Made by a program: the position numbers and the translations under genes. Source: Gammaproteobacteria bacterium (GTDB lineage Bacteria; Pseudomonadota; Gammaproteobacteria; Ga0077536). From it: a DNA stretch of 64,000 nt. Every line of letters starts with the position of its first letter. Position 1 is the stretch's first letter. The notes beneath the pieces were generated by a model, which saw only the letters and a list, made by a program, of their open reading frames with translations, searched no databases and had not been told where the DNA came from. The stretch lies in NCBI GenBank assembly GCA_021773835.1, contig JAJFJQ010000028.1, positions 372,001 through 436,000 of the forward strand, read 5' to 3'. Positions 1 to 64,000 of the stretch are shown piece after piece.

Positions 1-16
1 TTGCTAACGCAATGCG

Positions 17-2533
17 ATGATTAAACTACCGTCACCCGAAGGCCTATCCGCCGCGCTCCCGAAACGTGAATTTATTCTCGCCGGTATCGGTGTGTTGGCG
101 GTCATTTTGGTCGTGTACGGTATTTCTCAGGTCTATCAGAAAATTGATGCCGCCAAGCGCCAGGAGCAATTAAACGCCAATCAGGTCCTGGTTGAGGATC
201 TGGCGCGCGAGTTCGGCGCCACCTTGGAGCCACCGCGGATTAAACTCAAAGCGCTGGCGCAGAAACCATCTATCGTCGCGGCGCTGAGTGCGGATAAAAA
301 AACGCGCGATAAAGTCGCACTTGAGGAGCAATCGGAAATCCCCTTGGCCTTGCTGTTACGGCTATTGCCGCGGGGCGCAGATCACATCGATCCAGATTCG
401 AAACCGCCGTTGACTTTCGCCTCGGTAGACATGCTGCATAGCGCCGCCGGAAGCGACAAAGATGTCAACGTAGAATTGCATTTAAGCGGCACCGAAAACG
501 AGCACGTCGTGATGATCCAGCGAGTGCCATTAAGCGGGCCAGTCGTTGGGTTCTTACATCTCAGCTTGAGTTCCGACGCGGTTAAGGCTGCCGTACTAGA
601 TAATGCCCCGGGTGTTGGAGAAGTTGAAGTTCGCCAACCAGTACCAAAGGCGGCACCGCTAATCATCGCAAAGTCCGGCTCGGCAAGTGGTGACTTTCCG
701 GCGGCCCTCAGCGGGATCCGCGGCACAAAATGGGTCGTTTCCTACCGTACCGGTGACGCCGGCGCAAACACCGGATCAGGCTTTGGCGGAATTGTATCGA
801 TCGTGGGGATACTGGCAGTGCTCGGTGCCGTTATGGGCTTGATCGTGTTCGCCCGCGGCCGCCTTAATCAATCCGTAGCGTCGAGTGCGGTGACCTATCA
901 AGGCGCAATCAAATCCATCCTCGAAGGCGCACACCCTGGCCTTGAGCAGTTACTCCCTGGGATGGCGGGCACCGGCCCGGTTGAATTCGGATCGATGTCT
1001 GAGGGGCTCGAGGGGGACGACATCACAACGTTCAGTAAACCGCAGGCAGAGGCTGGTTCAGAGGACCCCACGGTTCCTCAGACAATTGATATTACTCAAG
1101 ACGGCCCGCCCACTGGGATCGAAGTAGTGGAGGAGCCCGCCATCGACCAAGGCGTCGAAATTGACCCTTCGATATTTCGGAGCTATGACATCCGTGGCGT
1201 GGTTGGTGAGACATTGACGCTCGAAGGGGTGTACGAGATTGGGCGGGCGCTTGGATCAGAGGCGGCGGCCCGCGGACAGCAGAGCATCGTCACAGCTCGC
1301 GATGGGCGAAACTCCAGTCAGGAATTACGCGATGCCCTAATCGAAGGCCTTCGCGACGCCGGGCGCGACGTGCTCGATATCGGCCTAACGCCAACACCAG
1401 TACTGTACTTCGCTACGCATTATCTGGACACCCACAGTGGCGTAATGATCACCGGAAGTCACAATCCACCGGAATACAACGGACTGAAAATTGTACTCGA
1501 CGGTGAAACGCTGTCCGGTGAAGCAATCCAAGCGATTCGTTCGCGGGTGGAAACACAGGACTACACGGTCGGCGAAGGGACGATGCAATCCACCGAAATT
1601 ATTCCCGATTACATCAGGCGAATCAGCGAAGAGATCCCGGTGTCCTTGGGCAACGCTCTCAAAGTGGTGGTCGACTGTGGGAATAGCGTGCCGGGAATAG
1701 CGGCGCCGCATATATTACGCGCGATCGGTCACGACGTGATCGAACTGTTCTGTGAGGTCGACGGAAATTTCCCTAACCATCATCCCGACCCGAGCCAGCC
1801 GGAAAACCTTCGTGATTTGATTCAAATGGTGCAAGACGAAGACGCGGATCTTGGTCTGGCATTCGATGGCGACGGCGATCGACTTGGGGTCGTCGATACG
1901 CAAGGCAATATTATCTGGCCGGATCGGCAAATGATATTGTTCGCCCGCGATGTGTTGTCGCGTAATCCCGGCGCGAAAATCATCTACGACGTGAAGTGTT
2001 CCCGGCTACTGGCCGAGGCGATCAAAGAACACGGTGGCGAGCCGATAATGGCGCAGACGGGCCACTCGTTGATCAAAAGCAAAATGCAGGAAACAGGTGC
2101 GCTATTGGCGGGCGAAATGAGCGGGCATATTTTCTTCAAAGAGCGCTGGTATGGATTCGATGACGCCCTATATTCGGCCGCTCGACTGCTTGAGATCTTG
2201 GTCAATGCGGACATTAGTCCAGACGAAGTTTTTGCCGCCCTACCGGACAGCATCGCGACCCCGGAGCTACGTCTGGATATGCCTGAGGAACGGCATGCAG
2301 AATTCATGCAGCAGGTGCTGGCAGCGGCAAACTTCGAAGACGGCGAGACCACGACAATAGATGGTTTGCGAGTCGATTTTTCTGATAGCTGGGGGCTCAT
2401 CAGGGCGTCTAATACGACCCCGTGTCTGATTTTACGATTCGAGGGAGATGACGAGACCGCACTCGAAAAAATTAAGACACTATTTAGGGAATTGCTGGCA
2501 GCGATCGATGGAAATCTGGATCTCCCATTTTAA
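17..2533 (+). CDS. algC: Phosphomannomutase/phosphoglucomutase AlgC with N-terminal membrane module
   Basis: Interconverts hexose 6- and 1-phosphates for LPS, exopolysaccharide and nucleotide-sugar synthesis. Residues 388-838 form the alpha-D-phosphohexomutase. The phospho-serine is Ser481 in TGSHNPPEYNG, the Mg loop DGDGDR is at 617-622, and a sugar-binding GEMSGH motif follows. The first half is extra: membrane segments at about 20-40 and 257-280 enclose a likely periplasmic domain, and an acidic, Pro-rich linker (about 320-385) leads to the catalytic part. Such long AlgC forms are known in gammaproteobacteria. An in-frame stop at bases 5-7 makes the ATG at 17 the only possible ATG start, so the gene is complete. 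It is followed by argB, as in Pseudomonas. Confidence 0.95.
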   Translation: MIKLPSPEGLSAALPKREFILAGIGVLAVILVVYGISQVYQKIDAAKRQEQLNANQVLVEDLAREFGATLEPPRIKLKALAQKPSIVAALSADKKTRDKVALEEQSEIPLALLLRLLPRGADHIDPDSKPPLTFASVDMLHSAAGSDKDVNVELHLSGTENEHVVMIQRVPLSGPVVGFLHLSLSSDAVKAAVLDNAPGVGEVEVRQPVPKAAPLIIAKSGSASGDFPAALSGIRGTKWVVSYRTGDAGANTGSGFGGIVSIVGILAVLGAVMGLIVFARGRLNQSVASSAVTYQGAIKSILEGAHPGLEQLLPGMAGTGPVEFGSMSEGLEGDDITTFSKPQAEAGSEDPTVPQTIDITQDGPPTGIEVVEEPAIDQGVEIDPSIFRSYDIRGVVGETLTLEGVYEIGRALGSEAAARGQQSIVTARDGRNSSQELRDALIEGLRDAGRDVLDIGLTPTPVLYFATHYLDTHSGVMITGSHNPPEYNGLKIVLDGETLSGEAIQAIRSRVETQDYTVGEGTMQSTEIIPDYIRRISEEIPVSLGNALKVVVDCGNSVPGIAAPHILRAIGHDVIELFCEVDGNFPNHHPDPSQPENLRDLIQMVQDEDADLGLAFDGDGDRLGVVDTQGNIIWPDRQMILFARDVLSRNPGAKIIYDVKCSRLLAEAIKEHGGEPIMAQTGHSLIKSKMQETGALLAGEMSGHIFFKERWYGFDDALYSAARLLEILVNADISPDEVFAALPDSIATPELRLDMPEERHAEFMQQVLAAANFEDGETTTIDGLRVDFSDSWGLIRASNTTPCLILRFEGDDETALEKIKTLFRELLAAIDGNLDLPF

Positions 2534-4104
<1,571 letters not shown>

Positions 4105-4220
4105 GCTCTTGGAATCATGCAGCGCGACCAGCTGCCAACTAGGCGCGGTGCTGCGTTGACGTGTTCGGATGGATTGATGTTCGGTGCCTTAATCCTGATT
4201 GCACGGCAGGTTTTCTCGTA

Positions 4221-4871
4221 CTAGTTCCTGTACCCTTTTAGTTCACGAAACCGTGCGATATCCGCATCGAATTTATTGATCAATTCTCCGCGCTCTTTGT
4301 TTTTGGTTTCAACAAATACCTGATTATCGCTGATCTGCTGGCGCAAGCTCTTAATGTCACCGAGTAGCTTCTCCGGCGGTTCGTTGCCGCGCCGTTCATG
4401 GTCGGCTGCTTCTTGGATAAGCAGTTCGAGACTATGATTCAACTTGTCGGTATGACTTTCGGTTAGCTTAATTTGCGACTCAAGGTGGGTAATTTGGCCA
4501 TCCCGAGCCAAAATCATGTCGTCGTCAGAGCTAAAGGTATCAAGGAGTACTCGATCTTTAGCAGCTTGTTCATGTTCACGCTTCTCGGCTGCGGCCAGCT
4601 CCTTGGCGGCCGCACGTTCTGCCTCCAGTTCCTCGAGTGATTTCGCCCGCCCTTTCGAGTCAAGCTTAACCCCACCGGCACTAATTTTTTCGTGACCTTG
4701 CTGGGCAAATTCGGGAGGTACGGAATTGCCGCATTCCCGCACGCCTTCATTGTTTTTCCAGCATTTTATTTTAGCCTGCGCGGCAGTGCCGACACTGCAC
4801 AGCACGACGAGCAACAAGGCGTTACGGGCGCTATTTCGTGAAAGTAACAATTTCTTTGTCGTCGCGATCAT
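4221..4871 (-). CDS. Secreted coiled-coil protein with DUF4124-like N-terminus
   Basis: A signal peptide (about residues 1-33, ending in AQA) is followed by a short Cys-containing segment (KIKCWKNNEGVRECGNSVPPEF) that resembles the DUF4124 domain. The rest is a long charged helical, coiled-coil region (about 75-216). The product is probably periplasmic and its function is unknown. It lies downstream of pyrE on the same strand, with a 79-base gap. DUF4124-type proteins sit at the same place near pyrE/crc in pseudomonads, so this is likely a conserved neighbour and not an insertion. Confidence 0.75.
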   Translation of the reverse strand: MIATTKKLLLSRNSARNALLLVVLCSVGTAAQAKIKCWKNNEGVRECGNSVPPEFAQQGHEKISAGGVKLDSKGRAKSLEELEAERAAAKELAAAEKREHEQAAKDRVLLDTFSSDDDMILARDGQITHLESQIKLTESHTDKLNHSLELLIQEAADHERRGNEPPEKLLGDIKSLRQQISDNQVFVETKNKERGELINKFDADIARFRELKGYRN

Positions 4872-4950
4872 AACCGGGTCCTAAAGTGATCGATTGCCTA
4901 CCGAAGCGTATGGCGACAATTATAGTAGGAGTCTGTGAATGAAATCTGAA

Positions 4951-5592
4951 TCACCCACCAAATTGTGATCGGTAGCGTGTTATCTCGTTGATTTCGGCCT
5001 CCCAACCGCCCGCATCTTTGAGAAATTCTACGATGTTAACAAGTGTCACAATACTGTAGACGCCGATCCCAAAGCGCTGTCTTACGTCCTCCACGGCCGA
5101 CAGCTTGCCCGAGCCCCGCTCTTGCCGGTCGAGCGAGATCATAACGCCTACCGGTAGCGCATTTTCTCTTTCGATGATCGCCATAGATTCGCCGACCGAG
5201 GTTCCTGCCGAAATCACGTCGTCCACAATGAGGACACGACCTTCAAGCGGCGCACCAAATGTGTCTCCGCCCTCACCATGGTCTTTAGCTTCCTTGCGAT
5301 TGAATACAAAAGGGATATTGAGATCGTGATTGTTAGCGAACGCAATGGAAATAGCGGCGCCGAGCGGGATGCCTTTGTACGCTGGACCGAAAATGAGATC
5401 GAAGTCAATTCCATTAGCCACGATCGCGTGTGCGTAAAACTCTCCAAGTCGCGCAAGTGCGACACCAGAACTGAAAAGCCCGGTGTTAAAAAAATACGGA
5501 CTAAGGCGTCCGGATTTCAGTTTGAATTGACCGAAACGGAGTACGCCGTGGTGTAGCGCAAATTCAATAAAATCTTTTTGGTAGTCACGCAT
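4951..5592 (-). CDS. pyrE: Orotate phosphoribosyltransferase
   Basis: Joins orotate to PRPP to give orotidine monophosphate, the fifth step of UMP synthesis. The PRPP-binding motif VLIVDDVISAGTS is present, together with the FGPAYKGIPL loop and the catalytic flexible loop FNRKEAKDHGEGG. At 213 residues it is the size of the E. coli enzyme. It is divergent from the exonuclease gene, as at the pyrE-crc locus of Pseudomonas. The 152 bases between the two starts must hold both promoters. Confidence 0.96.
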   Translation of the reverse strand: MRDYQKDFIEFALHHGVLRFGQFKLKSGRLSPYFFNTGLFSSGVALARLGEFYAHAIVANGIDFDLIFGPAYKGIPLGAAISIAFANNHDLNIPFVFNRKEAKDHGEGGDTFGAPLEGRVLIVDDVISAGTSVGESMAIIERENALPVGVMISLDRQERGSGKLSAVEDVRQRFGIGVYSIVTLVNIVEFLKDAGGWEAEINEITRYRSQFGG

Positions 5593-5744
5593 TATTGCTA
5601 TAGAGATTATCTCGAAGTGGCCTCAAACATCCCCATAAGTGATCGCCCGAGTCCGCGTGGCAGGCTACACTATCGTGACGCCCTGAAATGTGAAGCGTTG
5701 AGCTTCGCCGCGCCACAATCTATCACCCAATCGCGAAATGCTCT

Positions 5745-6530
5745 ATGAGAATTATTTCATTAAATTGCAACGGAATTCGCGCAGCCTGCCGCAAAGGCCT
5801 ATATCAATGGCTCAGCCGGCAGCGCGCAGACATTGTGTGTTTGCAGGAAACCAAGGCGCAGGTTGGCGTACTCGATGCCGCTATAAAATCGCCAAGAGGA
5901 TGGAACACCTATTTTATGGACGCGATCAAGCCGGGATACAGCGGGGTTGCTGTGTTTTCTCGACACGAACCGGACGACGTGACCTACGGTCTGGGTAACG
6001 ATACTTTCGATCGTGAGGGTCGCTACTTGCAGCTGGACTTCGGAAATCTGAGTGTAGCCTCAATCTATTTACCGTCGGGGTCCTCAAGTGAATTACGCCA
6101 ACAGGTTAAGTTCGATTTTCTGGACTACTACATGCCATTGTTAAAACAACGGCGAAAAAATCGCCGTGACTATGTGCTTTGCGGAGACTGGAATATCGCG
6201 CATAAGCAAATCGATCTTAAGAATTGGCGATCTAACCAAAAGAACTCGGGTTTCCTACCGCGTGAACGTGCGTGGATGGATGAGCTATTCGGCGATGCGG
6301 GTTACGCAGATGGCTTCAGAGTCGTGAACGAGGAGCCTGATCAATATACGTGGTGGTCTAACCGCGGTCAGTCGTGGGCAAAGAACGTAGGGTGGCGGCT
6401 CGACTACCAAGTCGTAACGCCAAGGCTTGCAGAAAAAATAACGGGCGCTTCAATCTACAAACGCAAACGATTCTCCGATCATGCACCATTGATCATCGAT
6501 TATGCGCTGGAATTGAACGACCTTACTTGA
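5745..6530 (+). CDS. Exodeoxyribonuclease III family protein at the crc locus, catalytic residues intact
   Basis: By position (divergent from pyrE) and length (261 residues) this is the counterpart of Pseudomonas Crc, the carbon-catabolite co-repressor, which is an ExoIII homologue without its active site. Here the ExoIII residues are all present: Asn7 (SLNCNG), Glu35 (LQETK), Asp148/Asn150 (GDWN), Asp220 (RLDYQ) and Asp245-His246 (SDHAP). Pseudomonas Crc differs at several of these. The most economical call is an active AP endonuclease/3'-5' exonuclease acting in base-excision repair. A Crc-like RNA-regulatory role cannot be excluded. Confidence 0.9.
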   Translation: MRIISLNCNGIRAACRKGLYQWLSRQRADIVCLQETKAQVGVLDAAIKSPRGWNTYFMDAIKPGYSGVAVFSRHEPDDVTYGLGNDTFDREGRYLQLDFGNLSVASIYLPSGSSSELRQQVKFDFLDYYMPLLKQRRKNRRDYVLCGDWNIAHKQIDLKNWRSNQKNSGFLPRERAWMDELFGDAGYADGFRVVNEEPDQYTWWSNRGQSWAKNVGWRLDYQVVTPRLAEKITGASIYKRKRFSDHAPLIIDYALELNDLT

Positions 6531-6566
6531 TGACTACATCGGCCGCGCTTCACGGTTTGGTGCGAC

Positions 6567-7016
6567 TTATTCGGTATAGAATTCCTGCTTAAAGTTCGTC
6601 GTGTGCGTTGTGCTTTCACCCTCCGGGGTGACCTCTAGTTTAAAATTCAAAGTCTCATTATGACCGACCGGGATCTCTCCGATGTAGTAGATCGCGCCAC
6701 CGTCGTTAAGCTCGCGAATATCGATTGTGCGTAGTTGCGCATTCAGATTTACTGCCTCGACAGTTACTTTCGCCCGTACCGGTTGTAGCGGGGTGCCCAT
6801 TACACGGCGTAAAACCGCGACGTTTACTAGCGCACGGTTTTTACTGCGAATGATGTTGTATGCGCGCGCAACGCTAGGTTCGATTAAATTCGTGCTTAAG
6901 GCGTTGTAGTGGATCTGGTAATCACCAAAACTGTCGGAGCGTTCCGCTAGAACGGGCCCTGAGATAAAGCAGATGAGGCAAAAGACAGCGGCGCCTAATA
7001 TTCTGGCAGTAAGCAT
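6567..7016 (-). CDS. DUF4426 domain periplasmic protein
   Basis: 149 residues with a clear signal peptide (MLTARILGAAVFCLICFISGPVLA) and a beta-rich mature domain of the DUF4426 type, including the family-typical YQIHYNALSTNLI near the start and NETLNFKLEV near the end. Function is unknown. A strong GGAGG ribosome site precedes the ATG. It lies downstream of metW, as DUF4426 genes do in Pseudomonas, and is probably the last gene of the metX-metW transcript. Confidence 0.85.
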   Translation of the reverse strand: MLTARILGAAVFCLICFISGPVLAERSDSFGDYQIHYNALSTNLIEPSVARAYNIIRSKNRALVNVAVLRRVMGTPLQPVRAKVTVEAVNLNAQLRTIDIRELNDGGAIYYIGEIPVGHNETLNFKLEVTPEGESTTHTTNFKQEFYTE

Positions 7017-7109
7017 GGTCGCGATCCTCCATCATTCGTTTTTGGTTAATTTAAATATAGCAGACTAAGTTCCTCTGCTCTGTTTCGCATCATTGTCCGA
7101 GTTCAGAGA

Positions 7110-7709
7110 TTAGGGGCTTCTACGGAACCGATACATGGCGATTTCACCGAGTAAGTTCGGTAGGACGCGCATTGCAAGCCCAGCCCGATGTTCGGAATCG
7201 ACAGCCGTTCGCTGCAGAACTTCGATGTTCTCGCTGACGCATAAATCTTCGAAATCGCTGATCGTACAAATATGAATATTGGGGGTGTTGTGCCAGGCAT
7301 TTGGTAAATGACGGGTTATCGGCATTTTACCAAATGCTAGTTGAATGCGGCATTTCCAGTGACCCATATTCGGAAACGTAACAATCCCCTCGCGTCCAAT
7401 GCGTAACATCTCGTGGAGTAATCGTTGCGGGAAGCGTACGGCTTGAATGGTCTGGGTCATCACGACGTAGTCGAAAGAGTTGTCGTCGAAATCGGTTAAC
7501 CCATCATCAAGATTGGATTGCACAACATTGATACCGTTGGCAATACACTTAACGATGTTGTCTTGATCAATTTCAACCCCATAGCCACTTGCGCCATGCT
7601 CGCGTTGCAGTGCGGCGAGCAGACGACCGTCGCCACAGCCGAGGTCTAGGATCCTGCTGCCGGGACGGATCCATTCCGCTATGAGTGCTTGGTCGGCACG
7701 CAGTTCCAT
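7110..7709 (-). CDS. metW: Methionine biosynthesis protein MetW (SAM-methyltransferase fold)
   Basis: Rossmann methyltransferase with motif I ILDLGCGDGRLL, then YGVEID, and a DYVVMTQTIQAV motif. MetW pairs with MetX in many proteobacteria and is thought to activate the MetX acyltransferase; its own methyl-transfer reaction is not established. I place the start at ATG 7709, which overlaps the metX stop as TAATG, a coupling signal; a GTG at 7715 would add two residues. It sits in the order yggS-proC-yggT-metX-metW-DUF4426. Confidence 0.93.
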   Translation of the reverse strand: MELRADQALIAEWIRPGSRILDLGCGDGRLLAALQREHGASGYGVEIDQDNIVKCIANGINVVQSNLDDGLTDFDDNSFDYVVMTQTIQAVRFPQRLLHEMLRIGREGIVTFPNMGHWKCRIQLAFGKMPITRHLPNAWHNTPNIHICTISDFEDLCVSENIEVLQRTAVDSEHRAGLAMRVLPNLLGEIAMYRFRRSP

Positions 7710-8857
7710 TAGCACTGTTGCTCCAACGGAATTCGCGCGAAATAGCTCCGCAAAACGTCGTGATAGGCCGCGATCTCCATCAAAAACGAATCATGACCGT
7801 GCTCCGAATCGACATCGATGTAACTGACATCCTTATCTGCGTCGAGCAGAGCGCGCACGAGTTCGCGCGACTTCGCAGGCGAGAAACGCCAATCGCTTGT
7901 AAATGAGATAACAAGAAACTTGGCCTGGCAATTCGCCACCGTTTTCGTCAAATCATTGTCGAATCTTGCAGCTGGATCGAAATAATCTAGCGATTTCGTC
8001 ATGAGCAAATAAGAATTTGCGTCGAATCGTCGAACAAACGCTTGACCCTGGTGACGCAAATAGCTTTCTATCTGGAACTCGACGTCGTACCCAAAATTAA
8101 ATTTACCGTCGCGCAATTCGCGACCGAATTTCGCGTGCAAAACATCGTCCGATAAGTAGGTTATGTGGCCTAGCATACGCGCCAACATTAGTCCTCGCTC
8201 CGGCATCACATCATGCTCACGATAGTGACCACCGTGGAAGCTAGTGTCGTAACGGATCGCTTGGCGGGCCACTTCGTTAAAGGCAATGTTTTGCGTTGAC
8301 AGCTTCGATGCGGCCGCGATAACGACAGCATGTGCGATCCGATCCGGGTAATCGATCGCCCATTGCAGGGCTTGCATACCACCGAGGCTGCCGCCCATTA
8401 CAGCTGCCCATCGATCGATACCAAGTGCGTCCGCGAGTCGCGCTTGGCTTTCAACCCAATCACGCACCGTGACGATCGGGAAATCCGGCCCGAATGCCTT
8501 GCCCGTTGCTGGGTTAATTGACAGCGGGCCGGTGGAGCCGGCGCATCCGCCTAAATTATTCGACGAGACGACGTAGTATTCGTTGGTGTCAACGGGTTTC
8601 CCCGGCCCGATGCAGCTGTCCCACCAACCTGGTTTAGCGTCGTTGCGCGCGTGATAACCGGCGGCGTGATGGTCTCCGCTAAGCGCGTGGCAAATGAGTA
8701 CGGCGTTGCTGCGTTCGGCATTTAGCGTCCCGTAGGTCTCGTAAATCAAATCATATTCGTTAAGCGTAACGCCGCAGTCTAGTCGTAGTGGCTCATCGAA
8801 ATGGCGGGTCGTGGGAGACACCACGCCGACGTTGTCGGCAGGTATCGAGTCGGGCAT
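7709..8857 (-). CDS. metX: Homoserine O-acyltransferase (probably O-succinyltransferase) MetX
   Basis: First committed step of methionine synthesis, acylating homoserine. This is an alpha/beta hydrolase with nucleophile Ser157 in GGSLGGM, Asp in FTSDWRFSP and His355 in HGHD near the C-terminus. The acyl-CoA loop reads [12 protein letters not shown]. It resembles pseudomonad MetX proteins, which use succinyl-CoA, more than acetyl-specific ones that carry VLGGC and TTGP variants. Succinyl specificity is inferred from this loop and from the metW partner; it is not proven. 382 residues, full length. Confidence 0.93.
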
Positions 8858-8958
8858 AGCATTACCGCATCGGGGTGTGTTTGAGTCAGAAGTCTAATGA
8901 CTGGCCTGATACATCGCAACATGCGCTGAGCTGCGGGCGGTATTTCGAAACCGTAGTG

Positions 8959-9537
8959 TCATAGTAAGGCTTTGGCGAAGTCGCGCAGCGGCGCAACGAT
9001 AAGCATCAAACCTAGCGTAAGGCCAACGATAACAAGCATCGGCGACAAATCGAGGCCACCCATCGGTGGTAGCAAGCGTTGCGCCGGTCGTAATAAGGGC
9101 GTTGTAATCGAATCAATAACGCCGACGACAGGATTGTAGGTTCCCGGCGCGACCCAGCTCAGGACGATTTGGACGAATATCGCAATCATAAACAGATAGA
9201 TTGCCTTACTGATCAACTCAGCGATTGCACTAACCAATAAACCAGCGATATTCGGACTGTAGCCAAGTAGCAAGAACACGAGAAAAGCGCTCAGTAGTTG
9301 CAAGCTCAACATCAATAATATCGAGGCACTATCGATGTTGCCTACCGCTGGGATATATCGCCGCATCGGTCTCAGCGGCGGGTTCGTGACCGTAACGATT
9401 GCTTGACACAATGGGTTATAAAAGTCGGCACGGACAATCTGCAGGAAAAATCGCAGCATCACCGCGATGATGTACAAGCCAAATAGTAGGTCGACGAGGA
9501 ACACAGTTGCATTAACGAAATATCCACCGCCTGCCAT
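8959..9537 (-). CDS. YggT family membrane protein
   Basis: 192 residues with two repeated YGGT units, each with hydrophobic helices around a family-typical segment (YNPLCQAIVTVTNPPLRPMRR and its second copy YNPVVGVIDSITTPLLRPAQR). Four or more membrane segments are visible. Function is not firmly known; relatives are linked to osmotic tolerance and to membrane partitioning proteins. It starts 6 bases after the proC stop, so it is certainly in the same operon. The yggS-proC-yggT order is widely conserved. Confidence 0.9.
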   Translation of the reverse strand: MAGGGYFVNATVFLVDLLFGLYIIAVMLRFFLQIVRADFYNPLCQAIVTVTNPPLRPMRRYIPAVGNIDSASILLMLSLQLLSAFLVFLLLGYSPNIAGLLVSAIAELISKAIYLFMIAIFVQIVLSWVAPGTYNPVVGVIDSITTPLLRPAQRLLPPMGGLDLSPMLVIVGLTLGLMLIVAPLRDFAKALL

Positions 9538-9542
9538 ATGTC

Positions 9543-10358
9543 TTACTCCGATCCCGCGGCCAGTTCGCGTGAGCGTTGATGTGCCGCTTCGAGGGCGTCT
9601 CGAAATAAAGATTCTATATTGCCTGCGGATAGCACCTGCAATGCGCGTTCTGTTGTACCCCCTGGTGAGGTCACTTGTTCTCGAAGCGTGCCGGGTGCGT
9701 CGGAAGACTGACTTGCAAGCAGCGCCGCCCCATGCGCGGTTTCAATCGAAAGTTTGCGCGCGAGTTTGGCCTCGAGGCCGAGCTCAATGCCGACCTTTTC
9801 CAGCAACTCCATCACTAAGAAATAATACGCAGGTCCACTACCAGATAGTGCGGTGACGACATCTAACATGTCTTCTTCATCCACCCACTCGGCAAAGCCT
9901 ACGGCGCTGATAATCGCGAGCGCTGCTTGGCGTTCGCTCTGGGTCACGTTTGGCGTCGCAAACAGCGCAGCCGCACCGCGCCCAACCATCGCGGGGGTGT
10001 TTGGCATAGCGCGTACTATAGGAACATCGTTGCCCAACCAGCGCCCGAGCTGCGCGGTCGTAATACCCGCCGCGATCGAGATGAACAGTGGACGAAGGTC
10101 AGCTAACAAAGGGGCGAGTTGCTCTACGACCGGTTTCATGACCTGTGGTTTTACCGCGAGCAGCACTATTTCCGAACCATCGAGGTCGTTCAAACTTGGC
10201 TCGACGGTGAGCGCGAGTTGTTGGGAAATTGTTTCTCGCGCCGCCGGATCTGGATCCACTATCGAGATCATTTCTTTCTTGTAGCCCCGTGCTAGCAGTC
10301 CGCCGACGATGGCGCGCCCCATATTTCCGCCGCCGATGCTTATGATTCGCTTTTCCAT
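9543..10358 (-). CDS. proC: Pyrroline-5-carboxylate reductase
   Basis: Reduces 1-pyrroline-5-carboxylate to proline with NAD(P)H, the last step of proline synthesis. The N-terminal dinucleotide motif is IGGGNMGRAI. The family signature appears in the C-terminal dimer domain (ALSGSGPAYYF, then LREQVTSPGGTTERALQVL). 271 residues is normal. It lies between yggS and yggT. Confidence 0.96.
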   Translation of the reverse strand: MEKRIISIGGGNMGRAIVGGLLARGYKKEMISIVDPDPAARETISQQLALTVEPSLNDLDGSEIVLLAVKPQVMKPVVEQLAPLLADLRPLFISIAAGITTAQLGRWLGNDVPIVRAMPNTPAMVGRGAAALFATPNVTQSERQAALAIISAVGFAEWVDEEDMLDVVTALSGSGPAYYFLVMELLEKVGIELGLEAKLARKLSIETAHGAALLASQSSDAPGTLREQVTSPGGTTERALQVLSAGNIESLFRDALEAAHQRSRELAAGSE

Positions 10359-10459
10359 GGGTAATAACCGTACGCCGAATAGTCGTTGAATAAAATACGG
10401 CTCAGCAATCCCTTAAACCACAGAATTCGCCTACAAGCCACTGATTGAGTGCTTTAGCG

Positions 10460-11137
10460 CTACTCTCGCGGCCCAAATAAGGCCGTACCAATCCGTACAA
10501 TTGTCGCACCCTCGGCGATCGCGGCTTCGAAATCGTTGGACGTGCCCATAGATAGCGTATCGAATGCGGGATAATCGATTTCACGGAAGATTTCAAAGAG
10601 TCGACGGAATGACCGGCGTTGTCGTTCGAAGTCAGACTCCGGTGCGGGTAGCGCCATCAACCCCCGGACCTGTAGTCGTGGCAAGCTGACTAAACTATCG
10701 ATGAAGCTCGGAACTTCATTCACGGCGACACCGCCCTTGCCGGATTCTCCACTGATATTGACTTCGACGCAGACATTTAATCGTGTGGCCAGGTCAGGCC
10801 TTTGGTCATTTAGGCGCTGCGCAGTTTTTAACCGATCGACGCTGTGAACCCAGTCAAACAACGTCGCCACGGCCCGGGTCTTGTTCGATTGCAGCTGGCC
10901 AATGAAATGCCACTCAAGTCCGAGTGTTGCGAGCGCCGCAATCTTGGTTTCGGCCTCTTGTAGGTAATTTTCGCCGAATTTTCGCTGGCCGTAAGCGGCC
11001 ACCCGCTTGATCGCATCGATAGATTGCCGCTTACTCACCGCCAAGAGCTGGACTTCATCATCCGAGCGAGCATACCGCCGTGCTGCCGCGGTGAGACGCT
11101 GTGCAAGTTTTTGATATCTATCGATCGCTGGGACCAT
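10460..11137 (-). CDS. YggS family pyridoxal phosphate-binding homeostasis protein
   Basis: TIM-barrel PLP carrier of the YggS/PLPBP family, which buffers vitamin B6 and keto/amino-acid pools and has no known enzyme activity. The PLP lysine is in LLAVSKRQS. Other marks are FGENYLQEA, WHFIGQLQSNK and the C-terminal phosphate site LSMGTSNDFEAAI...VRIGTALFG. I chose the ATG at 11137 over a TTG at 11149, which would add four residues. It is the first gene of the minus-strand operon, divergent from pilT as in Pseudomonas. Confidence 0.93.
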   Translation of the reverse strand: MVPAIDRYQKLAQRLTAAARRYARSDDEVQLLAVSKRQSIDAIKRVAAYGQRKFGENYLQEAETKIAALATLGLEWHFIGQLQSNKTRAVATLFDWVHSVDRLKTAQRLNDQRPDLATRLNVCVEVNISGESGKGGVAVNEVPSFIDSLVSLPRLQVRGLMALPAPESDFERQRRSFRRLFEIFREIDYPAFDTLSMGTSNDFEAAIAEGATIVRIGTALFGPRE

Positions 11138-11358
11138 GCGGCCGGCCAAGTGCTAGTCTATACTGTCGGATGCAATTGTAATGCCTTTTACATGACAATA
11201 CGGGCAGTTACTTGCTAAAGTTTGAATCTAGTTGAATACATTAGACGCCGTGAAGGGTGTATACAGTGACCCGGACGGTGGCGGGCGATTGCGAAGTTTC
11301 GCCTTAAAGTTGCAACTAACAAGACATTATTTCAACTGCATCTTCAAGGGGGTGCCTC

Positions 11359-12393
11359 ATGGACATCGGTGAGCTTCTCGCCTTCGGCGTAAAAAATGGT
11401 TGTTCGGACATGCACTTATCGGCAGGCCTGCCGCCGATGATCCGAGTAGACGGTGACGTGCGCCGGATCAACGTGCCGTCGATGGACCACACAGAGGTAC
11501 ACGACCTGGTCTACGACATCATGGACGACAAGCAACGCAAGGACTATGAGGAGTTCCTTGAGTGTGACTTTTCCTTCGAGATCCCTGGCCTCGCACGTTT
11601 CCGCGTTAACGCCTTCAACCAACAGCGCGGTTCTGGCGCTGTGTTCAGGACGATTCCCTCCGAGATACTGACCCTAGAGGACCTCAATGCGCCAAATATC
11701 TTCAAGGAGATAGCAGAGATCCCACGTGGTGTGGTGCTCGTGACTGGTCCCACCGGTTCGGGCAAATCGACGACCTTGGCGGCGATGGTCAACCATAAGA
11801 ACGAAACGGAATATGGTCATATTTTGACCATTGAAGACCCGATAGAATTTGTCCATCAGAGCAAAAAATGTCTGATCAACCAACGTGAGGTGCACCGCGA
11901 TACGCTTGGGTTCAACGAGGCGCTACGCTCGGCCCTGCGAGAAGATCCCGATACTATTCTGGTTGGTGAGATGCGCGACCTAGAGACTATCCGCCTTGCC
12001 TTGACCGCTGCGGAAACCGGCCATTTGGTGTTTGGTACCTTGCACACTAGCTCCGCGGCCAAAACAATTGATCGGGTGGTTGACGTTTTTCCGGCAGAGG
12101 AAAAAGACATGGTGCGGGCGATGCTGTCTGAGAGCCTACGGGCGGTAATTTCGCAGACCTTACTGAAAAAAAATGGCGGTGGCCGCATCGCCGCCCATGA
12201 GATCATGATGGGGACGCCGGCAATCCGGAACCTTATCCGTGAAAATAAAATCGCGCAGATGTACTCTGCTATCCAAACTGGACAGCAATTCGGCATGCAG
12301 ACTTTGGACCAAAACCTTGGTGAATTGGTGAAGAGCGGTCAGGTATCGCGAAGTGAAGCATTGTCCAAGGCGACGAACAAAGACACCCTATAG
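11359..12393 (+). CDS. pilT: Type IV pilus retraction ATPase PilT
   Basis: Hexameric ATPase that depolymerises type IV pili for twitching motility, DNA uptake and surface sensing. Walker A is GPTGSGKST (130-138), the Asp box TIEDPIEF and Walker B DTILVGEMRD follow, then the His box TGHLVFGTLHT. The AIRNLIRE motif that distinguishes PilT from PilU is present near the C-terminus. 344 residues. A good ribosome site (AAGGGGG) precedes the ATG. It is transcribed with two further ATPase genes. Confidence 0.97.
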   Translation: MDIGELLAFGVKNGCSDMHLSAGLPPMIRVDGDVRRINVPSMDHTEVHDLVYDIMDDKQRKDYEEFLECDFSFEIPGLARFRVNAFNQQRGSGAVFRTIPSEILTLEDLNAPNIFKEIAEIPRGVVLVTGPTGSGKSTTLAAMVNHKNETEYGHILTIEDPIEFVHQSKKCLINQREVHRDTLGFNEALRSALREDPDTILVGEMRDLETIRLALTAAETGHLVFGTLHTSSAAKTIDRVVDVFPAEEKDMVRAMLSESLRAVISQTLLKKNGGGRIAAHEIMMGTPAIRNLIRENKIAQMYSAIQTGQQFGMQTLDQNLGELVKSGQVSRSEALSKATNKDTL

Positions 12394-12428
12394 CCGGCAT
12401 CGCAAACTTATTTAAGTAGAGAGCTAAG

Positions 12429-13595
12429 ATGGAACGAGAACAAGCGATCAAATATATGCGCGACCTGCTCAAATTGATGGTCGACAAAAAGGGCTCGGAC
12501 TTGTTTATCACGGTCGAATTCCCTCCGGCAATCAAGATCGATGGCAAGGTCACGCCCGTGTCTAAAACCAAGCTCACGGCGGAAAACTCTAAGGCACTGG
12601 CTTACGCGATCATGAACGATCGTCAGTTGAAGGAGTTCGAGGCAACCAAAGAGTGTAACTTCGCAATCGCGCCCGCGGGGATCGGCCGCTTTCGAGTCAA
12701 CGCGTTCATCCAACAAACGTTCACCGGTATGGTGCTTAGAACGATTGAAACCGACGTGCCGACGATCGACGGTCTCGGCTTACCTATGGTAATGAAGGAC
12801 ATTGCCATGACCAAACGCGGTCTGGTGATATTTGTCGGTGGAACGGGATCCGGGAAATCTACGTCCTTGGCGGCCATCATCAATCATCGAAACGAAAACA
12901 GCTACGGCCACATCATCACCATTGAAGACCCGATCGAGTACGTCCATCCACACAAGAACTGCATTATCATGCAACGGGAAGTCGGGGTTGATTGCGACGA
13001 TTGGGATGTCGCGTTGAAAAATACCTTACGCCAAGCGCCAGATGTGATTCTGCTCGGGGAAATACGCGATCGAGAGACGATGGAGTTTGGCATCGCGTTT
13101 GCAGAAACCGGTCACCTTGCGATGGCGACACTGCATGCTAACAGCGCCAATCAGGCGCTTGACCGGATCATCAACTTTTTTCCTGAAGAGCGACGTAGCC
13201 AATTACTTATGGACTTGTCGCTGAACTTAAAAGGCATTGTGTCCCAACGCTTACTCAAGCATACCAACGGTACGGGGCGCGTTGCGGCGATCGAGGTGTT
13301 GCTCAATTCACCACTAATAGCCGATTTGGTGTTGAAGGGCGAGGTCCATGAGATTAAGAACATCATGTCAAAATCGAACGAACTTGGCATGAAGACTTTT
13401 GACCAAGCCTTATTCGATCTATACGAGGAAGATTTGGTTACCTACGAAGACGCGCTACGTAACGCGGATTCAATGAACGAACTACGTTTGCGTATCAAAC
13501 TCGAAGGTAAGGCAGCGAAAGGTGCCGATAAACTTGAAGGGCTCGACCATTTGTCGTTGGAGGAGTCGGAGGAAGAAAGCGGGATGTTACGCTAA
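12429..13595 (+). CDS. pilU: PilT-dependent retraction ATPase PilU
   Basis: Accessory retraction motor that works with PilT. It has Walker A GGTGSGKST, Asp box TIEDPIEYVHPH, Walker B DVILLGEIRD and His box TGHLAMATLHA. In place of PilT's AIRNLIRE it has the PilU-type sequence LIADLVLKGEVHEIKNIM. The 388 residues include an acidic tail (EESEEESGMLR). It follows pilT by 35 bases and precedes the third ATPase by 3 bases. It is the closer of the two PilU-type copies to Pseudomonas PilU. Confidence 0.92.
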   Translation: MEREQAIKYMRDLLKLMVDKKGSDLFITVEFPPAIKIDGKVTPVSKTKLTAENSKALAYAIMNDRQLKEFEATKECNFAIAPAGIGRFRVNAFIQQTFTGMVLRTIETDVPTIDGLGLPMVMKDIAMTKRGLVIFVGGTGSGKSTSLAAIINHRNENSYGHIITIEDPIEYVHPHKNCIIMQREVGVDCDDWDVALKNTLRQAPDVILLGEIRDRETMEFGIAFAETGHLAMATLHANSANQALDRIINFFPEERRSQLLMDLSLNLKGIVSQRLLKHTNGTGRVAAIEVLLNSPLIADLVLKGEVHEIKNIMSKSNELGMKTFDQALFDLYEEDLVTYEDALRNADSMNELRLRIKLEGKAAKGADKLEGLDHLSLEESEEESGMLR

Positions 13596-13598
13596 GCG

Positions 13599-14657
13599 AT
13601 GGATATTACGCCGTACCTAAAGTTGCTGCGAGATAAAGAGGGCTCAGACCTCTTCTTCAGTGTCGGTGCTCCGGTTAAGATTAAGATCGAGGGGCAAGTC
13701 AGTTCAGTTGGTAAGACAGTATTAACTGGCGAACTGGCGAAAGCCGCGGCATACGGCATCATGACCGAGAGCCAGATCAATCGTTTTGAAGACACGCTGG
13801 AGTGTGACTTCGCGATTTCTCTACCGGATAAGTCCGCGCGTTATAGAGTCAATGTTTTTCGGCAACGCGGCGAGACCAGTATGGTACTGCGGCGCATCCC
13901 TTCTCAGATCCCGACGATCGATGAGCTGGCGCTACCTGAAGTGCTCAAGGCGTTAGTGATGCACAAACGTGGATTGATTCTCATGGTCGGAGCGACCGGA
14001 TCAGGTAAGTCAACCACGCTGGCGGCGATGGTTAACGAACGCAATCAAAAGATGACCGGGCACATCTTGACGATAGAAGATCCGATCGAGTTTTCTCATC
14101 CGAATTTAAAATCGATTATCAATCAGCGTGAGGTCGGTGTCGACACGATGACCTATCGCAATGCCTTACGGGCATCCTTGCGCGAAGCTCCCGATGTAAT
14201 TCTAATTGGTGAAGTTCGTGACCGAGAGACCATGGAGGCCGCGCTGGAACTTTGCAATACGGGACATTTGTGCTTGTCGACGCTTCACGCTAACAATGCA
14301 AACCAAGCGATGGAGCGAGTGATAAATCTCTTTACTCAAGATTTACATAAGCAACTGTTCCTTGATCTCTCGCTGAATATCAGAGCTGTTATCTCACAGC
14401 GCTTGGTCCAAGCGATTGACGGTCGACGGGTCGCCGCCATCGAGATCTTAATCAACACGCCGCACATTGCCGATCTTATTCTGAAGGGTAATATCAGTGA
14501 CCTTAAAGAGGCGATGGAGCAGAGCGGTGCGAAGGGCATGCAAACATTCGATATGGCGTTATATGATCTTTACAAAGAAGAACGCATCGACCTGGAAGAA
14601 GCACTCAGTAATGCCGACTCGCGCACGAACCTAGAAGCGCGGATCAACTTCGGCTAA
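13599..14657 (+). CDS. Second PilU-type (PilT/PilU family) retraction ATPase
   Basis: 352-residue PilT/PilU family ATPase with all motor motifs intact: Walker A GATGSGKST, Asp box TIEDPIEFSHPN, Walker B DVILIGEVRD and His box TGHLCLSTLHA. The C-terminal region reads HIADLILKGNISDLKEAM, so it is PilU-like and lacks AIRNLIRE. It starts 3 bases after pilU and is surely co-transcribed. It may replace or modulate PilU in the retraction complex, or serve a second pilus machine. A pilT-pilU-pilU-like tandem is more than Pseudomonas has at this locus. Confidence 0.88.
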   Translation: MDITPYLKLLRDKEGSDLFFSVGAPVKIKIEGQVSSVGKTVLTGELAKAAAYGIMTESQINRFEDTLECDFAISLPDKSARYRVNVFRQRGETSMVLRRIPSQIPTIDELALPEVLKALVMHKRGLILMVGATGSGKSTTLAAMVNERNQKMTGHILTIEDPIEFSHPNLKSIINQREVGVDTMTYRNALRASLREAPDVILIGEVRDRETMEAALELCNTGHLCLSTLHANNANQAMERVINLFTQDLHKQLFLDLSLNIRAVISQRLVQAIDGRRVAAIEILINTPHIADLILKGNISDLKEAMEQSGAKGMQTFDMALYDLYKEERIDLEEALSNADSRTNLEARINFG

Positions 14658-14707
14658 GGACGATCGACGCGCCGAGGCTGGCGTTGGTTGCCGCACGGCG
14701 AGCTAAC

Positions 14708-15076
14708 GTGAGCGACCCAAGCAACCCAGCCGGACCGAAGCCACCAATAGAACTTAAGCAAAACCGAAATGATCGCGTCTGGACGGTGGTGCGGGAAATC
14801 CCGTACGGTCTGGTTGCAACCTACGGTCAAATTGCGGCTCTTGCCGGCATTACCGGGCGCAGCGGCGCACGTCAGGTTGGCTACGCGCTCGCTTCATTGA
14901 CCAAAGATTCAAAAGTGCCGTGGCACCGCGTAATCAATGCAAGCGGGAAACTTAGCCCCCGCGCAGATCCGGACGCAGTTGAGTTCCAGCGGATGTTACT
15001 GGAGGCAGAAGGGGTTGATCTCGATCACCGCGCGTGCATCGATTTAGGGCGTTACAGATGGCAACCGGAAAATTAG
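14708..15076 (+). CDS. Alkyltransferase-like protein (ATL), MGMT fold without the active cysteine
   Basis: Matches the DNA-binding domain of O6-alkylguanine-DNA alkyltransferase: the YGLVATYGQIAALAG helix region and GARQVGYAL recognition helix are clear. The active-site motif is PWHRV (71-75), where repair enzymes have PCHRV, so Trp replaces the acceptor Cys. That is the hallmark of ATL proteins (E. coli YbaZ), which bind O6-alkylguanine and recruit nucleotide-excision repair. I chose GTG 14708; a TTG at 14684 is an alternative. The 3' end overlaps the next gene. Confidence 0.88.
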   Translation: MSDPSNPAGPKPPIELKQNRNDRVWTVVREIPYGLVATYGQIAALAGITGRSGARQVGYALASLTKDSKVPWHRVINASGKLSPRADPDAVEFQRMLLEAEGVDLDHRACIDLGRYRWQPEN

Positions 15077-15459
15077 AACAATCGCCAACGGAGCAGAGTT
15101 CAAATCGGCGATGGTTGCCGCTTATCTTTCTATTCGTGGCATTCATTGCGTTGACCCAATATGCGCAAAGCCCAGCTGTCGAACCCGTAATGTGTACGGA
15201 GAAATTAGGGGTAGCAGCAGCTGACGTGGTGATGCTGAGTGCGAGTTGGTGTCGCTACTGCCGAAAAGCGCGCGGCTTTTTCGTCTCCGAGCAGGTCAGC
15301 TATTGCGAATACGATATCGAAAAAACGGTTACAGGCGCTGCGATGTATCAACGCAGCCGGTTCGGCGCTATCCCCGTGATCTTCGTTGGTGGTGAGACCC
15401 TGGTCGGTTTTGACCGGGACAGTATCGAATTGGTACTGGCCGCCAATGACCTTCTCTGA
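15058..15459 (+). CDS. Membrane-anchored glutaredoxin-like protein
   Basis: 133 residues: one N-terminal membrane segment (about 20-36), then a thioredoxin-fold domain with a dithiol motif CRYC (65-68) and the cis-proline stretch GAIPVIFV (about 103-110), which is typical of glutaredoxins. A further Cys lies in SYCEYD. It probably acts on thiols at the inner membrane, facing the periplasm. The ATG at 15058 overlaps the ATL gene by 19 bases; a start 24 bases upstream is possible but less likely. The substrate is unknown. Confidence 0.75.
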   Translation: MATGKLEQSPTEQSSNRRWLPLIFLFVAFIALTQYAQSPAVEPVMCTEKLGVAAADVVMLSASWCRYCRKARGFFVSEQVSYCEYDIEKTVTGAAMYQRSRFGAIPVIFVGGETLVGFDRDSIELVLAANDLL

Positions 15460-15470
15460 AGGGACAACAA

Positions 15471-16196
15471 TTAATCCAACTGTACTTGGAGTCGATATAG
15501 GGGGTGTCCGCTGGCGGCGTATTTGCGTTCGAATGGCGTAATGGGTGCGTCCGCGAAGAACCTCTTTACTGGCACGTACTTTGCCGCGGCAATTTCAAGC
15601 GCCGCGGCAAATTCGGAAACGTAGATTTCCCAGTTACTGCGCAATTCTAGACATCCACCGAGCGCTAGTAAGTGTTTGAAAACCGGGTGCCCATGCCAGC
15701 GCCGCTGTAGATGTTTGGCCTTAGGCCACGGATTCGGATAGAGCAGTAAATGGCGCCACACAGGCCATCTCGCTTGAACCGCAAGGCGCCACAAATCGAC
15801 GCAATCCCCATGCACAAAATGCAAATTTGGTAACGTATCACCTACCTCTGCGCGGGCGATGCGCGCATCGCTTTTGTCTATACCAATGACGAGCTTGTCC
15901 GGAAATGCAGCGGCGAATGAGCGGCTACTTTCGCCGTTGCCACAACCGGAATCGAGGATCACTGAACTACGGCTCGCGTTGACAATTTCGTCAATGCGAT
16001 CAAACTCGCTACGGCTAAAGGTAGCGATAGGACGGAGATAAGAAATTTTCTGATGCTTGCTGACGATCTTCGCTAGCTGTCGGTGGTTCGATTGCTGGTT
16101 ACTCGATACCGGCGACGAATGTCCGATCTCCGGCTCGGCGTCAGTGCCTTCGATCAAGTGGGCATCAACGATACCCGCAGACAGGATCGTGCTCAC
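15471..16196 (-). CDS. TrmB-like SAM-dependent methyltransferase
   Basis: 241 residues with methyltransferase motif I (VILDSGCGNGESS), VIGIDKSDARIARA and a TrmB-like block LYPNPWPKAKHLQRRWHGHP. In TrmB, the tRNA m7G46 methyltransferase, the equivalent is PDPWPKKRHHKRR. The similarity is real but divergent, so the substrate may be another tRNA position or a different RNA. The longer open frame to 16298 is probably not translated: GTG 16196 overlaps the stop of the upstream PyrK-like gene as GTGA. It ends the pyr operon. Confidence 0.75.
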   Translation of the reverse strand: MSTILSAGIVDAHLIEGTDAEPEIGHSSPVSSNQQSNHRQLAKIVSKHQKISYLRPIATFSRSEFDRIDEIVNASRSSVILDSGCGNGESSRSFAAAFPDKLVIGIDKSDARIARAEVGDTLPNLHFVHGDCVDLWRLAVQARWPVWRHLLLYPNPWPKAKHLQRRWHGHPVFKHLLALGGCLELRSNWEIYVSEFAAALEIAAAKYVPVKRFFADAPITPFERKYAASGHPLYRLQVQLD

Positions 16197-17089
16197 GCGA
16201 ACACGACATCGGCAGCTTCGAATACCGGCCCGTCGACGCAGACACGTTTCATCGCGGGGCCCTCGCTGGTCCTTACTTCGACGGTACAACCGGCGCAACC
16301 ACCCACACCGCAGGCCATGAACTCTTCAAGTGATATTTGGCATTTGAGATTAAAATTTCGAGCGAGATCGGCCACTGCTTTAAGCATTGGGGTTGGACCG
16401 CAGGCGAAGATCTCAATGTCATCGTCGTGCGTTCGCTGCTGATATTCGATCCAATGCGACGCAAGGTCTGTAACAAAGCCATCAAAGCACCCAGCGAAAC
16501 CTTGCTGCGTAGCCAAGCGGCAGGGGATCCCCCAGTCTTCCATCAGCGGCATTGTGCCGGTGACGTGTGCTGGAATTCCGCCAACCAAGATCTGGGAGGG
16601 CACTACGGAGAAAGGAAACGGAACTTCAGATCCCATTATCACGAACGGATTGAACGCCCCGGTGCGTAGGTGTTCAGCTAAAAATACCATTGGTGGGATG
16701 CCGACCCCGCCGCCTATCAATAGCGGCTGAGGGCAATGCCCATCTTGTTTAAACGGTATGCCGATAGGCCCGATTAAGCTGACGATTTCGCCAGTTTTTC
16801 GTTCAGCCAGGAGGTTTGTACCAACGCCGTGTGCCTTGAACAAGATATCGATCCAGCCTTGCTCAGCATCCGCGCGCATTACCGACATTGGTCTTCGGAG
16901 CTGGAGTTCCGGCGCGCAACGAAGGTGGACAAAATGTCCCGCCTTGCAACGCCCGGCAATACGCGGGGCACGCAAACGCAATACGTGTTGTGCCCCTGCG
17001 TGTGCCGTCACGGATAGGACCTCACCGTCTTCGACTAAGATGGAGTCGCGCGTGCTTGGCAACACATTACTGTGTGCAACTTTAGCCAT
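16193..17089 (-). CDS. PyrK-like FAD/[2Fe-2S] electron-transfer protein
   Basis: Resembles the electron-transfer subunit of class 1B dihydroorotate dehydrogenase. The FAD-binding motif RRPMSV is at 66-71, the NAD-binding loop GGGVGIPP at about 127-133, and the [2Fe-2S] ligands are Cys260, Cys265, Cys268 and Cys284 (ACGVGGCAGC, then RVC). 298 residues is longer than Bacillus PyrK. Its ATG overlaps the pyrC' stop by 8 bases. No PyrD lies beside it, so its electron acceptor is open: a distant PyrD, or an unrelated oxidoreductase. The pyrimidine link rests on fold and position. Confidence 0.82.
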   Translation of the reverse strand: MAKVAHSNVLPSTRDSILVEDGEVLSVTAHAGAQHVLRLRAPRIAGRCKAGHFVHLRCAPELQLRRPMSVMRADAEQGWIDILFKAHGVGTNLLAERKTGEIVSLIGPIGIPFKQDGHCPQPLLIGGGVGIPPMVFLAEHLRTGAFNPFVIMGSEVPFPFSVVPSQILVGGIPAHVTGTMPLMEDWGIPCRLATQQGFAGCFDGFVTDLASHWIEYQQRTHDDDIEIFACGPTPMLKAVADLARNFNLKCQISLEEFMACGVGGCAGCTVEVRTSEGPAMKRVCVDGPVFEAADVVFA

Positions 17090-18362
17090 TGGTGTTGTAG
17101 ACGATGCGGCCGTCGATTACGGTCAAGGTTACTTTTCCGCGCACGGTCTGATGTAAGAACGGTGTGTTTTTACCGGCGCTGGTAATACTGTCGTTGGACA
17201 CGACCCACTCACGTGCCGGATCAAAAACGCAGATGTCCGCCGGTGTATCAGCGGCGAGCGAGCCCGCCTCGAGACCAAGGATCTCGCTCGGGGCTTGGCT
17301 AACCGCGGCGATCGCCGTGCTTAGGTCGAACGCGTTACGTTCTACTAGGGATAACAGTGCGGGGATAAAAGTGTCGAAGCTCGATACCCCAGGCGCCGAT
17401 AAACTGAATGGTGTAGCTTTCGCGTCCGCGTCGTGCGGCTCATGGTTCGCACATATCGCAGCGACATCACGTTTTTTGATGCCGGTCCTCAAGCGCGTTC
17501 GGTCACCCCTGTCACGCAACGGCGGCCGTAAGTGGTAATTTGGATCGAAAGTGCCGACGTCGCGATCGGTGAACAACAGGTTCGATAGCGCTACGTCGGC
17601 AGTTACCGGAAGGCCGGCGCGGCGTGCGCGTGCAATCAAAGCGATAGAACGGCCGCTTGAGAGTCGGCAAAAATGGGCTCGGACACCGGTTTCTTCCACC
17701 AATGTGAGGTCACGGTTAACGGCGATGATTTCATCCGCCTCAGGAATGCCCGGGATCCCTAGGCGCGTGCTTACCGCGCCTTCGTGCATTCTCCCGTCTC
17801 GATTCAACCAATAGTCGAGCGGATGCAGAAAGACGGTCAGTTCGTAGCTTGCAGCATAAGCCAGCGCGTGGCGGAGTACGGCCGTGTCCCGAATCGCGTG
17901 ATCCGCGTTCGTCACCGCGACACAGCCACTGGCTTTCAACGCACTCATTTCGGCCAATACGTCACCTTGCAGGCCGTGCGTAAGAGCGCCGAGACACAAC
18001 ACCCGTGCGGCGCGTGCGCTACGCGCACGTTGTTTTATATGTTCAACCACCGACGCATTGTCGATTACCGGTACCGTGTCTGGGGTACAACACACACTCG
18101 TAAAGCCGCCCGCCGCCGCGGCTCTGCTTTCGCTAGCAATTGTCGCTTTATGCTCTAACCCGGGTTCGCGTAGGTGGGCACCGAGTTCGATAAATCCTGG
18201 TGTGAGGATCTGGCCTCGCAGATCGATAGTTTCATCGGCTATGAACCCCTTAGGTGCGCGGCCGACTTTAACTATCCGAGCCCCGTCGATGTACACATTC
18301 GCGCATTTGTCGGTTTTAGTTGCTGGGTCGATTACACGGGCGCCGGCCAGACATAACGACAT
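17082..18362 (-). CDS. Dihydroorotase-like protein, probably inactive (PyrC'/PyrX)
   Basis: Amidohydrolase-fold homologue of dihydroorotase with several metal and catalytic residues changed. The HxH motif that should read like HVHLREPG is GAHLREPG, with the first His lost. HICHVS is HFCRLSS, with the second His lost. The catalytic TDHAPH is ANHEPH, so the Asp is Asn. Pseudomonads carry a similar non-catalytic PyrC' that is needed to assemble aspartate transcarbamoylase, and the adjacent pyrB supports that role. ATG 18362 starts 1 base after the pyrB stop. A functional dihydroorotase must lie elsewhere. Confidence 0.85.
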   Translation of the reverse strand: MSLCLAGARVIDPATKTDKCANVYIDGARIVKVGRAPKGFIADETIDLRGQILTPGFIELGAHLREPGLEHKATIASESRAAAAGGFTSVCCTPDTVPVIDNASVVEHIKQRARSARAARVLCLGALTHGLQGDVLAEMSALKASGCVAVTNADHAIRDTAVLRHALAYAASYELTVFLHPLDYWLNRDGRMHEGAVSTRLGIPGIPEADEIIAVNRDLTLVEETGVRAHFCRLSSGRSIALIARARRAGLPVTADVALSNLLFTDRDVGTFDPNYHLRPPLRDRGDRTRLRTGIKKRDVAAICANHEPHDADAKATPFSLSAPGVSSFDTFIPALLSLVERNAFDLSTAIAAVSQAPSEILGLEAGSLAADTPADICVFDPAREWVVSNDSITSAGKNTPFLHQTVRGKVTLTVIDGRIVYNTNG

Positions 18363-18363
18363 A

Positions 18364-19329
18364 TCAGCTTGCCCCCGCCGCCGCATGCGTTCCGATCACG
18401 AGCGACATGACGGCCATGCGCACAGCGATGCCGTGAGTAACCTGATGTAGGATCACCGACTGCGAACCATCGGCGACCGCCGAGTCAATCTCGACCCCCC
18501 GGTTGATCGGTCCCGGGTGCATCACGACGGCGTCGTTCGCCGCCAGCTTAAGCCGGCGTTCCGTCAGGCCATAGGCCTGGAAGTACTCCTGGGCGCTAGG
18601 GAGTAACGGGCTGTTCATCCGCTCTTGCTGCAAGCGGAGCATCATAACAACATCGGCCCCGGCAATGCCGTCTTCAATGCGATTGAAAACCTTGGCGCCG
18701 AGTGCTTCAACCTGCGTCGGAATAAGGGTTTTGGGCCCGACCACTCTTACCTCAGCCACCCCCAATGTATTGAGCGCTTGGATCTCAGATCGAGCCACTC
18801 GAGAATGCGTAATATCACCGACAATTGCGACGACCAAGCCATCGAAGTGTTGTTTCGCTCGCCGGATGGTGAACATATCCAACATCGCTTGTGTAGGGTG
18901 TTGATGGCGTCCGTCGCCGGCATTAATAACACTAATATGCGGGGCTACTTGATCGGCAATGAATTCGGCCGCGCCGCTGTTTTGATGGCGAACGACGAAC
19001 ATATCGCATTGCATTGCTTCGAGAGTCCGCAAGGTGTCGGTCAAAGATTCACCTTTGCTGGTTGCGCTCGCCGCAATGTTCAAATTGATGATGTCGGCCG
19101 ATAGACGTTTTGCGGCGAGTTCGAAGGTCGTCCTGGTTCGTGTGCTGGGTTCAAAAAACAAATTGACGACGGTCTTCCCACGAAGCAGGGGCACGTTCTT
19201 TACCGCACGCTCGCCGACTGGTGCAAAGCGTTCCGCACTGTCGAGCACCTCGGTTAACAACGCGCGCGACAAGCCCTCGATCGTCAAGAAGTGCTTGAGG
19301 CGACCTTGCTCGTCGAGCTGCTGATTCAC
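18364..19329 (-). CDS. pyrB: Aspartate carbamoyltransferase catalytic subunit
   Basis: Condenses carbamoyl phosphate with aspartate, the first committed pyrimidine step. The carbamoyl-phosphate motif [15 protein letters not shown] is present, together with [15 protein letters not shown] (mobile Ser/Lys loop), [10 protein letters not shown] and [13 protein letters not shown]. 321 residues. No pyrI regulatory gene is nearby, and the neighbour is an inactive PyrC homologue, which fits the PyrB6-PyrC'6 type of enzyme. It lies downstream of pyrR after an 88-base gap. Confidence 0.96.
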
Positions 19330-19417
19330 GGGTTATCTTTGAGAATAAATAGTGTCGTGCGCGCCGAGGGCATGAGGACAGGCGCTGCGGGTCTCGAAGT
19401 GCGATAGGCGCTTTTGT

Positions 19418-19921
19418 TCAAGTCTTGGCTTTGCAAAGTTCTAAGCGTAAACGGTCGGGTCCAAGGAGTTTAACATGTTCGCTCGCCGCCAACGTGAGCC
19501 GGGTGCCGACAATGTCCGCCTGGATTGGTAGTTCTCGCCCGCCCCGTTCTACGAGTACGACCAAGGTGATGGACGACGGGCGCCCATAGTCAAATATCTC
19601 ATTCATCGCCGCGCGCACGGTTCGCCCGGTGTATAGGATGTCGTCGACCAGGATCAGATGTCGGTCATTCACGTCAAACGGCAGCTTCGAGGGTTCAACG
19701 GTTGGATGCAGACCGATGCGGCTAAAATCATCACGATAGAAAGCGATGTTTAATTCGCCGACAGGCGCCTCATTTCCAATCCGCTTATGAAGGTGTTGTG
19801 CGATCCAGACGCCGCCGGTGTGGACGCCGACGATTATGGGATCTTCACGAGCTGCGTTGTCGATATGTTGCTGGAGATCCGCGCCCATGTTGTCCAACAG
19901 TTCTGCCACATCAATTTTCAT
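19418..19921 (-). CDS. pyrR: PyrR: pyr operon regulator / uracil phosphoribosyltransferase
   Basis: 167-residue type I phosphoribosyltransferase fold with the PRPP motif LILVDDILYTGRTVRAA and the PyrR-typical DFSRIG and VERGGRELP stretches. In Gram-positive bacteria PyrR binds pyr mRNA to attenuate transcription; in pseudomonads its regulatory role is less clear. Its position first in the pyrR-pyrB-pyrC' series makes local control plausible, but I did not recognise a PyrR RNA site in the 88 bases before pyrB. The start overlaps the ruvX stop by 4 bases. Confidence 0.93.
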   Translation of the reverse strand: MKIDVAELLDNMGADLQQHIDNAAREDPIIVGVHTGGVWIAQHLHKRIGNEAPVGELNIAFYRDDFSRIGLHPTVEPSKLPFDVNDRHLILVDDILYTGRTVRAAMNEIFDYGRPSSITLVVLVERGGRELPIQADIVGTRLTLAASEHVKLLGPDRLRLELCKAKT

Positions 19922-20352
19922 TGACTCCTTACAGCCCCATCGGTAGCTGGCTGTTCAAGCCAAGTGAGTAGGATCATCTTCGCCGCTGCCGCATCCAGTC
20001 CATTCGTGCGGGCTTGCTCATCGTTGCCGGCAGCGTAGGACGATAGGCGCTCATCGATATAGGTTACCGGTCGCTGATAGCGACCGCTAAGTCGCCGAGA
20101 GAAGCGTTCGATCGCATCGCTGAAGGAATTGGCTTCATCGCTCTCAAGCCGTGGCATCCCGACGACGAATAAATCAGGGGCCCATTCGTCCACGATCTCG
20201 GCAATTTCAGGCCAGCTCGGTTCTCCATCGCGAGCCGGTACGACTTTCAATGCAGTAGCGGTGCGCGAGACGGTCTGTCCAACAGCGACACCGATGCGTT
20301 TGTAACCGTAGTCAAAGGCCATCGCCGTTAACGCTTGCGGGTCGGAAGTCAT
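19918..20352 (-). CDS. ruvX: Holliday junction resolvase-like / pre-16S rRNA nuclease RuvX (YqgF)
   Basis: 144-residue RNase H-like fold. The first acidic residue is in AFDYGYKRIGVAVG, the second block is VVGMPRLESDE and the C-terminal DERLSSYAA and DAAAAKMIL motifs complete the site. The family trims the 5' end of 16S rRNA; a resolvase role was proposed earlier. It sits 3 bases after yqgE and overlaps pyrR, the usual yqgE-ruvX-pyrR arrangement of pseudomonads. Confidence 0.94.
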   Translation of the reverse strand: MTSDPQALTAMAFDYGYKRIGVAVGQTVSRTATALKVVPARDGEPSWPEIAEIVDEWAPDLFVVGMPRLESDEANSFSDAIERFSRRLSGRYQRPVTYIDERLSSYAAGNDEQARTNGLDAAAAKMILLTWLEQPATDGAVRSQ

Positions 20353-20355
20353 GAG

Positions 20356-20916
20356 TCAAGCATGGCCGATGTCGCCGGATAGCGAAGTCAAATCCACACC
20401 CATTTCGGCGGCCGCACACTGCCAACGTTGGTCGGGTGGGGTGTGAAAGATGATCTCCAGGCTCGCAGGGCCGCTCAACCAGGCGTTTTGACCCATCTCT
20501 TGTTCCAGTTGGCCTGCTCCCCAGCCGGCATAGCCTAGCGCCACCAACGTAGCGTCTGGCCCCGCGCCTTTGCCCATTGCCTCAAGAATATCTCTCGATG
20601 TGGAGACGGCCAGCTCGCTGGTTACCCGGATGGTTGAGTCCCAATCTTGTGCCGGATTGTGAATGATGAATCCGCGATCCCGATGCACTGGTCCACCTTG
20701 ATAGACGTGCTGCGAAGTCGTCGCGCGCTCATTGTGGTCGATCTGCATTTGTGCAAATACTTCTTCCAGTTCGATCTCCAATGGTCTGTTGATCACAATG
20801 CCCATCGCGCCCTCGTCGTTGTGCGCACAAACGTAGGTGACGGTTTTGGAAAAGTTTGGATCACCCATTGCCGGCATGGCGATCAAAAATTGATTGGTTA
20901 AATCAAATGAAGTCAT
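20356..20916 (-). CDS. YqgE/AlgH family protein
   Basis: 186 residues of the DUF179 family: LTNQFLIAMPAMGDPNF at the start, GAMGIVINRP, VYQGGPVHRDRGFIIH and ALGYAGWGAGQLEQEM. Biochemical function is not established; in Pseudomonas the homologue AlgH has been linked to alginate regulation. It is the first gene of the yqgE-ruvX-pyrR-pyrB block and lies about 90 bases downstream of the TonB-like gene. Confidence 0.94.
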   Translation of the reverse strand: MTSFDLTNQFLIAMPAMGDPNFSKTVTYVCAHNDEGAMGIVINRPLEIELEEVFAQMQIDHNERATTSQHVYQGGPVHRDRGFIIHNPAQDWDSTIRVTSELAVSTSRDILEAMGKGAGPDATLVALGYAGWGAGQLEQEMGQNAWLSGPASLEIIFHTPPDQRWQCAAAEMGVDLTSLSGDIGHA

Positions 20917-21009
20917 TAGGTCAAATTTTGATTGAGATTATTCCACGCCACATTTGCATCGGCGGATTCTAGTTTAGCATCTCGTGATCGTAACTTACGG
21001 ATACGCGAG

Positions 21010-22014
21010 TTAGCGACTAGAGAACTTGGCATTATTTAAAAATTTCCATGTGCGGGTAACGTGCAAAATATCGATTTCTCTTAGGAAATCGTCTGGAAAT
21101 GGCGCAAACGGTGATGCAAGCTCGACGATCCTTACCGCCGCATCATCAAGTACCTTCTGGCCAGACGAACGGCGCACGGTTATTTCCCGTACCGACCCAT
21201 CAGGGTTGATGGCCACATCGAGTAACAAAGAGCCAGACAGATCGCGCTGACGCGCTTCGTCTGGGTAGTTTATATTGCCGACCCGTTCTACTTTAGCGCG
21301 CCACGCTTCCATATAAGCGGCGAAGCGAAACTCTTTGGTGTTAGCCGAGATAAATTTTCGCCGGGGTCGCCGTGCCCGGAGTTCTAATTTCTGTTGTAGC
21401 TCGGCGTTCAAACTTGCCATCGCAAAAGAACGCGTGATCAATTGCGCCGCAGTTGGCAGGGGTGGTGTGACCACTTTCGGTAATGGTTGCACCTTAGCTG
21501 GGCTCGCTTCGGCGACAGGTTGCTGTGGCTCTGGTTTTGCCTCCGGCTCCGGCGTCGCAAGGTCTGCCTCGGTGGTTTCTTCAACGATTCGCTCTTCGAT
21601 CTCGGCTGCGGTTTCGGCCTCGGCGGTTTGCGCCTCAGCCGCAGTTGTCGCAGTCGCATCCGGTACTGGCTCGGCGCTTACTTCCGGTTCGCTCGCGGGT
21701 GCCGGCGTTGCGGCGACTTCAGGGGTTGGAGCCGGTATTGGAGCCTCTACCGGCGCGCTTGGACGTTCAGCAGAATCTGAGTTACCGCCGCCAATCATGT
21801 TCGCCTGCGCCAACATTTCGGCGTCTTCTGGCGGTTTCTCAGATTGTTGCGTAACGAGGATGACTTCGAGCGATTCGTATCTCGATTCCGGGACTGGCTC
21901 TGGAGTGAAACTTATTCCCATCACGACCATCGTGTGGATGATGATCGCGATGCAGATCGTAAGGCCGAGCCGGTCGCCGGGGGTCACTACCGGTTGTATC
22001 GCGAGGGTACTCAC
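21010..22014 (-). CDS. TonB family energy transducer
   Basis: 334 residues: an N-terminal membrane anchor (LGLTICIAIIIHTMVVMGISF), a long Pro/Ala/Glu-rich periplasmic spacer (about 90-190), and a C-terminal TonB domain with INYPDEARQRDLSGSLLLDVAINPDGSV and a final TRTWKF. It would transmit proton-motive force to outer-membrane receptors, possibly including the ZnuD-like receptor at 50.9 kb, though no exbB/exbD is near. The start codon is GTG. It sits between gshB and yqgE, as does the TonB-like gene in Pseudomonas. Confidence 0.9.
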   Translation of the reverse strand: MSTLAIQPVVTPGDRLGLTICIAIIIHTMVVMGISFTPEPVPESRYESLEVILVTQQSEKPPEDAEMLAQANMIGGGNSDSAERPSAPVEAPIPAPTPEVAATPAPASEPEVSAEPVPDATATTAAEAQTAEAETAAEIEERIVEETTEADLATPEPEAKPEPQQPVAEASPAKVQPLPKVVTPPLPTAAQLITRSFAMASLNAELQQKLELRARRPRRKFISANTKEFRFAAYMEAWRAKVERVGNINYPDEARQRDLSGSLLLDVAINPDGSVREITVRRSSGQKVLDDAAVRIVELASPFAPFPDDFLREIDILHVTRTWKFLNNAKFSSR

Positions 22015-22203
22015 GAGACAAAGACGTCACGATCCCGCATCGCGCTCCGGGCGATCGTTGTCGATCTTGAAGTCGGCGCCCGAAGATAGCGCTGATGGTG
22101 GCAAAAAACCTGTCGGTGGTGTCGCAATACGGTTCAGATCTAAGCTAGTCGCGCGCATTCCCTCATTATATCGATAATATCCACAGCGCGCGGTGTGGGC
22201 GGT

Positions 22204-23157
22204 TCATCGGACCAGGTGTCCAGCAATACACTCCATCAAGCGGTCCGCGATTTGGACATCAAATTGCGCCTCGAGTTCGCGCATGCAGGTCGGGCTGGTG
22301 ACGTTGATTTCTGTTAAGTAATCCCCGATCACATCCAGACCGACGAATATTAGTCCACGCCGTTTCAGCTCCGGACCAACGGTTTCGCAGATTTCCAGGT
22401 CGCGCGGACTCAACGGTTGCCCACGTCCTGTGCCGCCGGCGGCAAGATTGCCACGAAGCTCGCCCGCTGACGGGATCCGAGCTAGCGCGTAGGGTATCGG
22501 TTCGCCATCTATCATCAAGATACGTTTGTCGCCCTGCGTGATCTCCGGAATGAATTGTTGTGCCATGCAGAAACGCGTCGCGTGGTGGGTCAGTGTTTCG
22601 TAAATCACACTGGCGTTCACATCGCCGGCGGTGACTCTAAAGATGGATGTGCCGCCCATCCCATCCAAGGGTTTGACGATGATGTCGCCATATTCTTGCA
22701 GGAATCGTTTGATCTCTGACGGGTCCCTGGTTACCAGCGTGCTCGGACAAACGTCAGCAAACCATGCGGTAAAAAGTTTTTCGTTGGCGTCGCGTAAGGA
22801 CCTGGGATCATTAACCACAAGACACCCTAGTGCCTGCGCTTGTTCGAGGATGTAGGTCGAATAAATGTACTCTGTGTCAAACGGTGGATCCTTGCGCATT
22901 AATATCACGTCGAAGTCAGACATCGCGTGGTACTTCTTATCGTCGACAAACTCATACCAATCATCGAGTGAATCACGCACGATGAGACCTCGTGAATACG
23001 CGTATGGTTGACCGTCACGCAAAAGAATATCGCTAAGCTCTAGATAGCGGATCTGCCAATCACGCCGCTGCACCGACAGCAGCATGGCGAGTGTCGTATC
23101 TTTTTTTGGCGTAATTTGACTTATCGGGTCCATCACGACGCCAACGGTGATAGTCAT
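22204..23157 (-). CDS. gshB: Glutathione synthetase
   Basis: ATP-grasp enzyme that adds glycine to gamma-glutamylcysteine. Family marks are VVMDPISQITPKKDTT near the start, MRKDPPFD, VNDPRSLRDANEKLF, IIVKPLDGMGGTSIF (ATP-grasp) and GLDVIGDYLTEINVTSPT at the C-terminus (Mg and product site). 317 residues. It is divergent from hemC with 76 bases between the starts. Confidence 0.97.
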   Translation of the reverse strand: MTITVGVVMDPISQITPKKDTTLAMLLSVQRRDWQIRYLELSDILLRDGQPYAYSRGLIVRDSLDDWYEFVDDKKYHAMSDFDVILMRKDPPFDTEYIYSTYILEQAQALGCLVVNDPRSLRDANEKLFTAWFADVCPSTLVTRDPSEIKRFLQEYGDIIVKPLDGMGGTSIFRVTAGDVNASVIYETLTHHATRFCMAQQFIPEITQGDKRILMIDGEPIPYALARIPSAGELRGNLAAGGTGRGQPLSPRDLEICETVGPELKRRGLIFVGLDVIGDYLTEINVTSPTCMRELEAQFDVQIADRLMECIAGHLVR

Positions 23158-23233
23158 GGTCTTCGGTCTCTTATTGCCCTATTCCGGGCGACACCTTAGC
23201 ATACGGTGAGATCGTTCAGGCGGGTGAAACTTT

Positions 23234-24169
23234 GTGGCTACAGGGGATGTTCTGCGCATCGCGACACGTAGTAGTCGCTTGGCCATGTGGCAGGCAGAAC
23301 ATGTCCGAGAAGCACTAAGCCGACTGCATTCGGGATTGGTATTCGAATTAATCCCGATCACCACCACGGGCGATAAGATTATCGATCGACCGCTAGCAAA
23401 AATCGGTGGCAAAGGTCTGTTCATAAAAGAGCTTGAACAGGCCTTGTTCGACGACCGCGCCGACATTGCCGTGCATTCCATGAAAGACGTGCCGATCGAA
23501 ATGCCAAACGGTCTCGACATTCCTGTAGTACTTAAACGTGAAGACGCGCGAGATGCCGCTGTTACCAATACCGGCGTCGCTTTTTCGGAGCTGCAACCGA
23601 ATGCGACGATTGGCACCTCAAGTTTGCGCCGCAAGAGTCAATTGCTGGCTTGGCGCCAAGACCTAAATGTAGGTGACCTACGTGGCAATGTGACGACCCG
23701 TTTGGAGAAATTACGCCACGGAGACTTCGATGCAATTATACTGGCCGCCGCTGGCCTGAAACGGCTCGGGTTTAGCGACCAGATATCAACCGTGTTTGAA
23801 CCCGTCGATATCATCCCAGCGGTCGGTCAAGGAGCGATCGGGATCCAATGCCGCCTCGGCGATCCGACTACCCAAGCACTGATTCAACCGTTACACGATC
23901 ATATCAGCGGGCTATGCGTCGCGGCCGAACGCGCAATGAGTGCGATACTGGAAGGCGCTTGCGACGTCCCGTTGGCTGCGCATGCGACCATAGGCGGGGG
24001 TGAGCTGCGTTTGACAGGAATGGTGGCCAGCGTCGACGGTTTGCGCGTTGTGCGCGATCACATAATAGGACCGGCCGAGACCGGGATTGAACTGGGACAG
24101 CGATTAGGTGAAGCCTTACTTGCGGGAGGAGCGGCGGCTATCCTCGATGAATTGCACCGAGTGAATTAG
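23234..24169 (+). CDS. hemC: Hydroxymethylbilane synthase (porphobilinogen deaminase)
   Basis: Polymerises four porphobilinogens to hydroxymethylbilane. The dipyrromethane cofactor is attached to Cys243 (LEGACDVPL). Other marks are RIATRSSRLAMWQA, DIAVHSMKDVP and GTSSLRRKSQLLA (substrate-binding Arg pair). 311 residues, starting at GTG. It is the first gene of hemC-hemD-hemX-hemY. Confidence 0.97.
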   Translation: MATGDVLRIATRSSRLAMWQAEHVREALSRLHSGLVFELIPITTTGDKIIDRPLAKIGGKGLFIKELEQALFDDRADIAVHSMKDVPIEMPNGLDIPVVLKREDARDAAVTNTGVAFSELQPNATIGTSSLRRKSQLLAWRQDLNVGDLRGNVTTRLEKLRHGDFDAIILAAAGLKRLGFSDQISTVFEPVDIIPAVGQGAIGIQCRLGDPTTQALIQPLHDHISGLCVAAERAMSAILEGACDVPLAAHATIGGGELRLTGMVASVDGLRVVRDHIIGPAETGIELGQRLGEALLAGGAAAILDELHRVN

Positions 24170-24213
24170 CTAGCGGTGGCTGTAATGCGTGTTTACCTAC
24201 CGGGCCGGCAACA

Positions 24214-24999
24214 ATGGGTACACGACTAAAGGGTTATACGATCTTAGTTTCACGCCCGGTTGGCCAAGCCGTGAGCCTTGTCGCTGGTATTGAGGACGAA
24301 GGTGGCAAGGCCATCCTCGCGCCAATGATCGGGATCAGGCCGATCTCGGATGAGCAAAGGTGTCTGGCCGTCATCGACCGCCTCGATGACTATTCGAGCG
24401 TCATTTTCATTAGCCGCAATGCGGTTGAATTTGGTGTCGAACAGATCAGGCAACGCGGGCAAGACCTCGATCGACAGTCAATTTATACGGTTGGTGTCGG
24501 TAGTGCCGCAGAACTTCACGATCGTGGTTTTTCCAAGGTGCAGACGCCGCAAGGTGAATTTACCTCCGAAGGTCTACTACAACTCGATGGCCTACAGGCA
24601 GCGGCGATTGATGGTACTAAGATCCTAATAATTCGGGGCGCCGGAGGCCGCGAACATCTCGGCAAAACGCTTATGAGCCGCGGCGCGGAGGTTGAATACT
24701 GCGAAGTATATGAACGTTTCGTACCAGATATTTGCATTGCCGAGGCGCTATCCAAGGCCGGAGTCTCGGTACCTGACATCGGCATTGTTACTAGTCTCGA
24801 AGGCGCGACAAATTTTGTTGATAAGATTGACGAGGAAGGTCTCGATCTCCTATTCGATATGCCGTTGTTAGTCGTTGGGTCACGAATTGCCAATGAAGTT
24901 GCCAAGCTCGGTTTTACGAACCCGCCCCTTATCGTTGATAATCCGACTGATGATCATGTTATCGAAGCCCTCTCACGGTGGGTGATGGACGAATTATGA
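24214..24999 (+). CDS. hemD: Uroporphyrinogen-III synthase
   Basis: Cyclises hydroxymethylbilane with inversion of ring D. The family is poorly conserved, but ILVSRPVGQA at the start, VIFISRNAVEFG, YTVGVGSA, ILIIRGAGGREHL and the C-terminal VVGSRIANEVAKLGF fit well, as does the place between hemC and hemX. The gap to hemC is 44 bases. The stop overlaps the hemX start as ATGA. Confidence 0.93.
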   Translation: MGTRLKGYTILVSRPVGQAVSLVAGIEDEGGKAILAPMIGIRPISDEQRCLAVIDRLDDYSSVIFISRNAVEFGVEQIRQRGQDLDRQSIYTVGVGSAAELHDRGFSKVQTPQGEFTSEGLLQLDGLQAAAIDGTKILIIRGAGGREHLGKTLMSRGAEVEYCEVYERFVPDICIAEALSKAGVSVPDIGIVTSLEGATNFVDKIDEEGLDLLFDMPLLVVGSRIANEVAKLGFTNPPLIVDNPTDDHVIEALSRWVMDEL

Positions 25000-26231
25000 G
25001 TAGCGACGAAAAAAAATCGACGGAAGGCTCTGATCTCGACGGTGACGAGATGACGATGCCCGAGGATGAATCGAACCTGGACGCGAACGAGTTTGAACCA
25101 GATCCTGCGCCAGCCGACTACGCCTCGGAGCTAGAAGACGAAGAAGAGGAAGAGAACTACATTAGCCTCGAACCTGAACCGCTTGCCGACTCGCCCCCAA
25201 GAAAACGCAGCCTTGTTGGCTTCTTTGGCTGGGTTTTGTTATTTGTGTTGATCCTCGGACTAGGTGGCGCCGCGTACTACTGGCAGCAAAACGTGTATGA
25301 GAACGACCTAGCGTCGCTGCGTGAGCAACTTTCTGCGGTCAGCGGTGCACAATCAAATGTGACAGCAGAAATTGAAAGCGCTGTGTCTACAATGGCAGCG
25401 AGCGCGCAGGCCGCCGCCGATGGGGTCACCACCTTACGCGCGCAAATAGAAAGCCAGACAACGAAACAAGGTGATTTAGCAAGATCTGTCAGCGCGCTGT
25501 ACGAAAAAGAAACTCAGACCTCCGTCGATTGGATATTAGCGGAAGCCGAATACCTGATACTCGCGGCAACCCAGCGCCTAGCCCTTGAGCGGGATGTGGA
25601 AACCGCTGTCGCGGCATTACGAGCGGCAGATCAACGATTGCGCTCGGCAGAGCATCCGGACTTGATCCCTGTCCGAGAAAAAATCATTGCCGACGTCACG
25701 GCACTCGAGGCGGTTAACCTGCCGGACGTCGAGGGTTTGGCAATTTATATTGGCGAATCCATCGATCAAGTGGATTCATTGCCAACTAAACCGATAGCCG
25801 AAGAAGTGACGCCTTTCTCCACGGTTCGATCCGGCGAGTACGAAGCTGAGGATTGGCGCAAGCTAGGCTACGCTATTTGGTCCGACTTAGTTGAACTGGT
25901 CGAGGTCAAAGATGCCGAATTACCTGACGGCGTATTGTTTGATCCGGAATTGCGGTACTTTTTACGTCAGAATTTAAAACTCGAACTCGCCTCCGCAAGG
26001 CTCTCCGTGTTGCGCGGGGACAGCGCCAATCTCAGTGCCTCGGTCGGCATGATAAAACGCTTGTTGGACGCATATTACGATGTCGAGCATGACGCCGTGT
26101 CGAACATCATAAAGCGCCTCGAAAAAGCCGATGGGATGGAATTGACACCAGCGTTGCCAAATATCAGCGGCAGTCTCGATGTGATCAGAAAGTATCGTGC
26201 CAACCGCACACCGGGTAAGGCGCCGTCGTGA
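24996..26231 (+). CDS. hemX: HemX-like membrane protein (uroporphyrinogen-III C-methyltransferase-annotated family)
   Basis: 411 residues. A very acidic cytoplasmic N-terminus (about 1-65, including a DEEEEEN run) leads to one membrane segment (about 73-95). A long periplasmic helical region follows, with the HemX family stretch WILAEAEYLILAATQRLALERDVETAVAALRAAD. Despite common database names, methyltransferase activity is not supported by the sequence: there is no SAM motif. It probably organises haem synthesis at the membrane with HemY. I start it at ATG 24996, which overlaps the hemD stop. Confidence 0.88.
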   Translation: MSSDEKKSTEGSDLDGDEMTMPEDESNLDANEFEPDPAPADYASELEDEEEEENYISLEPEPLADSPPRKRSLVGFFGWVLLFVLILGLGGAAYYWQQNVYENDLASLREQLSAVSGAQSNVTAEIESAVSTMAASAQAAADGVTTLRAQIESQTTKQGDLARSVSALYEKETQTSVDWILAEAEYLILAATQRLALERDVETAVAALRAADQRLRSAEHPDLIPVREKIIADVTALEAVNLPDVEGLAIYIGESIDQVDSLPTKPIAEEVTPFSTVRSGEYEAEDWRKLGYAIWSDLVELVEVKDAELPDGVLFDPELRYFLRQNLKLELASARLSVLRGDSANLSASVGMIKRLLDAYYDVEHDAVSNIIKRLEKADGMELTPALPNISGSLDVIRKYRANRTPGKAPS

Positions 26232-27433
26232 AGTACCTGTTTATCCTGATCTGCGCGCTAGGCCTCGCCGTCGTGCTCGGCCATTTTGTTTCCGATGATG
26301 CCGGATTCGTGGTGATTGGTTATGCCGGGAAAGTTTTCCGTACGAGCTTTGCCTTTTTTGTCGTCCTGCTAGTAGTCGGAATTATTGCTGTTTACTTCGC
26401 CTGGCGCTTCCTCTATCAAATTATTACCTTACGAACCCGTTGGATTGGTTGGAGCGGTAACTACCGTCGCAAGCGTTCTCAGCGGGCGCTCGGAAACGGC
26501 CTACTTGCGCTTGCCGAAGGCGATTTCAATCGCGCCGAACGGCTCTTGAGCCGCGGTGGCGATGACGAAACAGCTACTGCCCTTCGCTACTTAGGTGCGG
26601 CTGAAGCGGCGCAAGCGCAAAACGCGGCGGAGCGCCGCGACAATTATTTGAGCCTGGCGCACGATGCCATGCCGTCGGCCGAAGTCGCCGTTGGAATCAA
26701 ACGGGCCGAAATGCAATTAGCCAACGAGCAATACGAACAAGCGCGTGCGAGTCTTGCTTATCTTGCCGACCGACACCCGGATAACAAACAAGTACTGAGT
26801 CTGCAGCAGCGGGTCTATGTTAAGACCGATGATTTTGATGCCCTACTTAGCCTGCTGCCGGCACTCCGCCGCCATCATGTCTTTACACCTGAGCGAATAG
26901 ATGGGCTGGAGTCGCAAACGGCAACGGCAATGCTGTCAAAACCCTATACTTCGGTCGATGATCTGCACCAGATATGGCACCGACTACCGAAAACATGCCG
27001 CAATCGATCAAATTGTATCGCCTTGTATACGAAGCAGTTGGCTGCATTGGGGCACCAAGAGGATGCCGAAGCGCTCCTACGTAAGCATATCGGGCGTGAG
27101 TGGCACCCAGAGCTGATCCGCCAATATGGTGAGGTTCGTGTCCCCAAGGCGTTGCAGCAGATGCAGCGAGCGGAAGTTTGGCTGGTTACGCGGACAGAAG
27201 ATCCCGACCTCCTTTTGACGGTGGCCAAACTCTGTATCAACGCGGAACAGTGGGATAAGGCGCGTAGCTACCTCGATCGGCTGATAGCGCTCGACCCGTC
27301 ACCGATGGCGTATCGGTTGCTCGCCGAGGTCTTTGAGCAGGGAGAGGACATTGACGCTGCGAACCAATGCCAACGCGAAGGATTGCGTTTGGCGACCAAT
27401 TCGGCTGGTGGGATGCCTGTCCTTCGGACCTAG
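26228..27433 (+). CDS. hemY: HemY-like membrane TPR protein
   Basis: 401 residues: two N-terminal membrane segments (about 3-20 and 40-62) and a cytoplasmic tetratricopeptide region, with repeats such as GLLALAEGDFNRAERLL and EQYEQARASLAYLADRHPD. This proteobacterial HemY is unrelated to the protoporphyrinogen oxidase of the same name; its role in haem synthesis is unclear. GTG start overlapping the hemX stop. Its end overlaps the convergent parA-like gene by 4 bases. Confidence 0.9.
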   Translation: MKYLFILICALGLAVVLGHFVSDDAGFVVIGYAGKVFRTSFAFFVVLLVVGIIAVYFAWRFLYQIITLRTRWIGWSGNYRRKRSQRALGNGLLALAEGDFNRAERLLSRGGDDETATALRYLGAAEAAQAQNAAERRDNYLSLAHDAMPSAEVAVGIKRAEMQLANEQYEQARASLAYLADRHPDNKQVLSLQQRVYVKTDDFDALLSLLPALRRHHVFTPERIDGLESQTATAMLSKPYTSVDDLHQIWHRLPKTCRNRSNCIALYTKQLAALGHQEDAEALLRKHIGREWHPELIRQYGEVRVPKALQQMQRAEVWLVTRTEDPDLLLTVAKLCINAEQWDKARSYLDRLIALDPSPMAYRLLAEVFEQGEDIDAANQCQREGLRLATNSAGGMPVLRT

Positions 27434-28092
27434 TTATCGGGCAGGCTACGCGGACTTTGTAGCCAACGCGTCAAAGGATTCCAATACTCTCGGTCCGCGG
27501 CGGTCGCCACCGGCGCGAATTCAAATATTGATAAGCCCCTTTCAGCGGCGCGTAGATAATTCGTACTTGATCGTAGGACCGTCATAAACGGGAATTTGCG
27601 CCCTGACGGCAGTTTTAATTCGTAAAGGTAGTCTTCGAGTTCATTGGCGATCAAGGTTCCCTCACGCACCCGGTTGGCCACCGTCGCCATCTTAATGTCG
27701 GACTCAATCACATTTCTGAGCGAACGTAACTCCCCGAGAAATCGTTGAGCAGCCCGGATGTCAATCGGCGATGGCACGATCGGTAGGATGATGGTTTGAG
27801 CCCGGCGCACCAGTGTCTGGAGGTGTTCGTCGTGCGTACGTGAGGGCGCGTCCATGATCACGACGTCGGTGCTGCGCGGCACCCGGACCCCCTTGGTGAA
27901 CCCTTCCACTCCGGTGATTTTTGGACGATCAGCCGCTCGTGCGCCCACCCAGTCCATACTACTTCCTTGTGGATCCAGGTCCACGAGGGCAACTTTGGCG
28001 CCCTCATTGGCGAAATACCCCGCTAAATTCGTTGCAACGGTTGTCTTGCCGCTACCTCCTTTGGCGTTCAAAACGAGAATTGTACGCATCAC
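27430..28092 (-). CDS. Orphan ParA family ATPase
   Basis: 220 residues with the deviant Walker A KGGSGKTT preceded by a signature Lys (LNAKGGSGKTTVATNLAGYF), then VALVDLDPQGSS and DVVIMDAPSRT (Walker B region). No parB or parS-like gene is adjacent, so it is not an ordinary partition pair. Orphan ParAs position chemoreceptor arrays, carboxysomes, cellulose synthase or other cargo. The neighbouring phosphoribulokinase is suggestive of carboxysomes, but no carboxysome gene is present. Two adjacent ATGs (28092 and 28089) are possible starts. Confidence 0.85.
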   Translation of the reverse strand: MMRTILVLNAKGGSGKTTVATNLAGYFANEGAKVALVDLDPQGSSMDWVGARAADRPKITGVEGFTKGVRVPRSTDVVIMDAPSRTHDEHLQTLVRRAQTIILPIVPSPIDIRAAQRFLGELRSLRNVIESDIKMATVANRVREGTLIANELEDYLYELKLPSGRKFPFMTVLRSSTNYLRAAERGLSIFEFAPVATAADREYWNPLTRWLQSPRSLPDN

Positions 28093-28226
28093 GATTGATC
28101 CTAGAGTGCGATATCAGAAGGCATTATAGCCTTACCAGGGATACATTTTTAAACTCAAAAGTCGTCTTGATCGATAGGTCCGTGGCTTACTTTCGATACG
28201 ATATCCGGCCCGACAATGGCGTCTAC

Positions 28227-29120
28227 CTAGCTTACAGTGCCTGTACTCGCACGGTCGCGCCGGTCGATCAAGGTCTCCACCACCGGATTTAACAGCAGCT
28301 CCATGGCAAATACATATTTTCCAGCAGGCACGACAATGGTGTCCGGCCGTGACATAAAAGCGCCGTTTAACATCTCCAGCAGATGATGATAGTGGGGCCT
28401 GATCTTGCCTTGATTCGCGATATGGATAACGACCATGCTTTCGTCGTTGGTTGGAATCTCAGTAGCCGTAAAGGGGTTTGAGGTATCGATCGTCGGGACT
28501 CTTTGAAAATTGATATCCGTGCGCGAAAACTGTGGACATATGTAGTGCACATAGTCCGGCATGCGGCTTAGGATCATGTCGGTGGCGGCATCCGCCGAAT
28601 AGCCGCGAACAGAACGGTCGCGATGAATTTTCTGCATCCACTCTAGGTTGATGATCGGTACCACGCCGATCAGCAAATCGACGTGTTTTGCGATATTGAC
28701 GTCTGCGGTAACGAGGCCGCCGTGCAGTCCCTCGTAGAAGAGTAAATCACAGTCCGGTGCTAGCGGTTGCCAGTCGGTGAACGTACCAGGCGGGCTGCCA
28801 TGTTGTTCGGCTTCGTCCTCGGTGTGCACGTAGTAGCGTTGCTTGCCTTGGCCGCTCTCCGCAAATCCACTGAACAGTGCTTCAAGTTCAGCCAACAGAT
28901 TACCTTCTGGACCAAAATGGGTGAGGGTTTGGCCTTGCAATGCTGCTTTCTCGACCTCCCATTCCATTTCCTTGCGGTCGTATCGGTGGAAGCTATCCCC
29001 TTCGATGATCGCAGGAGTAATGCCTTCATGTTGAAAAATCCGCTCAAAGGCGAGTTTGACGCTTGACGTGCCGGCGCCAGATGATCCAGTGACGGCGACG
29101 ATGGGATGGAGTACGGACAT
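28227..29120 (-). CDS. Phosphoribulokinase (class I / PrkB-like)
   Basis: 297 residues. The P-loop is GSSGAGTSS, then EGDSFHRYDRKEM, LLFYEGLHGG (Walker B and catalytic region), GVVPIINLEWMQKIHRD and the PQFSRTDINFQRVPTIDTSNPF signature. True Calvin-cycle enzymes and the E. coli PrkB-like protein of unknown role share these marks. No RuBisCO or other cbb gene is in the window, so carbon fixation cannot be claimed. It is divergent from msbA. Confidence 0.88.
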   Translation of the reverse strand: MSVLHPIVAVTGSSGAGTSSVKLAFERIFQHEGITPAIIEGDSFHRYDRKEMEWEVEKAALQGQTLTHFGPEGNLLAELEALFSGFAESGQGKQRYYVHTEDEAEQHGSPPGTFTDWQPLAPDCDLLFYEGLHGGLVTADVNIAKHVDLLIGVVPIINLEWMQKIHRDRSVRGYSADAATDMILSRMPDYVHYICPQFSRTDINFQRVPTIDTSNPFTATEIPTNDESMVVIHIANQGKIRPHYHHLLEMLNGAFMSRPDTIVVPAGKYVFAMELLLNPVVETLIDRRDRASTGTVS

Positions 29121-29257
29121 GGTTTGCCTTGAGGATCGCTGACTATCGGCGTACGAAATGAAATATTCTAGAAACCCTCAAACGGTGAACGTTCCCAGCG
29201 ATAAAACCGAAATGGATAACAGTGCAAAATCTATTTGGTGCAGGCATATTACGCCTC

Positions 29258-31012
29258 ATGTCGTCTAGTTTCCGGAGTACAGATATCTATGCGCGTTTAT
29301 TAGGACATGTAAAGCCCTATTGGCGAGTTTTCGCGCTTGCAATTGGTGGAATGATCGCGCTCGCAGCGACCGAATGGATGCTGCCGGCGCTGCTCAAACA
29401 CCTGATTGACGAAGAGTTCAACCACAATGCGGCAAACGGTTCTCTAAAGATTCCACTATTTCTCATCGGCCTATTTTTCCTTCGCGGCGTATTGAGTTAT
29501 GTCAGCACCGTCTCGTTGGCATGGATTTCTAATCGCACGGTTATGGATCTCCGGGATTCGATGTTTCGTAATCTCATCGACCTTCCGTCACGGTTTTTTG
29601 ACCACCGACCGCCTGGCGAGCTGATCTCAAAATTCACTTTCGACGTTACCCAAGTGTCTCATGCCACAACTCGAGTTCTGACGGTTCTGGTCAAGGATAG
29701 CGCGGTCATTATCGCGTTGTTGCTCTACCTATTCTATTTGAATTGGCGCCTGGCGGCGCTGTTGCTGGTGTTGGCGCCACCGGTTGCATTTGTCGTTTAC
29801 CGCGTTTCGCGACGAATGCGCGAGAAGAGCCAGCAACTGCAGGGATCAATCGGTCACCTTAACCAGATCGCGGAGGAAGGGATCCGTGGTCAACGTGAGA
29901 TCAAAATATACGCGGGTCACGAACTCGAAACAGGGCGGTTTTATCGAGCGATAAACAGTACCCGCCAACTACAAATGAAGATCATTGGGATCTCTGCGGC
30001 AACCGTTCCAATTATTCAATTGCTGGTAGCCTGCGGAATCGCCGCGATGATCGTGCTTGCCTTACGAGAGTCGGCGTCCGGGCTAATGACGCGTGGCGAT
30101 TTCGTCGCATTTGTCACTGCCACTGCATTACTGTTGCCGCCGACGAAACGCCTCACCGGGGTTAACGAATTTTTGCAACGTGGCCTCGCAGCCGCACAGA
30201 GTGTATTCGCGCTAATGGATGAGCCAAAAGAGCCGGCCCTCGGAGATCTCCGAGTTGACCCGATAAAAGGCGCTATAGAATTTCGCAACGTCAGCGTACG
30301 TTACGCAGACCGTTTGGTGTTGCAAGATATTAACTTGAAAATCCGGGCCGGTGAATCGGTCGCCTTAGTTGGCCCGTCCGGCGGGGGTAAGACGACGCTA
30401 CTGGATCTGGTTGCGCGTTTCTACCAGGCCGAAAGCGGTGAATTACTCATCGATGGATATCAAATTGAAGACATTGAACTCGACTGTTTGCGCCAAGCTA
30501 TCGCCTATGTCGGTCAGGACGTGATCCTGTTTGACGACACGATTGCCAATAATATTGCCTATGGGACCCTGCGCGACGCCTCCGCAGCACAGGTAAGTGC
30601 TGCCGCAGATGCGGCCTTCGTAACGCCATTCGCCAACGAACTCAGCGATGGCCTCGACTCCACCATCGGCGCTAATGGCGCTCGGCTATCGGGCGGCCAA
30701 AGACAACGTATCGCCATTGCCCGTGCGCTATTGAAAGATGCGCCGATCCTGATTCTGGATGAGGCGACTTCGGCACTTGATACGGTTTCCGAACGCCAAA
30801 TTCAAGGGGCGCTCGGCAGTATTCGCGAAGGCCGTACGAGCTTAATCATTGCCCACCGCTTATCGACCGTCGAGGCAGTCGATAGAATCGTCGTGATCGA
30901 AGATGGACGGATCGTCGAGACGGGCACACATAGTGAATTACTGAAAAGCAATGGCAGCTACGCTCGCCTTGCGAAATTGCAAGACGCGGGGAGCACGGCA
31001 AACGAAGACTGA
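29258..31012 (+). CDS. msbA: Lipid A export ABC transporter MsbA
   Basis: Half-transporter with six membrane helices (about 1-310) and a nucleotide-binding domain: Walker A GPSGGGKTT, Q-loop YVGQDVILFDDT, signature LSGGQRQRIAIARALL, Walker B ILILDEATSALD and the His of IAHRLST. 584 residues from ATG 29258, close to E. coli MsbA; a GTG at 29222 would add 12 residues. It flips core-lipid A. No lpxK follows, which is unusual for msbA loci, so another lipid-linked substrate remains possible. Confidence 0.88.
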   Translation: MSSSFRSTDIYARLLGHVKPYWRVFALAIGGMIALAATEWMLPALLKHLIDEEFNHNAANGSLKIPLFLIGLFFLRGVLSYVSTVSLAWISNRTVMDLRDSMFRNLIDLPSRFFDHRPPGELISKFTFDVTQVSHATTRVLTVLVKDSAVIIALLLYLFYLNWRLAALLLVLAPPVAFVVYRVSRRMREKSQQLQGSIGHLNQIAEEGIRGQREIKIYAGHELETGRFYRAINSTRQLQMKIIGISAATVPIIQLLVACGIAAMIVLALRESASGLMTRGDFVAFVTATALLLPPTKRLTGVNEFLQRGLAAAQSVFALMDEPKEPALGDLRVDPIKGAIEFRNVSVRYADRLVLQDINLKIRAGESVALVGPSGGGKTTLLDLVARFYQAESGELLIDGYQIEDIELDCLRQAIAYVGQDVILFDDTIANNIAYGTLRDASAAQVSAAADAAFVTPFANELSDGLDSTIGANGARLSGGQRQRIAIARALLKDAPILILDEATSALDTVSERQIQGALGSIREGRTSLIIAHRLSTVEAVDRIVVIEDGRIVETGTHSELLKSNGSYARLAKLQDAGSTANED

Positions 31013-31035
31013 GCGGACGTTGCGTTGCGCTGGCG

Positions 31036-31446
31036 CTATTGTTCGACTGTTATCGTGACGGGCTCTGACATTATCGGCGGCTTGTGCGCAATATGTGCGA
31101 AATCGCCGAGCAGTAACTGCAAACGATGCTCTCCCGGTGGCAGCTCCAGCACGACTTCGGTTTGACCGCCACCAAAATGACGATGGTTCTCGTCATTCGG
31201 GATCGGTAACGTTAGATCTGGGAGATGCGTGTCAATCAACAAGTGGTGATGACCCGTAAATTCTTTTACCACCCCGGCGGGAGCGACTCCGTAGGGCCCA
31301 CGCAGTCCAAAGACAACAGTTATCGGATTGCTGACTACCGCGCCATTCGCCGGAGAGACGATATACGCCGAAGCATTCTCCGTAGCGTTGGCGCAGACAA
31401 GCGCCTGTACCAGCAACAGGGCGGTAATGATGAGTTTGATTGGCAT
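31036..31446 (-). CDS. DUF4399 periplasmic protein
   Basis: 136 residues with a signal peptide (MPIKLIITALLLVQALVCANA) and a DUF4399 domain: AYIVSPANGAVVSNPITVVFGL, then a His-rich centre (GHHHLLID, ENHRHFGGGQTE) and GEHRLQLLLGDFAHIAH. The His clusters could bind metal, but this is inference. Starts at ATG 31446; a GTG 15 bases upstream is possible. It is convergent with msbA with a 23-base gap, and lies after TgpA on the same strand. Confidence 0.85.
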   Translation of the reverse strand: MPIKLIITALLLVQALVCANATENASAYIVSPANGAVVSNPITVVFGLRGPYGVAPAGVVKEFTGHHHLLIDTHLPDLTLPIPNDENHRHFGGGQTEVVLELPPGEHRLQLLLGDFAHIAHKPPIMSEPVTITVEQ

Positions 31447-31475
31447 GGACCTGACTCTCACGGTTATGTTGTAAA

Positions 31476-33446
31476 TTAAAGGCGCGCGTCGAAGGCACGC
31501 ACCCGTTGTTCGAAATTCTCAGCGCCCGTTCGGGCCCCCGCGTAGCGGATCACGGTGTAGGCTTCGGTGATTGCCCGGACATCGTCGGCAAGGTCCGTGC
31601 GCGAATCGCCCACCCGTCGGGCGAAATCTACCGGGCCTTCATACGGGAGCCGCTCGAAGCCTACCCGCGCCAGTTTGCGGCAAAATGTTGCATAGGCGCT
31701 AGCAACCTTATCCAGTCTAAGCGTTCTTTTGCGCAACACAATAATCGCCACAAACAAGGTCAAGGCGGCCAACCCGGCAGTTAAGGCGAACATCAACGTC
31801 CCGTAGTCCCAATCTTCTAGACCTGCGTCGTCCAATATTTGCCGCTGCCGCTTTGGCGTATACCCTAGGACCCACTGACTCCAGTTATAGTTCGCTGCGT
31901 CCCAAACATCGCCGAATTGCCGCAGCAGATCGCCGGCCGCCGAATCCATGTCCAGCAACGGTAGAAATCCGCGCTGCGGCAATACCCGGTTGATCCCGAG
32001 CGAGACCCGTTCCGGCGCAACCGCCGCCGTCGGATCGACTCTCTGCCAATGTCCCCTGAGATAGACTTCAGCCCACGCGTGCGCGTCTCGCTGGCGCACG
32101 AGCATGTAGTCGGAAACCTTATTAAATTCGCCACCTTGATAACCAGTCACCACCCGAGCGGGAATCTCCGCGGCGCGCATTAAGGTGACAAAAGCTGCAG
32201 CGTAATGCTCGCAAAATCCCTCGCGCGTCTCAAACAAGAACTGATCTATCGTGTCTCGTGTGAGCCGTCGTGGCGTCAAGGTATAGTTAAACGGCTCCTG
32301 GTTAAAGTGCTTCAGCGCCGTATCAACTAAGGCAGCGTCGTCGCTATGGCGTGCGCGCCACTCGGCAGCCAGCTGCCGTGTTCTCGGATGCAGCTGCCGT
32401 GGAAGTTGCAAGGCCGCCTTGCGTTCCGAATCGCTGATCGCGTGGCGGGTGAATTCGATCTGGGATTCTAAGTTGTAGCGCACGCGGCGCTTTACGCGCC
32501 GCTTGGAGAGCAGGCGGTAGTCACTGGTTTGATGCGCTTCGGGGCCGAACTTCGTAACCGCTTCGAGTCCGAATAACCAGCGTTCGTAATGTGGTTCTAA
32601 GGTTACCGAGTAACGATAGACTCGCCCCCCACTGACGATCGGTTGCGCATCACCATTGCCAACGTGGCCGGCGCTCCAGTTGCGGCCATTGGTGTGCCAC
32701 ATTACCGGCCCGCGCCAATAAAGGTCGCGTGCCGACGGCGATTCGCCCTCGAAGGCGACGCGGAAGGCAATCTCGTCAGAAACGCCGAGTTCGGTGATGT
32801 GACCGATGGTCATTTCATTCGAGAGACCGGTAACGGCCGCGCTTGAACCTTGTTCGACGCCCCACAAAGGCCCTGGGATCCTCGGAAACAAAAAGAACCC
32901 GACAACCATCAATGGTAGCGCCTGGGCAACGTAGGTGGCGGCGAGTCGCAGGCAGCGTTGGACGCTGACACTGTCGTCAGCTGTGTTGAAACGCACTAGT
33001 CCACTGGTCACGATAATGACGACGGTGAGCATGAACGCAGCTGTGGCCAAAGTTTGTGAATAAAAGAAGTTGGTCACGACGAGGAAATAGGCGAGAAACA
33101 TGACAACGTAATAGTCGCGTGCGGTGTGTAACTCGAGCATCTTAAGACCAAGCAGTGCCGTCAGTAATGCGACTCCGGCATCACGCCCGAGCTGACCGTG
33201 GTAGGTAATATAGATAGCGACGAAAAAGGCCACGGCCAATAGTTGCTTCAAGATCCATAGTGCGATGTGCTTGCGGGTTGGCAGCGGCAGTAGTCGAAAC
33301 TCCCCGAGCACCCGCCACAGCGCCAAGGCGCCAAAACAGACCAACATCCAGGGCGAAAAACGCCCAGCGTGCGGCAGCATCGCGAGGCTTAGCGACAACA
33401 GCGCCCAAAAGACATGGATCCGGGCGATAACGGGGCGGGCGATCAT
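31476..33446 (-). CDS. TgpA-like transglutaminase (DUF3488 + transglutaminase core + DUF4129)
   Basis: 656 residues. An N-terminal membrane domain with several helices (to about residue 190) is followed by a periplasmic transglutaminase-like domain with a Cys412-His457-Asp471 triad (REGFCEHYAAAF, DAHAWAEV, RVDPTAAV). A last membrane helix (about 551-571) and a short cytoplasmic DUF4129-type tail complete it. This matches P. aeruginosa TgpA, an essential inner-membrane protein of undefined substrate. It overlaps the DUF58 gene by 4 bases. MoxR-DUF58-TgpA is a conserved operon. Confidence 0.92.
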   Translation of the reverse strand: MIARPVIARIHVFWALLSLSLAMLPHAGRFSPWMLVCFGALALWRVLGEFRLLPLPTRKHIALWILKQLLAVAFFVAIYITYHGQLGRDAGVALLTALLGLKMLELHTARDYYVVMFLAYFLVVTNFFYSQTLATAAFMLTVVIIVTSGLVRFNTADDSVSVQRCLRLAATYVAQALPLMVVGFFLFPRIPGPLWGVEQGSSAAVTGLSNEMTIGHITELGVSDEIAFRVAFEGESPSARDLYWRGPVMWHTNGRNWSAGHVGNGDAQPIVSGGRVYRYSVTLEPHYERWLFGLEAVTKFGPEAHQTSDYRLLSKRRVKRRVRYNLESQIEFTRHAISDSERKAALQLPRQLHPRTRQLAAEWRARHSDDAALVDTALKHFNQEPFNYTLTPRRLTRDTIDQFLFETREGFCEHYAAAFVTLMRAAEIPARVVTGYQGGEFNKVSDYMLVRQRDAHAWAEVYLRGHWQRVDPTAAVAPERVSLGINRVLPQRGFLPLLDMDSAAGDLLRQFGDVWDAANYNWSQWVLGYTPKRQRQILDDAGLEDWDYGTLMFALTAGLAALTLFVAIIVLRKRTLRLDKVASAYATFCRKLARVGFERLPYEGPVDFARRVGDSRTDLADDVRAITEAYTVIRYAGARTGAENFEQRVRAFDARL

Positions 33447-34438
33447 TGCTGTTCAAATAGCGCCAGTGCGCGAAGGCAGTCGTGCCGATGACCGGGTCCG
33501 AGGCTCGGCTGTAGTTGGAGATGCGGTAATTCAAGGCCATACGGAACGCCTAGTCGGTCGGCCTCGATCACCCACTTCGCAAGTTGGCTTAGACGCGCCT
33601 CGGTATCGATGAGCGCCGCACAATCCGCCATACGCAACCACGCCAGCTCGGAACCGCCACTGGTAAAGCGTTTTACTAACACGGCTTCCTGGCGTGCGAG
33701 CGCCTTCCAGGCTATCGCGCGGATCGGATCGCCGGCTGTGTAGGGTCGAAATCCCGCAAAGTCCTCGTTGCCTTGCCTATTGCCGGTCGCCGCGGCCTCG
33801 GTGGCCGACCCGTGAATCGGTAGCGGCAGCGAACCTTGTGGCGCCGGATAAATCAGACACCGATGGTGATCTTCGAAATAAGCCCACGCACGTAGAACAC
33901 CTAAGGGGAAGGTGCTTGTAACGCGCACTCGCTGCAGGTCCAACCAACCGCGTTTAGGGGCTTCGATTCCGATACACGCATGGGCGATCTCGGCGGCTGC
34001 AAGAGATGCTAGAAATTCCGTTGGCCCATTATTGGCGCGCCGGCGCCACTGACGTTTCCGTCTCGGCCAATGGGCTAGCTCTAAACTATAGCGGGGCGCA
34101 CCGTCTCGATTGTCGAATGCCAAATTAAACCGCGCGGTAGCACCGGCAAAAACAGGTGTCGCTGCGGCACCGATGTACGACAATCCGGCGAGATTCTTAT
34201 AAGTGTGCAGCGTTGCGATCAAAAAAAGACCAAACAACAAAAAGGATAGCAAGTACCCAAGCGCATTATCGTAATTTATCGACCCAAGCAGGATCACCAG
34301 CACCATCGACCCCAGCAAAAATCCATGGCGCGTCGGGAAAATGTACACGCGTCGGAGATCGAGCGTGGTGTGTAATGCGGGATCGGCGAGAGGTGCCGCA
34401 GTACTCATGGAATGTTCATTCGACGACAAGGCGGGCAC
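33443..34438 (-). CDS. DUF58 domain membrane protein
   Basis: 331 residues with two close membrane segments (about 38-75) and the DUF58 block (GNRQGNEDFAGFRPYTAGDPIRAIAWKALARQEAVLVKRF), a von Willebrand A-like core lacking an obvious MIDAS. It likely works with the MoxR ATPase as an AAA/VWA-like pair acting on TgpA or the cell envelope. The start is uncertain: GTG 34438 or ATG 34408, neither with a strong ribosome site. Confidence 0.88.
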   Translation of the reverse strand: MPALSSNEHSMSTAAPLADPALHTTLDLRRVYIFPTRHGFLLGSMVLVILLGSINYDNALGYLLSFLLFGLFLIATLHTYKNLAGLSYIGAAATPVFAGATARFNLAFDNRDGAPRYSLELAHWPRRKRQWRRRANNGPTEFLASLAAAEIAHACIGIEAPKRGWLDLQRVRVTSTFPLGVLRAWAYFEDHHRCLIYPAPQGSLPLPIHGSATEAAATGNRQGNEDFAGFRPYTAGDPIRAIAWKALARQEAVLVKRFTSGGSELAWLRMADCAALIDTEARLSQLAKWVIEADRLGVPYGLELPHLQLQPSLGPGHRHDCLRALALFEQQ

Positions 34439-34471
34439 ATCGCTGCGATTCGATCCTTGGCGTTTCCCCGA

Positions 34472-35443
34472 TCACGGGATCGGTACGGCCTCGATCAGCT
34501 GCTCCGCTCGTGCAAGTTCTTCGCTTTGCGCATCTTGCACGCCTAGTCTATGGGCGACGACCGCTGGGATAATTTCTTGTACGTCTTCCGGTAGCACGTG
34601 CCCACGCCCATCCATCAACGCCCATGCCTTGGCAGCATGCACAAGCGCGAGGCCCGCGCGCGGTGACAGCCCGGTACCGAAACTCGGTGCTTGCCGACTG
34701 AAAGCGAGGAGATCCTGGATGTATTCCATCAACGGCGGCGCTACATGGATCCCATTGACCTGGCGTTGTAGGCGCCGCAGATCATCGATGCCGAGTTCTG
34801 GTTCAATACGGCCAAGTAGCACACGCCGATTCTCACCATTGAGCAACTCGAGCTCGGCGCCGCGGGACGGGTAGCCAATTGAGATCCGCATTAAGAAGCG
34901 GTCAAGTTGGGACTCCGGCAACGGAAAGGTACCGATCTGGTCGGACGGATTTTGGGTCGCGATGACAAAAAACGGATCGGGCAGCAGATGCGTTTCTCCT
35001 TCGACCGTTACTTGGCGTTCTTCCATCGCCTCGAGGAGTGCGCTTTGGGCCCTTGGGGTCGCGCGATTCACCTCGTCGGTCAACAGCACTTGGGTGAAGA
35101 TTGGGCCTTGGTGGAATCTAAATACGCCGTTGTCGCGGTCGAAAATCGAGACGCCTACGATGTCCGCCGGGAGTAGGTCGCTAGTGAATTGAATGCGTTG
35201 AAATTTTAGCCCCAATAGGCGCGCGAGTAGATGCGCCAGGGTTGTCTTTCCGACCCCCGGCAGGTCTTCAATCAGCAAGTGTCCGCCGGCTAGCAGACAC
35301 GCGATAGCCAGGCGAAGCTCTCGCCGTTTACCTAAAATTATCTCGGAGCCCGTATCCAATACGCGGTCGAGCATCTGTTTGGCTTCAGTCGGTGAGCGAT
35401 TGTCAAACTCGGCGACGGATGATTCGTGTAAAGTTTTATTCAC
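34472..35443 (-). CDS. MoxR family AAA ATPase
   Basis: 323 residues. Walker A is EDLPGVGKTTLA, the MoxR signature LPADIVGVSIFD, Walker B VLLTDEVNRATPRAQSALLEAMEERQVT, sensor 1 VIATQNP and the LPESQLDRFLMR arginine finger. MoxR ATPases act as chaperones for activation of VWA-domain partners. The partner here is the DUF58 protein encoded 33 bases downstream. First gene of the MoxR-DUF58-TgpA operon. Confidence 0.94.
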   Translation of the reverse strand: MNKTLHESSVAEFDNRSPTEAKQMLDRVLDTGSEIILGKRRELRLAIACLLAGGHLLIEDLPGVGKTTLAHLLARLLGLKFQRIQFTSDLLPADIVGVSIFDRDNGVFRFHQGPIFTQVLLTDEVNRATPRAQSALLEAMEERQVTVEGETHLLPDPFFVIATQNPSDQIGTFPLPESQLDRFLMRISIGYPSRGAELELLNGENRRVLLGRIEPELGIDDLRRLQRQVNGIHVAPPLMEYIQDLLAFSRQAPSFGTGLSPRAGLALVHAAKAWALMDGRGHVLPEDVQEIIPAVVAHRLGVQDAQSEELARAEQLIEAVPIP

Positions 35444-35641
35444 AGTTACCGATCTTATTAATAGTATTGGACCTATCCTACCTCACGTACGGAACACCTC
35501 GGTGAGATTGTGATGCCGATGCATGCGCTAACCGGCTATTGGATTATTTCGTCAAGTTGCTCGAAAGCTTAATTAACCTGGCCAAGTTTTTCTATGTCGT
35601 AGTTGGTATAACGACGAGCGACTATTAAAAAGATCAGTTGA

Positions 35642-37027
35642 ATGGATAAATACGATTTTGTTGTCATCGGCAGTGGGCCGGCTGGGCAACGCGCAGCGAT
35701 TCAGGCCGCAAAGCTAGGTCGGTCGGTGCTTTTAATTGAAAAGTACACCAGGGTTGGCGGTGCCTGCGTTCACACGGGCACGATTCCAAGTAAGACCTTG
35801 CGAGAAGCCGTGCTGTATCTCAGCGGCTGGCGCCAACGCGGGTTTTACGGTCGTAGTTATCGGGTAAAAGAACGTATTACCGCGGCTGACTTGATCCAAC
35901 GCTTGGATATAACCGTACGCCATGAAATGGAGATGTTGCAGCATAAATTGCATCGCAATTACGTCACCACCAAGGTGGGAATGGGGTCGTTCGAGGATCC
36001 GCACAAAATCCGCATTGACCTCGACGATGGCGAGACCGAGTTCGTCGAAGCCGGCACGGTTTTGATCGCTACAGGGTCGCGTCCGGCGCGCCCGGCCAAC
36101 GTGTCCTTCGATGCGGTCAATGTTGTTGATAGTGACCATATTTTGCAAATGGAGGCCTTGCCGCGAAACCTGGTTGTTGTTGGGGCGGGGGTGATCGGGA
36201 TGGAATACGCGTCGATGCTGAATGCGCTCGATATCGACGTTACGGTGGTCGACGGGAGAACCGAGATCTTGAGCTTTCTTGATCGCGAAATCGTCGATGA
36301 GTTTGTCCACCATCTGCGCGACCGGGGGGTCAAACTACGACTGGGGGAGACCGTCGATGCGATCGAAGACATCGATGCGCACAATGTGGTCGTCCATCTC
36401 GAAAGTGGTAAACGCATCAAAGCGGATATGGTATTGTTCGCCGCCGGCCGACTCTCGAACACCGAAGATCTGCGCGCCGACAATGCGGGTATTTCGCCGG
36501 ATGAACGGGGTCGCATCGCGGTCGACGAACACTACCGTACCGCCGTCGGGCATATCTACGCGGCAGGGGATGTCATCGGCTTTCCGGCATTGGCGTCTAC
36601 ATCAATGGAACAAGGCCGGCATGCAGCCTGTCACGCCTTTGGCGGATCCTTACTCGACATCAGAGAGGATTTATTTCCGTTTGGCATCTACGCCGTGCCC
36701 GAGATGAGTGTCGTCGGTAAAACCGAGGAAGAGCTGCGCTCGACAAACGTGCCCTACGAAAGTGGTATCGCGCGCATTCGTGAAACGTCTCGAGGCCAGA
36801 TACTCGGTTTGCGCGAAGGGCTATTGAAATTATTGTTTCATCTTGAGACACGCGAACTGCTCGGTGTCCACATCGTCGGTGAAGGTGCAACAGAGTTGAT
36901 CCATATCGGTCAGGCAGTGCTTGCGCACGCAGGTAAGCTCGATTATTTCGTTAATACGGTATTTAACTATCCGACCTTAGCCGAGACCTACAAGATTGCA
37001 GCGCTTGATGCGTTCAACAAGATGTAA
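35642..37027 (+). CDS. sthA: Soluble pyridine nucleotide transhydrogenase
   Basis: Reoxidises NADPH with NAD. Flavoprotein disulfide reductase fold: FAD motif VIGSGPAGQRAA, the SthA active-site-like region GGACVHTGTIPSKTLRE, NAD motif VVGAGVIGMEYASML, AAGDVIGFPALAS and the C-terminal dimer block VGEGATELIHIGQAV...FNYPTLAETY. A single Cys replaces the CxxxxC redox pair of lipoamide dehydrogenases, as in known SthA. 461 residues. Confidence 0.93.
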   Translation: MDKYDFVVIGSGPAGQRAAIQAAKLGRSVLLIEKYTRVGGACVHTGTIPSKTLREAVLYLSGWRQRGFYGRSYRVKERITAADLIQRLDITVRHEMEMLQHKLHRNYVTTKVGMGSFEDPHKIRIDLDDGETEFVEAGTVLIATGSRPARPANVSFDAVNVVDSDHILQMEALPRNLVVVGAGVIGMEYASMLNALDIDVTVVDGRTEILSFLDREIVDEFVHHLRDRGVKLRLGETVDAIEDIDAHNVVVHLESGKRIKADMVLFAAGRLSNTEDLRADNAGISPDERGRIAVDEHYRTAVGHIYAAGDVIGFPALASTSMEQGRHAACHAFGGSLLDIREDLFPFGIYAVPEMSVVGKTEEELRSTNVPYESGIARIRETSRGQILGLREGLLKLLFHLETRELLGVHIVGEGATELIHIGQAVLAHAGKLDYFVNTVFNYPTLAETYKIAALDAFNKM

Positions 37028-37060
37028 GCACCCGCCGAATGGGCTGATGCCATCGGAACG

Positions 37061-38395
37061 CTAGGATCCCGCTACGGTCAGTGACTCTAGTAGAATCGAT
37101 CCGCTACGAATGTTGCCGCGCAAGTCGACGTCGTCGGCACAAGCAACGATGTGTTTAAACATGTCCGCCAGGTTCCCCGCGATCGTTATCTCCTCTACTG
37201 GGTAGGCGACCTCGCCGTTCTCAACCCAGAATCCACTCGCGCCACGCGAGTAATCGCCGGTTACCATGTTGATCCCGAAGCCCATGAGGTCAGTTACGAT
37301 CAGGCCGCGGCCCATTTGCCGAACGAGTTCCGCGAAACTGAGTTGCTGGTGAGCGATGGTAAGATTATGTACGCCGCCGGCGTTGCCGGTTGGGGGCAGA
37401 TCGAGCCGCCGTGCGGAGTAACTACCAAGCACATAACCCGTTAATACACCCTTATCGACCAAGCTGCGATCGCTTGTTTGTGCGCCTTCGCCATCGAACG
37501 GTGAGCTGCCAAGTCCACGCGGGAGGTGCGGACGTTCCGTGATGGAGACATGTTCGGGAAAGATCATTTGACCCGCGCTATCGACCAGAAACGATGCTTT
37601 GCGATACAAGTTCCCGCCCGAAACCGCGCTCACCAAATGCCCAATCAGACCGCCCGCGACAGGGGCTTCAAAGATCACCGGGACTTTCTCGGTAGGGATC
37701 TTGCGTGCGCCGAGCTTTGCAACGGTCCGCTTCGCGGCAGCAACCCCAACATCCTCCGGCGCTTCCAGCTCATTGGCGTTACGCGAAACCGTATACCAAT
37801 AGCCACGCTGCATCGCCCCCTCGCTTTTTCCGACCACCACGCAGCTCAGGCTATGACGCGACCCGACGTAGGCTTGAGCAAAACCATCGGTGCTGGCATA
37901 CCCGCGTAGGCCACGGTGCTGAGTGACGCTGACGTCATCGGTTTGCTCGACCCCGGAACCAAACTCACGAGCAGCAGTATCGCAACGCTTAACCAATTCG
38001 ATCGCCGCGTCCGGTTCTAGGTTCCACGGATAATCGAGGTCCAAGTCCGGGATCTCCTGCGCCAGATACGTCGGATCAATGAGTCCGGCGTACGGATCGG
38101 CTTCCGCATGTTGCGCGATGCGATCCGCCGCGGCGACCGTATCTTCGATACTCTGCGGTGAAAAATCCGTGGTGGTCGCAGTCCCTTTACGTTTGCCGCG
38201 ATAGGCGCTCAGGCTCAGCGCTTTATCTTCGTGGTGTTCGATAGATTCGAGTTCACCGTTGCGAACGGTGACAGAAAGCCCGCCGCCGGTACTCAAGGCC
38301 GCGACGGCGGCGCTAACCCCGAGTTTCTTCGCACGCTCGATAGCGCTCTGCAAAACAGCGAGGGATTGTTCGATTAGTTGGTTGGAATCGTTCAT
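37061..38395 (-). CDS. pmbA: Metalloprotease PmbA (TldE)
   Basis: Non-metal-binding half of the TldD/TldE heterodimeric protease that matures modified peptides such as microcins and degrades unfolded peptides. The N-terminal helical region leads to the conserved GGNLYRKASFLVDSAGQMIFP and GSSPFDGEGAQTSDRSLVDKGVLTGYVLGSYSARRL blocks and a C-terminal YSRGASGFWVENGE. I start it at ATG 38395 (444 residues); the frame is open further upstream, but the extra 25 residues look non-native. TldD is not in this window. Confidence 0.93.
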   Translation of the reverse strand: MNDSNQLIEQSLAVLQSAIERAKKLGVSAAVAALSTGGGLSVTVRNGELESIEHHEDKALSLSAYRGKRKGTATTTDFSPQSIEDTVAAADRIAQHAEADPYAGLIDPTYLAQEIPDLDLDYPWNLEPDAAIELVKRCDTAAREFGSGVEQTDDVSVTQHRGLRGYASTDGFAQAYVGSRHSLSCVVVGKSEGAMQRGYWYTVSRNANELEAPEDVGVAAAKRTVAKLGARKIPTEKVPVIFEAPVAGGLIGHLVSAVSGGNLYRKASFLVDSAGQMIFPEHVSITERPHLPRGLGSSPFDGEGAQTSDRSLVDKGVLTGYVLGSYSARRLDLPPTGNAGGVHNLTIAHQQLSFAELVRQMGRGLIVTDLMGFGINMVTGDYSRGASGFWVENGEVAYPVEEITIAGNLADMFKHIVACADDVDLRGNIRSGSILLESLTVAGS

Positions 38396-38643
38396 CGTGA
38401 GCGCGCGATTGTAGCGCATTGTGCTGTCCGCGGGTGCTGTGAACGTAACCGTCGGGAAGGTAATATGCACCGCTCTGTGACAATTCTTGGTACGCGGTGG
38501 TGTATTTCGAATGAATCCGTCTTGCGTTTTTTGACGGCGCCAATCGGCAGAGGTCCAATCGGAGGAACCGCCGCCGGCCCGCCGCTTGTGGCAGAATTAG
38601 ACATGAATTGCGTAAACGTTTCCTGCATTGTCGAACTTGCTGA

Positions 38644-40797
38644 ATGACCGAAAACCCGATCCTGGATTCTCTCAACGCTGCCCAGCGTGAAGCGGTTACC
38701 GTTTCGGCGCCGCAGGCCTTGGTGCTGGCAGGGGCTGGAAGCGGAAAGACCCGAGTACTCGTGCACCGTATTGCCTGGTATCTAGAAACCGGGCAGGCAG
38801 CGCCGAAGGGGATCTTAGCGGTAACTTTCACCAACAAGGCTGCTGCCGAGATGCGGGCGCGCATTGAAAATCTCTTGCGGCGCCCCGTCGGTGGCATGTG
38901 GGTCGGTACGTTTCACGGAATTGCCCACCGCTTACTACGGGCACATTGGCGTGAAGCGGAACTACCTGAGCACTTTCAGATCATTGATAGTGAAGATCAG
39001 CTGCGGGTCATCCGACGCACGTTACGCGCGATGAACCTTGACGAAAATGAATGGCCGGCGAAAGAGTCGCAATGGTTCATCAACGCCCGCAAGGACGAGG
39101 GTCTACGACCGAAGCATATCGACGACGGTGGCGAACTCACATCCAGGACCTTGATCGATGTTTATCAAGCCTATGAAGAAGCGTGCGCGCGCGCAGGACT
39201 CGTCGATTTTGCGGAATTGCTGCTTCGTGCGCATGAATTGTGGCGCGAGCGTCCCGGGCTATTACGCCATTATCAAGAACGTTTCCGGCACGTTTTAGTA
39301 GATGAATTCCAAGACACCAATGCGCTGCAATATGGTTGGTTGCGGCAACTGGTCGGTGAGCAAGGTAACTTGTTCGTGGTGGGCGATGACGATCAGTCGA
39401 TCTACAGCTGGCGTGGCGCGAAGGTCGAAAACATGCAGCGCTTCCAGCGCGAGTTTCCAGGTAACGAAATCATCCGTCTCGAGCAAAATTATCGTTCGAC
39501 CGCTAACATCTTGGCTGCCGCGAATGCCTTGATCGAAAACAACCCGAGCCGCCTCGGTAAGGAATTGTGGACCGACGGTGATAAAGGCGAGCCGATCACG
39601 TTGTATGTCGCCTATAACGACATCGACGAAGCGCGGTTCGTGGTGGAGCGCATGAGCCAGTGGCATGACCAAGGCGGACGCTTCGATGAATGCGCGGTAC
39701 TGTATCGAGTCAGTGCACAGTCACGCGTACTTGAGGACGCGCTGCGTCAAGCCGACATCCCCTATCGTGTACACGGTGGCTTCAAGTTCTATGAGCGGGC
39801 AGAGATCAAGGACACATTGGCCTATTTGCGCTTGGCGTTCGTGCGTGGCGATGATTCCGCCTTTGAGAGAATAGTGAACACACCAACCCGTGGCGTTGGG
39901 CAACGCAGTATCGAGGCCCTACGCACTACAGCACGCCTAGAACAAATCACCCTATGGGAAGCGACGCGTCGAATCGTCGCCACCCGGGAACTCGGCGCGC
40001 GAGCCGTGGGCGCGCTAGAGCGTTTTCAAAACTTGATCGATCGCTTGTCTGTCGCCATCGAAGGAAAAGAATTAAGCCGAGTTATCGAGACTGTAGTCGA
40101 GCATAGTGGCTTGAACGATCACTATAAGAAGGAGAAGGGGGACCGCGGGCTCGATCGGATCGAAAACTTGGAAGAACTGGTCACCGCGGCGCGCGACTTC
40201 ACCCCAGGCGACAACGCGGAGGACATACCGCTCATCGCTGTATTCTTAAGCCACGCCGCCTTAGAGGCGGGCGAGGGGCAAGCTGCGGCCAACGAGGATA
40301 GCGTACAACTCATGACCCTACACTCAGCCAAAGGTCTCGAGTTCCCGCAAGTGTTTCTCGTTGGCGTGGAGGAAGGACTATTCCCGCATCAGCGCTCGAG
40401 CGAAGATGCCAGGCAGCTCGAAGAAGAGCGGCGTCTTTGTTACGTCGGTATTACCCGGGCGATGCGTCATTTAACGATCTGCCATGCGGAATCCCGGCGC
40501 TTGCACGGCTCTGATTACTACCCACAGCCGTCGAGATTTATTCGAGAGATCCCAGGCAAGCTCTTGCAGGAGGTACGGCTCGGTGGTCGGGTCACCGGAA
40601 TCGGCAACGGCGGCATTGAGCAAGCGTCATCCGACACAGGTCTGATGCTTGGTCAGCGAGTACTACATAAAAGTTTTGGTGAGGGCGTAGTACTGCATCT
40701 TGAGGGTCGCGGGGAGAATGCGCGAGTGCAGGTTAATTTCGAAGACGATGGGATCAAATGGCTTGTGGCTGCCTACGCCGGTCTCCAGGCTTGTTAG
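38644..40797 (+). CDS. uvrD: DNA helicase II UvrD
   Basis: 3'-5' superfamily 1 helicase for mismatch and excision repair. Motif I is LAGAGSGKTRVLV (28-40), motif Ia FTNKAAAEMRARI, motif II VDEFQDTN, motif III DDDQSIYSWRGA, motif V TLHSAKGLEFPQVFL, motif VI VGITRAM. The C-terminus carries the short RNA-polymerase-binding-like domain (GQRVLHKSFGEGVVLHLEG...). 717 residues, full length. Divergent from pmbA. Confidence 0.96.
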   Translation: MTENPILDSLNAAQREAVTVSAPQALVLAGAGSGKTRVLVHRIAWYLETGQAAPKGILAVTFTNKAAAEMRARIENLLRRPVGGMWVGTFHGIAHRLLRAHWREAELPEHFQIIDSEDQLRVIRRTLRAMNLDENEWPAKESQWFINARKDEGLRPKHIDDGGELTSRTLIDVYQAYEEACARAGLVDFAELLLRAHELWRERPGLLRHYQERFRHVLVDEFQDTNALQYGWLRQLVGEQGNLFVVGDDDQSIYSWRGAKVENMQRFQREFPGNEIIRLEQNYRSTANILAAANALIENNPSRLGKELWTDGDKGEPITLYVAYNDIDEARFVVERMSQWHDQGGRFDECAVLYRVSAQSRVLEDALRQADIPYRVHGGFKFYERAEIKDTLAYLRLAFVRGDDSAFERIVNTPTRGVGQRSIEALRTTARLEQITLWEATRRIVATRELGARAVGALERFQNLIDRLSVAIEGKELSRVIETVVEHSGLNDHYKKEKGDRGLDRIENLEELVTAARDFTPGDNAEDIPLIAVFLSHAALEAGEGQAAANEDSVQLMTLHSAKGLEFPQVFLVGVEEGLFPHQRSSEDARQLEEERRLCYVGITRAMRHLTICHAESRRLHGSDYYPQPSRFIREIPGKLLQEVRLGGRVTGIGNGGIEQASSDTGLMLGQRVLHKSFGEGVVLHLEGRGENARVQVNFEDDGIKWLVAAYAGLQAC

Positions 40798-40837
40798 CCC
40801 GCATTAAAGCCCACCATATTAGACATAAGGAATCTGA

Positions 40838-41959
40838 ATGTTCGATCGTTTGAAACAGATTTGGCCGATGCGTGCCTTGTTACTTGTAATGCTGACGGCG
40901 CTTGCCGCCTGCTCTAGCGACTCCGGAAAGGGCAAGGGTCCCGTGGCGACGGATCAAAACTTCAACTGGAAACTCGTCTCAGCATGGCCACCCAACCTGC
41001 CCGTGATCGATGCGGCGGTGAAAAAATTTGCCCACGACGTCGAAATTATGAGTCGGGGACAATTGAAGATCCAAGTCTTCGCCGGCGGCGAGTTGATCCC
41101 CGCGCTCGAAGTCTTCGATGCAGTGGCAGATGGAAAAACTGTTCAGATGGGTCACAGCGCGGCCTACTATTGGGCTGGAAAGGTACCGGCAGCGCAGTAC
41201 ATGTCTGCAGTCCCTTTTGGCCTCGGCGCGCGCGGTATGGTGGCGTGGCTACACGGCGGCGACGGCCTTAAGTTATGGCGAGAACTTTATGCCCCGTTCG
41301 ATCTGGTGCCGATCCCGATGGGCAATACCGGGACTCAGATGGGTGGCTGGTTTAACAAACGGGTCGATTCGGCAGCGGACCTAGCGGGCCTGAAGATGCG
41401 GATCCCGGGCCTTGGTGGCAAGGCGCTAGCCACTGCCGGTGGAAACCCCGTGTTGCTATCGGGTGGTGAGGTATACACCGCACTCGAACGTGGCACCATC
41501 GATGCAACCGAATGGGTCGGACCCTTGCATGATGTGCGGTTTGGTTTGGATCGCGCGGCGAAGTACTACTACTATCCCGGGTGGCAGGAACCCAGCGCCC
41601 AGCTCGAACTGATCGTCAACAAGACGGCCTGGGAGACACTCCCCGAACACCTCCAGCTCATTGTCAATCACGCAGCGATTGCGACCGGGGTGGAGCTGTA
41701 CAGTGGCATGGAAGTAGGCAACGCGAAGGCTTTTCAGCAGCTGCGTGAATCTGGTCACGTCGAGATGATCGAATTCCCTCAAGATGTTCTTGCGGTGCTA
41801 CATAAAAGTGCCCAAGCGGCGTTAGCCGAGGAAGCCGCCAAGGACGAGAATGTACGCAAGGTGAGTGAGAACTATGAAACGTTCCGCGAGATGTTCGATG
41901 CGTGGGACGGCGTCACTGAAAATGCCTATCGGCAATATTTCAATCGCGCAGCAAAATGA
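40838..41959 (+). CDS. TRAP-type substrate-binding lipoprotein
   Basis: 373 residues with a lipoprotein signal (LTALAACSS, Cys25 as lipid site) and a DctP-type binding domain: NFNWKLVSAWPPNLPVID, YYWAGKVPAAQYMSAVPFGL, LAGLKMRIPGLGG (the conserved Arg that clamps a carboxylate) and GGEVYTALERGTIDATEWVGP. The set resembles TakP-like receptors for 2-oxo acids. No DctM/DctQ permease is beside it, so the transporter partner is elsewhere, or the protein serves as a sensor. 40 bases after uvrD. Confidence 0.86.
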   Translation: MFDRLKQIWPMRALLLVMLTALAACSSDSGKGKGPVATDQNFNWKLVSAWPPNLPVIDAAVKKFAHDVEIMSRGQLKIQVFAGGELIPALEVFDAVADGKTVQMGHSAAYYWAGKVPAAQYMSAVPFGLGARGMVAWLHGGDGLKLWRELYAPFDLVPIPMGNTGTQMGGWFNKRVDSAADLAGLKMRIPGLGGKALATAGGNPVLLSGGEVYTALERGTIDATEWVGPLHDVRFGLDRAAKYYYYPGWQEPSAQLELIVNKTAWETLPEHLQLIVNHAAIATGVELYSGMEVGNAKAFQQLRESGHVEMIEFPQDVLAVLHKSAQAALAEEAAKDENVRKVSENYETFREMFDAWDGVTENAYRQYFNRAAK

Positions 41960-41993
41960 TCGGTATATGAAGCGACTAGAGCCTTAGCGTGAT

Positions 41994-42908
41994 CTATTGA
42001 CTCTGGGTGACCATGTAGTCAACCGCCGCGCTAACATCCTCATCGGAAAAATCCATGCGCCCGCCCTTCGGCGGCATCAAGCCAGTCTCGCCCATGTATC
42101 CCTTTATAGCGCGTGAGTAGAGCGTCTCCGTGCCTTGGCTAATGCGCGGACCCCAGTTCGCCACATCGCCAATCTTGGGTGCCCCGGCAACGCCGGTCGC
42201 ATGACAGATGAAACAAGCCGAGTCGTAGACTTCCTTACCGCGCCCGTCGTTCGCGTCAGCCGCCGGGGTTGCCGCCGTTGGCGCCTCAGTAACGGCGACC
42301 TCTGCAGGAGGCGGCTCGACTACGGGCTCCGCAGCTGGTGTTGCCGCGTCGGCTTGCTCTTCACCGCTCGCGGCAAGCATGTACGTAACCGAGGCGCGAA
42401 CGTCATCGTCCGAAAGCGATGGTAACCCACCTTTTGGCGGCATGATCCCCGCGTCTCCCGTCATGCCGTTGATCGCGTTGATGACGAGCATTTCCTTGCC
42501 CTTCTGCAGCCGTGATTTCCATTCGGCCGCGTCGCCGATCTTTGGTGCACCCCCGACCCCGGCGTCGTGACAAGCGAAACAGATCTTGCCGTAGGCCGCC
42601 TTACCGGGATCGGCTGGCGCTGCGGCCACCACCGGCGTTGTTTCGGCGGGCGCTGCAGGCGCTGCCGTCGTCGGCGTTGTTGCAGGCGTGCTCGGCGCGA
42701 GTGCGGCATCGTCAAGCAAAAATGGCTCGCCAATATTGGCGTTGCCGACTGGCGCTAAGCGTTTGGCGACCGCTTCATCGGAATTGTCGACACTAGGGCT
42801 ACCGAAGAGGATCCAGGCGAGTATGGATGCGACTAGACCAGCGCCGAGGAGTAAGATCACGACCACTGACGTGTCGCGAACAAGAGTGCTTTTTTGTGCC
42901 TCGGCCAT
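41994..42908 (-). CDS. Membrane-anchored dihaem cytochrome c5 family protein
   Basis: 304 residues: N-terminal membrane anchor (about 14-36), Ala/Pro-rich spacer, then two cytochrome c5 domains separated by another Ala/Pro linker. Haem sites are CFACH (110-114) and CFICH (232-236); each domain has an MPPKGG segment supplying the Met ligand. The domains look like an internal duplication. Probable periplasmic electron carrier. Convergent with the TRAP receptor gene. Confidence 0.92.
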   Translation of the reverse strand: MAEAQKSTLVRDTSVVVILLLGAGLVASILAWILFGSPSVDNSDEAVAKRLAPVGNANIGEPFLLDDAALAPSTPATTPTTAAPAAPAETTPVVAAAPADPGKAAYGKICFACHDAGVGGAPKIGDAAEWKSRLQKGKEMLVINAINGMTGDAGIMPPKGGLPSLSDDDVRASVTYMLAASGEEQADAATPAAEPVVEPPPAEVAVTEAPTAATPAADANDGRGKEVYDSACFICHATGVAGAPKIGDVANWGPRISQGTETLYSRAIKGYMGETGLMPPKGGRMDFSDEDVSAAVDYMVTQSQ

Positions 42909-43101
42909 ACTGAATTCCTAAGCTTGAGGGTGCTCGATAGTCTGCGTGCATTATGATGACACCGTCGAAGGTGTCCGCCGCGCGCCATTATAGCCGAATC
43001 CGAGCGCGGGACTAGACAGCCTGTCGGCTTCAATGGCGATCCACCGCCATAGTTACATCATTTCCCTATCCGTGAATTACTTGTATCGTAATGAACTCGT
43101 C

Positions 43102-43178
43102 GCGCCCGTAGCTCAGCTGGATAGAGTACTGCCCTCCGAAGGCAGGGGTCACAGGTTCAAATCCTGTCGGGCGCGCCA
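43102..43178 (+). tRNA. tRNA-Arg (anticodon CCG)
   Basis: 77 bases including an encoded CCA end. Acceptor stem GCGCCCG pairs with CGGGCGC, discriminator G. D-loop AGCTCAGCTGGATAGAGT; anticodon stem CTGCC/GGCAG with loop CTCCGAA, giving anticodon CCG (codon CGG, Arg). The T-loop GGTTCAAATCC is canonical. Transcribed alone, divergent from the cytochrome gene and convergent with a small membrane protein gene. Confidence 0.97.
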
Positions 43179-43223
43179 TTTCCCCAAGGTCTGTTACGGT
43201 TACCTACGCGCGACAGAAAGAAG

Positions 43224-43598
43224 TCAGCGCCGCGTTACAATAATCTCCACGTCGCCTTCTGGGCCGATAAACCAGTTCGCCACCATTCCTGTCAGGCTAA
43301 CGATGATGGCACCAAAAAGGGCGCTCCAGAATCCGTCAATGACAAAGCCGGGCACCAATAGCGCGGCTAAGCCGAGCATAGCCCCATTGAGAACCAGCAA
43401 AAACAGACCTAAGGTAATCACGGTAATTGGCAACGTGAGAAAGAGTAGGATAGGTCGAACAACGGCATTGACCATGCCAAGCACTAGTGCCGCAAACAAT
43501 AGCGATAGAACGCCACCGAAATGAATGCCGTCCACCAGCCAAGCGGCAAGTAGTAATCCACTAGCAATTATAAAAAAACGTACCCAAAATCCGGGCAT
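43224..43598 (-). CDS. Small membrane protein of the phage-holin/YvlD (PF04020) superfamily
   Basis: 124 residues, nearly all membrane: four hydrophobic segments, with NAVVRPILLFLTLPITVITLGLFLLVLNGAMLGL matching the core of the family. Despite the holin label, chromosomal members are not known to be phage lysis genes and nothing phage-like is around. A GGGGGAG ribosome site supports ATG 43598 over a GTG at 43622. Confidence 0.85.
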   Translation of the reverse strand: MPGFWVRFFIIASGLLLAAWLVDGIHFGGVLSLLFAALVLGMVNAVVRPILLFLTLPITVITLGLFLLVLNGAMLGLAALLVPGFVIDGFWSALFGAIIVSLTGMVANWFIGPEGDVEIIVTRR

Positions 43599-43867
43599 AG
43601 CGGCAGCTCCCCCTTTTGGCACTCTTCCGGTAAGTCTGGTTTCTCCGAAATTGAATTACAATTTTTTTGTAATACCATCGATATAGCGCGAATGTCTCAA
43701 CGCTCCGTCGAGATTGTGTGGAACCAATGCCGCCACTCAATCGATTCACATCAAGTTGATCCTGCTTTAAATCAACCGGGTCCCAACAAGTGCATATAAT
43801 TTGCTGACGCTTAATCCGTGGCGGTAAGGAAGGAGTATTAGTACTCGCCCAGGGAACGAATGACGCC

Positions 43868-44803
43868 CTACTTCGTAGGCGGCGCTGCATCGGCGTGCAT
43901 CACAGGCATCAACAGTAAATCCGTGTAGTCCCCACTCTCACCGATTTCTCGATACAGCGCCGGTAGTTCGTCAATGCCGCGCCGAACTGCATTTGCGTCC
44001 GCCAAATCGACGAAGCATCCATACGGCTTGAGCGCTTGCAGCATGGCGTCGAACGATCCCGCCCGTTGCATACCGTATGGCCAAAACTCAAGTACCAAGG
44101 GCGGCGTTTGCGCTAAGGTTTGTGGTGCACCGGCAAGCGCCCAGCCTTCGTAACCCTGAACGTCCATCCAAATTAACATCTTATCCGCGTTAGTAGCGTC
44201 GGCTTTAACGATCGCGTCGATCGTTATTGATTTAACCTCGATCCGGTCGCGCTCTTCTTCGCGCTGTTGACCCGGTTCCGTAGACACCGATATCCGATGA
44301 TCCCCTGTATTGACCGGACTCCGTTCAAGAGACAGTGTGCGATCGTCGGTTTCTGCTACCGCGCGATTAAGAACATCGATCCGGTCGTGAAGCTCATTGA
44401 ATGCGATATTGGTGCGCAACAAGCGGAGGTTCAAAGGATCCGGCTCAACCGCGATGGCGCGTTTGAAGTGTTCCGCCGCCACCAATGGAATACAGATGGT
44501 GCCGAGGTTCGCCCCGATGTCGAGGAGCACGCGTCGATTGGTGAGTATTTCTGGTGGCAACAACTCCATGACCCGGGCGAATTTTTCTAGGTCGAGCTGC
44601 CCGCTGCGGAATACTTCTCTACTTGTCCCATTGTCGGAGGTATGCACGACGTAGGGGTAGTCGAACTGGTCGACACAAAGAAAACGATCCGGATAGCGTC
44701 GGCGCAAGAATGCGAATAAATATCCACGCAGCTTAGGGTTGCGGAGCTTTAGCAAGGCGTAGGCGGTAGCAGCAAACAACGGGTGCAGCAAATATTTCAA
44801 CAA
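43868..44803 (-). CDS. FkbM family methyltransferase
   Basis: 311 residues. The SAM motif is RRVLLDIGANLGTICIPLV followed by AIAVEPDPLNLRLLRTNIAFN and the FkbM-typical IWMDVQGYEGWALAGA. Such enzymes O-methylate sugars or polyketides. With the two methyltransferases and the glycosyltransferase nearby, a role in decorating a surface glycan is likely but not shown. Divergent from the next methyltransferase gene. Confidence 0.85.
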   Translation of the reverse strand: MLKYLLHPLFAATAYALLKLRNPKLRGYLFAFLRRRYPDRFLCVDQFDYPYVVHTSDNGTSREVFRSGQLDLEKFARVMELLPPEILTNRRVLLDIGANLGTICIPLVAAEHFKRAIAVEPDPLNLRLLRTNIAFNELHDRIDVLNRAVAETDDRTLSLERSPVNTGDHRISVSTEPGQQREEERDRIEVKSITIDAIVKADATNADKMLIWMDVQGYEGWALAGAPQTLAQTPPLVLEFWPYGMQRAGSFDAMLQALKPYGCFVDLADANAVRRGIDELPALYREIGESGDYTDLLLMPVMHADAAPPTK

Positions 44804-45031
44804 AACCTGATGTCCTTGATCAGCAAGCAGGCGGGCTTGGTGAGGATACCGTTGCGGGTCGGATTTTGCGACACAAAGACTCGTGCTCGTTCGCGGCTAG
44901 CGTCCCCGTTCAACGTCCAAACGCATTGCCCTACTATCGTGACCCGTACAATTTCGAGGTATCCTGCAGCGTATTGGCACCGCCCACCTACTGGAGCAAA
45001 AAGACGAACCCATGTCATCCCGGAACTTGTT

Positions 45032-45637
45032 ATGAAAGAGGCATTCGAGGCTATCTACGCGGATAATCGATGGGGATTTGGCTCCGGCGAAGGCTCGTTG
45101 CCGATCCATAACGGTGCCTACATCGAGACCATTCAGGCGTTCGTTAGAGAACATAGGATCCAAAAAGTTGTCGACCTTGGTTGCGGCGACTGGCAGTTTT
45201 CAAAGCTTATCGATTGGTCTGGGGTCGAGTATCACGGCTTCGACATCGCCGACAGCGTCATTAGCCGGAACCGAGAGGCCTTCGGCGCCGACAACATCAA
45301 TTTTCATTATTTCGGTGGTGATTTCGGCGAACTACCGGACGCCGATTTGTTGCTCGTGAAAGATGTATTGCAGCATTGGTCCAATGACACGGTTGCACGG
45401 TTTCTGCCGATCGCCAATCGATTTCGCTATAGCATCATTACAAATTGCGTAAACCCCAAAGGGCCGACAGAAAATAAGGATATTGAGGATGGCGAGTTTC
45501 GTCGCCTCGATATCCGTCTGCCACCATTTAATGTCGCCGCAACAGAATTATTGCGCTTCACGAATAAGAAACCACGGGTTTTTAGCTTCTTGCAAAGAAC
45601 ACGCTGGGAAAAACGAGTGTTGCTGTTGACGTTGTGA
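45032..45637 (+). CDS. Class I SAM-dependent methyltransferase
   Basis: 201 residues from ATG 45032. Motif I VVDLGCGDWQFSKLIDW, motif II YHGFDIADSVISRN, then DLLLVKDVLQHW. The open frame extends about 250 bases upstream, but that part does not look like methyltransferase sequence. The target is not predictable; the fold is common among glycan and small-molecule methyltransferases. The stop overlaps the GTG of the following gene as GTGA. Confidence 0.75.
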   Translation: MKEAFEAIYADNRWGFGSGEGSLPIHNGAYIETIQAFVREHRIQKVVDLGCGDWQFSKLIDWSGVEYHGFDIADSVISRNREAFGADNINFHYFGGDFGELPDADLLLVKDVLQHWSNDTVARFLPIANRFRYSIITNCVNPKGPTENKDIEDGEFRRLDIRLPPFNVAATELLRFTNKKPRVFSFLQRTRWEKRVLLLTL

Positions 45638-46431
45638 TTGCCGAAGCGGCGATAAGCTTACTAGTCGCGCTCAACGTCGTACTAATAGTTTTATACTTGC
45701 GGCTACGGCGCCGCTCGCGTCGAGCGAAAAATGCGATCCGAGGCCAAAAGATTGGGTGGGGCAAGATCCCAGTGCGGACCATCTACGATCTCTTTCCACA
45801 GCTCGAGCGTAGCGAACTAGGTCCGTTGGCAACAACAGAGGTTCGCCACATTGCAAACGACCATACCCCGGGCGGCGTTTCCGACTACGAAAGTTGGATC
45901 TTGTGTAACCTTGCCAAACGCGCAGACACTATTTTTGAGTTTGGGACCGCGACCGGCAAAACCAGCTATTTGCTTGGCGCTAATAGCCCGACCAAGGCGA
46001 TCGTTCACACCATCACCTTAGGGCCGACGGAGCACGCAAACTATCAGCACGCGGCGCATGACGCCGATGGCGACTTGGCCAACGCCATTGATGAGTCGGT
46101 GTTCGATCACTTTGTGTATTCAGATACGCCGATCGCGCCCAAAATCGCGCAGCTATACGGCGACAGCAAGACCTTCTCCTTCGAGCCCTACCACGACCGA
46201 ATGAATCTAATCTTTATCGATGGTTCTCACGCCCGCTCCTACGTTGAGAGCGATAGCAAAAATGCACTCGCGATGTTGCGTGCCGGCGGTTGTCTTGTGT
46301 GGCACGACTATCGTGGGCCCGAGCTGACCCCTGGCGTATACGAAGCAGTGAATGCGCTGGCGGATGAGCTACCCTTGGCCCAGATCAGGGGGACGAGTAT
46401 GGTGGTTTATCAAAAACCGCCAGACGCATAG
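45634..46431 (+). CDS. Membrane-anchored class I methyltransferase
   Basis: 265 residues: N-terminal membrane helix (about 2-25) with a basic stop-transfer region (RLRRRSRRAK), then a methyltransferase-like domain with TIFEFGTATGKTSYLL (motif I), LIFIDGSHARSYVESD and CLVWHDYRGPELTPGV. These last motifs resemble cephalosporin hydroxylase/O-methyltransferase-like proteins of sugar biosynthesis clusters. GTG start coupled to the upstream stop. Its 3' end overlaps the convergent glycosyltransferase gene by 47 bases. Confidence 0.75.
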   Translation: MIAEAAISLLVALNVVLIVLYLRLRRRSRRAKNAIRGQKIGWGKIPVRTIYDLFPQLERSELGPLATTEVRHIANDHTPGGVSDYESWILCNLAKRADTIFEFGTATGKTSYLLGANSPTKAIVHTITLGPTEHANYQHAAHDADGDLANAIDESVFDHFVYSDTPIAPKIAQLYGDSKTFSFEPYHDRMNLIFIDGSHARSYVESDSKNALAMLRAGGCLVWHDYRGPELTPGVYEAVNALADELPLAQIRGTSMVVYQKPPDA

Positions 46432-47389
46432 CTAAATCGGCAACCTCATCCACCGTGATTGCAGACATGCGCTGGTCGTTCGCAGGACTGCTGAGCGGAT
46501 GAATGTGTTTCGAGTAGCGCAATGCCGCAGTCACGCCAAATAATCCGATGGTTGGAACGCCGACGGCAGCCGCCAAGTTCATCGGACCCGAATCGTTGCC
46601 GACAAAGAGATCGCAACTACTGGCGAGCGCTGCCGCTTGCGCAATTTGTAGGTGCGAAATATTGACCACATTGGGCATTGTCGACCGGGCGACGATCTCG
46701 CGATCGACGATATCGATCTCATCCAAGCCACCGAGTACAAACCATGTGCCGGCGCCATCGAAGCGTTCGATCACCTGACAGTACGACGCGTGCGGCCAGC
46801 GCCGGATGTGATTACGCGCGCCGACCCCAAGCATGACCCAAGGTCGCGGATGCTCCTCGAAGCGGATCCGTTGGTCATTTATTGCGCTCGAATCGATGAC
46901 GAGCCCAGGCTCGGTTGAATCAACTGGGATGTCGTGTAACTCGAAGAAGGCGACGAGCTTGTCGATCTGGTGCGCGTCCCGCAGGTCTTGAGCTAAGGTT
47001 GCCCCATGTACCCAGCGTTGCTGCGATCCCAAGCCAAAGCCGAACACATCATGTACGCCAAGTAGTCGCGCCGCGATCGCTGGACGACTTATTTTGTCCA
47101 GTACCCACAGGGACTGGGCGTGTAGACGACGCAAGACTGCCATCGTTACGAACAACTCCCGTAGATGGCGAAACGGGCCGCTGAGATATGGCACGTAGTC
47201 TACCCTCGTGATGCAGGGGTCGTTGGCAAGCAACGCTTGTGCGTGGGTTGTACGCCTCGCGAGCAGTGTAATCGTTCCGTTGCTCCGATGATTAGCGAGT
47301 GCACGAATAAATGGAAGGTGCCACATCAAGTCGCCAATCCCAGGGTGCGGAAGATAGACGACGGTGGGTTCAGTCGCGACGGTGTTCAA
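46385..47389 (-). CDS. Glycosyltransferase family 9 (heptosyltransferase-like)
   Basis: 334 residues. GT9 marks are VYLPHPGIGDLMWHLPFIRAL at the N-terminus, WVMLGVGARNHIRRWP and LFVGNDSGPMNLAAAVGVPTIGLFG near the end. The family adds heptose or related sugars to LPS core or O-glycans. TTG start supported by AGGA eight bases before it. It overlaps the convergent methyltransferase by 47 bases. Confidence 0.87.
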   Translation of the reverse strand: MNTVATEPTVVYLPHPGIGDLMWHLPFIRALANHRSNGTITLLARRTTHAQALLANDPCITRVDYVPYLSGPFRHLRELFVTMAVLRRLHAQSLWVLDKISRPAIAARLLGVHDVFGFGLGSQQRWVHGATLAQDLRDAHQIDKLVAFFELHDIPVDSTEPGLVIDSSAINDQRIRFEEHPRPWVMLGVGARNHIRRWPHASYCQVIERFDGAGTWFVLGGLDEIDIVDREIVARSTMPNVVNISHLQIAQAAALASSCDLFVGNDSGPMNLAAAVGVPTIGLFGVTAALRYSKHIHPLSSPANDQRMSAITVDEVADLAMRLAVFDKPPYSSP

Positions 47390-47624
47390 ACGAATCCTAA
47401 ATGTCTTGCAAATCGATGTCGGGATCGTGGTTCATTGTACGGAGCAATATTGTGCCCTCCGGGGTGCCAACACGTCTTCCCGGACGACAGCCGAAGGATG
47501 TTATCGCCGCACCGCAGTTTAACTAAGTAATTACGGGCGGTCTCAGTGTAGATCGTTATGGCGCCTAGGCGTGCTGAGTCGCGAGGTCGTTCGCTAGACC
47601 CGTCAGCACAGGAATGGATTTAGA
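47390..47624. other. Intergenic stretch without a recognisable gene
   Basis: No convincing coding frame, RNA gene or repeat seen. Presumably holds the promoter of the glycosyltransferase gene on the minus strand. Confidence 0.4.
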
Positions 47625-47885
47625 TCAGCCCTGGTGCCGATCGAAGAAATGTTCGAGTTTAAATTTCACGTACAGCACGAGCACCAGTGCGGCGATACGC
47701 AGCACCGTAATACCCTGTGCCAACACGGTGACAATATCTCGCGCACTGTAGCGTGCCTCGACCAGTGCGGCGGTGCGGTTGCGAATACTGTCGGCAAGCG
47801 ATTTCATGGAAAAAATATAGATGGGACTCGACATTCGATCGTTAGTCTTAGCGGCAGTTCGACGAATCCTTGCAATGTTTTGCAT
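47625..47885 (-). CDS. Possible small membrane protein, unknown
   Basis: 86-codon open frame with one hydrophobic segment near its C-terminus (VTVLAQGITVLRIAALVLVLYV) and a basic N-terminus. An inner ATG at residue 27 would give a 60-residue protein. No strong ribosome site is visible and no family is recognised. It may be real because its hydrophobic pattern is orderly, but a chance frame is possible. Confidence 0.35.
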   Translation of the reverse strand: MQNIARIRRTAAKTNDRMSSPIYIFSMKSLADSIRNRTAALVEARYSARDIVTVLAQGITVLRIAALVLVLYVKFKLEHFFDRHQG

Positions 47886-47924
47886 CGTTGCCGTCGATCC
47901 TGGCGATGCGGCTGGGCGTTTTGT

Positions 47925-48060
47925 ATTCGATATAAAATAGTAATTATTTACTTTAAAATATTCAAATTAACTATTGATTTAAATTACAATTTTTCCAATA
48001 AAAATTTGTTTTTCCTTTTGATGTTGACTATAGTTCGGGGTGATTTTTAGCGTAAAAAAC
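47925..48060. promoter_or_regulatory. AT-rich island upstream of the outer-membrane barrel operon
   Basis: About 80% A+T over more than 100 bases, far from the composition of the surrounding genes. It contains tracts such as TTTAAAATATTCAAATTAAC and sequences resembling weak -35/-10 elements (TTGATT, 17 bases, AATAAA). Likely a promoter or UP-element region, or a site silenced by H-NS-like proteins. No transcription start can be assigned. Confidence 0.45.
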
Positions 48061-48098
48061 CATATTCGCCATAACCCGTTTTTTAAGAGGGAGAATTT

Positions 48099-48197
48099 GT
48101 GCCAGTAGCAGCGCGCAATCGAGTCACGGCCTCGGCGGGCAGCCTCTGTACAAGCCCGGTCAAGAGCCATCCAGGAACTCAATCCCGCTTCGAATGA
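48099..48197 (+). CDS. 32-residue leader ORF coupled to the outer-membrane barrel gene
   Basis: GTG at 48099 is preceded by a strong ribosome site (GAGGGAGA). The frame runs 32 codons and ends in a TGA that overlaps the ATG of the next gene (ATGA, 48194-48197). The downstream gene has no ribosome site of its own, so ribosomes finishing this ORF may reinitiate on it. The peptide has no recognisable domain. This is an inference from signals, not homology. Confidence 0.4.
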   Translation: MPVAARNRVTASAGSLCTSPVKSHPGTQSRFE

Positions 48198-49516
48198 AAT
48201 CTCGACAACTCGCAATTGTCTTTGCAGCGCTCTTTTTTGTTGCGCCGCAACAGGTGGGTTCTATTGAGCTTTATAACGCCGATGGGCGGAAGGTTACAGC
48301 GCAAACCACGTTTCTCGGTGGGATCCAAGCAGCCACCGGAATAAATTATGGCGTTGGTGCATTCGACACGCTCGGCGAAACCGAACGCCAAACGTTGTCA
48401 TTAGGACTCAAGCCGCGCTTCGATCTCGAGTGGGCATTGCCGAGTTCGACGCTTTACAGCGCATTCAGCATGGTGGCGGCGACCACGATGTTGGACGGTG
48501 AATTGTCGGGACAAATCGTACGCTCCGGTGATCGCGCCATCGATACGGACTCAACAGCCATAGGATGGCGGAACGACACCGTTGATCTGTCCATCGGGGG
48601 CCAAGATTTCGCTATCGGTGATGGCTTTTTCATCGGCGATGGCAATTTCAACCAAGGCCCGCCAGACGGGCAGTATTGGATCGGTGCGTTCTCAGCTTGG
48701 CGAAATTCCGCAATCGCGCGGATCAACACCCAACCAGTGCGGGGAGATATTTTCTGGTTGCGTTCGGATGATGACCTTGGTGATGCGCGCATCGCCGGGA
48801 TAAATCTGGAGACCACCACCAAAGACACCTTTGGTACGCTCGGCTTTATGTACGTTGAAATCTTCGACGACAACGATGCTTTAGCGCTGTCCGGCATGCG
48901 GGTGACGAGTATTCGCGGTGCCGATATCAAGTTTCCCGGTATCGACAATTTGAAATTCTTCGGCGAGTTTGTGATGGAGCGCGGCAATAGTGATCTGACT
49001 GGTCGCGACAACAACGCCAATGCTTGGTACATCGAAGGTAATTATCAATTCGCTACCGTACCGTGGAAGCCAAAACTATTCTTGCGCTACTCGCATTTCT
49101 CCGGCGACGAAGGCGACAGCGACGACAACGAAGAATATCGCGGCTCGTTCTTCACGATTTTCAAACGCGATTGGGATACCTGGTATCAAGGAGAGATCAC
49201 CGGCGAATTCCATTTGTTCAATCAAAATCAAGAAACAACCATGGCTAAATTAAAGGTCTTTCCGCGCCCTAATTGGTCTCTCGGTATGTGGTATTACACG
49301 CATAATCTCGACACGCCACAGTATTTTGGTACACCGGTCACCGATACCGATTGGGCCGAAGAGGTCAATGTTGGGGTGGAGTATTTCCAGAGCGATCGGT
49401 TGTATACGTTCTTGGGCTTTGCTTGGGGCACGCCGCATCAGGGCGCAATCGATGCGTTCGGTGGACGTGACGACATTTATGTTCTTGAACTGTTTGTGTC
49501 CTACACCTACCGTTAA
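48194..49516 (+). CDS. Outer-membrane beta-barrel protein (alginate-export/porin-like)
   Basis: 440 residues with a signal peptide (MKSRQLAIVFAALFFVAPQQVGS) and many alternating, aromatic-rich strands (for example KPKLFLRYSHFSGD, WSLGMWYYTHNLD, RLYTFLGFAWGTPHQ), ending in YVLELFVSYTYR, a typical barrel terminus. Resembles AlgE-like export barrels, but no alginate genes are present. Translation may depend on the short leader ORF. Followed 18 bases later by an AhpD-like gene. Confidence 0.75.
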   Translation: MKSRQLAIVFAALFFVAPQQVGSIELYNADGRKVTAQTTFLGGIQAATGINYGVGAFDTLGETERQTLSLGLKPRFDLEWALPSSTLYSAFSMVAATTMLDGELSGQIVRSGDRAIDTDSTAIGWRNDTVDLSIGGQDFAIGDGFFIGDGNFNQGPPDGQYWIGAFSAWRNSAIARINTQPVRGDIFWLRSDDDLGDARIAGINLETTTKDTFGTLGFMYVEIFDDNDALALSGMRVTSIRGADIKFPGIDNLKFFGEFVMERGNSDLTGRDNNANAWYIEGNYQFATVPWKPKLFLRYSHFSGDEGDSDDNEEYRGSFFTIFKRDWDTWYQGEITGEFHLFNQNQETTMAKLKVFPRPNWSLGMWYYTHNLDTPQYFGTPVTDTDWAEEVNVGVEYFQSDRLYTFLGFAWGTPHQGAIDAFGGRDDIYVLELFVSYTYR

Positions 49517-49534
49517 ACTATCGGAGACAAGTCT

Positions 49535-49945
49535 ATGGCGACTGTTAAGCTCATCGAATATGAAGACGCATCGAGTGACGTGCGCGAGATCTATGATGAT
49601 ATACGGGCGTTTCGCAAAACCGATTTCATCAATAATTTCTGGAAGGGCTTGGCCAACAACCCCGAGCAGCTACGGAGAACATGGACCGGCATTAAAGAAG
49701 TCATGGCGCCAGGCGCTTTGGATCCCTTAACAAAAGAGCTCATCTACATTGCGGTATCCGTCGCTAACAAGTGTGAATATTGTATCCATTCGCATACCGC
49801 TGCTGCCCGCGCAAAAGGTATGAGCGATGAGCAGCACGCAGAGTTGATGGCGGTTATCGGCATGGCGCATTCAACAAATGGACTTGTAACTAGCATGCAG
49901 TTACCGGTCGATGATGCGTTTAAGGTGGAGGCCGCGGCACCGTAG
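49535..49945 (+). CDS. Carboxymuconolactone decarboxylase/AhpD family protein
   Basis: 136 residues, all-helical, with the AhpD redox motif CEYCIHSH (Cys80, Cys83, His87). Members are peroxidase-associated reductases or decarboxylases; the Cys pair favours a thiol-redox or peroxide role here. Good ribosome site (GGAGACA). Co-transcribed with the barrel gene 18 bases upstream. What couples the two is unknown. Confidence 0.85.
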   Translation: MATVKLIEYEDASSDVREIYDDIRAFRKTDFINNFWKGLANNPEQLRRTWTGIKEVMAPGALDPLTKELIYIAVSVANKCEYCIHSHTAAARAKGMSDEQHAELMAVIGMAHSTNGLVTSMQLPVDDAFKVEAAAP

Positions 49946-50548
49946 CTGCGCACGAAAGCTAACCAACTGGTTCATCCGGCGATTTCAGAAACGAAGTCTT
50001 ACCCCTAGCCGTAATGTGCGTCCCGGTAGTGGTGTAAAGGCGGTTAAAGGGGACGCACTCATTTTTCTGAAATCCGCTATCGCAGCGAATGTTATTTTCC
50101 TCTCGACTGGCAGTTTGTGGCCGCCCCGGCCGATCAGGAGGCATAGCGAACGGCTGCTTTCCAACAAGCCGACATTCAACACTGGGTTTTGAGCGGCACA
50201 ATGGTGCTCAAAGCGAACAAACCACACGAGAGACAAGCCCTAGAATCTCTTAATCTGGCTTTCCCCTTGCAGCCATGATGTGTCGGCGTATCGATATGCG
50301 CTAGAGGGTGCTCACGGACAGAAATATTTTGCCCACACGACATTCCGACGAACTAGTAATTGGCCCTTATTCTTCTCGTGATGAGCGGAATTGCCGCGTT
50401 GAAAAAATGGCGAGTAAGTTTGTTAATGAACTGACGGCATTCAAACTTAACTTGTCCCTGGCGGGGCAATTATTCTGCACCGGGGTGAGGCTAAACCTAT
50501 CGCAGGAGTCCATTGACACTGTCTGTCGCAATCGTTCACTATACCGAG
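49946..50548. other. Non-coding region before the zinc-type TonB module
   Basis: About 600 bases with no convincing gene. Holds one copy of a divergent repeat (50043-50125) and a TTGACA with AGGAG just upstream at 50504-50518, which could serve as -35 or, read as TTG, as an alternative start of the next gene. I looked for a Zur-type palindrome and saw none that was convincing. Confidence 0.4.
50043..50125 (+). repeat. Divergent direct repeat, left copy
   Basis: Begins GTTAAAGGGGACGCACTCAT. A second copy at 53063-53140 on the same strand shares GTTAAAGGGGA exactly and weaker similarity beyond it (ATTTTT, CCGCT). The words resemble scars left around REP-associated (Y1) transposase elements in gammaproteobacteria. 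No transposase frame remains. Confidence 0.45.
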
Positions 50549-50860
50549 ATGGATTCGACCAGTTTTCGTACTAGCGTTAGTCGTAAGCATTGGCTGTACG
50601 GTCTGCTGGCTGCGTGTCTACTCGTTTTTCAGACGGGTAATGTCATCCATGACCTAGACATCGCTGCGCATGATGAAGATTCGAAATGTGAAATCTGCGA
50701 CCTGTTTGTAGCATCGAGCGATGATACCGATGCGATCGTTGCGACGAACACTGAAATCGTTTGCGAAGCTGCGAACATCGAATTCGCATCATTCGAGATC
50801 GCAAATGACAGCAGCCGTGTCAACGCCCCCCCTATAAGAGCGCCTCCTTACCTCAGCTAA
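50549..50860 (+). CDS. Small secreted protein with CxxC, upstream of zinc-type receptor
   Basis: 103 residues from ATG 50549 (a TTG at 50513 would add 12). N-terminal signal or anchor (HWLYGLLAACLLVFQTGNVIHD), then a His/Asp-rich stretch and CEICDLF (CxxC). Small Cys/His proteins of DUF2946-like type often precede TonB receptors for metals, so metal binding or delivery is plausible. It ends 79 bases before the receptor gene. Exact family uncertain. Confidence 0.6.
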   Translation: MDSTSFRTSVSRKHWLYGLLAACLLVFQTGNVIHDLDIAAHDEDSKCEICDLFVASSDDTDAIVATNTEIVCEAANIEFASFEIANDSSRVNAPPIRAPPYLS

Positions 50861-50938
50861 CAAATTGCCCTCAGCTATTGCGCAAGGCTTCGCGGCTCTG
50901 CGTGCACCCGCATTGTTAGTTTTTGGAGGAATCGTAGC

Positions 50939-53026
50939 ATGTCATGCTGCCAAATCTTCGTTGGTTCACTGTTTTTGCTCGTCACGGTCGTAGCTTTTGC
51001 AGACGACAAGTATCGCCATCCAGAGAGTCGACCAATCGATGAAATCATTGTCACTGCCGATCCGTTGGAGGGCGTTGACAGCCATTTTGTAGCACCCGTA
51101 ACTGTGCTCGACGAAAAAGTATTACGTCGGGAATCGAGCCGGTCTATCGGTGAGACGGTCTCAAATCAGCTGGGGGTGAATTCTAGCGACTTTGGTGCAA
51201 GCGTTGGGCGACCGATCATTAGAGGCCTGGGCGGAGGGCGCGTTCGGGTGCTAGAAGACGGGATCGGTACGATGGACTTATCCACGATCAGCGGCGATCA
51301 CGGTGTGGCGATCGAAAGTATATTCGCCAAGCAAGTTGAAATATTACGCGGACCGGCGACATTGCTGTACGGCAGCGGGGCAAGCGGCGGTTTAGTCAAT
51401 GTCGCCAATGGGCGGATCTTGTCCGTAGCTCCTGAAGCGGTCGAGGCGAAGGCCTACGGTCACTACGACACAGCGTCCGATGGTTGGCTCGGTGCAATCG
51501 AATTGAATGCTGGTATTGGTGAAGCGTTTGCTTTGCATTTCGACGGCCTAAAGCGGGACACAGACAACATTAACATTCCGGGGTTTGCAGAAATTGTACC
51601 CGATACCGGCGAACGCTCCGGCACATTGCCGAATAGCGATAACGAAAGCCACAACTTCTCCGGCGGCGGTTCTTACATTGGTACACGCGGGTTTATCGGA
51701 TTCAACGTTTCGCGATTGGAGAACGAATACGGCGTACCGGGTGCGCACCACCATGAGGAAGAAGAAGAAGGTGAGGAGGAGGAACTAGGCGGTACCCGCA
51801 TCGATATGCGCCAAACTCGCTACGATGTGAAGGGTGCTTACGATTTTAGTGGCAGTTGGTTTCAGCAATTCAAGGGTCGTTTCGCTTACAACGACTATGA
51901 ACATGACGAAATAGAAGGCAGCGGCGAAATTGGAACGCAGTTCGAAAACCAGGAGTTCGAAGGTCGAGTCGAACTTATTCATCGACCGTTAGGGCGGTGG
52001 AACGGTGTAGTTGGACTCCAATTTCAGGACCGGGATTTCGCCGCCGTCGGCGAGGAGGCTTTTGTGCGGCCATCCGAACTCGATTCGATCGCCGCATTTA
52101 TTTTTGAGAAAGCGGATTTTGATAAATTCCATTTAGATTTCGGGCTCCGCGGAGAATTTCAAGACGCCGAGAGCAACGATTCACCCGGTAGTACGTCGCA
52201 TAATTTGTTGAGCTTGTCGGCAGGCACAACGTACGAATACCTCGCAGGATACGAAATCGGCATTAGCGCCACACGGTCACAACGGGCCCCTACGATAGAA
52301 GAATTGTTCGCCGGCGGCCCGCACCTCGCGAGCAACACATTCGAGATCGGCGATGTGAATCTTGGCGAAGAAACCTCGCATAACATCGATATTTTTTGGC
52401 GCAAAGTCGTTGGACGTTATAGATTCGATTTCACACTGTTCTATAACAGCGTATCGGACTTTGCTTTCTTGCAATCGAATGACCGAAATGCTGATGGGAT
52501 CGCCGATCGCGTTGAAGCAGACTTCTTGGAAACTGGAGAAATTGTCGACGAAGACGACGCGTTGCTGCTGGTTAATCAACGACAAACGGATGCGGAGTTT
52601 TGGGGATTCGAAGTTGAAACGCGGGTAACCTTGATCGATGATTCTCTCGATTTTGTCGAGCTCCGCCTCTGGTCCGATTACGTCAACGGTGAATTGGATC
52701 GTGGTGGCAATGTACCGCGTCTGCCGCCGCTACGTTTTGGCGGTGGCCTCGAATGGGAACGTGATAGGGCATATGCGGGTGTGTCGGCGGTGCGGGTCAC
52801 CGAGCAGGATGATGTCGGTATGCTCGAAACTGATACGGACGGTTATACGATGGTTAATATCCACGCAGGGTATACAGTGCCGCTTAGTAACGGTCGTTCG
52901 GTTACAATATTTGCACGTGGAACGAATCTAAGTAATGAACAAGCGCGGCGGCACACATCGTTCGTTAAAGATCTCGCACCATTGCCAGGGATCTCCGGGT
53001 TGTTCGGGATCAGAGCGAGCTTTTGA
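50939..53026 (+). CDS. TonB-dependent receptor, ZnuD-like (probable zinc or haem uptake)
   Basis: 695 residues with a signal peptide, a plug domain (IDEIIVTADPLEGVDSHFVAPV as TonB box region, then RPIIRGLGGGRVRVLEDG and LRGPATLLYGSGASGGLVNV) and a beta-barrel ending in GISGLFGIRASF. A surface loop at about 270-285 is His/Glu-rich (HHHEEEEEGEEEE), as in ZnuD-type zinc receptors. A ribosome site (GGAGG) precedes the ATG. Substrate inferred from the loop and the small CxxC neighbour. Confidence 0.85.
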   Translation: MSCCQIFVGSLFLLVTVVAFADDKYRHPESRPIDEIIVTADPLEGVDSHFVAPVTVLDEKVLRRESSRSIGETVSNQLGVNSSDFGASVGRPIIRGLGGGRVRVLEDGIGTMDLSTISGDHGVAIESIFAKQVEILRGPATLLYGSGASGGLVNVANGRILSVAPEAVEAKAYGHYDTASDGWLGAIELNAGIGEAFALHFDGLKRDTDNINIPGFAEIVPDTGERSGTLPNSDNESHNFSGGGSYIGTRGFIGFNVSRLENEYGVPGAHHHEEEEEGEEEELGGTRIDMRQTRYDVKGAYDFSGSWFQQFKGRFAYNDYEHDEIEGSGEIGTQFENQEFEGRVELIHRPLGRWNGVVGLQFQDRDFAAVGEEAFVRPSELDSIAAFIFEKADFDKFHLDFGLRGEFQDAESNDSPGSTSHNLLSLSAGTTYEYLAGYEIGISATRSQRAPTIEELFAGGPHLASNTFEIGDVNLGEETSHNIDIFWRKVVGRYRFDFTLFYNSVSDFAFLQSNDRNADGIADRVEADFLETGEIVDEDDALLLVNQRQTDAEFWGFEVETRVTLIDDSLDFVELRLWSDYVNGELDRGGNVPRLPPLRFGGGLEWERDRAYAGVSAVRVTEQDDVGMLETDTDGYTMVNIHAGYTVPLSNGRSVTIFARGTNLSNEQARRHTSFVKDLAPLPGISGLFGIRASF

Positions 53027-53423
53027 CATTGCTACGGCACCCATCTCAGCTAATCGCAATGGGTTAAAGGGGAGGCATTGATTTTTTTGGTAAGCCGCTC
53101 TCGACGCTAATAGTACTTTGCCCCTCGGCTGTTGGCTGTTATGTATCCTCGTAGTCGCTGAGCTGTCGGTTAGTTATAAATACGTAAACTGTCGCCAATT
53201 CGGCACCGCATGAGCGAATAATCAACCCACATAGGGTAACTAGTTCGGGACGCCGACAAAGATCTCTGCTGGCTGACAGTGAGGTGCGAGCATTCAGCGT
53301 GTCAATCAGATCGAAACTACGACTCGAATCCGTAAGATCGAGCCCAAGATTTTACAAAGAAGGGCCTAGCGCAAACGTCGATGATGGTATCTGCGGCTGG
53401 CTGATATCCCCGCGTTGTCATGC
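53027..53423. other. Non-coding region after the zinc-type receptor
   Basis: About 400 bases. The right copy of the repeat lies at 53063-53140; the rest shows no gene, RNA or repeat I can support. Confidence 0.4.
53063..53140 (+). repeat. Divergent direct repeat, right copy
   Basis: Begins GTTAAAGGGGAGGCATTGAT, in the same orientation as the copy at 50043. Together they bracket the small CxxC gene and the ZnuD-like receptor. The two have diverged strongly, so any mobility is old. Confidence 0.45.
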
Positions 53424-53894
53424 CTATTCGTAACGCCGGCCTTCGTGTTCTAACCATCCTGCTGGATGCTCGCCACGTGGATCGTGATGCGTCCAATGGA
53501 TCACGCCACCACGATCATTCATTTCGAATTGACCGCGAAACCTAACTTTGTCGCCGCGTTTTAAATTTTCAATACGTGGTGCTAAGTCGATGTTGTGAGC
53601 AACCAGCAGCGTTTGGCCATTGGCAAGCTTCAAAATGAAGCGTTGATGGCGGCTACCTTCATTATCGTCCGCTAGCAAGCGGCCAACGACCCCGATCGAC
53701 TCGACCATTTTGCCATCAACGGATTCACCAAAATGCGCGGGCTCCGACGCGCTTCGCCCGGTGGCTGGATCGATCCGGTCCGGTGCCGGAGTCGAATTTG
53801 AGGTGGGGCCCGCGTTCAGGAGGTAATAGGCCACTACCACGACCAGCGCAATGATGGTGCCGTATGGTTTTCTGGTGCCTGATTTCTGATTCAT
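53424..53894 (-). CDS. DUF3465 protein
   Basis: 156 residues: one N-terminal membrane segment (about 13-28), a variable linker, and a DUF3465 domain of OB-like type: RLLADDNEGSRHQRFILKLANGQTLLVAHNIDLAPRI...GDKVRFRGQFEMND and the closing HWTHHDPRGEHPAGWLEH. Probably periplasmic; function unknown. Eighteen bases after uup on the same strand. Confidence 0.85.
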   Translation of the reverse strand: MNQKSGTRKPYGTIIALVVVVAYYLLNAGPTSNSTPAPDRIDPATGRSASEPAHFGESVDGKMVESIGVVGRLLADDNEGSRHQRFILKLANGQTLLVAHNIDLAPRIENLKRGDKVRFRGQFEMNDRGGVIHWTHHDPRGEHPAGWLEHEGRRYE

Positions 53895-53912
53895 TGCAGT
53901 CTGAGGGTTATC

Positions 53913-55805
53913 CTATTGCATTGATTCGAGTTCGCCCCAGCGCTCGATCGCTTGGTCGAGTTCAGTTTGGCATGCGGCGAGGCGGTGGATGATGGGTTGC
54001 GTCTGCTCAAATGGTCGTTGGTAAAATCCCGCGGCACTCGTTTGCTCATGGAGCGCACTGAGTTCTGCCTCTAGCTCGTCGATCCGAGATGGTAGCTGAT
54101 CGAGTTCGTGTTTGAGTTTGAAGGTCAGTTTTTTGTTGCTAGAGGATTCTACTATCACCAGCGGATCATTGCGGGTCACTTCAACGGACCGGTTCGGGAG
54201 CTTATCGACATCTGTCAGCACATTCCCCTGACGCAACCAGTCGCTGTACCCACCGACATAGCTACCGATCTTCCCAGCGCGTTCAAATACCAATGTACTG
54301 GTGATCACGTTATCGAGAAATTCTCGATCATGGCTAACGACAATAAGCGTGCCACGATATTCACTCAACCGTGCCTCTAGTACTTCTAATGTCTCGACAT
54401 CCAGATCGTTCGTGGGTTCGTCGAGTACCAGTAGATTAGTCGCACGGGTAAACAGGCGCGCGAGAATCACTCGATTACACTCACCGCCGGAGAGCGACCG
54501 GATTGGGGTCATTGCGCGCTTTGCACTAAATAGAAAGCCGCGGAGGTAACCAATGACGTGGCGTTCTTTGCCTTCGATCAGAATATGATCACGCCCATCG
54601 CCGACGATTTCTGCCACCGATTTATTTGGGTCCAGCTGTTCGCGAAGCTGGTCAAAATAGCCAACTTCAAGATTCGTACCGAGCTTAACCGTGCCGGACG
54701 ATGGTTCGAGTTGGCCCAGCAATATCCGTAGAAGCGTACTTTTGCCGACGCCGTTGTTGCCGATTAAACCGATACGGTCGCCGCGAATGATCTTAATCGA
54801 TAGTTTCTCGATCAATGGTTCATCGTCGTAGCTGTAAGAAATATTTCTGGCTTCGATAACCTTGCGCCCGGAACGTTCTGCTTCCTCGACGTGGATCCGC
54901 GCCTTGCCGTCGGGCTTAATGCGCGCGGCATATTCTCGGCGCATCGCCTCGAGTGCGCGCACGCGCCCTTCATTGCGCGTGCGTCTTGCCTTGATCCCTT
55001 GCCGGATCCAGGTCTCCTCACTTTGTAGTCTTTTATCAAATAGCGCGTTGTCGCGCGCCTCTTCTTCTGCGGCCTTTTCTTTATCGCGCAAGTAGGTACG
55101 GTAATCGCCGGGCCAACTGCGAAGCCGGCTACGATCGATCTCGACAATGCGGGTTGCAAGGCGTTGTAGGAAGGCGCGATCGTGTGTGATAAACAGCACG
55201 CTACCGGCGAAACCGCGGATCCGGTTTTCCAACCATTCGATGGTGCTGAGATCGAGGTGGTTGGTCGGTTCATCAAGCAGTAGCAGATCCGGGTTGCACA
55301 CGAGCGCCCGCGCCAAGCCAACCCGACGTTGCCATCCGCCGGACAACTCGCCGAGTAACTTGTCGGCTGGCAGCCCTAGATCGGTAAGGACAGTGTCGAC
55401 CTGTTGGTCGATGTTCCAACCGCCGTGAGATTCGATCCGGCGCTGCAGCGATTCAAGTTCTCGTAAACCACTGCTACCGAGGTCTTCGCTAGACCGTTGT
55501 TCATACAGACCGATTAATTCACGTAACTCACCTAAACCGGCGGCGACATAATTACGGACCGTCAGGTCTAAAACACTGGGTAACGCTTGGTCGAGTTGGC
55601 TTACTTGGACGCCGGCGCTGAAGCGGATCTCACCGTGGTCCGGCTCAATTTCGCCTGTAATCAACTTCAACAGCGTGGTTTTGCCGGCGCCGTTGCGGCC
55701 AATCAAGCACACCCGTTCACCCCGCTCGATGGCAAACTCCGATTCTTTCAGGATCGCCTGGTCACCGAAGGCGAGCGACACCTGTTCGAAGGTAAAAATG
55801 GCCAT
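53913..55805 (-). CDS. uup: ABC-F ATPase Uup
   Basis: 630 residues with two nucleotide-binding domains: Walker A IGRNGAGKTT and IGNNGVGKST, signatures LSGGWQRRVGLARAL and LSGGECNRVILARLF, Walker B LLLLDEPTNHLD and LLVLDEPTNDLD. A C-terminal coiled coil (about 550-630) is the mark of Uup, which prevents precise transposon excision and acts on ribosomes and replication intermediates. No membrane domain. Preceded by a PaiB-like gene. Confidence 0.93.
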   Translation of the reverse strand: MAIFTFEQVSLAFGDQAILKESEFAIERGERVCLIGRNGAGKTTLLKLITGEIEPDHGEIRFSAGVQVSQLDQALPSVLDLTVRNYVAAGLGELRELIGLYEQRSSEDLGSSGLRELESLQRRIESHGGWNIDQQVDTVLTDLGLPADKLLGELSGGWQRRVGLARALVCNPDLLLLDEPTNHLDLSTIEWLENRIRGFAGSVLFITHDRAFLQRLATRIVEIDRSRLRSWPGDYRTYLRDKEKAAEEEARDNALFDKRLQSEETWIRQGIKARRTRNEGRVRALEAMRREYAARIKPDGKARIHVEEAERSGRKVIEARNISYSYDDEPLIEKLSIKIIRGDRIGLIGNNGVGKSTLLRILLGQLEPSSGTVKLGTNLEVGYFDQLREQLDPNKSVAEIVGDGRDHILIEGKERHVIGYLRGFLFSAKRAMTPIRSLSGGECNRVILARLFTRATNLLVLDEPTNDLDVETLEVLEARLSEYRGTLIVVSHDREFLDNVITSTLVFERAGKIGSYVGGYSDWLRQGNVLTDVDKLPNRSVEVTRNDPLVIVESSSNKKLTFKLKHELDQLPSRIDELEAELSALHEQTSAAGFYQRPFEQTQPIIHRLAACQTELDQAIERWGELESMQ

Positions 55806-55881
55806 TAGTTACTGATAGAAAAAATTGGTACGAACAATTTCATAGGTCCGTAGCGCGTGATGGATTCAAAGTTCGAGACCA

Positions 55882-56502
55882 TCACAAGGTTTCGCGCGTT
55901 AGCTCGGCCAGCCGGCGCGCGTCATCCCCGCCGTCGATCTCGAGAGCGGCAATGATGTTTTCACGGTCTGTAGTCGACCGGTTTTGGCCCAATTTAAACT
56001 TGCCTTGAATGTCGCTTATCTCGATCTCAAAAGCGACGGTGGCACGTACCAGTTGCTGCACCATCGAGGCGTCGAAATCCGCCTGCCAGGGATCTGCGCG
56101 TTGAGATTCGTGTTGCGCCGTGAGTGTTTCCAAAACCTGGCGGTGGTCGCTTGCGGCGTCCAAAACACGGAAGCGACCGTAGACGTGGACCACGACGTAG
56201 TTCCACGTCGGCACGCCAGGATCGCTATAAAGAGACGGCGACACATAGGCATGTGGTCCCTGAAATATAACCAAGGCATCTGCTTTGGCCTCTGCTAACT
56301 GACGCCAATGGGAATTCGCGCGGGCCATATGCGCGAGCAGCCGTGTGCGATCCGGGTCATAGATAAATGGGAGGTGGGTTGCAAACGGGCGGTCGTCGAG
56401 CATTGAGATCAAGGCGCCGAAGTTGTCGGCCTCGATAATGTTCCGCAAGCGCTGTGCGTCGGTTTCGTTGAAGTGAGCGGGGATATACATAGCTGTATCC
56501 AA
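55882..56502 (-). CDS. PaiB-like FMN-binding negative transcriptional regulator family protein
   Basis: 206 residues with the PaiB family marks MYIPAHFNETD at the start, ATHLPFIYD, HMARANSHWRQL, VIFQGPHAYVSPSLY and PTWNYVVVHVYGRF. The fold is the split-barrel flavin-binding one. Known PaiB represses protease and sporulation genes in Bacillus; in proteobacteria the role is not established. Seventy-six bases upstream of uup on the same strand. Confidence 0.9.
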   Translation of the reverse strand: MDTAMYIPAHFNETDAQRLRNIIEADNFGALISMLDDRPFATHLPFIYDPDRTRLLAHMARANSHWRQLAEAKADALVIFQGPHAYVSPSLYSDPGVPTWNYVVVHVYGRFRVLDAASDHRQVLETLTAQHESQRADPWQADFDASMVQQLVRATVAFEIEISDIQGKFKLGQNRSTTDRENIIAALEIDGGDDARRLAELTRETL

Positions 56503-56786
56503 AATTAGCGTGGCCTTAAGCAGTGGCCTGATGAGTGTTGATCGGGAGGATTCTAATCAATATCGCATTCTTGATCCTGGAAACACGTCGCCACATCATA
56601 AGAACCCGTGCGCGACCTGCCGGATCTCAGCATCTACGGTCCGATTGAGAATCAAACCGGATGCCTTAGCGCGGTTAGATTGCGGCGCTCAATTGATCTA
56701 GTATGTATCGACGATCCGAAGGTTCACACGCGTAGAGGCGATGTTCAAAGCGTCGGCGCGTCCATGCATAAAGGGAGGGGCTGCCA

Positions 56787-57197
56787 ATGCCGCGCAAGAC
56801 CGGTGTGCAAGAAAATCGAGGCCATACCTCGACTGATGATTTCATAACACGTACGTATATCCTGCCGATCCTGGCCGATAAAGTCAGGCGCAAAGCGATC
56901 ACCGACGAACACCGCGCCAACCCAATCGGGAAACCCGGCTTGGCGGGTGAGGCCGGGGTTGGACACAGTGAAGACCTTCGCCGCGTACTCGATAAATTCC
57001 GACGTGCGCCGCAGACCGGAAAGTACGTAATGGTCCAGGTTAAGGCCCATGCCGATTATCGGATCGGAATCGCCTCGGGGATCCGCGGCAAGCCTTTAAA
57101 GATGCTGTCGAAATCGTTTGTGTCACAGGAAGAGTGCGAACACGGCATTTTTCTCAAGCGCGTGCAAGACATCATGTCTTTGTATGGCGTGCGTTAA
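56787..57197 (+). CDS. Small subunit homologue of N,N-dimethylformamidase
   Basis: 136 residues with a strong ribosome site (GGGAGGGG). The segment from about 41 to 132 (EHRANPIG, then DLRRVLDKFRRAPQTGKYVMVQ, YRIG, KPLK at 102-105, and EHGIFLKRVQDI) lines up, as I recall it, with the small subunit of Paracoccus dimethylformamidase. Its place 80 bases before the large-subunit gene supports the call. The small subunit stabilises the large one and is needed for activity in known enzymes. Confidence 0.7.
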   Translation: MPRKTGVQENRGHTSTDDFITRTYILPILADKVRRKAITDEHRANPIGKPGLAGEAGVGHSEDLRRVLDKFRRAPQTGKYVMVQVKAHADYRIGIASGIRGKPLKMLSKSFVSQEECEHGIFLKRVQDIMSLYGVR

Positions 57198-57230
57198 GCT
57201 GACTTCTAAATAAAAAAATACGCCCGACTC

Positions 57231-57246
57231 AGTGACGTAAATCACA
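57231..57246 (+). promoter_or_regulatory. CRP/Vfr-like palindrome between the amidase subunit genes
   Basis: AGTGACGTAAATCACA matches the CRP consensus TGTGA-N6-TCACA at nine of ten fixed positions. It lies 31 bases before the large-subunit ATG and within a longer imperfect palindrome (57229-57251). At RNA level it could also form a hairpin. Binding is unproven. Confidence 0.3.
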
Positions 57247-57277
57247 CTGGGTTTGCTCGTGTCACGGGAGAGAATCA

Positions 57278-59635
57278 ATGTTGAGGATCACTGGATATAG
57301 CGATAAATACTCGGTTTGCCCGGGAGATGAAATTCGCTTCTATGTCAATTCGGAAAAGAACGAGGCGTACAACGCCGATATCGTGCGTTTAATCCACGGG
57401 GATACAAACCCGGAAGGTCCTGGCTTCAAAGAAAAGTTGGTACGTGCCGCATGTAATAAACGCTATAAGGGCCGCAATCAAAAAATCCATGGTGGTTCCT
57501 ACATCGTGGTCCCCGCCGACCATCGCATGGACAACGAAAGCTTCACGCTTCAGGCGTTTATTTTTCCGACGACGCCGGATAAAGGCGTGCAAGGTATCGT
57601 AACGAAGTGGCTCGACACTCGCGGCAGCGGTTATGGGTTGTTCATCGACGCCGATGGTTGCCTCGCGTGCTGGATCGGTAACGGCGACGGTCGCATTGTG
57701 AAGGTCTCGAGCGGTAAAAAACTGCTACGCAAAGTGTGGTATCTCGCTGCGGCCAGTTATGACGCGAAGGCGGGGCGCTTACGTCTTTATCAACAACCAG
57801 TCGTGACCTCCGCGAACGGTGGCCTCGGCATGAGTCTGTTGCATCCGGCGTCCGAAACGAACGCAACGGTATCGAAGCCGTGCAAAACTAAACCGGCGAC
57901 GAATAAAGCGCCGTTACTTATTGCGGCTGCAACCAAGGTTGCCGGATCGGGCCGGACAATCTTCGGTGCGCATTACAAAGAGGCGGCAGAGCCGGTTGAA
58001 TTACCGGAACAATGTCTAACCTATAACGGCAAGATCGATCGTCCACGGGTATCCAATCGGTCACTCGGCAAAGACGAGATAGATGCGCTCGCGCGCGGCT
58101 TCAAGGGTTGCGAGGCGAACCTTCGACGCGCGGTGGTCGGCGCTTGGGATTTCCACGAAAACATCACCGACAATATCGCCTCGACCTATGTCATCGATAC
58201 CTCGCCGAATGGACTGAATGGTCACACCATCAATCTTCCAAACCGAGGTATGACCGGCTACAACTGGACCGGTGACGACATCGTCTACCATCACATCGCC
58301 AATGAGTATGGCGCGATTCATTTTCATGACGATGACATCGACGATGCGCGTTGGGATGTCGATTTCAGTTACACAATCCCGAAGAATCTGAAGAGCGGGG
58401 TCTATGCGGCGCGATTGCGCATCGGCGGAAAGGAATCTCCCGAGACCGAGGACTATGTGCCGTTCTTCGTGCGGCCGCCCCGGGGTAAGACCACGGCCGA
58501 TATTGCCTTGATCATCCCAACCAATAGTTACATGGCCTACTCCAATGACAACCTGGCGACAAACTCGGTCGTGGCTCAGTTATTAGCCGGTAAGGTGCCA
58601 TTGATGCAGGCCTCCGATCTGTATCTCAATGAACACCGCGAATATGGCCTGTCGACATATTCCTGCCATTCCGATGGGCACGGGGTTAGCATTTCGTCGC
58701 GCTTGCGGCCGATCTTAAACATGCGACCGAAATATCGACACTGGTTGTCGCCGTCGTTGTGGCAGCTCAACGCGGATCTCCATCTGACCGATTGGTTGGA
58801 AGAGAAAAACTTCAACTTCGATGTGCATACCGATGAGGATCTCGATCGCGAAGGGGTCGATTTGCTGAACCGTTATAAAGTGGTTTTGACCGGTTCGCAC
58901 CCAGAATATTCGTCGGAGAAGATGATCGACGCCTATGAGGCCTATCAACAGCAAGGCGGTCGCTGGTTATACCTCGGTGCCGATGGCTTCTATTGGGCCA
59001 GCCAATATCACCCGGATAACGGCAATATCATTGAGGTACGCAAAGGCGAGGCTGGTACTCGGGCGTGGACCGCGAACCCCGGCGAGTACAACAATGCCTT
59101 CGATGGTAAATACGGCGGCATGTGGCGCGCACGCGGTCGGATCCCGAGCAAGACTTGCGGGTTGACGTTTACCGCCTATGGCTTCGATGTGTCTTCCTAC
59201 TACCAACGCGAGCCGGACTCCTTGTTGCCTGAATGTAAGTGGATGTTCAAAGGCATCAAGGACGACGAGGTCATCGGTGACTTCGGACTTGTTGGCGGCG
59301 GCGCCGCCGGGCTCGAACTCGATCGTTACGACTTGGAGTTCGGTACACCACACAACGCCTATCTGCTAGCGCGTTCCGAGGGCCATACGGACCTGATGTT
59401 GCAGGTGAACGAAGAGATCCATTTCATCGTGCGCGGCTACTATGGCGGCGGTGATGAAAACCCGATGATCCGGGCGGACATGATCTACTACAAGACGCCG
59501 AACGATGGCGCGGTATTCGCCCCGGGATCGCTAGCGTGGTGTGGCAGCTTGTCGCACAACAATTATCGCAACAACGTCTCGAAGCTGATGGAAAACGTGA
59601 TCAAGGGCTTTTTGAAACCCGGTACTCTGCCGTAA
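57278..59635 (+). CDS. N,N-dimethylformamidase large-subunit family protein
   Basis: 785 residues, close to the 762 of Paracoccus DMFase. The N-terminal half is a concanavalin/LamG-like sandwich (about 70-290, with FTLQAFIFPTTP and GLFIDADGCLACWIG). The C-terminal half carries the catalytic domain: PTNSYMAYSND (Tyr421), GLSTYSCHSDG (Tyr461) and GSHPEYSSEKM (Glu543). The Tyr-Tyr-Glu spacing agrees with the iron ligands reported for DMFase (122 residues from first to last). It would hydrolyse a small amide; dimethylformamide itself is only one possibility. Ribosome site GGGAGAG. Confidence 0.85.
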   Translation: MLRITGYSDKYSVCPGDEIRFYVNSEKNEAYNADIVRLIHGDTNPEGPGFKEKLVRAACNKRYKGRNQKIHGGSYIVVPADHRMDNESFTLQAFIFPTTPDKGVQGIVTKWLDTRGSGYGLFIDADGCLACWIGNGDGRIVKVSSGKKLLRKVWYLAAASYDAKAGRLRLYQQPVVTSANGGLGMSLLHPASETNATVSKPCKTKPATNKAPLLIAAATKVAGSGRTIFGAHYKEAAEPVELPEQCLTYNGKIDRPRVSNRSLGKDEIDALARGFKGCEANLRRAVVGAWDFHENITDNIASTYVIDTSPNGLNGHTINLPNRGMTGYNWTGDDIVYHHIANEYGAIHFHDDDIDDARWDVDFSYTIPKNLKSGVYAARLRIGGKESPETEDYVPFFVRPPRGKTTADIALIIPTNSYMAYSNDNLATNSVVAQLLAGKVPLMQASDLYLNEHREYGLSTYSCHSDGHGVSISSRLRPILNMRPKYRHWLSPSLWQLNADLHLTDWLEEKNFNFDVHTDEDLDREGVDLLNRYKVVLTGSHPEYSSEKMIDAYEAYQQQGGRWLYLGADGFYWASQYHPDNGNIIEVRKGEAGTRAWTANPGEYNNAFDGKYGGMWRARGRIPSKTCGLTFTAYGFDVSSYYQREPDSLLPECKWMFKGIKDDEVIGDFGLVGGGAAGLELDRYDLEFGTPHNAYLLARSEGHTDLMLQVNEEIHFIVRGYYGGGDENPMIRADMIYYKTPNDGAVFAPGSLAWCGSLSHNNYRNNVSKLMENVIKGFLKPGTLP

Positions 59636-59648
59636 GCAATCAACGGTA

Positions 59649-59680
59649 CCGAGTGCTTGAGCAGTTGTTCAAGTACTCGG
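59649..59680 (+). terminator. Strong hairpin after the large-subunit gene
   Basis: CCGAGTGCTTGA and TCAAGTACTCGG form a 12-pair stem with one G-T pair and an 8-base loop, 13 bases after the stop codon. No T-run follows, so it is not a classical terminator. It could be a weak terminator or an mRNA end-stabilising or processing site separating the two amidase genes from the third. Confidence 0.4.
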
Positions 59681-59708
59681 GCGTTCGTTAATCGATCTCA
59701 TAGCCCTA

Positions 59709-60206
59709 ATGAATACCCGCGATAAATCCCGCAGTTCCCGCATGCCACTAACCGGTGCACCGCCCGGGAAACATCAGATGCCAACCAGCGCAGAGGCGAT
59801 GTCGGCAATGGAAGGCCGCTTGCTGGGTGGCTTGGATCTGGAAAAGTTGAGCGACTTGGCCGAAGTCTTATTCGCCTTGAACAACTACCGGATCGGTCCG
59901 ATCCCGGGATTCTACGTTGCCATCGAAGTGACCCCCGGAATGGAATGGTGTGTGGGTCAACTCTGTGCGGACCGCGCCAAACCGCTTAAGGTATTCGATA
60001 AACGGATCTACAAAAAACCTGAAACCGCGCAACGTGCGGCCGAGCGCATGCGGGCGAAGGATTTAGACGCAATGGCTGCCGCAACGACGACAAGAAAGGT
60101 CGTGAAAAAAAAGGCGGCCAAGAAAACGCTCGCTAAGAAGCAAGCGAGTACGACACGAGCTGCGGCAAAGAAGAAAAAGGCGAAGCGGAATTCGACAACT
60201 TTTTAA
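59709..60206 (+). CDS. Small-subunit-like protein with lysine/alanine-rich tail
   Basis: 165 residues. The core (about 44-120: DLAEVLFAL, GFYVAIEV, WCVG, KPLKVFDK at 91-98) resembles the small amidase subunit encoded at 56787, including the shared KPLK and the same order of strands and helices. The tail (121-165) is Lys/Ala/Thr-rich with 13 lysines between 130 and 159, like histone H1-type tails. It could be a third subunit with an RNA/DNA- or membrane-binding tail. No good ribosome site precedes the ATG at 59709; later ATGs in frame are possible. Confidence 0.6.
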   Translation: MNTRDKSRSSRMPLTGAPPGKHQMPTSAEAMSAMEGRLLGGLDLEKLSDLAEVLFALNNYRIGPIPGFYVAIEVTPGMEWCVGQLCADRAKPLKVFDKRIYKKPETAQRAAERMRAKDLDAMAAATTTRKVVKKKAAKKTLAKKQASTTRAAAKKKKAKRNSTTF

Positions 60207-60772
60207 CTTGGTTACGAGCGATCGGCCAAGGTCTAATTGTAAAATTCGGCACCCGATCCTATGGTTAGTGTCATATTTACTTCCGGTAACGATGTTCACA
60301 GCGGACAGTCAGCCGATGGAGATATGATGGGGTGACGGGCTAAAAGCGGCCAACTACGGACGGTCAGCGTTGAATCGAATACTGGCGGCGATGGACGTCG
60401 AGCTTTACCGTAATCCTGCGATTAAGTAGTTAACTGGGCAGTATTCCGTCGCTTTCAGATTCGTTTCAGCCGCGTCGCATCGAGCACGTCATAGAATTGT
60501 GCACGACCGTGTTCGTAGGTATCGCGTACTTTGGTTAACAGCTGCGTGCGAGTAGCACGGCATCTTCGGAAAACGTGGTCTGTCCCCTTCAGACCAATTC
60601 TGGATAAATAAATGTTTGAAGGAGGTAGTTCAGGGAGGAGCCTGATCAACCGTAATCTGAAACAGTTGCGGTGGCGTCCAAACAATTGCTGCTCGCTGGA
60701 TGTTCACGGTAAAGTGGTAGGAGAAAGGGTGTTTATTCTATTTATACTCGAATCGAGGAGTTAGATTGAACT
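60207..60772. other. Non-coding region with a decayed mobile-element scar
   Basis: About 570 bases. A minus-strand open piece (60455-60550) has no recognised family, and the scar at 60565-60600 is listed separately. A plus-strand promoter for the next gene is likely near 60730-60770 (GGTGTTTATTCTATTTATACTCG is AT-rich), but I cannot place it. Confidence 0.4.
60565..60600 (-). repeat. REP/Y1-transposase-type scar sequence
   Basis: Read on the minus strand this gives AAGGGGACAGACCACGTTTT, a word common next to REP-associated tyrosine transposase genes in gammaproteobacteria. It shares AAGGGGAC with the repeat at 50043. No transposase frame is visible nearby, so it is an old remnant. Confidence 0.45.
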
Positions 60773-61546
60773 ATGGACGAACTATACGTCATGATCTTCG
60801 TCATAGTTCTTTGTGCACTCGTGGCGCTCTACGTCCGCCATCAAGAAAAGAAACGAATTAGTGAACTCAACGACTATGCTGTGAAATTGGGGTTGAGCTT
60901 AGATCCTGGTATCTACGATGACTATGCTCGGTTCGAGCGGCTCCAGGCTTTCGACGACGTATTTGGGATGACTGGCATGTCCTCGTCAGTTCGACCGAAG
61001 GACAGCCTCACTGATACTTCTAGTAAGGCTCGAAAATGGATTGCCTGGCTTGGCCTAGATTCTTCAATGGCAAAAAATACGCTGTCGGGTAGCTACACAG
61101 TGTCGGGTCAAACTCTCGATATTTTTGCGGGATACCACTATGTGAGTCGGCAAAACGATACAGTTGGCTGTCCCTATGCGATGGTGCGCCTGGCGGGTGT
61201 CGACATGCCAAGGTTAATCATTCGGGAGGAGGAGATACATCATAAATTCATGGATGATGTCGACTTCACAGGTCATGCCTGCGCAGAAAAGTTTAGCAAA
61301 CGTTTTTTTGTCCGATGTGAGCGCGAAGAATTTGCGCGAGGATGGATACAACCGGTGCTAATGGAAGTGTTGCTTGCAACAAAACGCATGAACTGGCTGG
61401 AATTTGTAGACGACACCGTATGTCTTTATCACGAGCCCTTGGGAAGCAGAGAAAGCAGGCGAAATTCCACCGGCATAACGACGCTGGTAGAACAGGTAGA
61501 GTTGATGGAGCAAGTGGTGGCTGCGCTGCCGAAAAGAAAGCAATAG
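60773..61546 (+). CDS. Membrane-anchored protein of unknown function
   Basis: 257 residues: one N-terminal membrane helix (about 4-22) with a basic following segment (RHQEKKR), then a soluble, probably cytoplasmic domain with no motif I recognise. The pattern YTVSGQTLDIFAGYHYV and a later EFVDDTVCLYHEPLG recall domains that sense or modify small ligands, but no family can be named. Start is the second codon region ATG 60773 after AACT; ribosome site GAGGAG. Confidence 0.65.
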   Translation: MDELYVMIFVIVLCALVALYVRHQEKKRISELNDYAVKLGLSLDPGIYDDYARFERLQAFDDVFGMTGMSSSVRPKDSLTDTSSKARKWIAWLGLDSSMAKNTLSGSYTVSGQTLDIFAGYHYVSRQNDTVGCPYAMVRLAGVDMPRLIIREEEIHHKFMDDVDFTGHACAEKFSKRFFVRCEREEFARGWIQPVLMEVLLATKRMNWLEFVDDTVCLYHEPLGSRESRRNSTGITTLVEQVELMEQVVAALPKRKQ

Positions 61547-61674
61547 AGAAAAAGCGGGTGGGGTTAGCGCTAGAATTACAGGGCCGCATTTATGTTCTAC
61601 CGGGAACGACCAATACCTCACGCTTAATATTAAAAATAAACGCGTACCCTCTATTCCTTGAACCAGTTAATGAT
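61547..61674. other. Short gap
   Basis: Nothing supported. Plus-strand frames here are not linked to a start with a ribosome site. Confidence 0.3.
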
Positions 61675-61977
61675 CTACTGATGCACCCGGGGGTCCCAGA
61701 GAAGGTCAAAACGGTGTTTTTGGTGAAATGCCCTACAGTTCTCTAGCTTGATATGCAATTTTCGAAGATCGTCCTCGTGGGCGTCGACGGCGCTGTCCAC
61801 GCGTACCAACATATCACCGAGTAAATATCCCAATCTGTCATCTTCGTCGTGGCCTATCGTGGCGGCGGCGAACGCAGACGAACGTATCGCCGAGCGGCGG
61901 TTTGGGGCACATAAGAGGCGGTCGCAGCCACTGCATACGAACGTCCGCTTTTCCGCTGACGCCAAATGCTGGTGCAT
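61675..61977 (-). CDS. Possible small zinc-ribbon-like protein, unknown
   Basis: 100-codon open frame with CSGCDRLLC (three Cys in a CxxC-x4-C pattern) and a charged helical second half (HEDDLRKLHIKLENCRAFHQKH). It follows the glutathione transferase-like gene by 9 bases on the same strand. No family recognised and no ribosome site stands out, so it may be spurious. Confidence 0.3.
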   Translation of the reverse strand: MHQHLASAEKRTFVCSGCDRLLCAPNRRSAIRSSAFAAATIGHDEDDRLGYLLGDMLVRVDSAVDAHEDDLRKLHIKLENCRAFHQKHRFDLLWDPRVHQ

Positions 61978-61986
61978 ATTTACTTG

Positions 61987-63000
61987 TCACAGTCTGTAAG
62001 ATTCCGGTGCCGGCTTCTGCAGAGTAAAGCATTCGTGTAAGCCTTTTTCCTCAAGCCAATCGATGACCTCGCTGTGATCGTTCGGTGCAAGTTGCCCGAT
62101 GTGTGCAATCACCATTTGTCGAGACCGTTCTGGGTAGGGGCGACAAAGATAGCTAACCGGTTCGCCGTAGGTATCTGCCACGAACGCCTTATCGCCGTTG
62201 GCGAGCGCTGCCTGATTCCCGAGAACAAACGGTTTGTATGCATCACGGGCGAGTTTAAGCATGGTTTGCGCAAATGGCGTGCTGTCAGGAAAGCTTGCCC
62301 ACTCGCCACGGGATCCGTTATCGGTCGAGACAGGCTCATTCCATTCTAATACCTTAGAGAATGCGCTCAGATCAGGGATGGGGTCTCGGTTCGTATGGCC
62401 TTGCAGGCCACCGATTAGCGCGGCGTCAACGGCACACGGGCGATCACCAAGACTGTACGCCGTATTGTTTAGTTGGCCGTTAAGTGCGTCGAGCAGGTTG
62501 ACGTATTCGCGCTCGGCGGCGACTTGCTGCGATGGATCCTCAGTACCGGTTGCGCGGCATGCTCGCGGTCCCCATTGCGCTAACGGATATTGCCGGGCCT
62601 CTTCGATCGAGACCTCTCGCTCCAGCAGTTCACTCACCACCGCCTGGGTGTTCTCATCGTAGTGCCAGCGGTAGTGAACCATCACCCGGGCCACCCATTC
62701 GTCTAGTACTTCTTCAACGATATGTACCAGCACGCCGAGTGGTCCCGGTGGAAACAGGCGCCGGTGCGTAAAGCGTGAATCCAGAAGCATCATTATTGGT
62801 GTGGTATCTGCCAACATCCAATTCTCTGGCGTTCGGAGAACCGGTATTTGGTGCGTTCCAGCCCGTTGTTCGATCGTCTCACGGTTCTCGTCGCGCTTGC
62901 GCTCGATAGAAAAATCGGCGCCATAGAACTGCATCGCGGCCTCGAGCTTGCGCGTGAATAGACTGATAGGACTACCAAATATCGTGTAGTCAAATTCCAT
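61987..63000 (-). CDS. Glutathione S-transferase-like protein, long
   Basis: 337 residues. The N-terminal thioredoxin-like domain (about 1-80: FTRKLEAAMQFYG, TGTHQIPVL-like HQIPVLRTP with cis-Pro) and a helical C-terminal domain (about 100-240) follow GST architecture, but about 100 residues are added at the end (PYPERSRQMVIAHIGQLAPNDHSEVIDWLEEKGL). No Ser/Tyr/Cys active residue stands out. Starts at ATG 63000; a TTG at 63006 is possible. Substrate unknown. Confidence 0.8.
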   Translation of the reverse strand: MEFDYTIFGSPISLFTRKLEAAMQFYGADFSIERKRDENRETIEQRAGTHQIPVLRTPENWMLADTTPIMMLLDSRFTHRRLFPPGPLGVLVHIVEEVLDEWVARVMVHYRWHYDENTQAVVSELLEREVSIEEARQYPLAQWGPRACRATGTEDPSQQVAAEREYVNLLDALNGQLNNTAYSLGDRPCAVDAALIGGLQGHTNRDPIPDLSAFSKVLEWNEPVSTDNGSRGEWASFPDSTPFAQTMLKLARDAYKPFVLGNQAALANGDKAFVADTYGEPVSYLCRPYPERSRQMVIAHIGQLAPNDHSEVIDWLEEKGLHECFTLQKPAPESYRL

Positions 63001-63042
63001 TATCAATATCGATCCCGCCAGCTGTCGCTATATTGAAGCCGG

Positions 63043-64000
63043 TTATTTAAAAGGGTAGACAAGTTGTTTGGTAAAGCCATCGGGCGGTGGCGAATCGAAC
63101 ACGCCGTAGCTTGTCGGCCACATCGTGGATGGCAGTTTAAACGTCCCTAGTAGCATATCGATCACGGGCAGGTGGACGGCGTAGTTAGTATTCGCATACT
63201 GCGGGTCGTCACTATGGTGCCAGTGATGATATTGCGGTGTGACGATCAAATACTTCAAAAACCCAAAGTCCCAATTTACATTGGCGTGCACGAACACCGC
63301 TTGCACCCCGATGATTACGACGTATACGTTTAAAGCCTCGACTGAAAAACCGACCAAGTACAAAGGTACGACGACCGCAGTGCGCGTCAGTAATGATTCG
63401 ACAAAGTGCGTCCGTGATCCTGCGAGCCAATCTAAATGCTCGCTTGAATGGTGAATAGCGTGAAATTTCCACAACCAGGACACTTCGTGATACCACTTAT
63501 GCGTGACGGCCTGAAAAAAATCTGCAACAAGTACACAACAAAATATCTGTACAACGGTCGGCAACGCTTTGGCGAATTGCTGGACGGATTGAATCTGCGC
63601 CCACCCCAGAAGGTCCTGGTGTATATAGTTAGTGAATAGCAAATAGAACTGAATTAGCAGGTGACTGATGAAAAAGTACACGAGATCAGTGCGCCAATGC
63701 GGTCTTAGCACCTGCAATGGCTTTTGTGCGAAGGCCTTTTCGAGGGGAATGAAAATCAGCATCGAAAATATCAACGCGAGAACAAACCAATCCACGCCAA
63801 ACGATATATGAGTTGGATTAACCGCGCGTTCTTGTACCTGGAAGGCGCCTAGCAACACCGCAATAAATGCGCTCGTGACCCCGGCCAAGGCGAGCTTTTT
63901 TTCTGGGTTTAAGATGTAGCTGACGATGCCAAGCAGAAATGCAACGAATATGGCGCCCCACAGAAGGTTGCGAACAAACTCGAACGAATAAAGGTTCGCG
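63043..64000 (-). CDS. Sterol desaturase / fatty acid hydroxylase family protein, 5' end outside the window
   Basis: Membrane di-iron hydroxylase with the family's His clusters: HKWYHEVSWLWKFHAIHHSSEHLDW and HANVNWDFGFLKYLIVTPQYHHWHH. Several membrane helices. The frame is open to the right edge: upstream of the apparent TTG at 63888 it reads on as a hydrophobic segment (FVRNLLWGAIFVAFLLGIVSYIL), so the true start lies beyond 64000. It would hydroxylate or desaturate a lipid; relatives act on sterols, carotenoids or fatty acids. Confidence 0.88.
   Translation of the reverse strand, partial: ANLYSFEFVRNLLWGAIFVAFLLGIVSYILNPEKKLALAGVTSAFIAVLLGAFQVQERAVNPTHISFGVDWFVLALIFSMLIFIPLEKAFAQKPLQVLRPHWRTDLVYFFISHLLIQFYLLFTNYIHQDLLGWAQIQSVQQFAKALPTVVQIFCCVLVADFFQAVTHKWYHEVSWLWKFHAIHHSSEHLDWLAGSRTHFVESLLTRTAVVVPLYLVGFSVEALNVYVVIIGVQAVFVHANVNWDFGFLKYLIVTPQYHHWHHSDDPQYANTNYAVHLPVIDMLLGTFKLPSTMWPTSYGVFDSPPPDGFTKQLVYPFK

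Follow-up and report, generated by a model that had tools for sequence, protein, structure and literature searches.

A predicted dimethylformamidase-type locus with two homologous small proteins points to a three-part form of the enzyme

N,N-dimethylformamidase (DMFase) is an iron enzyme that cleaves stubborn amide bonds. The locus described here lies in a 64,000-nucleotide stretch of gammaproteobacterial DNA (the window), in which an earlier note, made from the letters alone, had pointed out three open reading frames, here named s1, L, and s3, and all three were confirmed in position (Table 1). In the window 73 bases separate the end of L from the s3 start, with no overlap; in 35 of 45 loci a possible s3 start and the L stop share a 4-base overlap (xTGA). 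The note had described the locus as DMFase-like with two small-subunit-like genes, and this description was borne out by the matches of L and s1 and by the similarity of s1 to s3, so that the locus is, judging from its sequence, that of a DMFase-type Fe amidohydrolase with two homologous small proteins.

Table 1. Features of the s1–L–s3 locus, in positions of the window
Feature	Position	Strand	Basis or description
s1	56787..57197	+	136 aa; canonical DMFase-type small subunit
L	57278..59635	+	785 aa; DMFase-type large subunit, LamG/pentraxin domain and PF20254 catalytic domain
L residues 230–245, pentraxin domain, with 13-residue s3-clade insertion; candidate s3 contact	57965..58012	+	alignment
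Tyr421, predicted iron ligand (Y399 of parDMFase)	58538..58540	+	alignment; Y in 81/81 large subunits
Tyr461, predicted iron ligand (Y440)	58658..58660	+	Y in 81/81 large subunits
His541, essential catalytic His (H519)	58898..58900	+	H in 81/81 large subunits
Glu543, predicted iron ligand (E521)	58904..58906	+	E in 81/81 large subunits
Asp569, at parDMFase oxyanion residue N547	58982..58984	+	alignment of 81 large subunits
Glu680, proposed catalytic base (E657)	59315..59317	+	E in 79/81, gap in 2/81
s3	59709..60206	+	165 aa; third gene, putative small-subunit paralogue
s3 conserved core, residues 48–122	59850..60074	+	helix, three strands, helix in s3 and s1 predicted models
Lysine-rich C-terminal tail, s3 residues 123–165	60075..60203	+	13 K, 3 R, no acidic residue

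The L protein matched 6lvb_A with an E value of 2.9e-190 (phmmer), and contained PF20254 (308 bits against a cut-off of 27) and Laminin_G_3 (45.7 bits, above the cut-off), which is the LamG/pentraxin and PF20254 domain composition of a DMFase-type Fe(III) amidohydrolase. The residues Tyr421, Tyr461, and Glu543, noticed earlier for their spacing, align with the iron ligands of Paracoccus DMFase, in the numbering of PMC7686228. By sequence, L has the ligand set of two tyrosines and one glutamate together with the essential histidine, and all 81 large subunits compared are alike in this respect. At the oxyanion position, where Paracoccus DMFase has N547, the window L has D569 instead; the N547A variant of parDMFase is inactive (PMC7686228). 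Aspartate was found at this position in seven of the 43 members of the clade described below and in two of the 38 large subunits outside it, and asparagine in the remaining 72 of 81. Because 36 of the 43 clade members keep the asparagine, we read D569 as probable variation inside the family, and the activity of the window L is a prediction.

The s1 protein matched 6lvb_B (E 8.6e-6, phmmer) and the small-subunit family profile (E 5.4e-11). Its predicted model (pLDDT 81), which has N-terminal helices at residues 15–30 and 32–44, matched 6lvb_B in Foldseek with an E value of 1.8e-6 and in VIA with Z 15.1 over 116 residues. Hence s1 is the canonical small subunit of a DMFase-type enzyme.

The comparison of the two small proteins gave a local alignment score of 68, while the shuffled sequences had a mean of 28.1 (s.d. 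4.7) and none of 1000 shuffles scored that high, which places the similarity above chance. The KPLK motif noted earlier is indeed common to both translations. An HMM–HMM comparison had been named beforehand as the test that could overturn the relationship, and similarity was present in it: the hhalign probability of s3 against the s1 family was 96.2% (E 2.6e-9, 61 columns), and that of the reversed control 1.2%. The s3 protein has profile similarity to the small-subunit family over its core, and these data suggest that it is a remote, old paralogue of s1. When the s3 profile was searched against 36 genomes of the window's family, 14 weak matches were obtained besides the s3 genes; of the 13 inspected, 12 lay on s1 genes and one was a 33-aa scrap. 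In Pfam, NCBIfam, and PHROGs s3 had no match above cut-off, and an NCBIfam valine-tRNA ligase row at its lysine-rich end (E 0.015) was taken as compositional. Against the PDB the s3 sequence gave just rows with E values of 0.43 and 0.98, and the s3 profile gave no DMFase chain, its sole row being 3lq9 (E 1.1). As to a metal motif, no Cys or His column was found in more than 30 of the 46 s3 sequences, a set that includes near relatives.

The order of strands and helices, which had been proposed to be common to s1 and s3, agrees in their predicted models (Table 1). The s3 model is middling (pLDDT 73, pTM 0.51). In VIA, 6lvb_B came first among 994 chains (Z 5.7, rmsd 2.4, 58 residues), with residues 57–122 of the model superposed on 73–130 of the chain; this Z is under the safe level of the tool, and the next row, a coiled coil, had Z 4.7. 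The same small subunit in other entries gave Z 3.7 (6lvv_B) and 2.4 (6lvd_B), and Foldseek returned no match at E 0.001, the best having E 0.09. The coiled-coil rows were set aside, since they stem from a predicted long helix (residues 104–162) that contains the tail. Ahead of the core helix the s3 model has just one helix, at residues 33–40, and s3 appears to be without the N-terminal helices of the small subunit; this loss is not firm, because model confidence is low over residues 1–32. The small subunit of DMFase inserts its N-terminal helix as a wedge between two large subunits.

To follow the distribution of s3, a tree was made from 81 large-subunit ORFs longer than 500 aa. An s3 gene follows 40 of these 81, which is not a frequency, because the large subunits were gathered partly via s3 matches, and all 40 fall within a single 43-tip clade (support 0.999). 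In the three clade members without s3 the contig ends leave 109, 0, and 2 bases after L, and s3 follows the clade L in every uncut locus examined. Outside the clade no s3 was found downstream of the 38 large subunits, 36 of which have at least 700 bases downstream. The occurrence of the three-gene set in relatives had also been set as a test on which the proposal could fail, and there too the third gene adjoins L.

Among the 36 genomes of the window's family, s3 was present in 24. A check from the side of L in these genomes showed that whole-query matches with at least 56% identity all lie in s3 loci except G686:C19, which is cut by a contig end; G683:C27 and other partial matches stop before the place of s3, and the matches in G685:C23, G686:C2, and G687:C3, with 56% identity over residues 249–783 only, are without s3 and outside the clade. 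In a draw of 398 genomes from the phylum, in which the best 10 candidates per genome were considered, the s3 profile matched solely in the window's own genome, while PF20254 was present in 28 genomes. A draw of 274 genomes from the class gave five matches, three strong and two weak, and the weak ones (L045 and L055) were rejected, as they lie on small-subunit genes. A plasmid search with a single s3 probe, the DMFA1 protein, returned two records, both from Aminobacter and both those with an L most like that of the window; one of them is from the metformin degrader MD1.

Within the clade there are two types of L, each with its own type of s3, and the nearest neighbour was of the same type in all 36 complete sets. 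In tandem loci s3 and L are paired cognately. The distances of s3 and L correlate with a coefficient of 0.93, and those of s1 and L with 0.97; common descent alone accounts for part of the co-variation of s3 and L. Two of the entries (L008 and L010) belong to a single assembly and are apparently two portions of the same gene set.

The alignment indicates that a 13-residue insertion in L delimits the same clade as s3. All 16 positions of residues 230–245 are filled in 42 of the 43 clade members, the exception (L059) being a partial ORF that begins downstream of that part, while 3 of the 16 are filled in each of the 38 large subunits outside. A second short insertion, at about residues 386–390, is less clean: it is full in all 43 clade members, and four of its five positions are filled also in 16 of the 38 others.

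The reading that we consider most likely, and to which we give moderate confidence, is a three-gene DMFase-type branch with s3 as a third (gamma) subunit. A mixed-subunit enzyme had been among the proposals of the earlier note, and from the homology, the linkage, and the L insertion we infer the same. L would carry the mononuclear iron site, and s1 would be the usual small subunit, which lends stability to the large subunit of the solved enzyme and contributes to the path to the active site. The s3 protein, encoded right after L, would dock permanently on the same L, perhaps partly via the clade-specific insertion in the pentraxin domain, and the s1–L–s3 heterotrimer would then dimerise. Since the known DMFase works with its two genes alone, even after expression in E. 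coli (PMC7686228), the chemistry would not call for a third subunit. A dedicated chaperone would explain linkage and co-variation just as well. Such a maturation chaperone, the main rival reading, would hold L during iron loading and then be swapped for s1, which we regard as somewhat unlikely. The position of s3 downstream of the enzyme genes, the length of its short members (118–119 aa), and its weak likeness to s1 are consistent with this role, and its tail recalls the flexible, positively charged C-terminus described for P14K in the available text of PMC7193024, but a charged tail is present in just two of the 46 s3 ORFs. Moreover, the two-gene DMFase is loaded without s3, and as large subunits with and without s3 share the iron ligands, nothing in the site requires special loading; the L insertion would be no less in keeping with a lasting contact. 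In cobalt-type nitrile hydratase (NHase), according to the available text of PMC3511329 and PMC7193024, NhlE, NhhG, and P14K are beta-subunit-like activators and the alpha subunit is exchanged. By analogy, s3 might be a subunit-derived metallochaperone that assists iron loading of the Tyr-Tyr-Glu site before its exchange for s1, in which case NHase-like subunit swapping would have evolved a second time, in a different amide-related metalloenzyme; we hold this to be unlikely.

The lysine tail had been offered as a possible tether to nucleic acid or membrane that would anchor the enzyme, and as the explanation of s3 it was not supported; we consider a tether quite improbable. As had been counted, 13 lysines lie from residue 130 to residue 159, and the last 45 residues contain no others; a 43-residue tail with these, three arginines, and no acidic residue could serve such a purpose. 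The helix–three-strand–helix order recalls dsRNA-binding domains, for which the VIA rows are weak (Z about 2.1), and in other lineages a membrane permease carries a fused small-subunit domain, so small-subunit tethering may occur in the enzyme family. However, the two s3 ORFs with the tail are those of the window and of a species of the same genus, whose tail contains four acidic residues too, and between them 18 of 43 tail residues are kept, with composition conserved, as compared with 97 of 122 in the core. Base changes by codon position are nearly even in the tail (15/16/22) and mostly at the third position in the core (17/12/67). Nucleic-acid binding is not reported in the paper on the solved enzyme (PMC7686228), the small subunit of which has a core related to that of s3. 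This pattern suggests that the tail is a genus-level decoration, conserved by composition and not by site; it was dropped as the key feature, and since so few s3 ORFs carry it, a clade-wide role of s3 would be independent of it. An Aminobacter s3 (L013) has a different extension of 25 residues, four of them K or R. That s3 is only an operon neighbour acting on something else would agree with the lack of any family annotation above cut-off, but the homology to s1, its strict association with a single L clade in several genera as well as on plasmids, and the cognate pairing in tandem loci make this very improbable indeed.

Among known systems, the Paracoccus DMFase (DmfA1–DmfA2; 6lvb; PMC7686228) has the same L fold, iron ligands, His, Glu, and small subunit. 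It is made of two genes only, also on pAMI2, with no s3, and the pAMI2 large subunit is without the 13-residue insertion that the window L has. The large chain of N-acetyl-(R)-beta-phenylalanine acylase (8huy) is homologous to L (E 1.5e-126), while no 8huy chain matches s1. The AceAB acetamiprid amidase of Pigmentiphaga, compared by its description in the available text of PMC11573777, is a two-subunit DMFase relative with alpha and beta only, in contrast to the third gene of the s3 locus, and it indicates that a DMFase relative may not act on DMF. The NHase activators NhlE, NhhG, and P14K resemble s3 as extra small genes akin to a structural subunit and placed beside the enzyme genes, and a Streptomyces canus NHase with three subunits follows the same extra-small-gene logic (available text of PMC3511329, PMC7193024, and PMC11573777); as enzyme and metal are different, this likeness is an analogy only.

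In the literature found, DMFase-type enzymes are described with two subunits (PMC7686228 and available text of PMC11573777). A third DMFase gene is not mentioned in PMC7686228, nor in the available text of PMC10308929, PMC9699525, PMC8235418, PMC4543880, PMC11573777, PMC11381386, PMC3511329, and PMC7193024, nor was one found in the literature searched, which lay mostly outside subscription journals. The main text of the metformin-degrader paper names pcAMD1 and does not contain the terms DMF or dimethylformamide. DMFase in the narrow sense has two kinds of subunit. The s3 clade has a conserved third gene, which points to an undescribed three-part DMFase form. A constant third gene in a gammaproteobacterial family and on Aminobacter plasmids, including that of MD1, would alter annotation and expression, and two-gene constructs of s3-clade enzymes may be incomplete. 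The enzymes with and without s3, and with and without the L insertion, offer a natural comparison of what a small subunit does in an unusual iron enzyme.

The dimethylformamidase (DMFase)-like locus of three genes claimed in the earlier note, encoding a small subunit (s1), a large subunit (L) and a third small protein (s3), was recovered in full.

Open reading frames of the DMFase-like locus, in window coordinates
Feature	Position	Strand	Type
s1	56787-57197	+	ORF
L	57278-59635	+	ORF
s3	59709-60206	+	ORF

The comparison with the two-gene Paracoccus DMFase showed that s1 matched its small subunit in sequence (E 8.6e-6; E 5.4e-11 for the s1 family) and in fold (Foldseek E 1.8e-6; VIA Z 15.1 over 116 residues), while L, which contains PF20254 and LamG domains, matched the large subunit over its full length (E 2.9e-190). 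The iron ligands of the Paracoccus enzyme are Y399, Y440 and E521, and its H519 and E657 are essential (PMC7686228); their counterparts in L are Y421, Y461 and E543, and H541 and E680, respectively. The three ligands and H541 were invariant in all 81 large subunits compared, and the position of E680 was occupied by E in 79 and by a gap in two. By analogy to the solved enzyme (PMC7686228), L would hold Fe(III) via two tyrosines and one glutamate and hydrolyze an amide, while s1 would stabilize L and line the entry to the active site. L may or may not act on DMF, which is not a substrate of the DMFase relative AceAB (PMC11573777). Further doubt is added by Asp569 (58982-58984), which is located at the position of the Paracoccus oxyanion residue N547, whose N547A mutant is inactive (PMC7686228); D is found there in nine of the 81 large subunits, including that of the window.

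The relation of s3 to s1, for which the earlier note had pointed to a shared core, was borne out by profile comparison, and the two are long-diverged paralogues. Their local alignment scored 68, against 28.1 ± 4.7 for shuffled sequences (0 of 1000 as high). In the profile–profile comparison the probability was 93.9% for families of 11 and 9 sequences and 96.2% (E 2.6e-9, 61 columns) for larger ones, versus 1.2% for the reversed s1 family used as a control. When the s3 profile was searched against the 36 whole genomes of the window's bacterial family, 14 weak matches were obtained beyond the s3 genes (E 8.6e-6 to 8.3e-4), of which 12 were on s1 genes, one was a 33-residue scrap, and one was at a locus not fetched. 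The predicted s3 model (pLDDT 73, pTM 0.51) had the DMFase small subunit 6lvb_B as its top VIA match among 994 realigned chains (Z 5.7, rmsd 2.4, 58 residues), and the superposed region coincided with that of the profile comparison. As the second match was an unrelated chain (Z 4.7), two further entries of the DMFase small subunit scored only Z 3.7 and 2.4, and Foldseek did not report this subunit at E 0.001, the fold comparison supports the kinship rather than proves it. A tree built on the 65 columns of the common core placed the 45 s3 sequences in a single group (support 0.994) apart from s1, and 73 s1 sequences were grouped with support of 0.738. In the models, the two N-terminal helices of s1 seem to be absent from s3, the N-terminus of which was predicted with low confidence; in the solved DMFase the small subunit inserts its N-terminal helix as a wedge between large subunits (PMC7686228). 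Both cores have a helix–three-strand–helix order like that of dsRNA-binding domains, for which the VIA matches were weak (Z 2-3).

The third gene, which the earlier note proposed to look for in relatives, was also found next to the large-subunit gene there. Among the first eight loci examined, s3 was directly 3′ of L in seven, one of them partial at a contig end, and in the eighth the sequence stopped inside L. Of the 36 genomes of the window's family, 24 had s3, commonly in two types, and 34 had L relatives. In the tree of the 81 large subunits, a set gathered partly via s3 matches, the 40 with s3 all belonged to one 43-member clade (support 0.999), and the remaining three members had 109, 0 and 2 bases left downstream of L. 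None of the 38 large subunits outside the clade, which include the true DMFase of pAMI2, a pAMI5 relative and a haloarchaeal relative, was followed by s3, with at least 700 bases searchable downstream in 36. A pentraxin-domain insertion in L (residues 230-245) was filled at 16 of 16 positions in 42 of 43 clade members, the other being a partial ORF, and at 3 of 16 in all 38 outside it. Each of two L types had its own s3 type in all 36 complete sets (16 and 20). In 35 of 45 loci a possible s3 start overlaps the L stop by 4 bases; the window s3 follows L after a 73-base gap.

The lysine-rich tail, which in the earlier note suggested a possible tether to nucleic acid or membrane, cannot explain s3 across the clade, because it is limited to one genus: it was present in two of 46 s3 ORFs, from the window (16 Lys/Arg and no acidic residues in the last 43) and from one species of the same genus (19 Lys/Arg, 4 acidic). 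These two sequences were identical at 18 of 43 tail and 97 of 122 core residues, with base changes about even across codon positions in the tail and mostly third-position in the core, which indicates at the sequence level that composition is kept while individual sites drift. A function within the genus could still be served by the tail.

The best reading of these data is that s3 is a third subunit docked on L, since it is an apparently shortened s1 relative encoded directly 3′ of L in every uncut locus examined that has this type of L. A matching precedent is the nitrile hydratase of Streptomyces canus, described as having three subunits, two of them beta (PMC11573777). Real weight has to be given to s3 being instead a maturation chaperone of the nitrile hydratase activator kind. 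The features published for such activators are partly present in s3, and the linkage and co-variation would be expected in either case and do not separate the two readings. However, the two-gene DMFase with identical iron ligands manages without such a helper, and the matching clade-specific insertion is borne by L itself, so a subunit role is preferred.

Outside the family, 78 plasmid records contained L relatives, and the s3 of strain DMFA1 used as a probe found two records, both plasmids of Aminobacter niigataensis, namely p1 of DMFA1 itself and pcAMD1 of MD1, a strain that degrades metformin. On p1 s3 is annotated as a hypothetical protein directly 3′ of the DMFase gene, and in DMFA1 the neighbors are a flotillin upstream and a branched-chain-type ABC importer downstream. 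In a phylum draw of 398 genomes, PF20254 was present in 28, and s3, among the candidates scored, in the window's own genome only.

Other arrangements of these genes were also observed. The window's genome has five DMFase-like large-subunit genes, some accompanied by small subunits or s3 and others not, and a relative (G672) has up to seven matches, some of them pieces. Outside the window, in the same genome (C21, ~87.4-89.0 kb; L054:2389-4041), a branched-chain-type ABC importer permease (PF02653) carries a fused small-subunit domain (6lvb_B match E 9.9e-10, residues 434-548) at its C-terminus, as also at L100:2278-3936 and L120:3900-5501. These fusion genes are located directly upstream of a large-subunit gene, a layout that could physically link import to hydrolysis. 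Long ORFs with a C-terminal small-subunit domain occur at L108:3909-5399 (497 aa) and L116:375-1553 (393 aa), the rest of which matched nothing in Pfam at E 0.01. At L118:2009-4828 both subunits lie within one 940-aa open frame (small-subunit domain 78-160, PF20254 480-910). Two DMFase sets are separated by a PhyH dioxygenase gene and two glutamine-synthetase-like genes at L009:1633-5492, a hint that the amine or ammonia set free is put to use.
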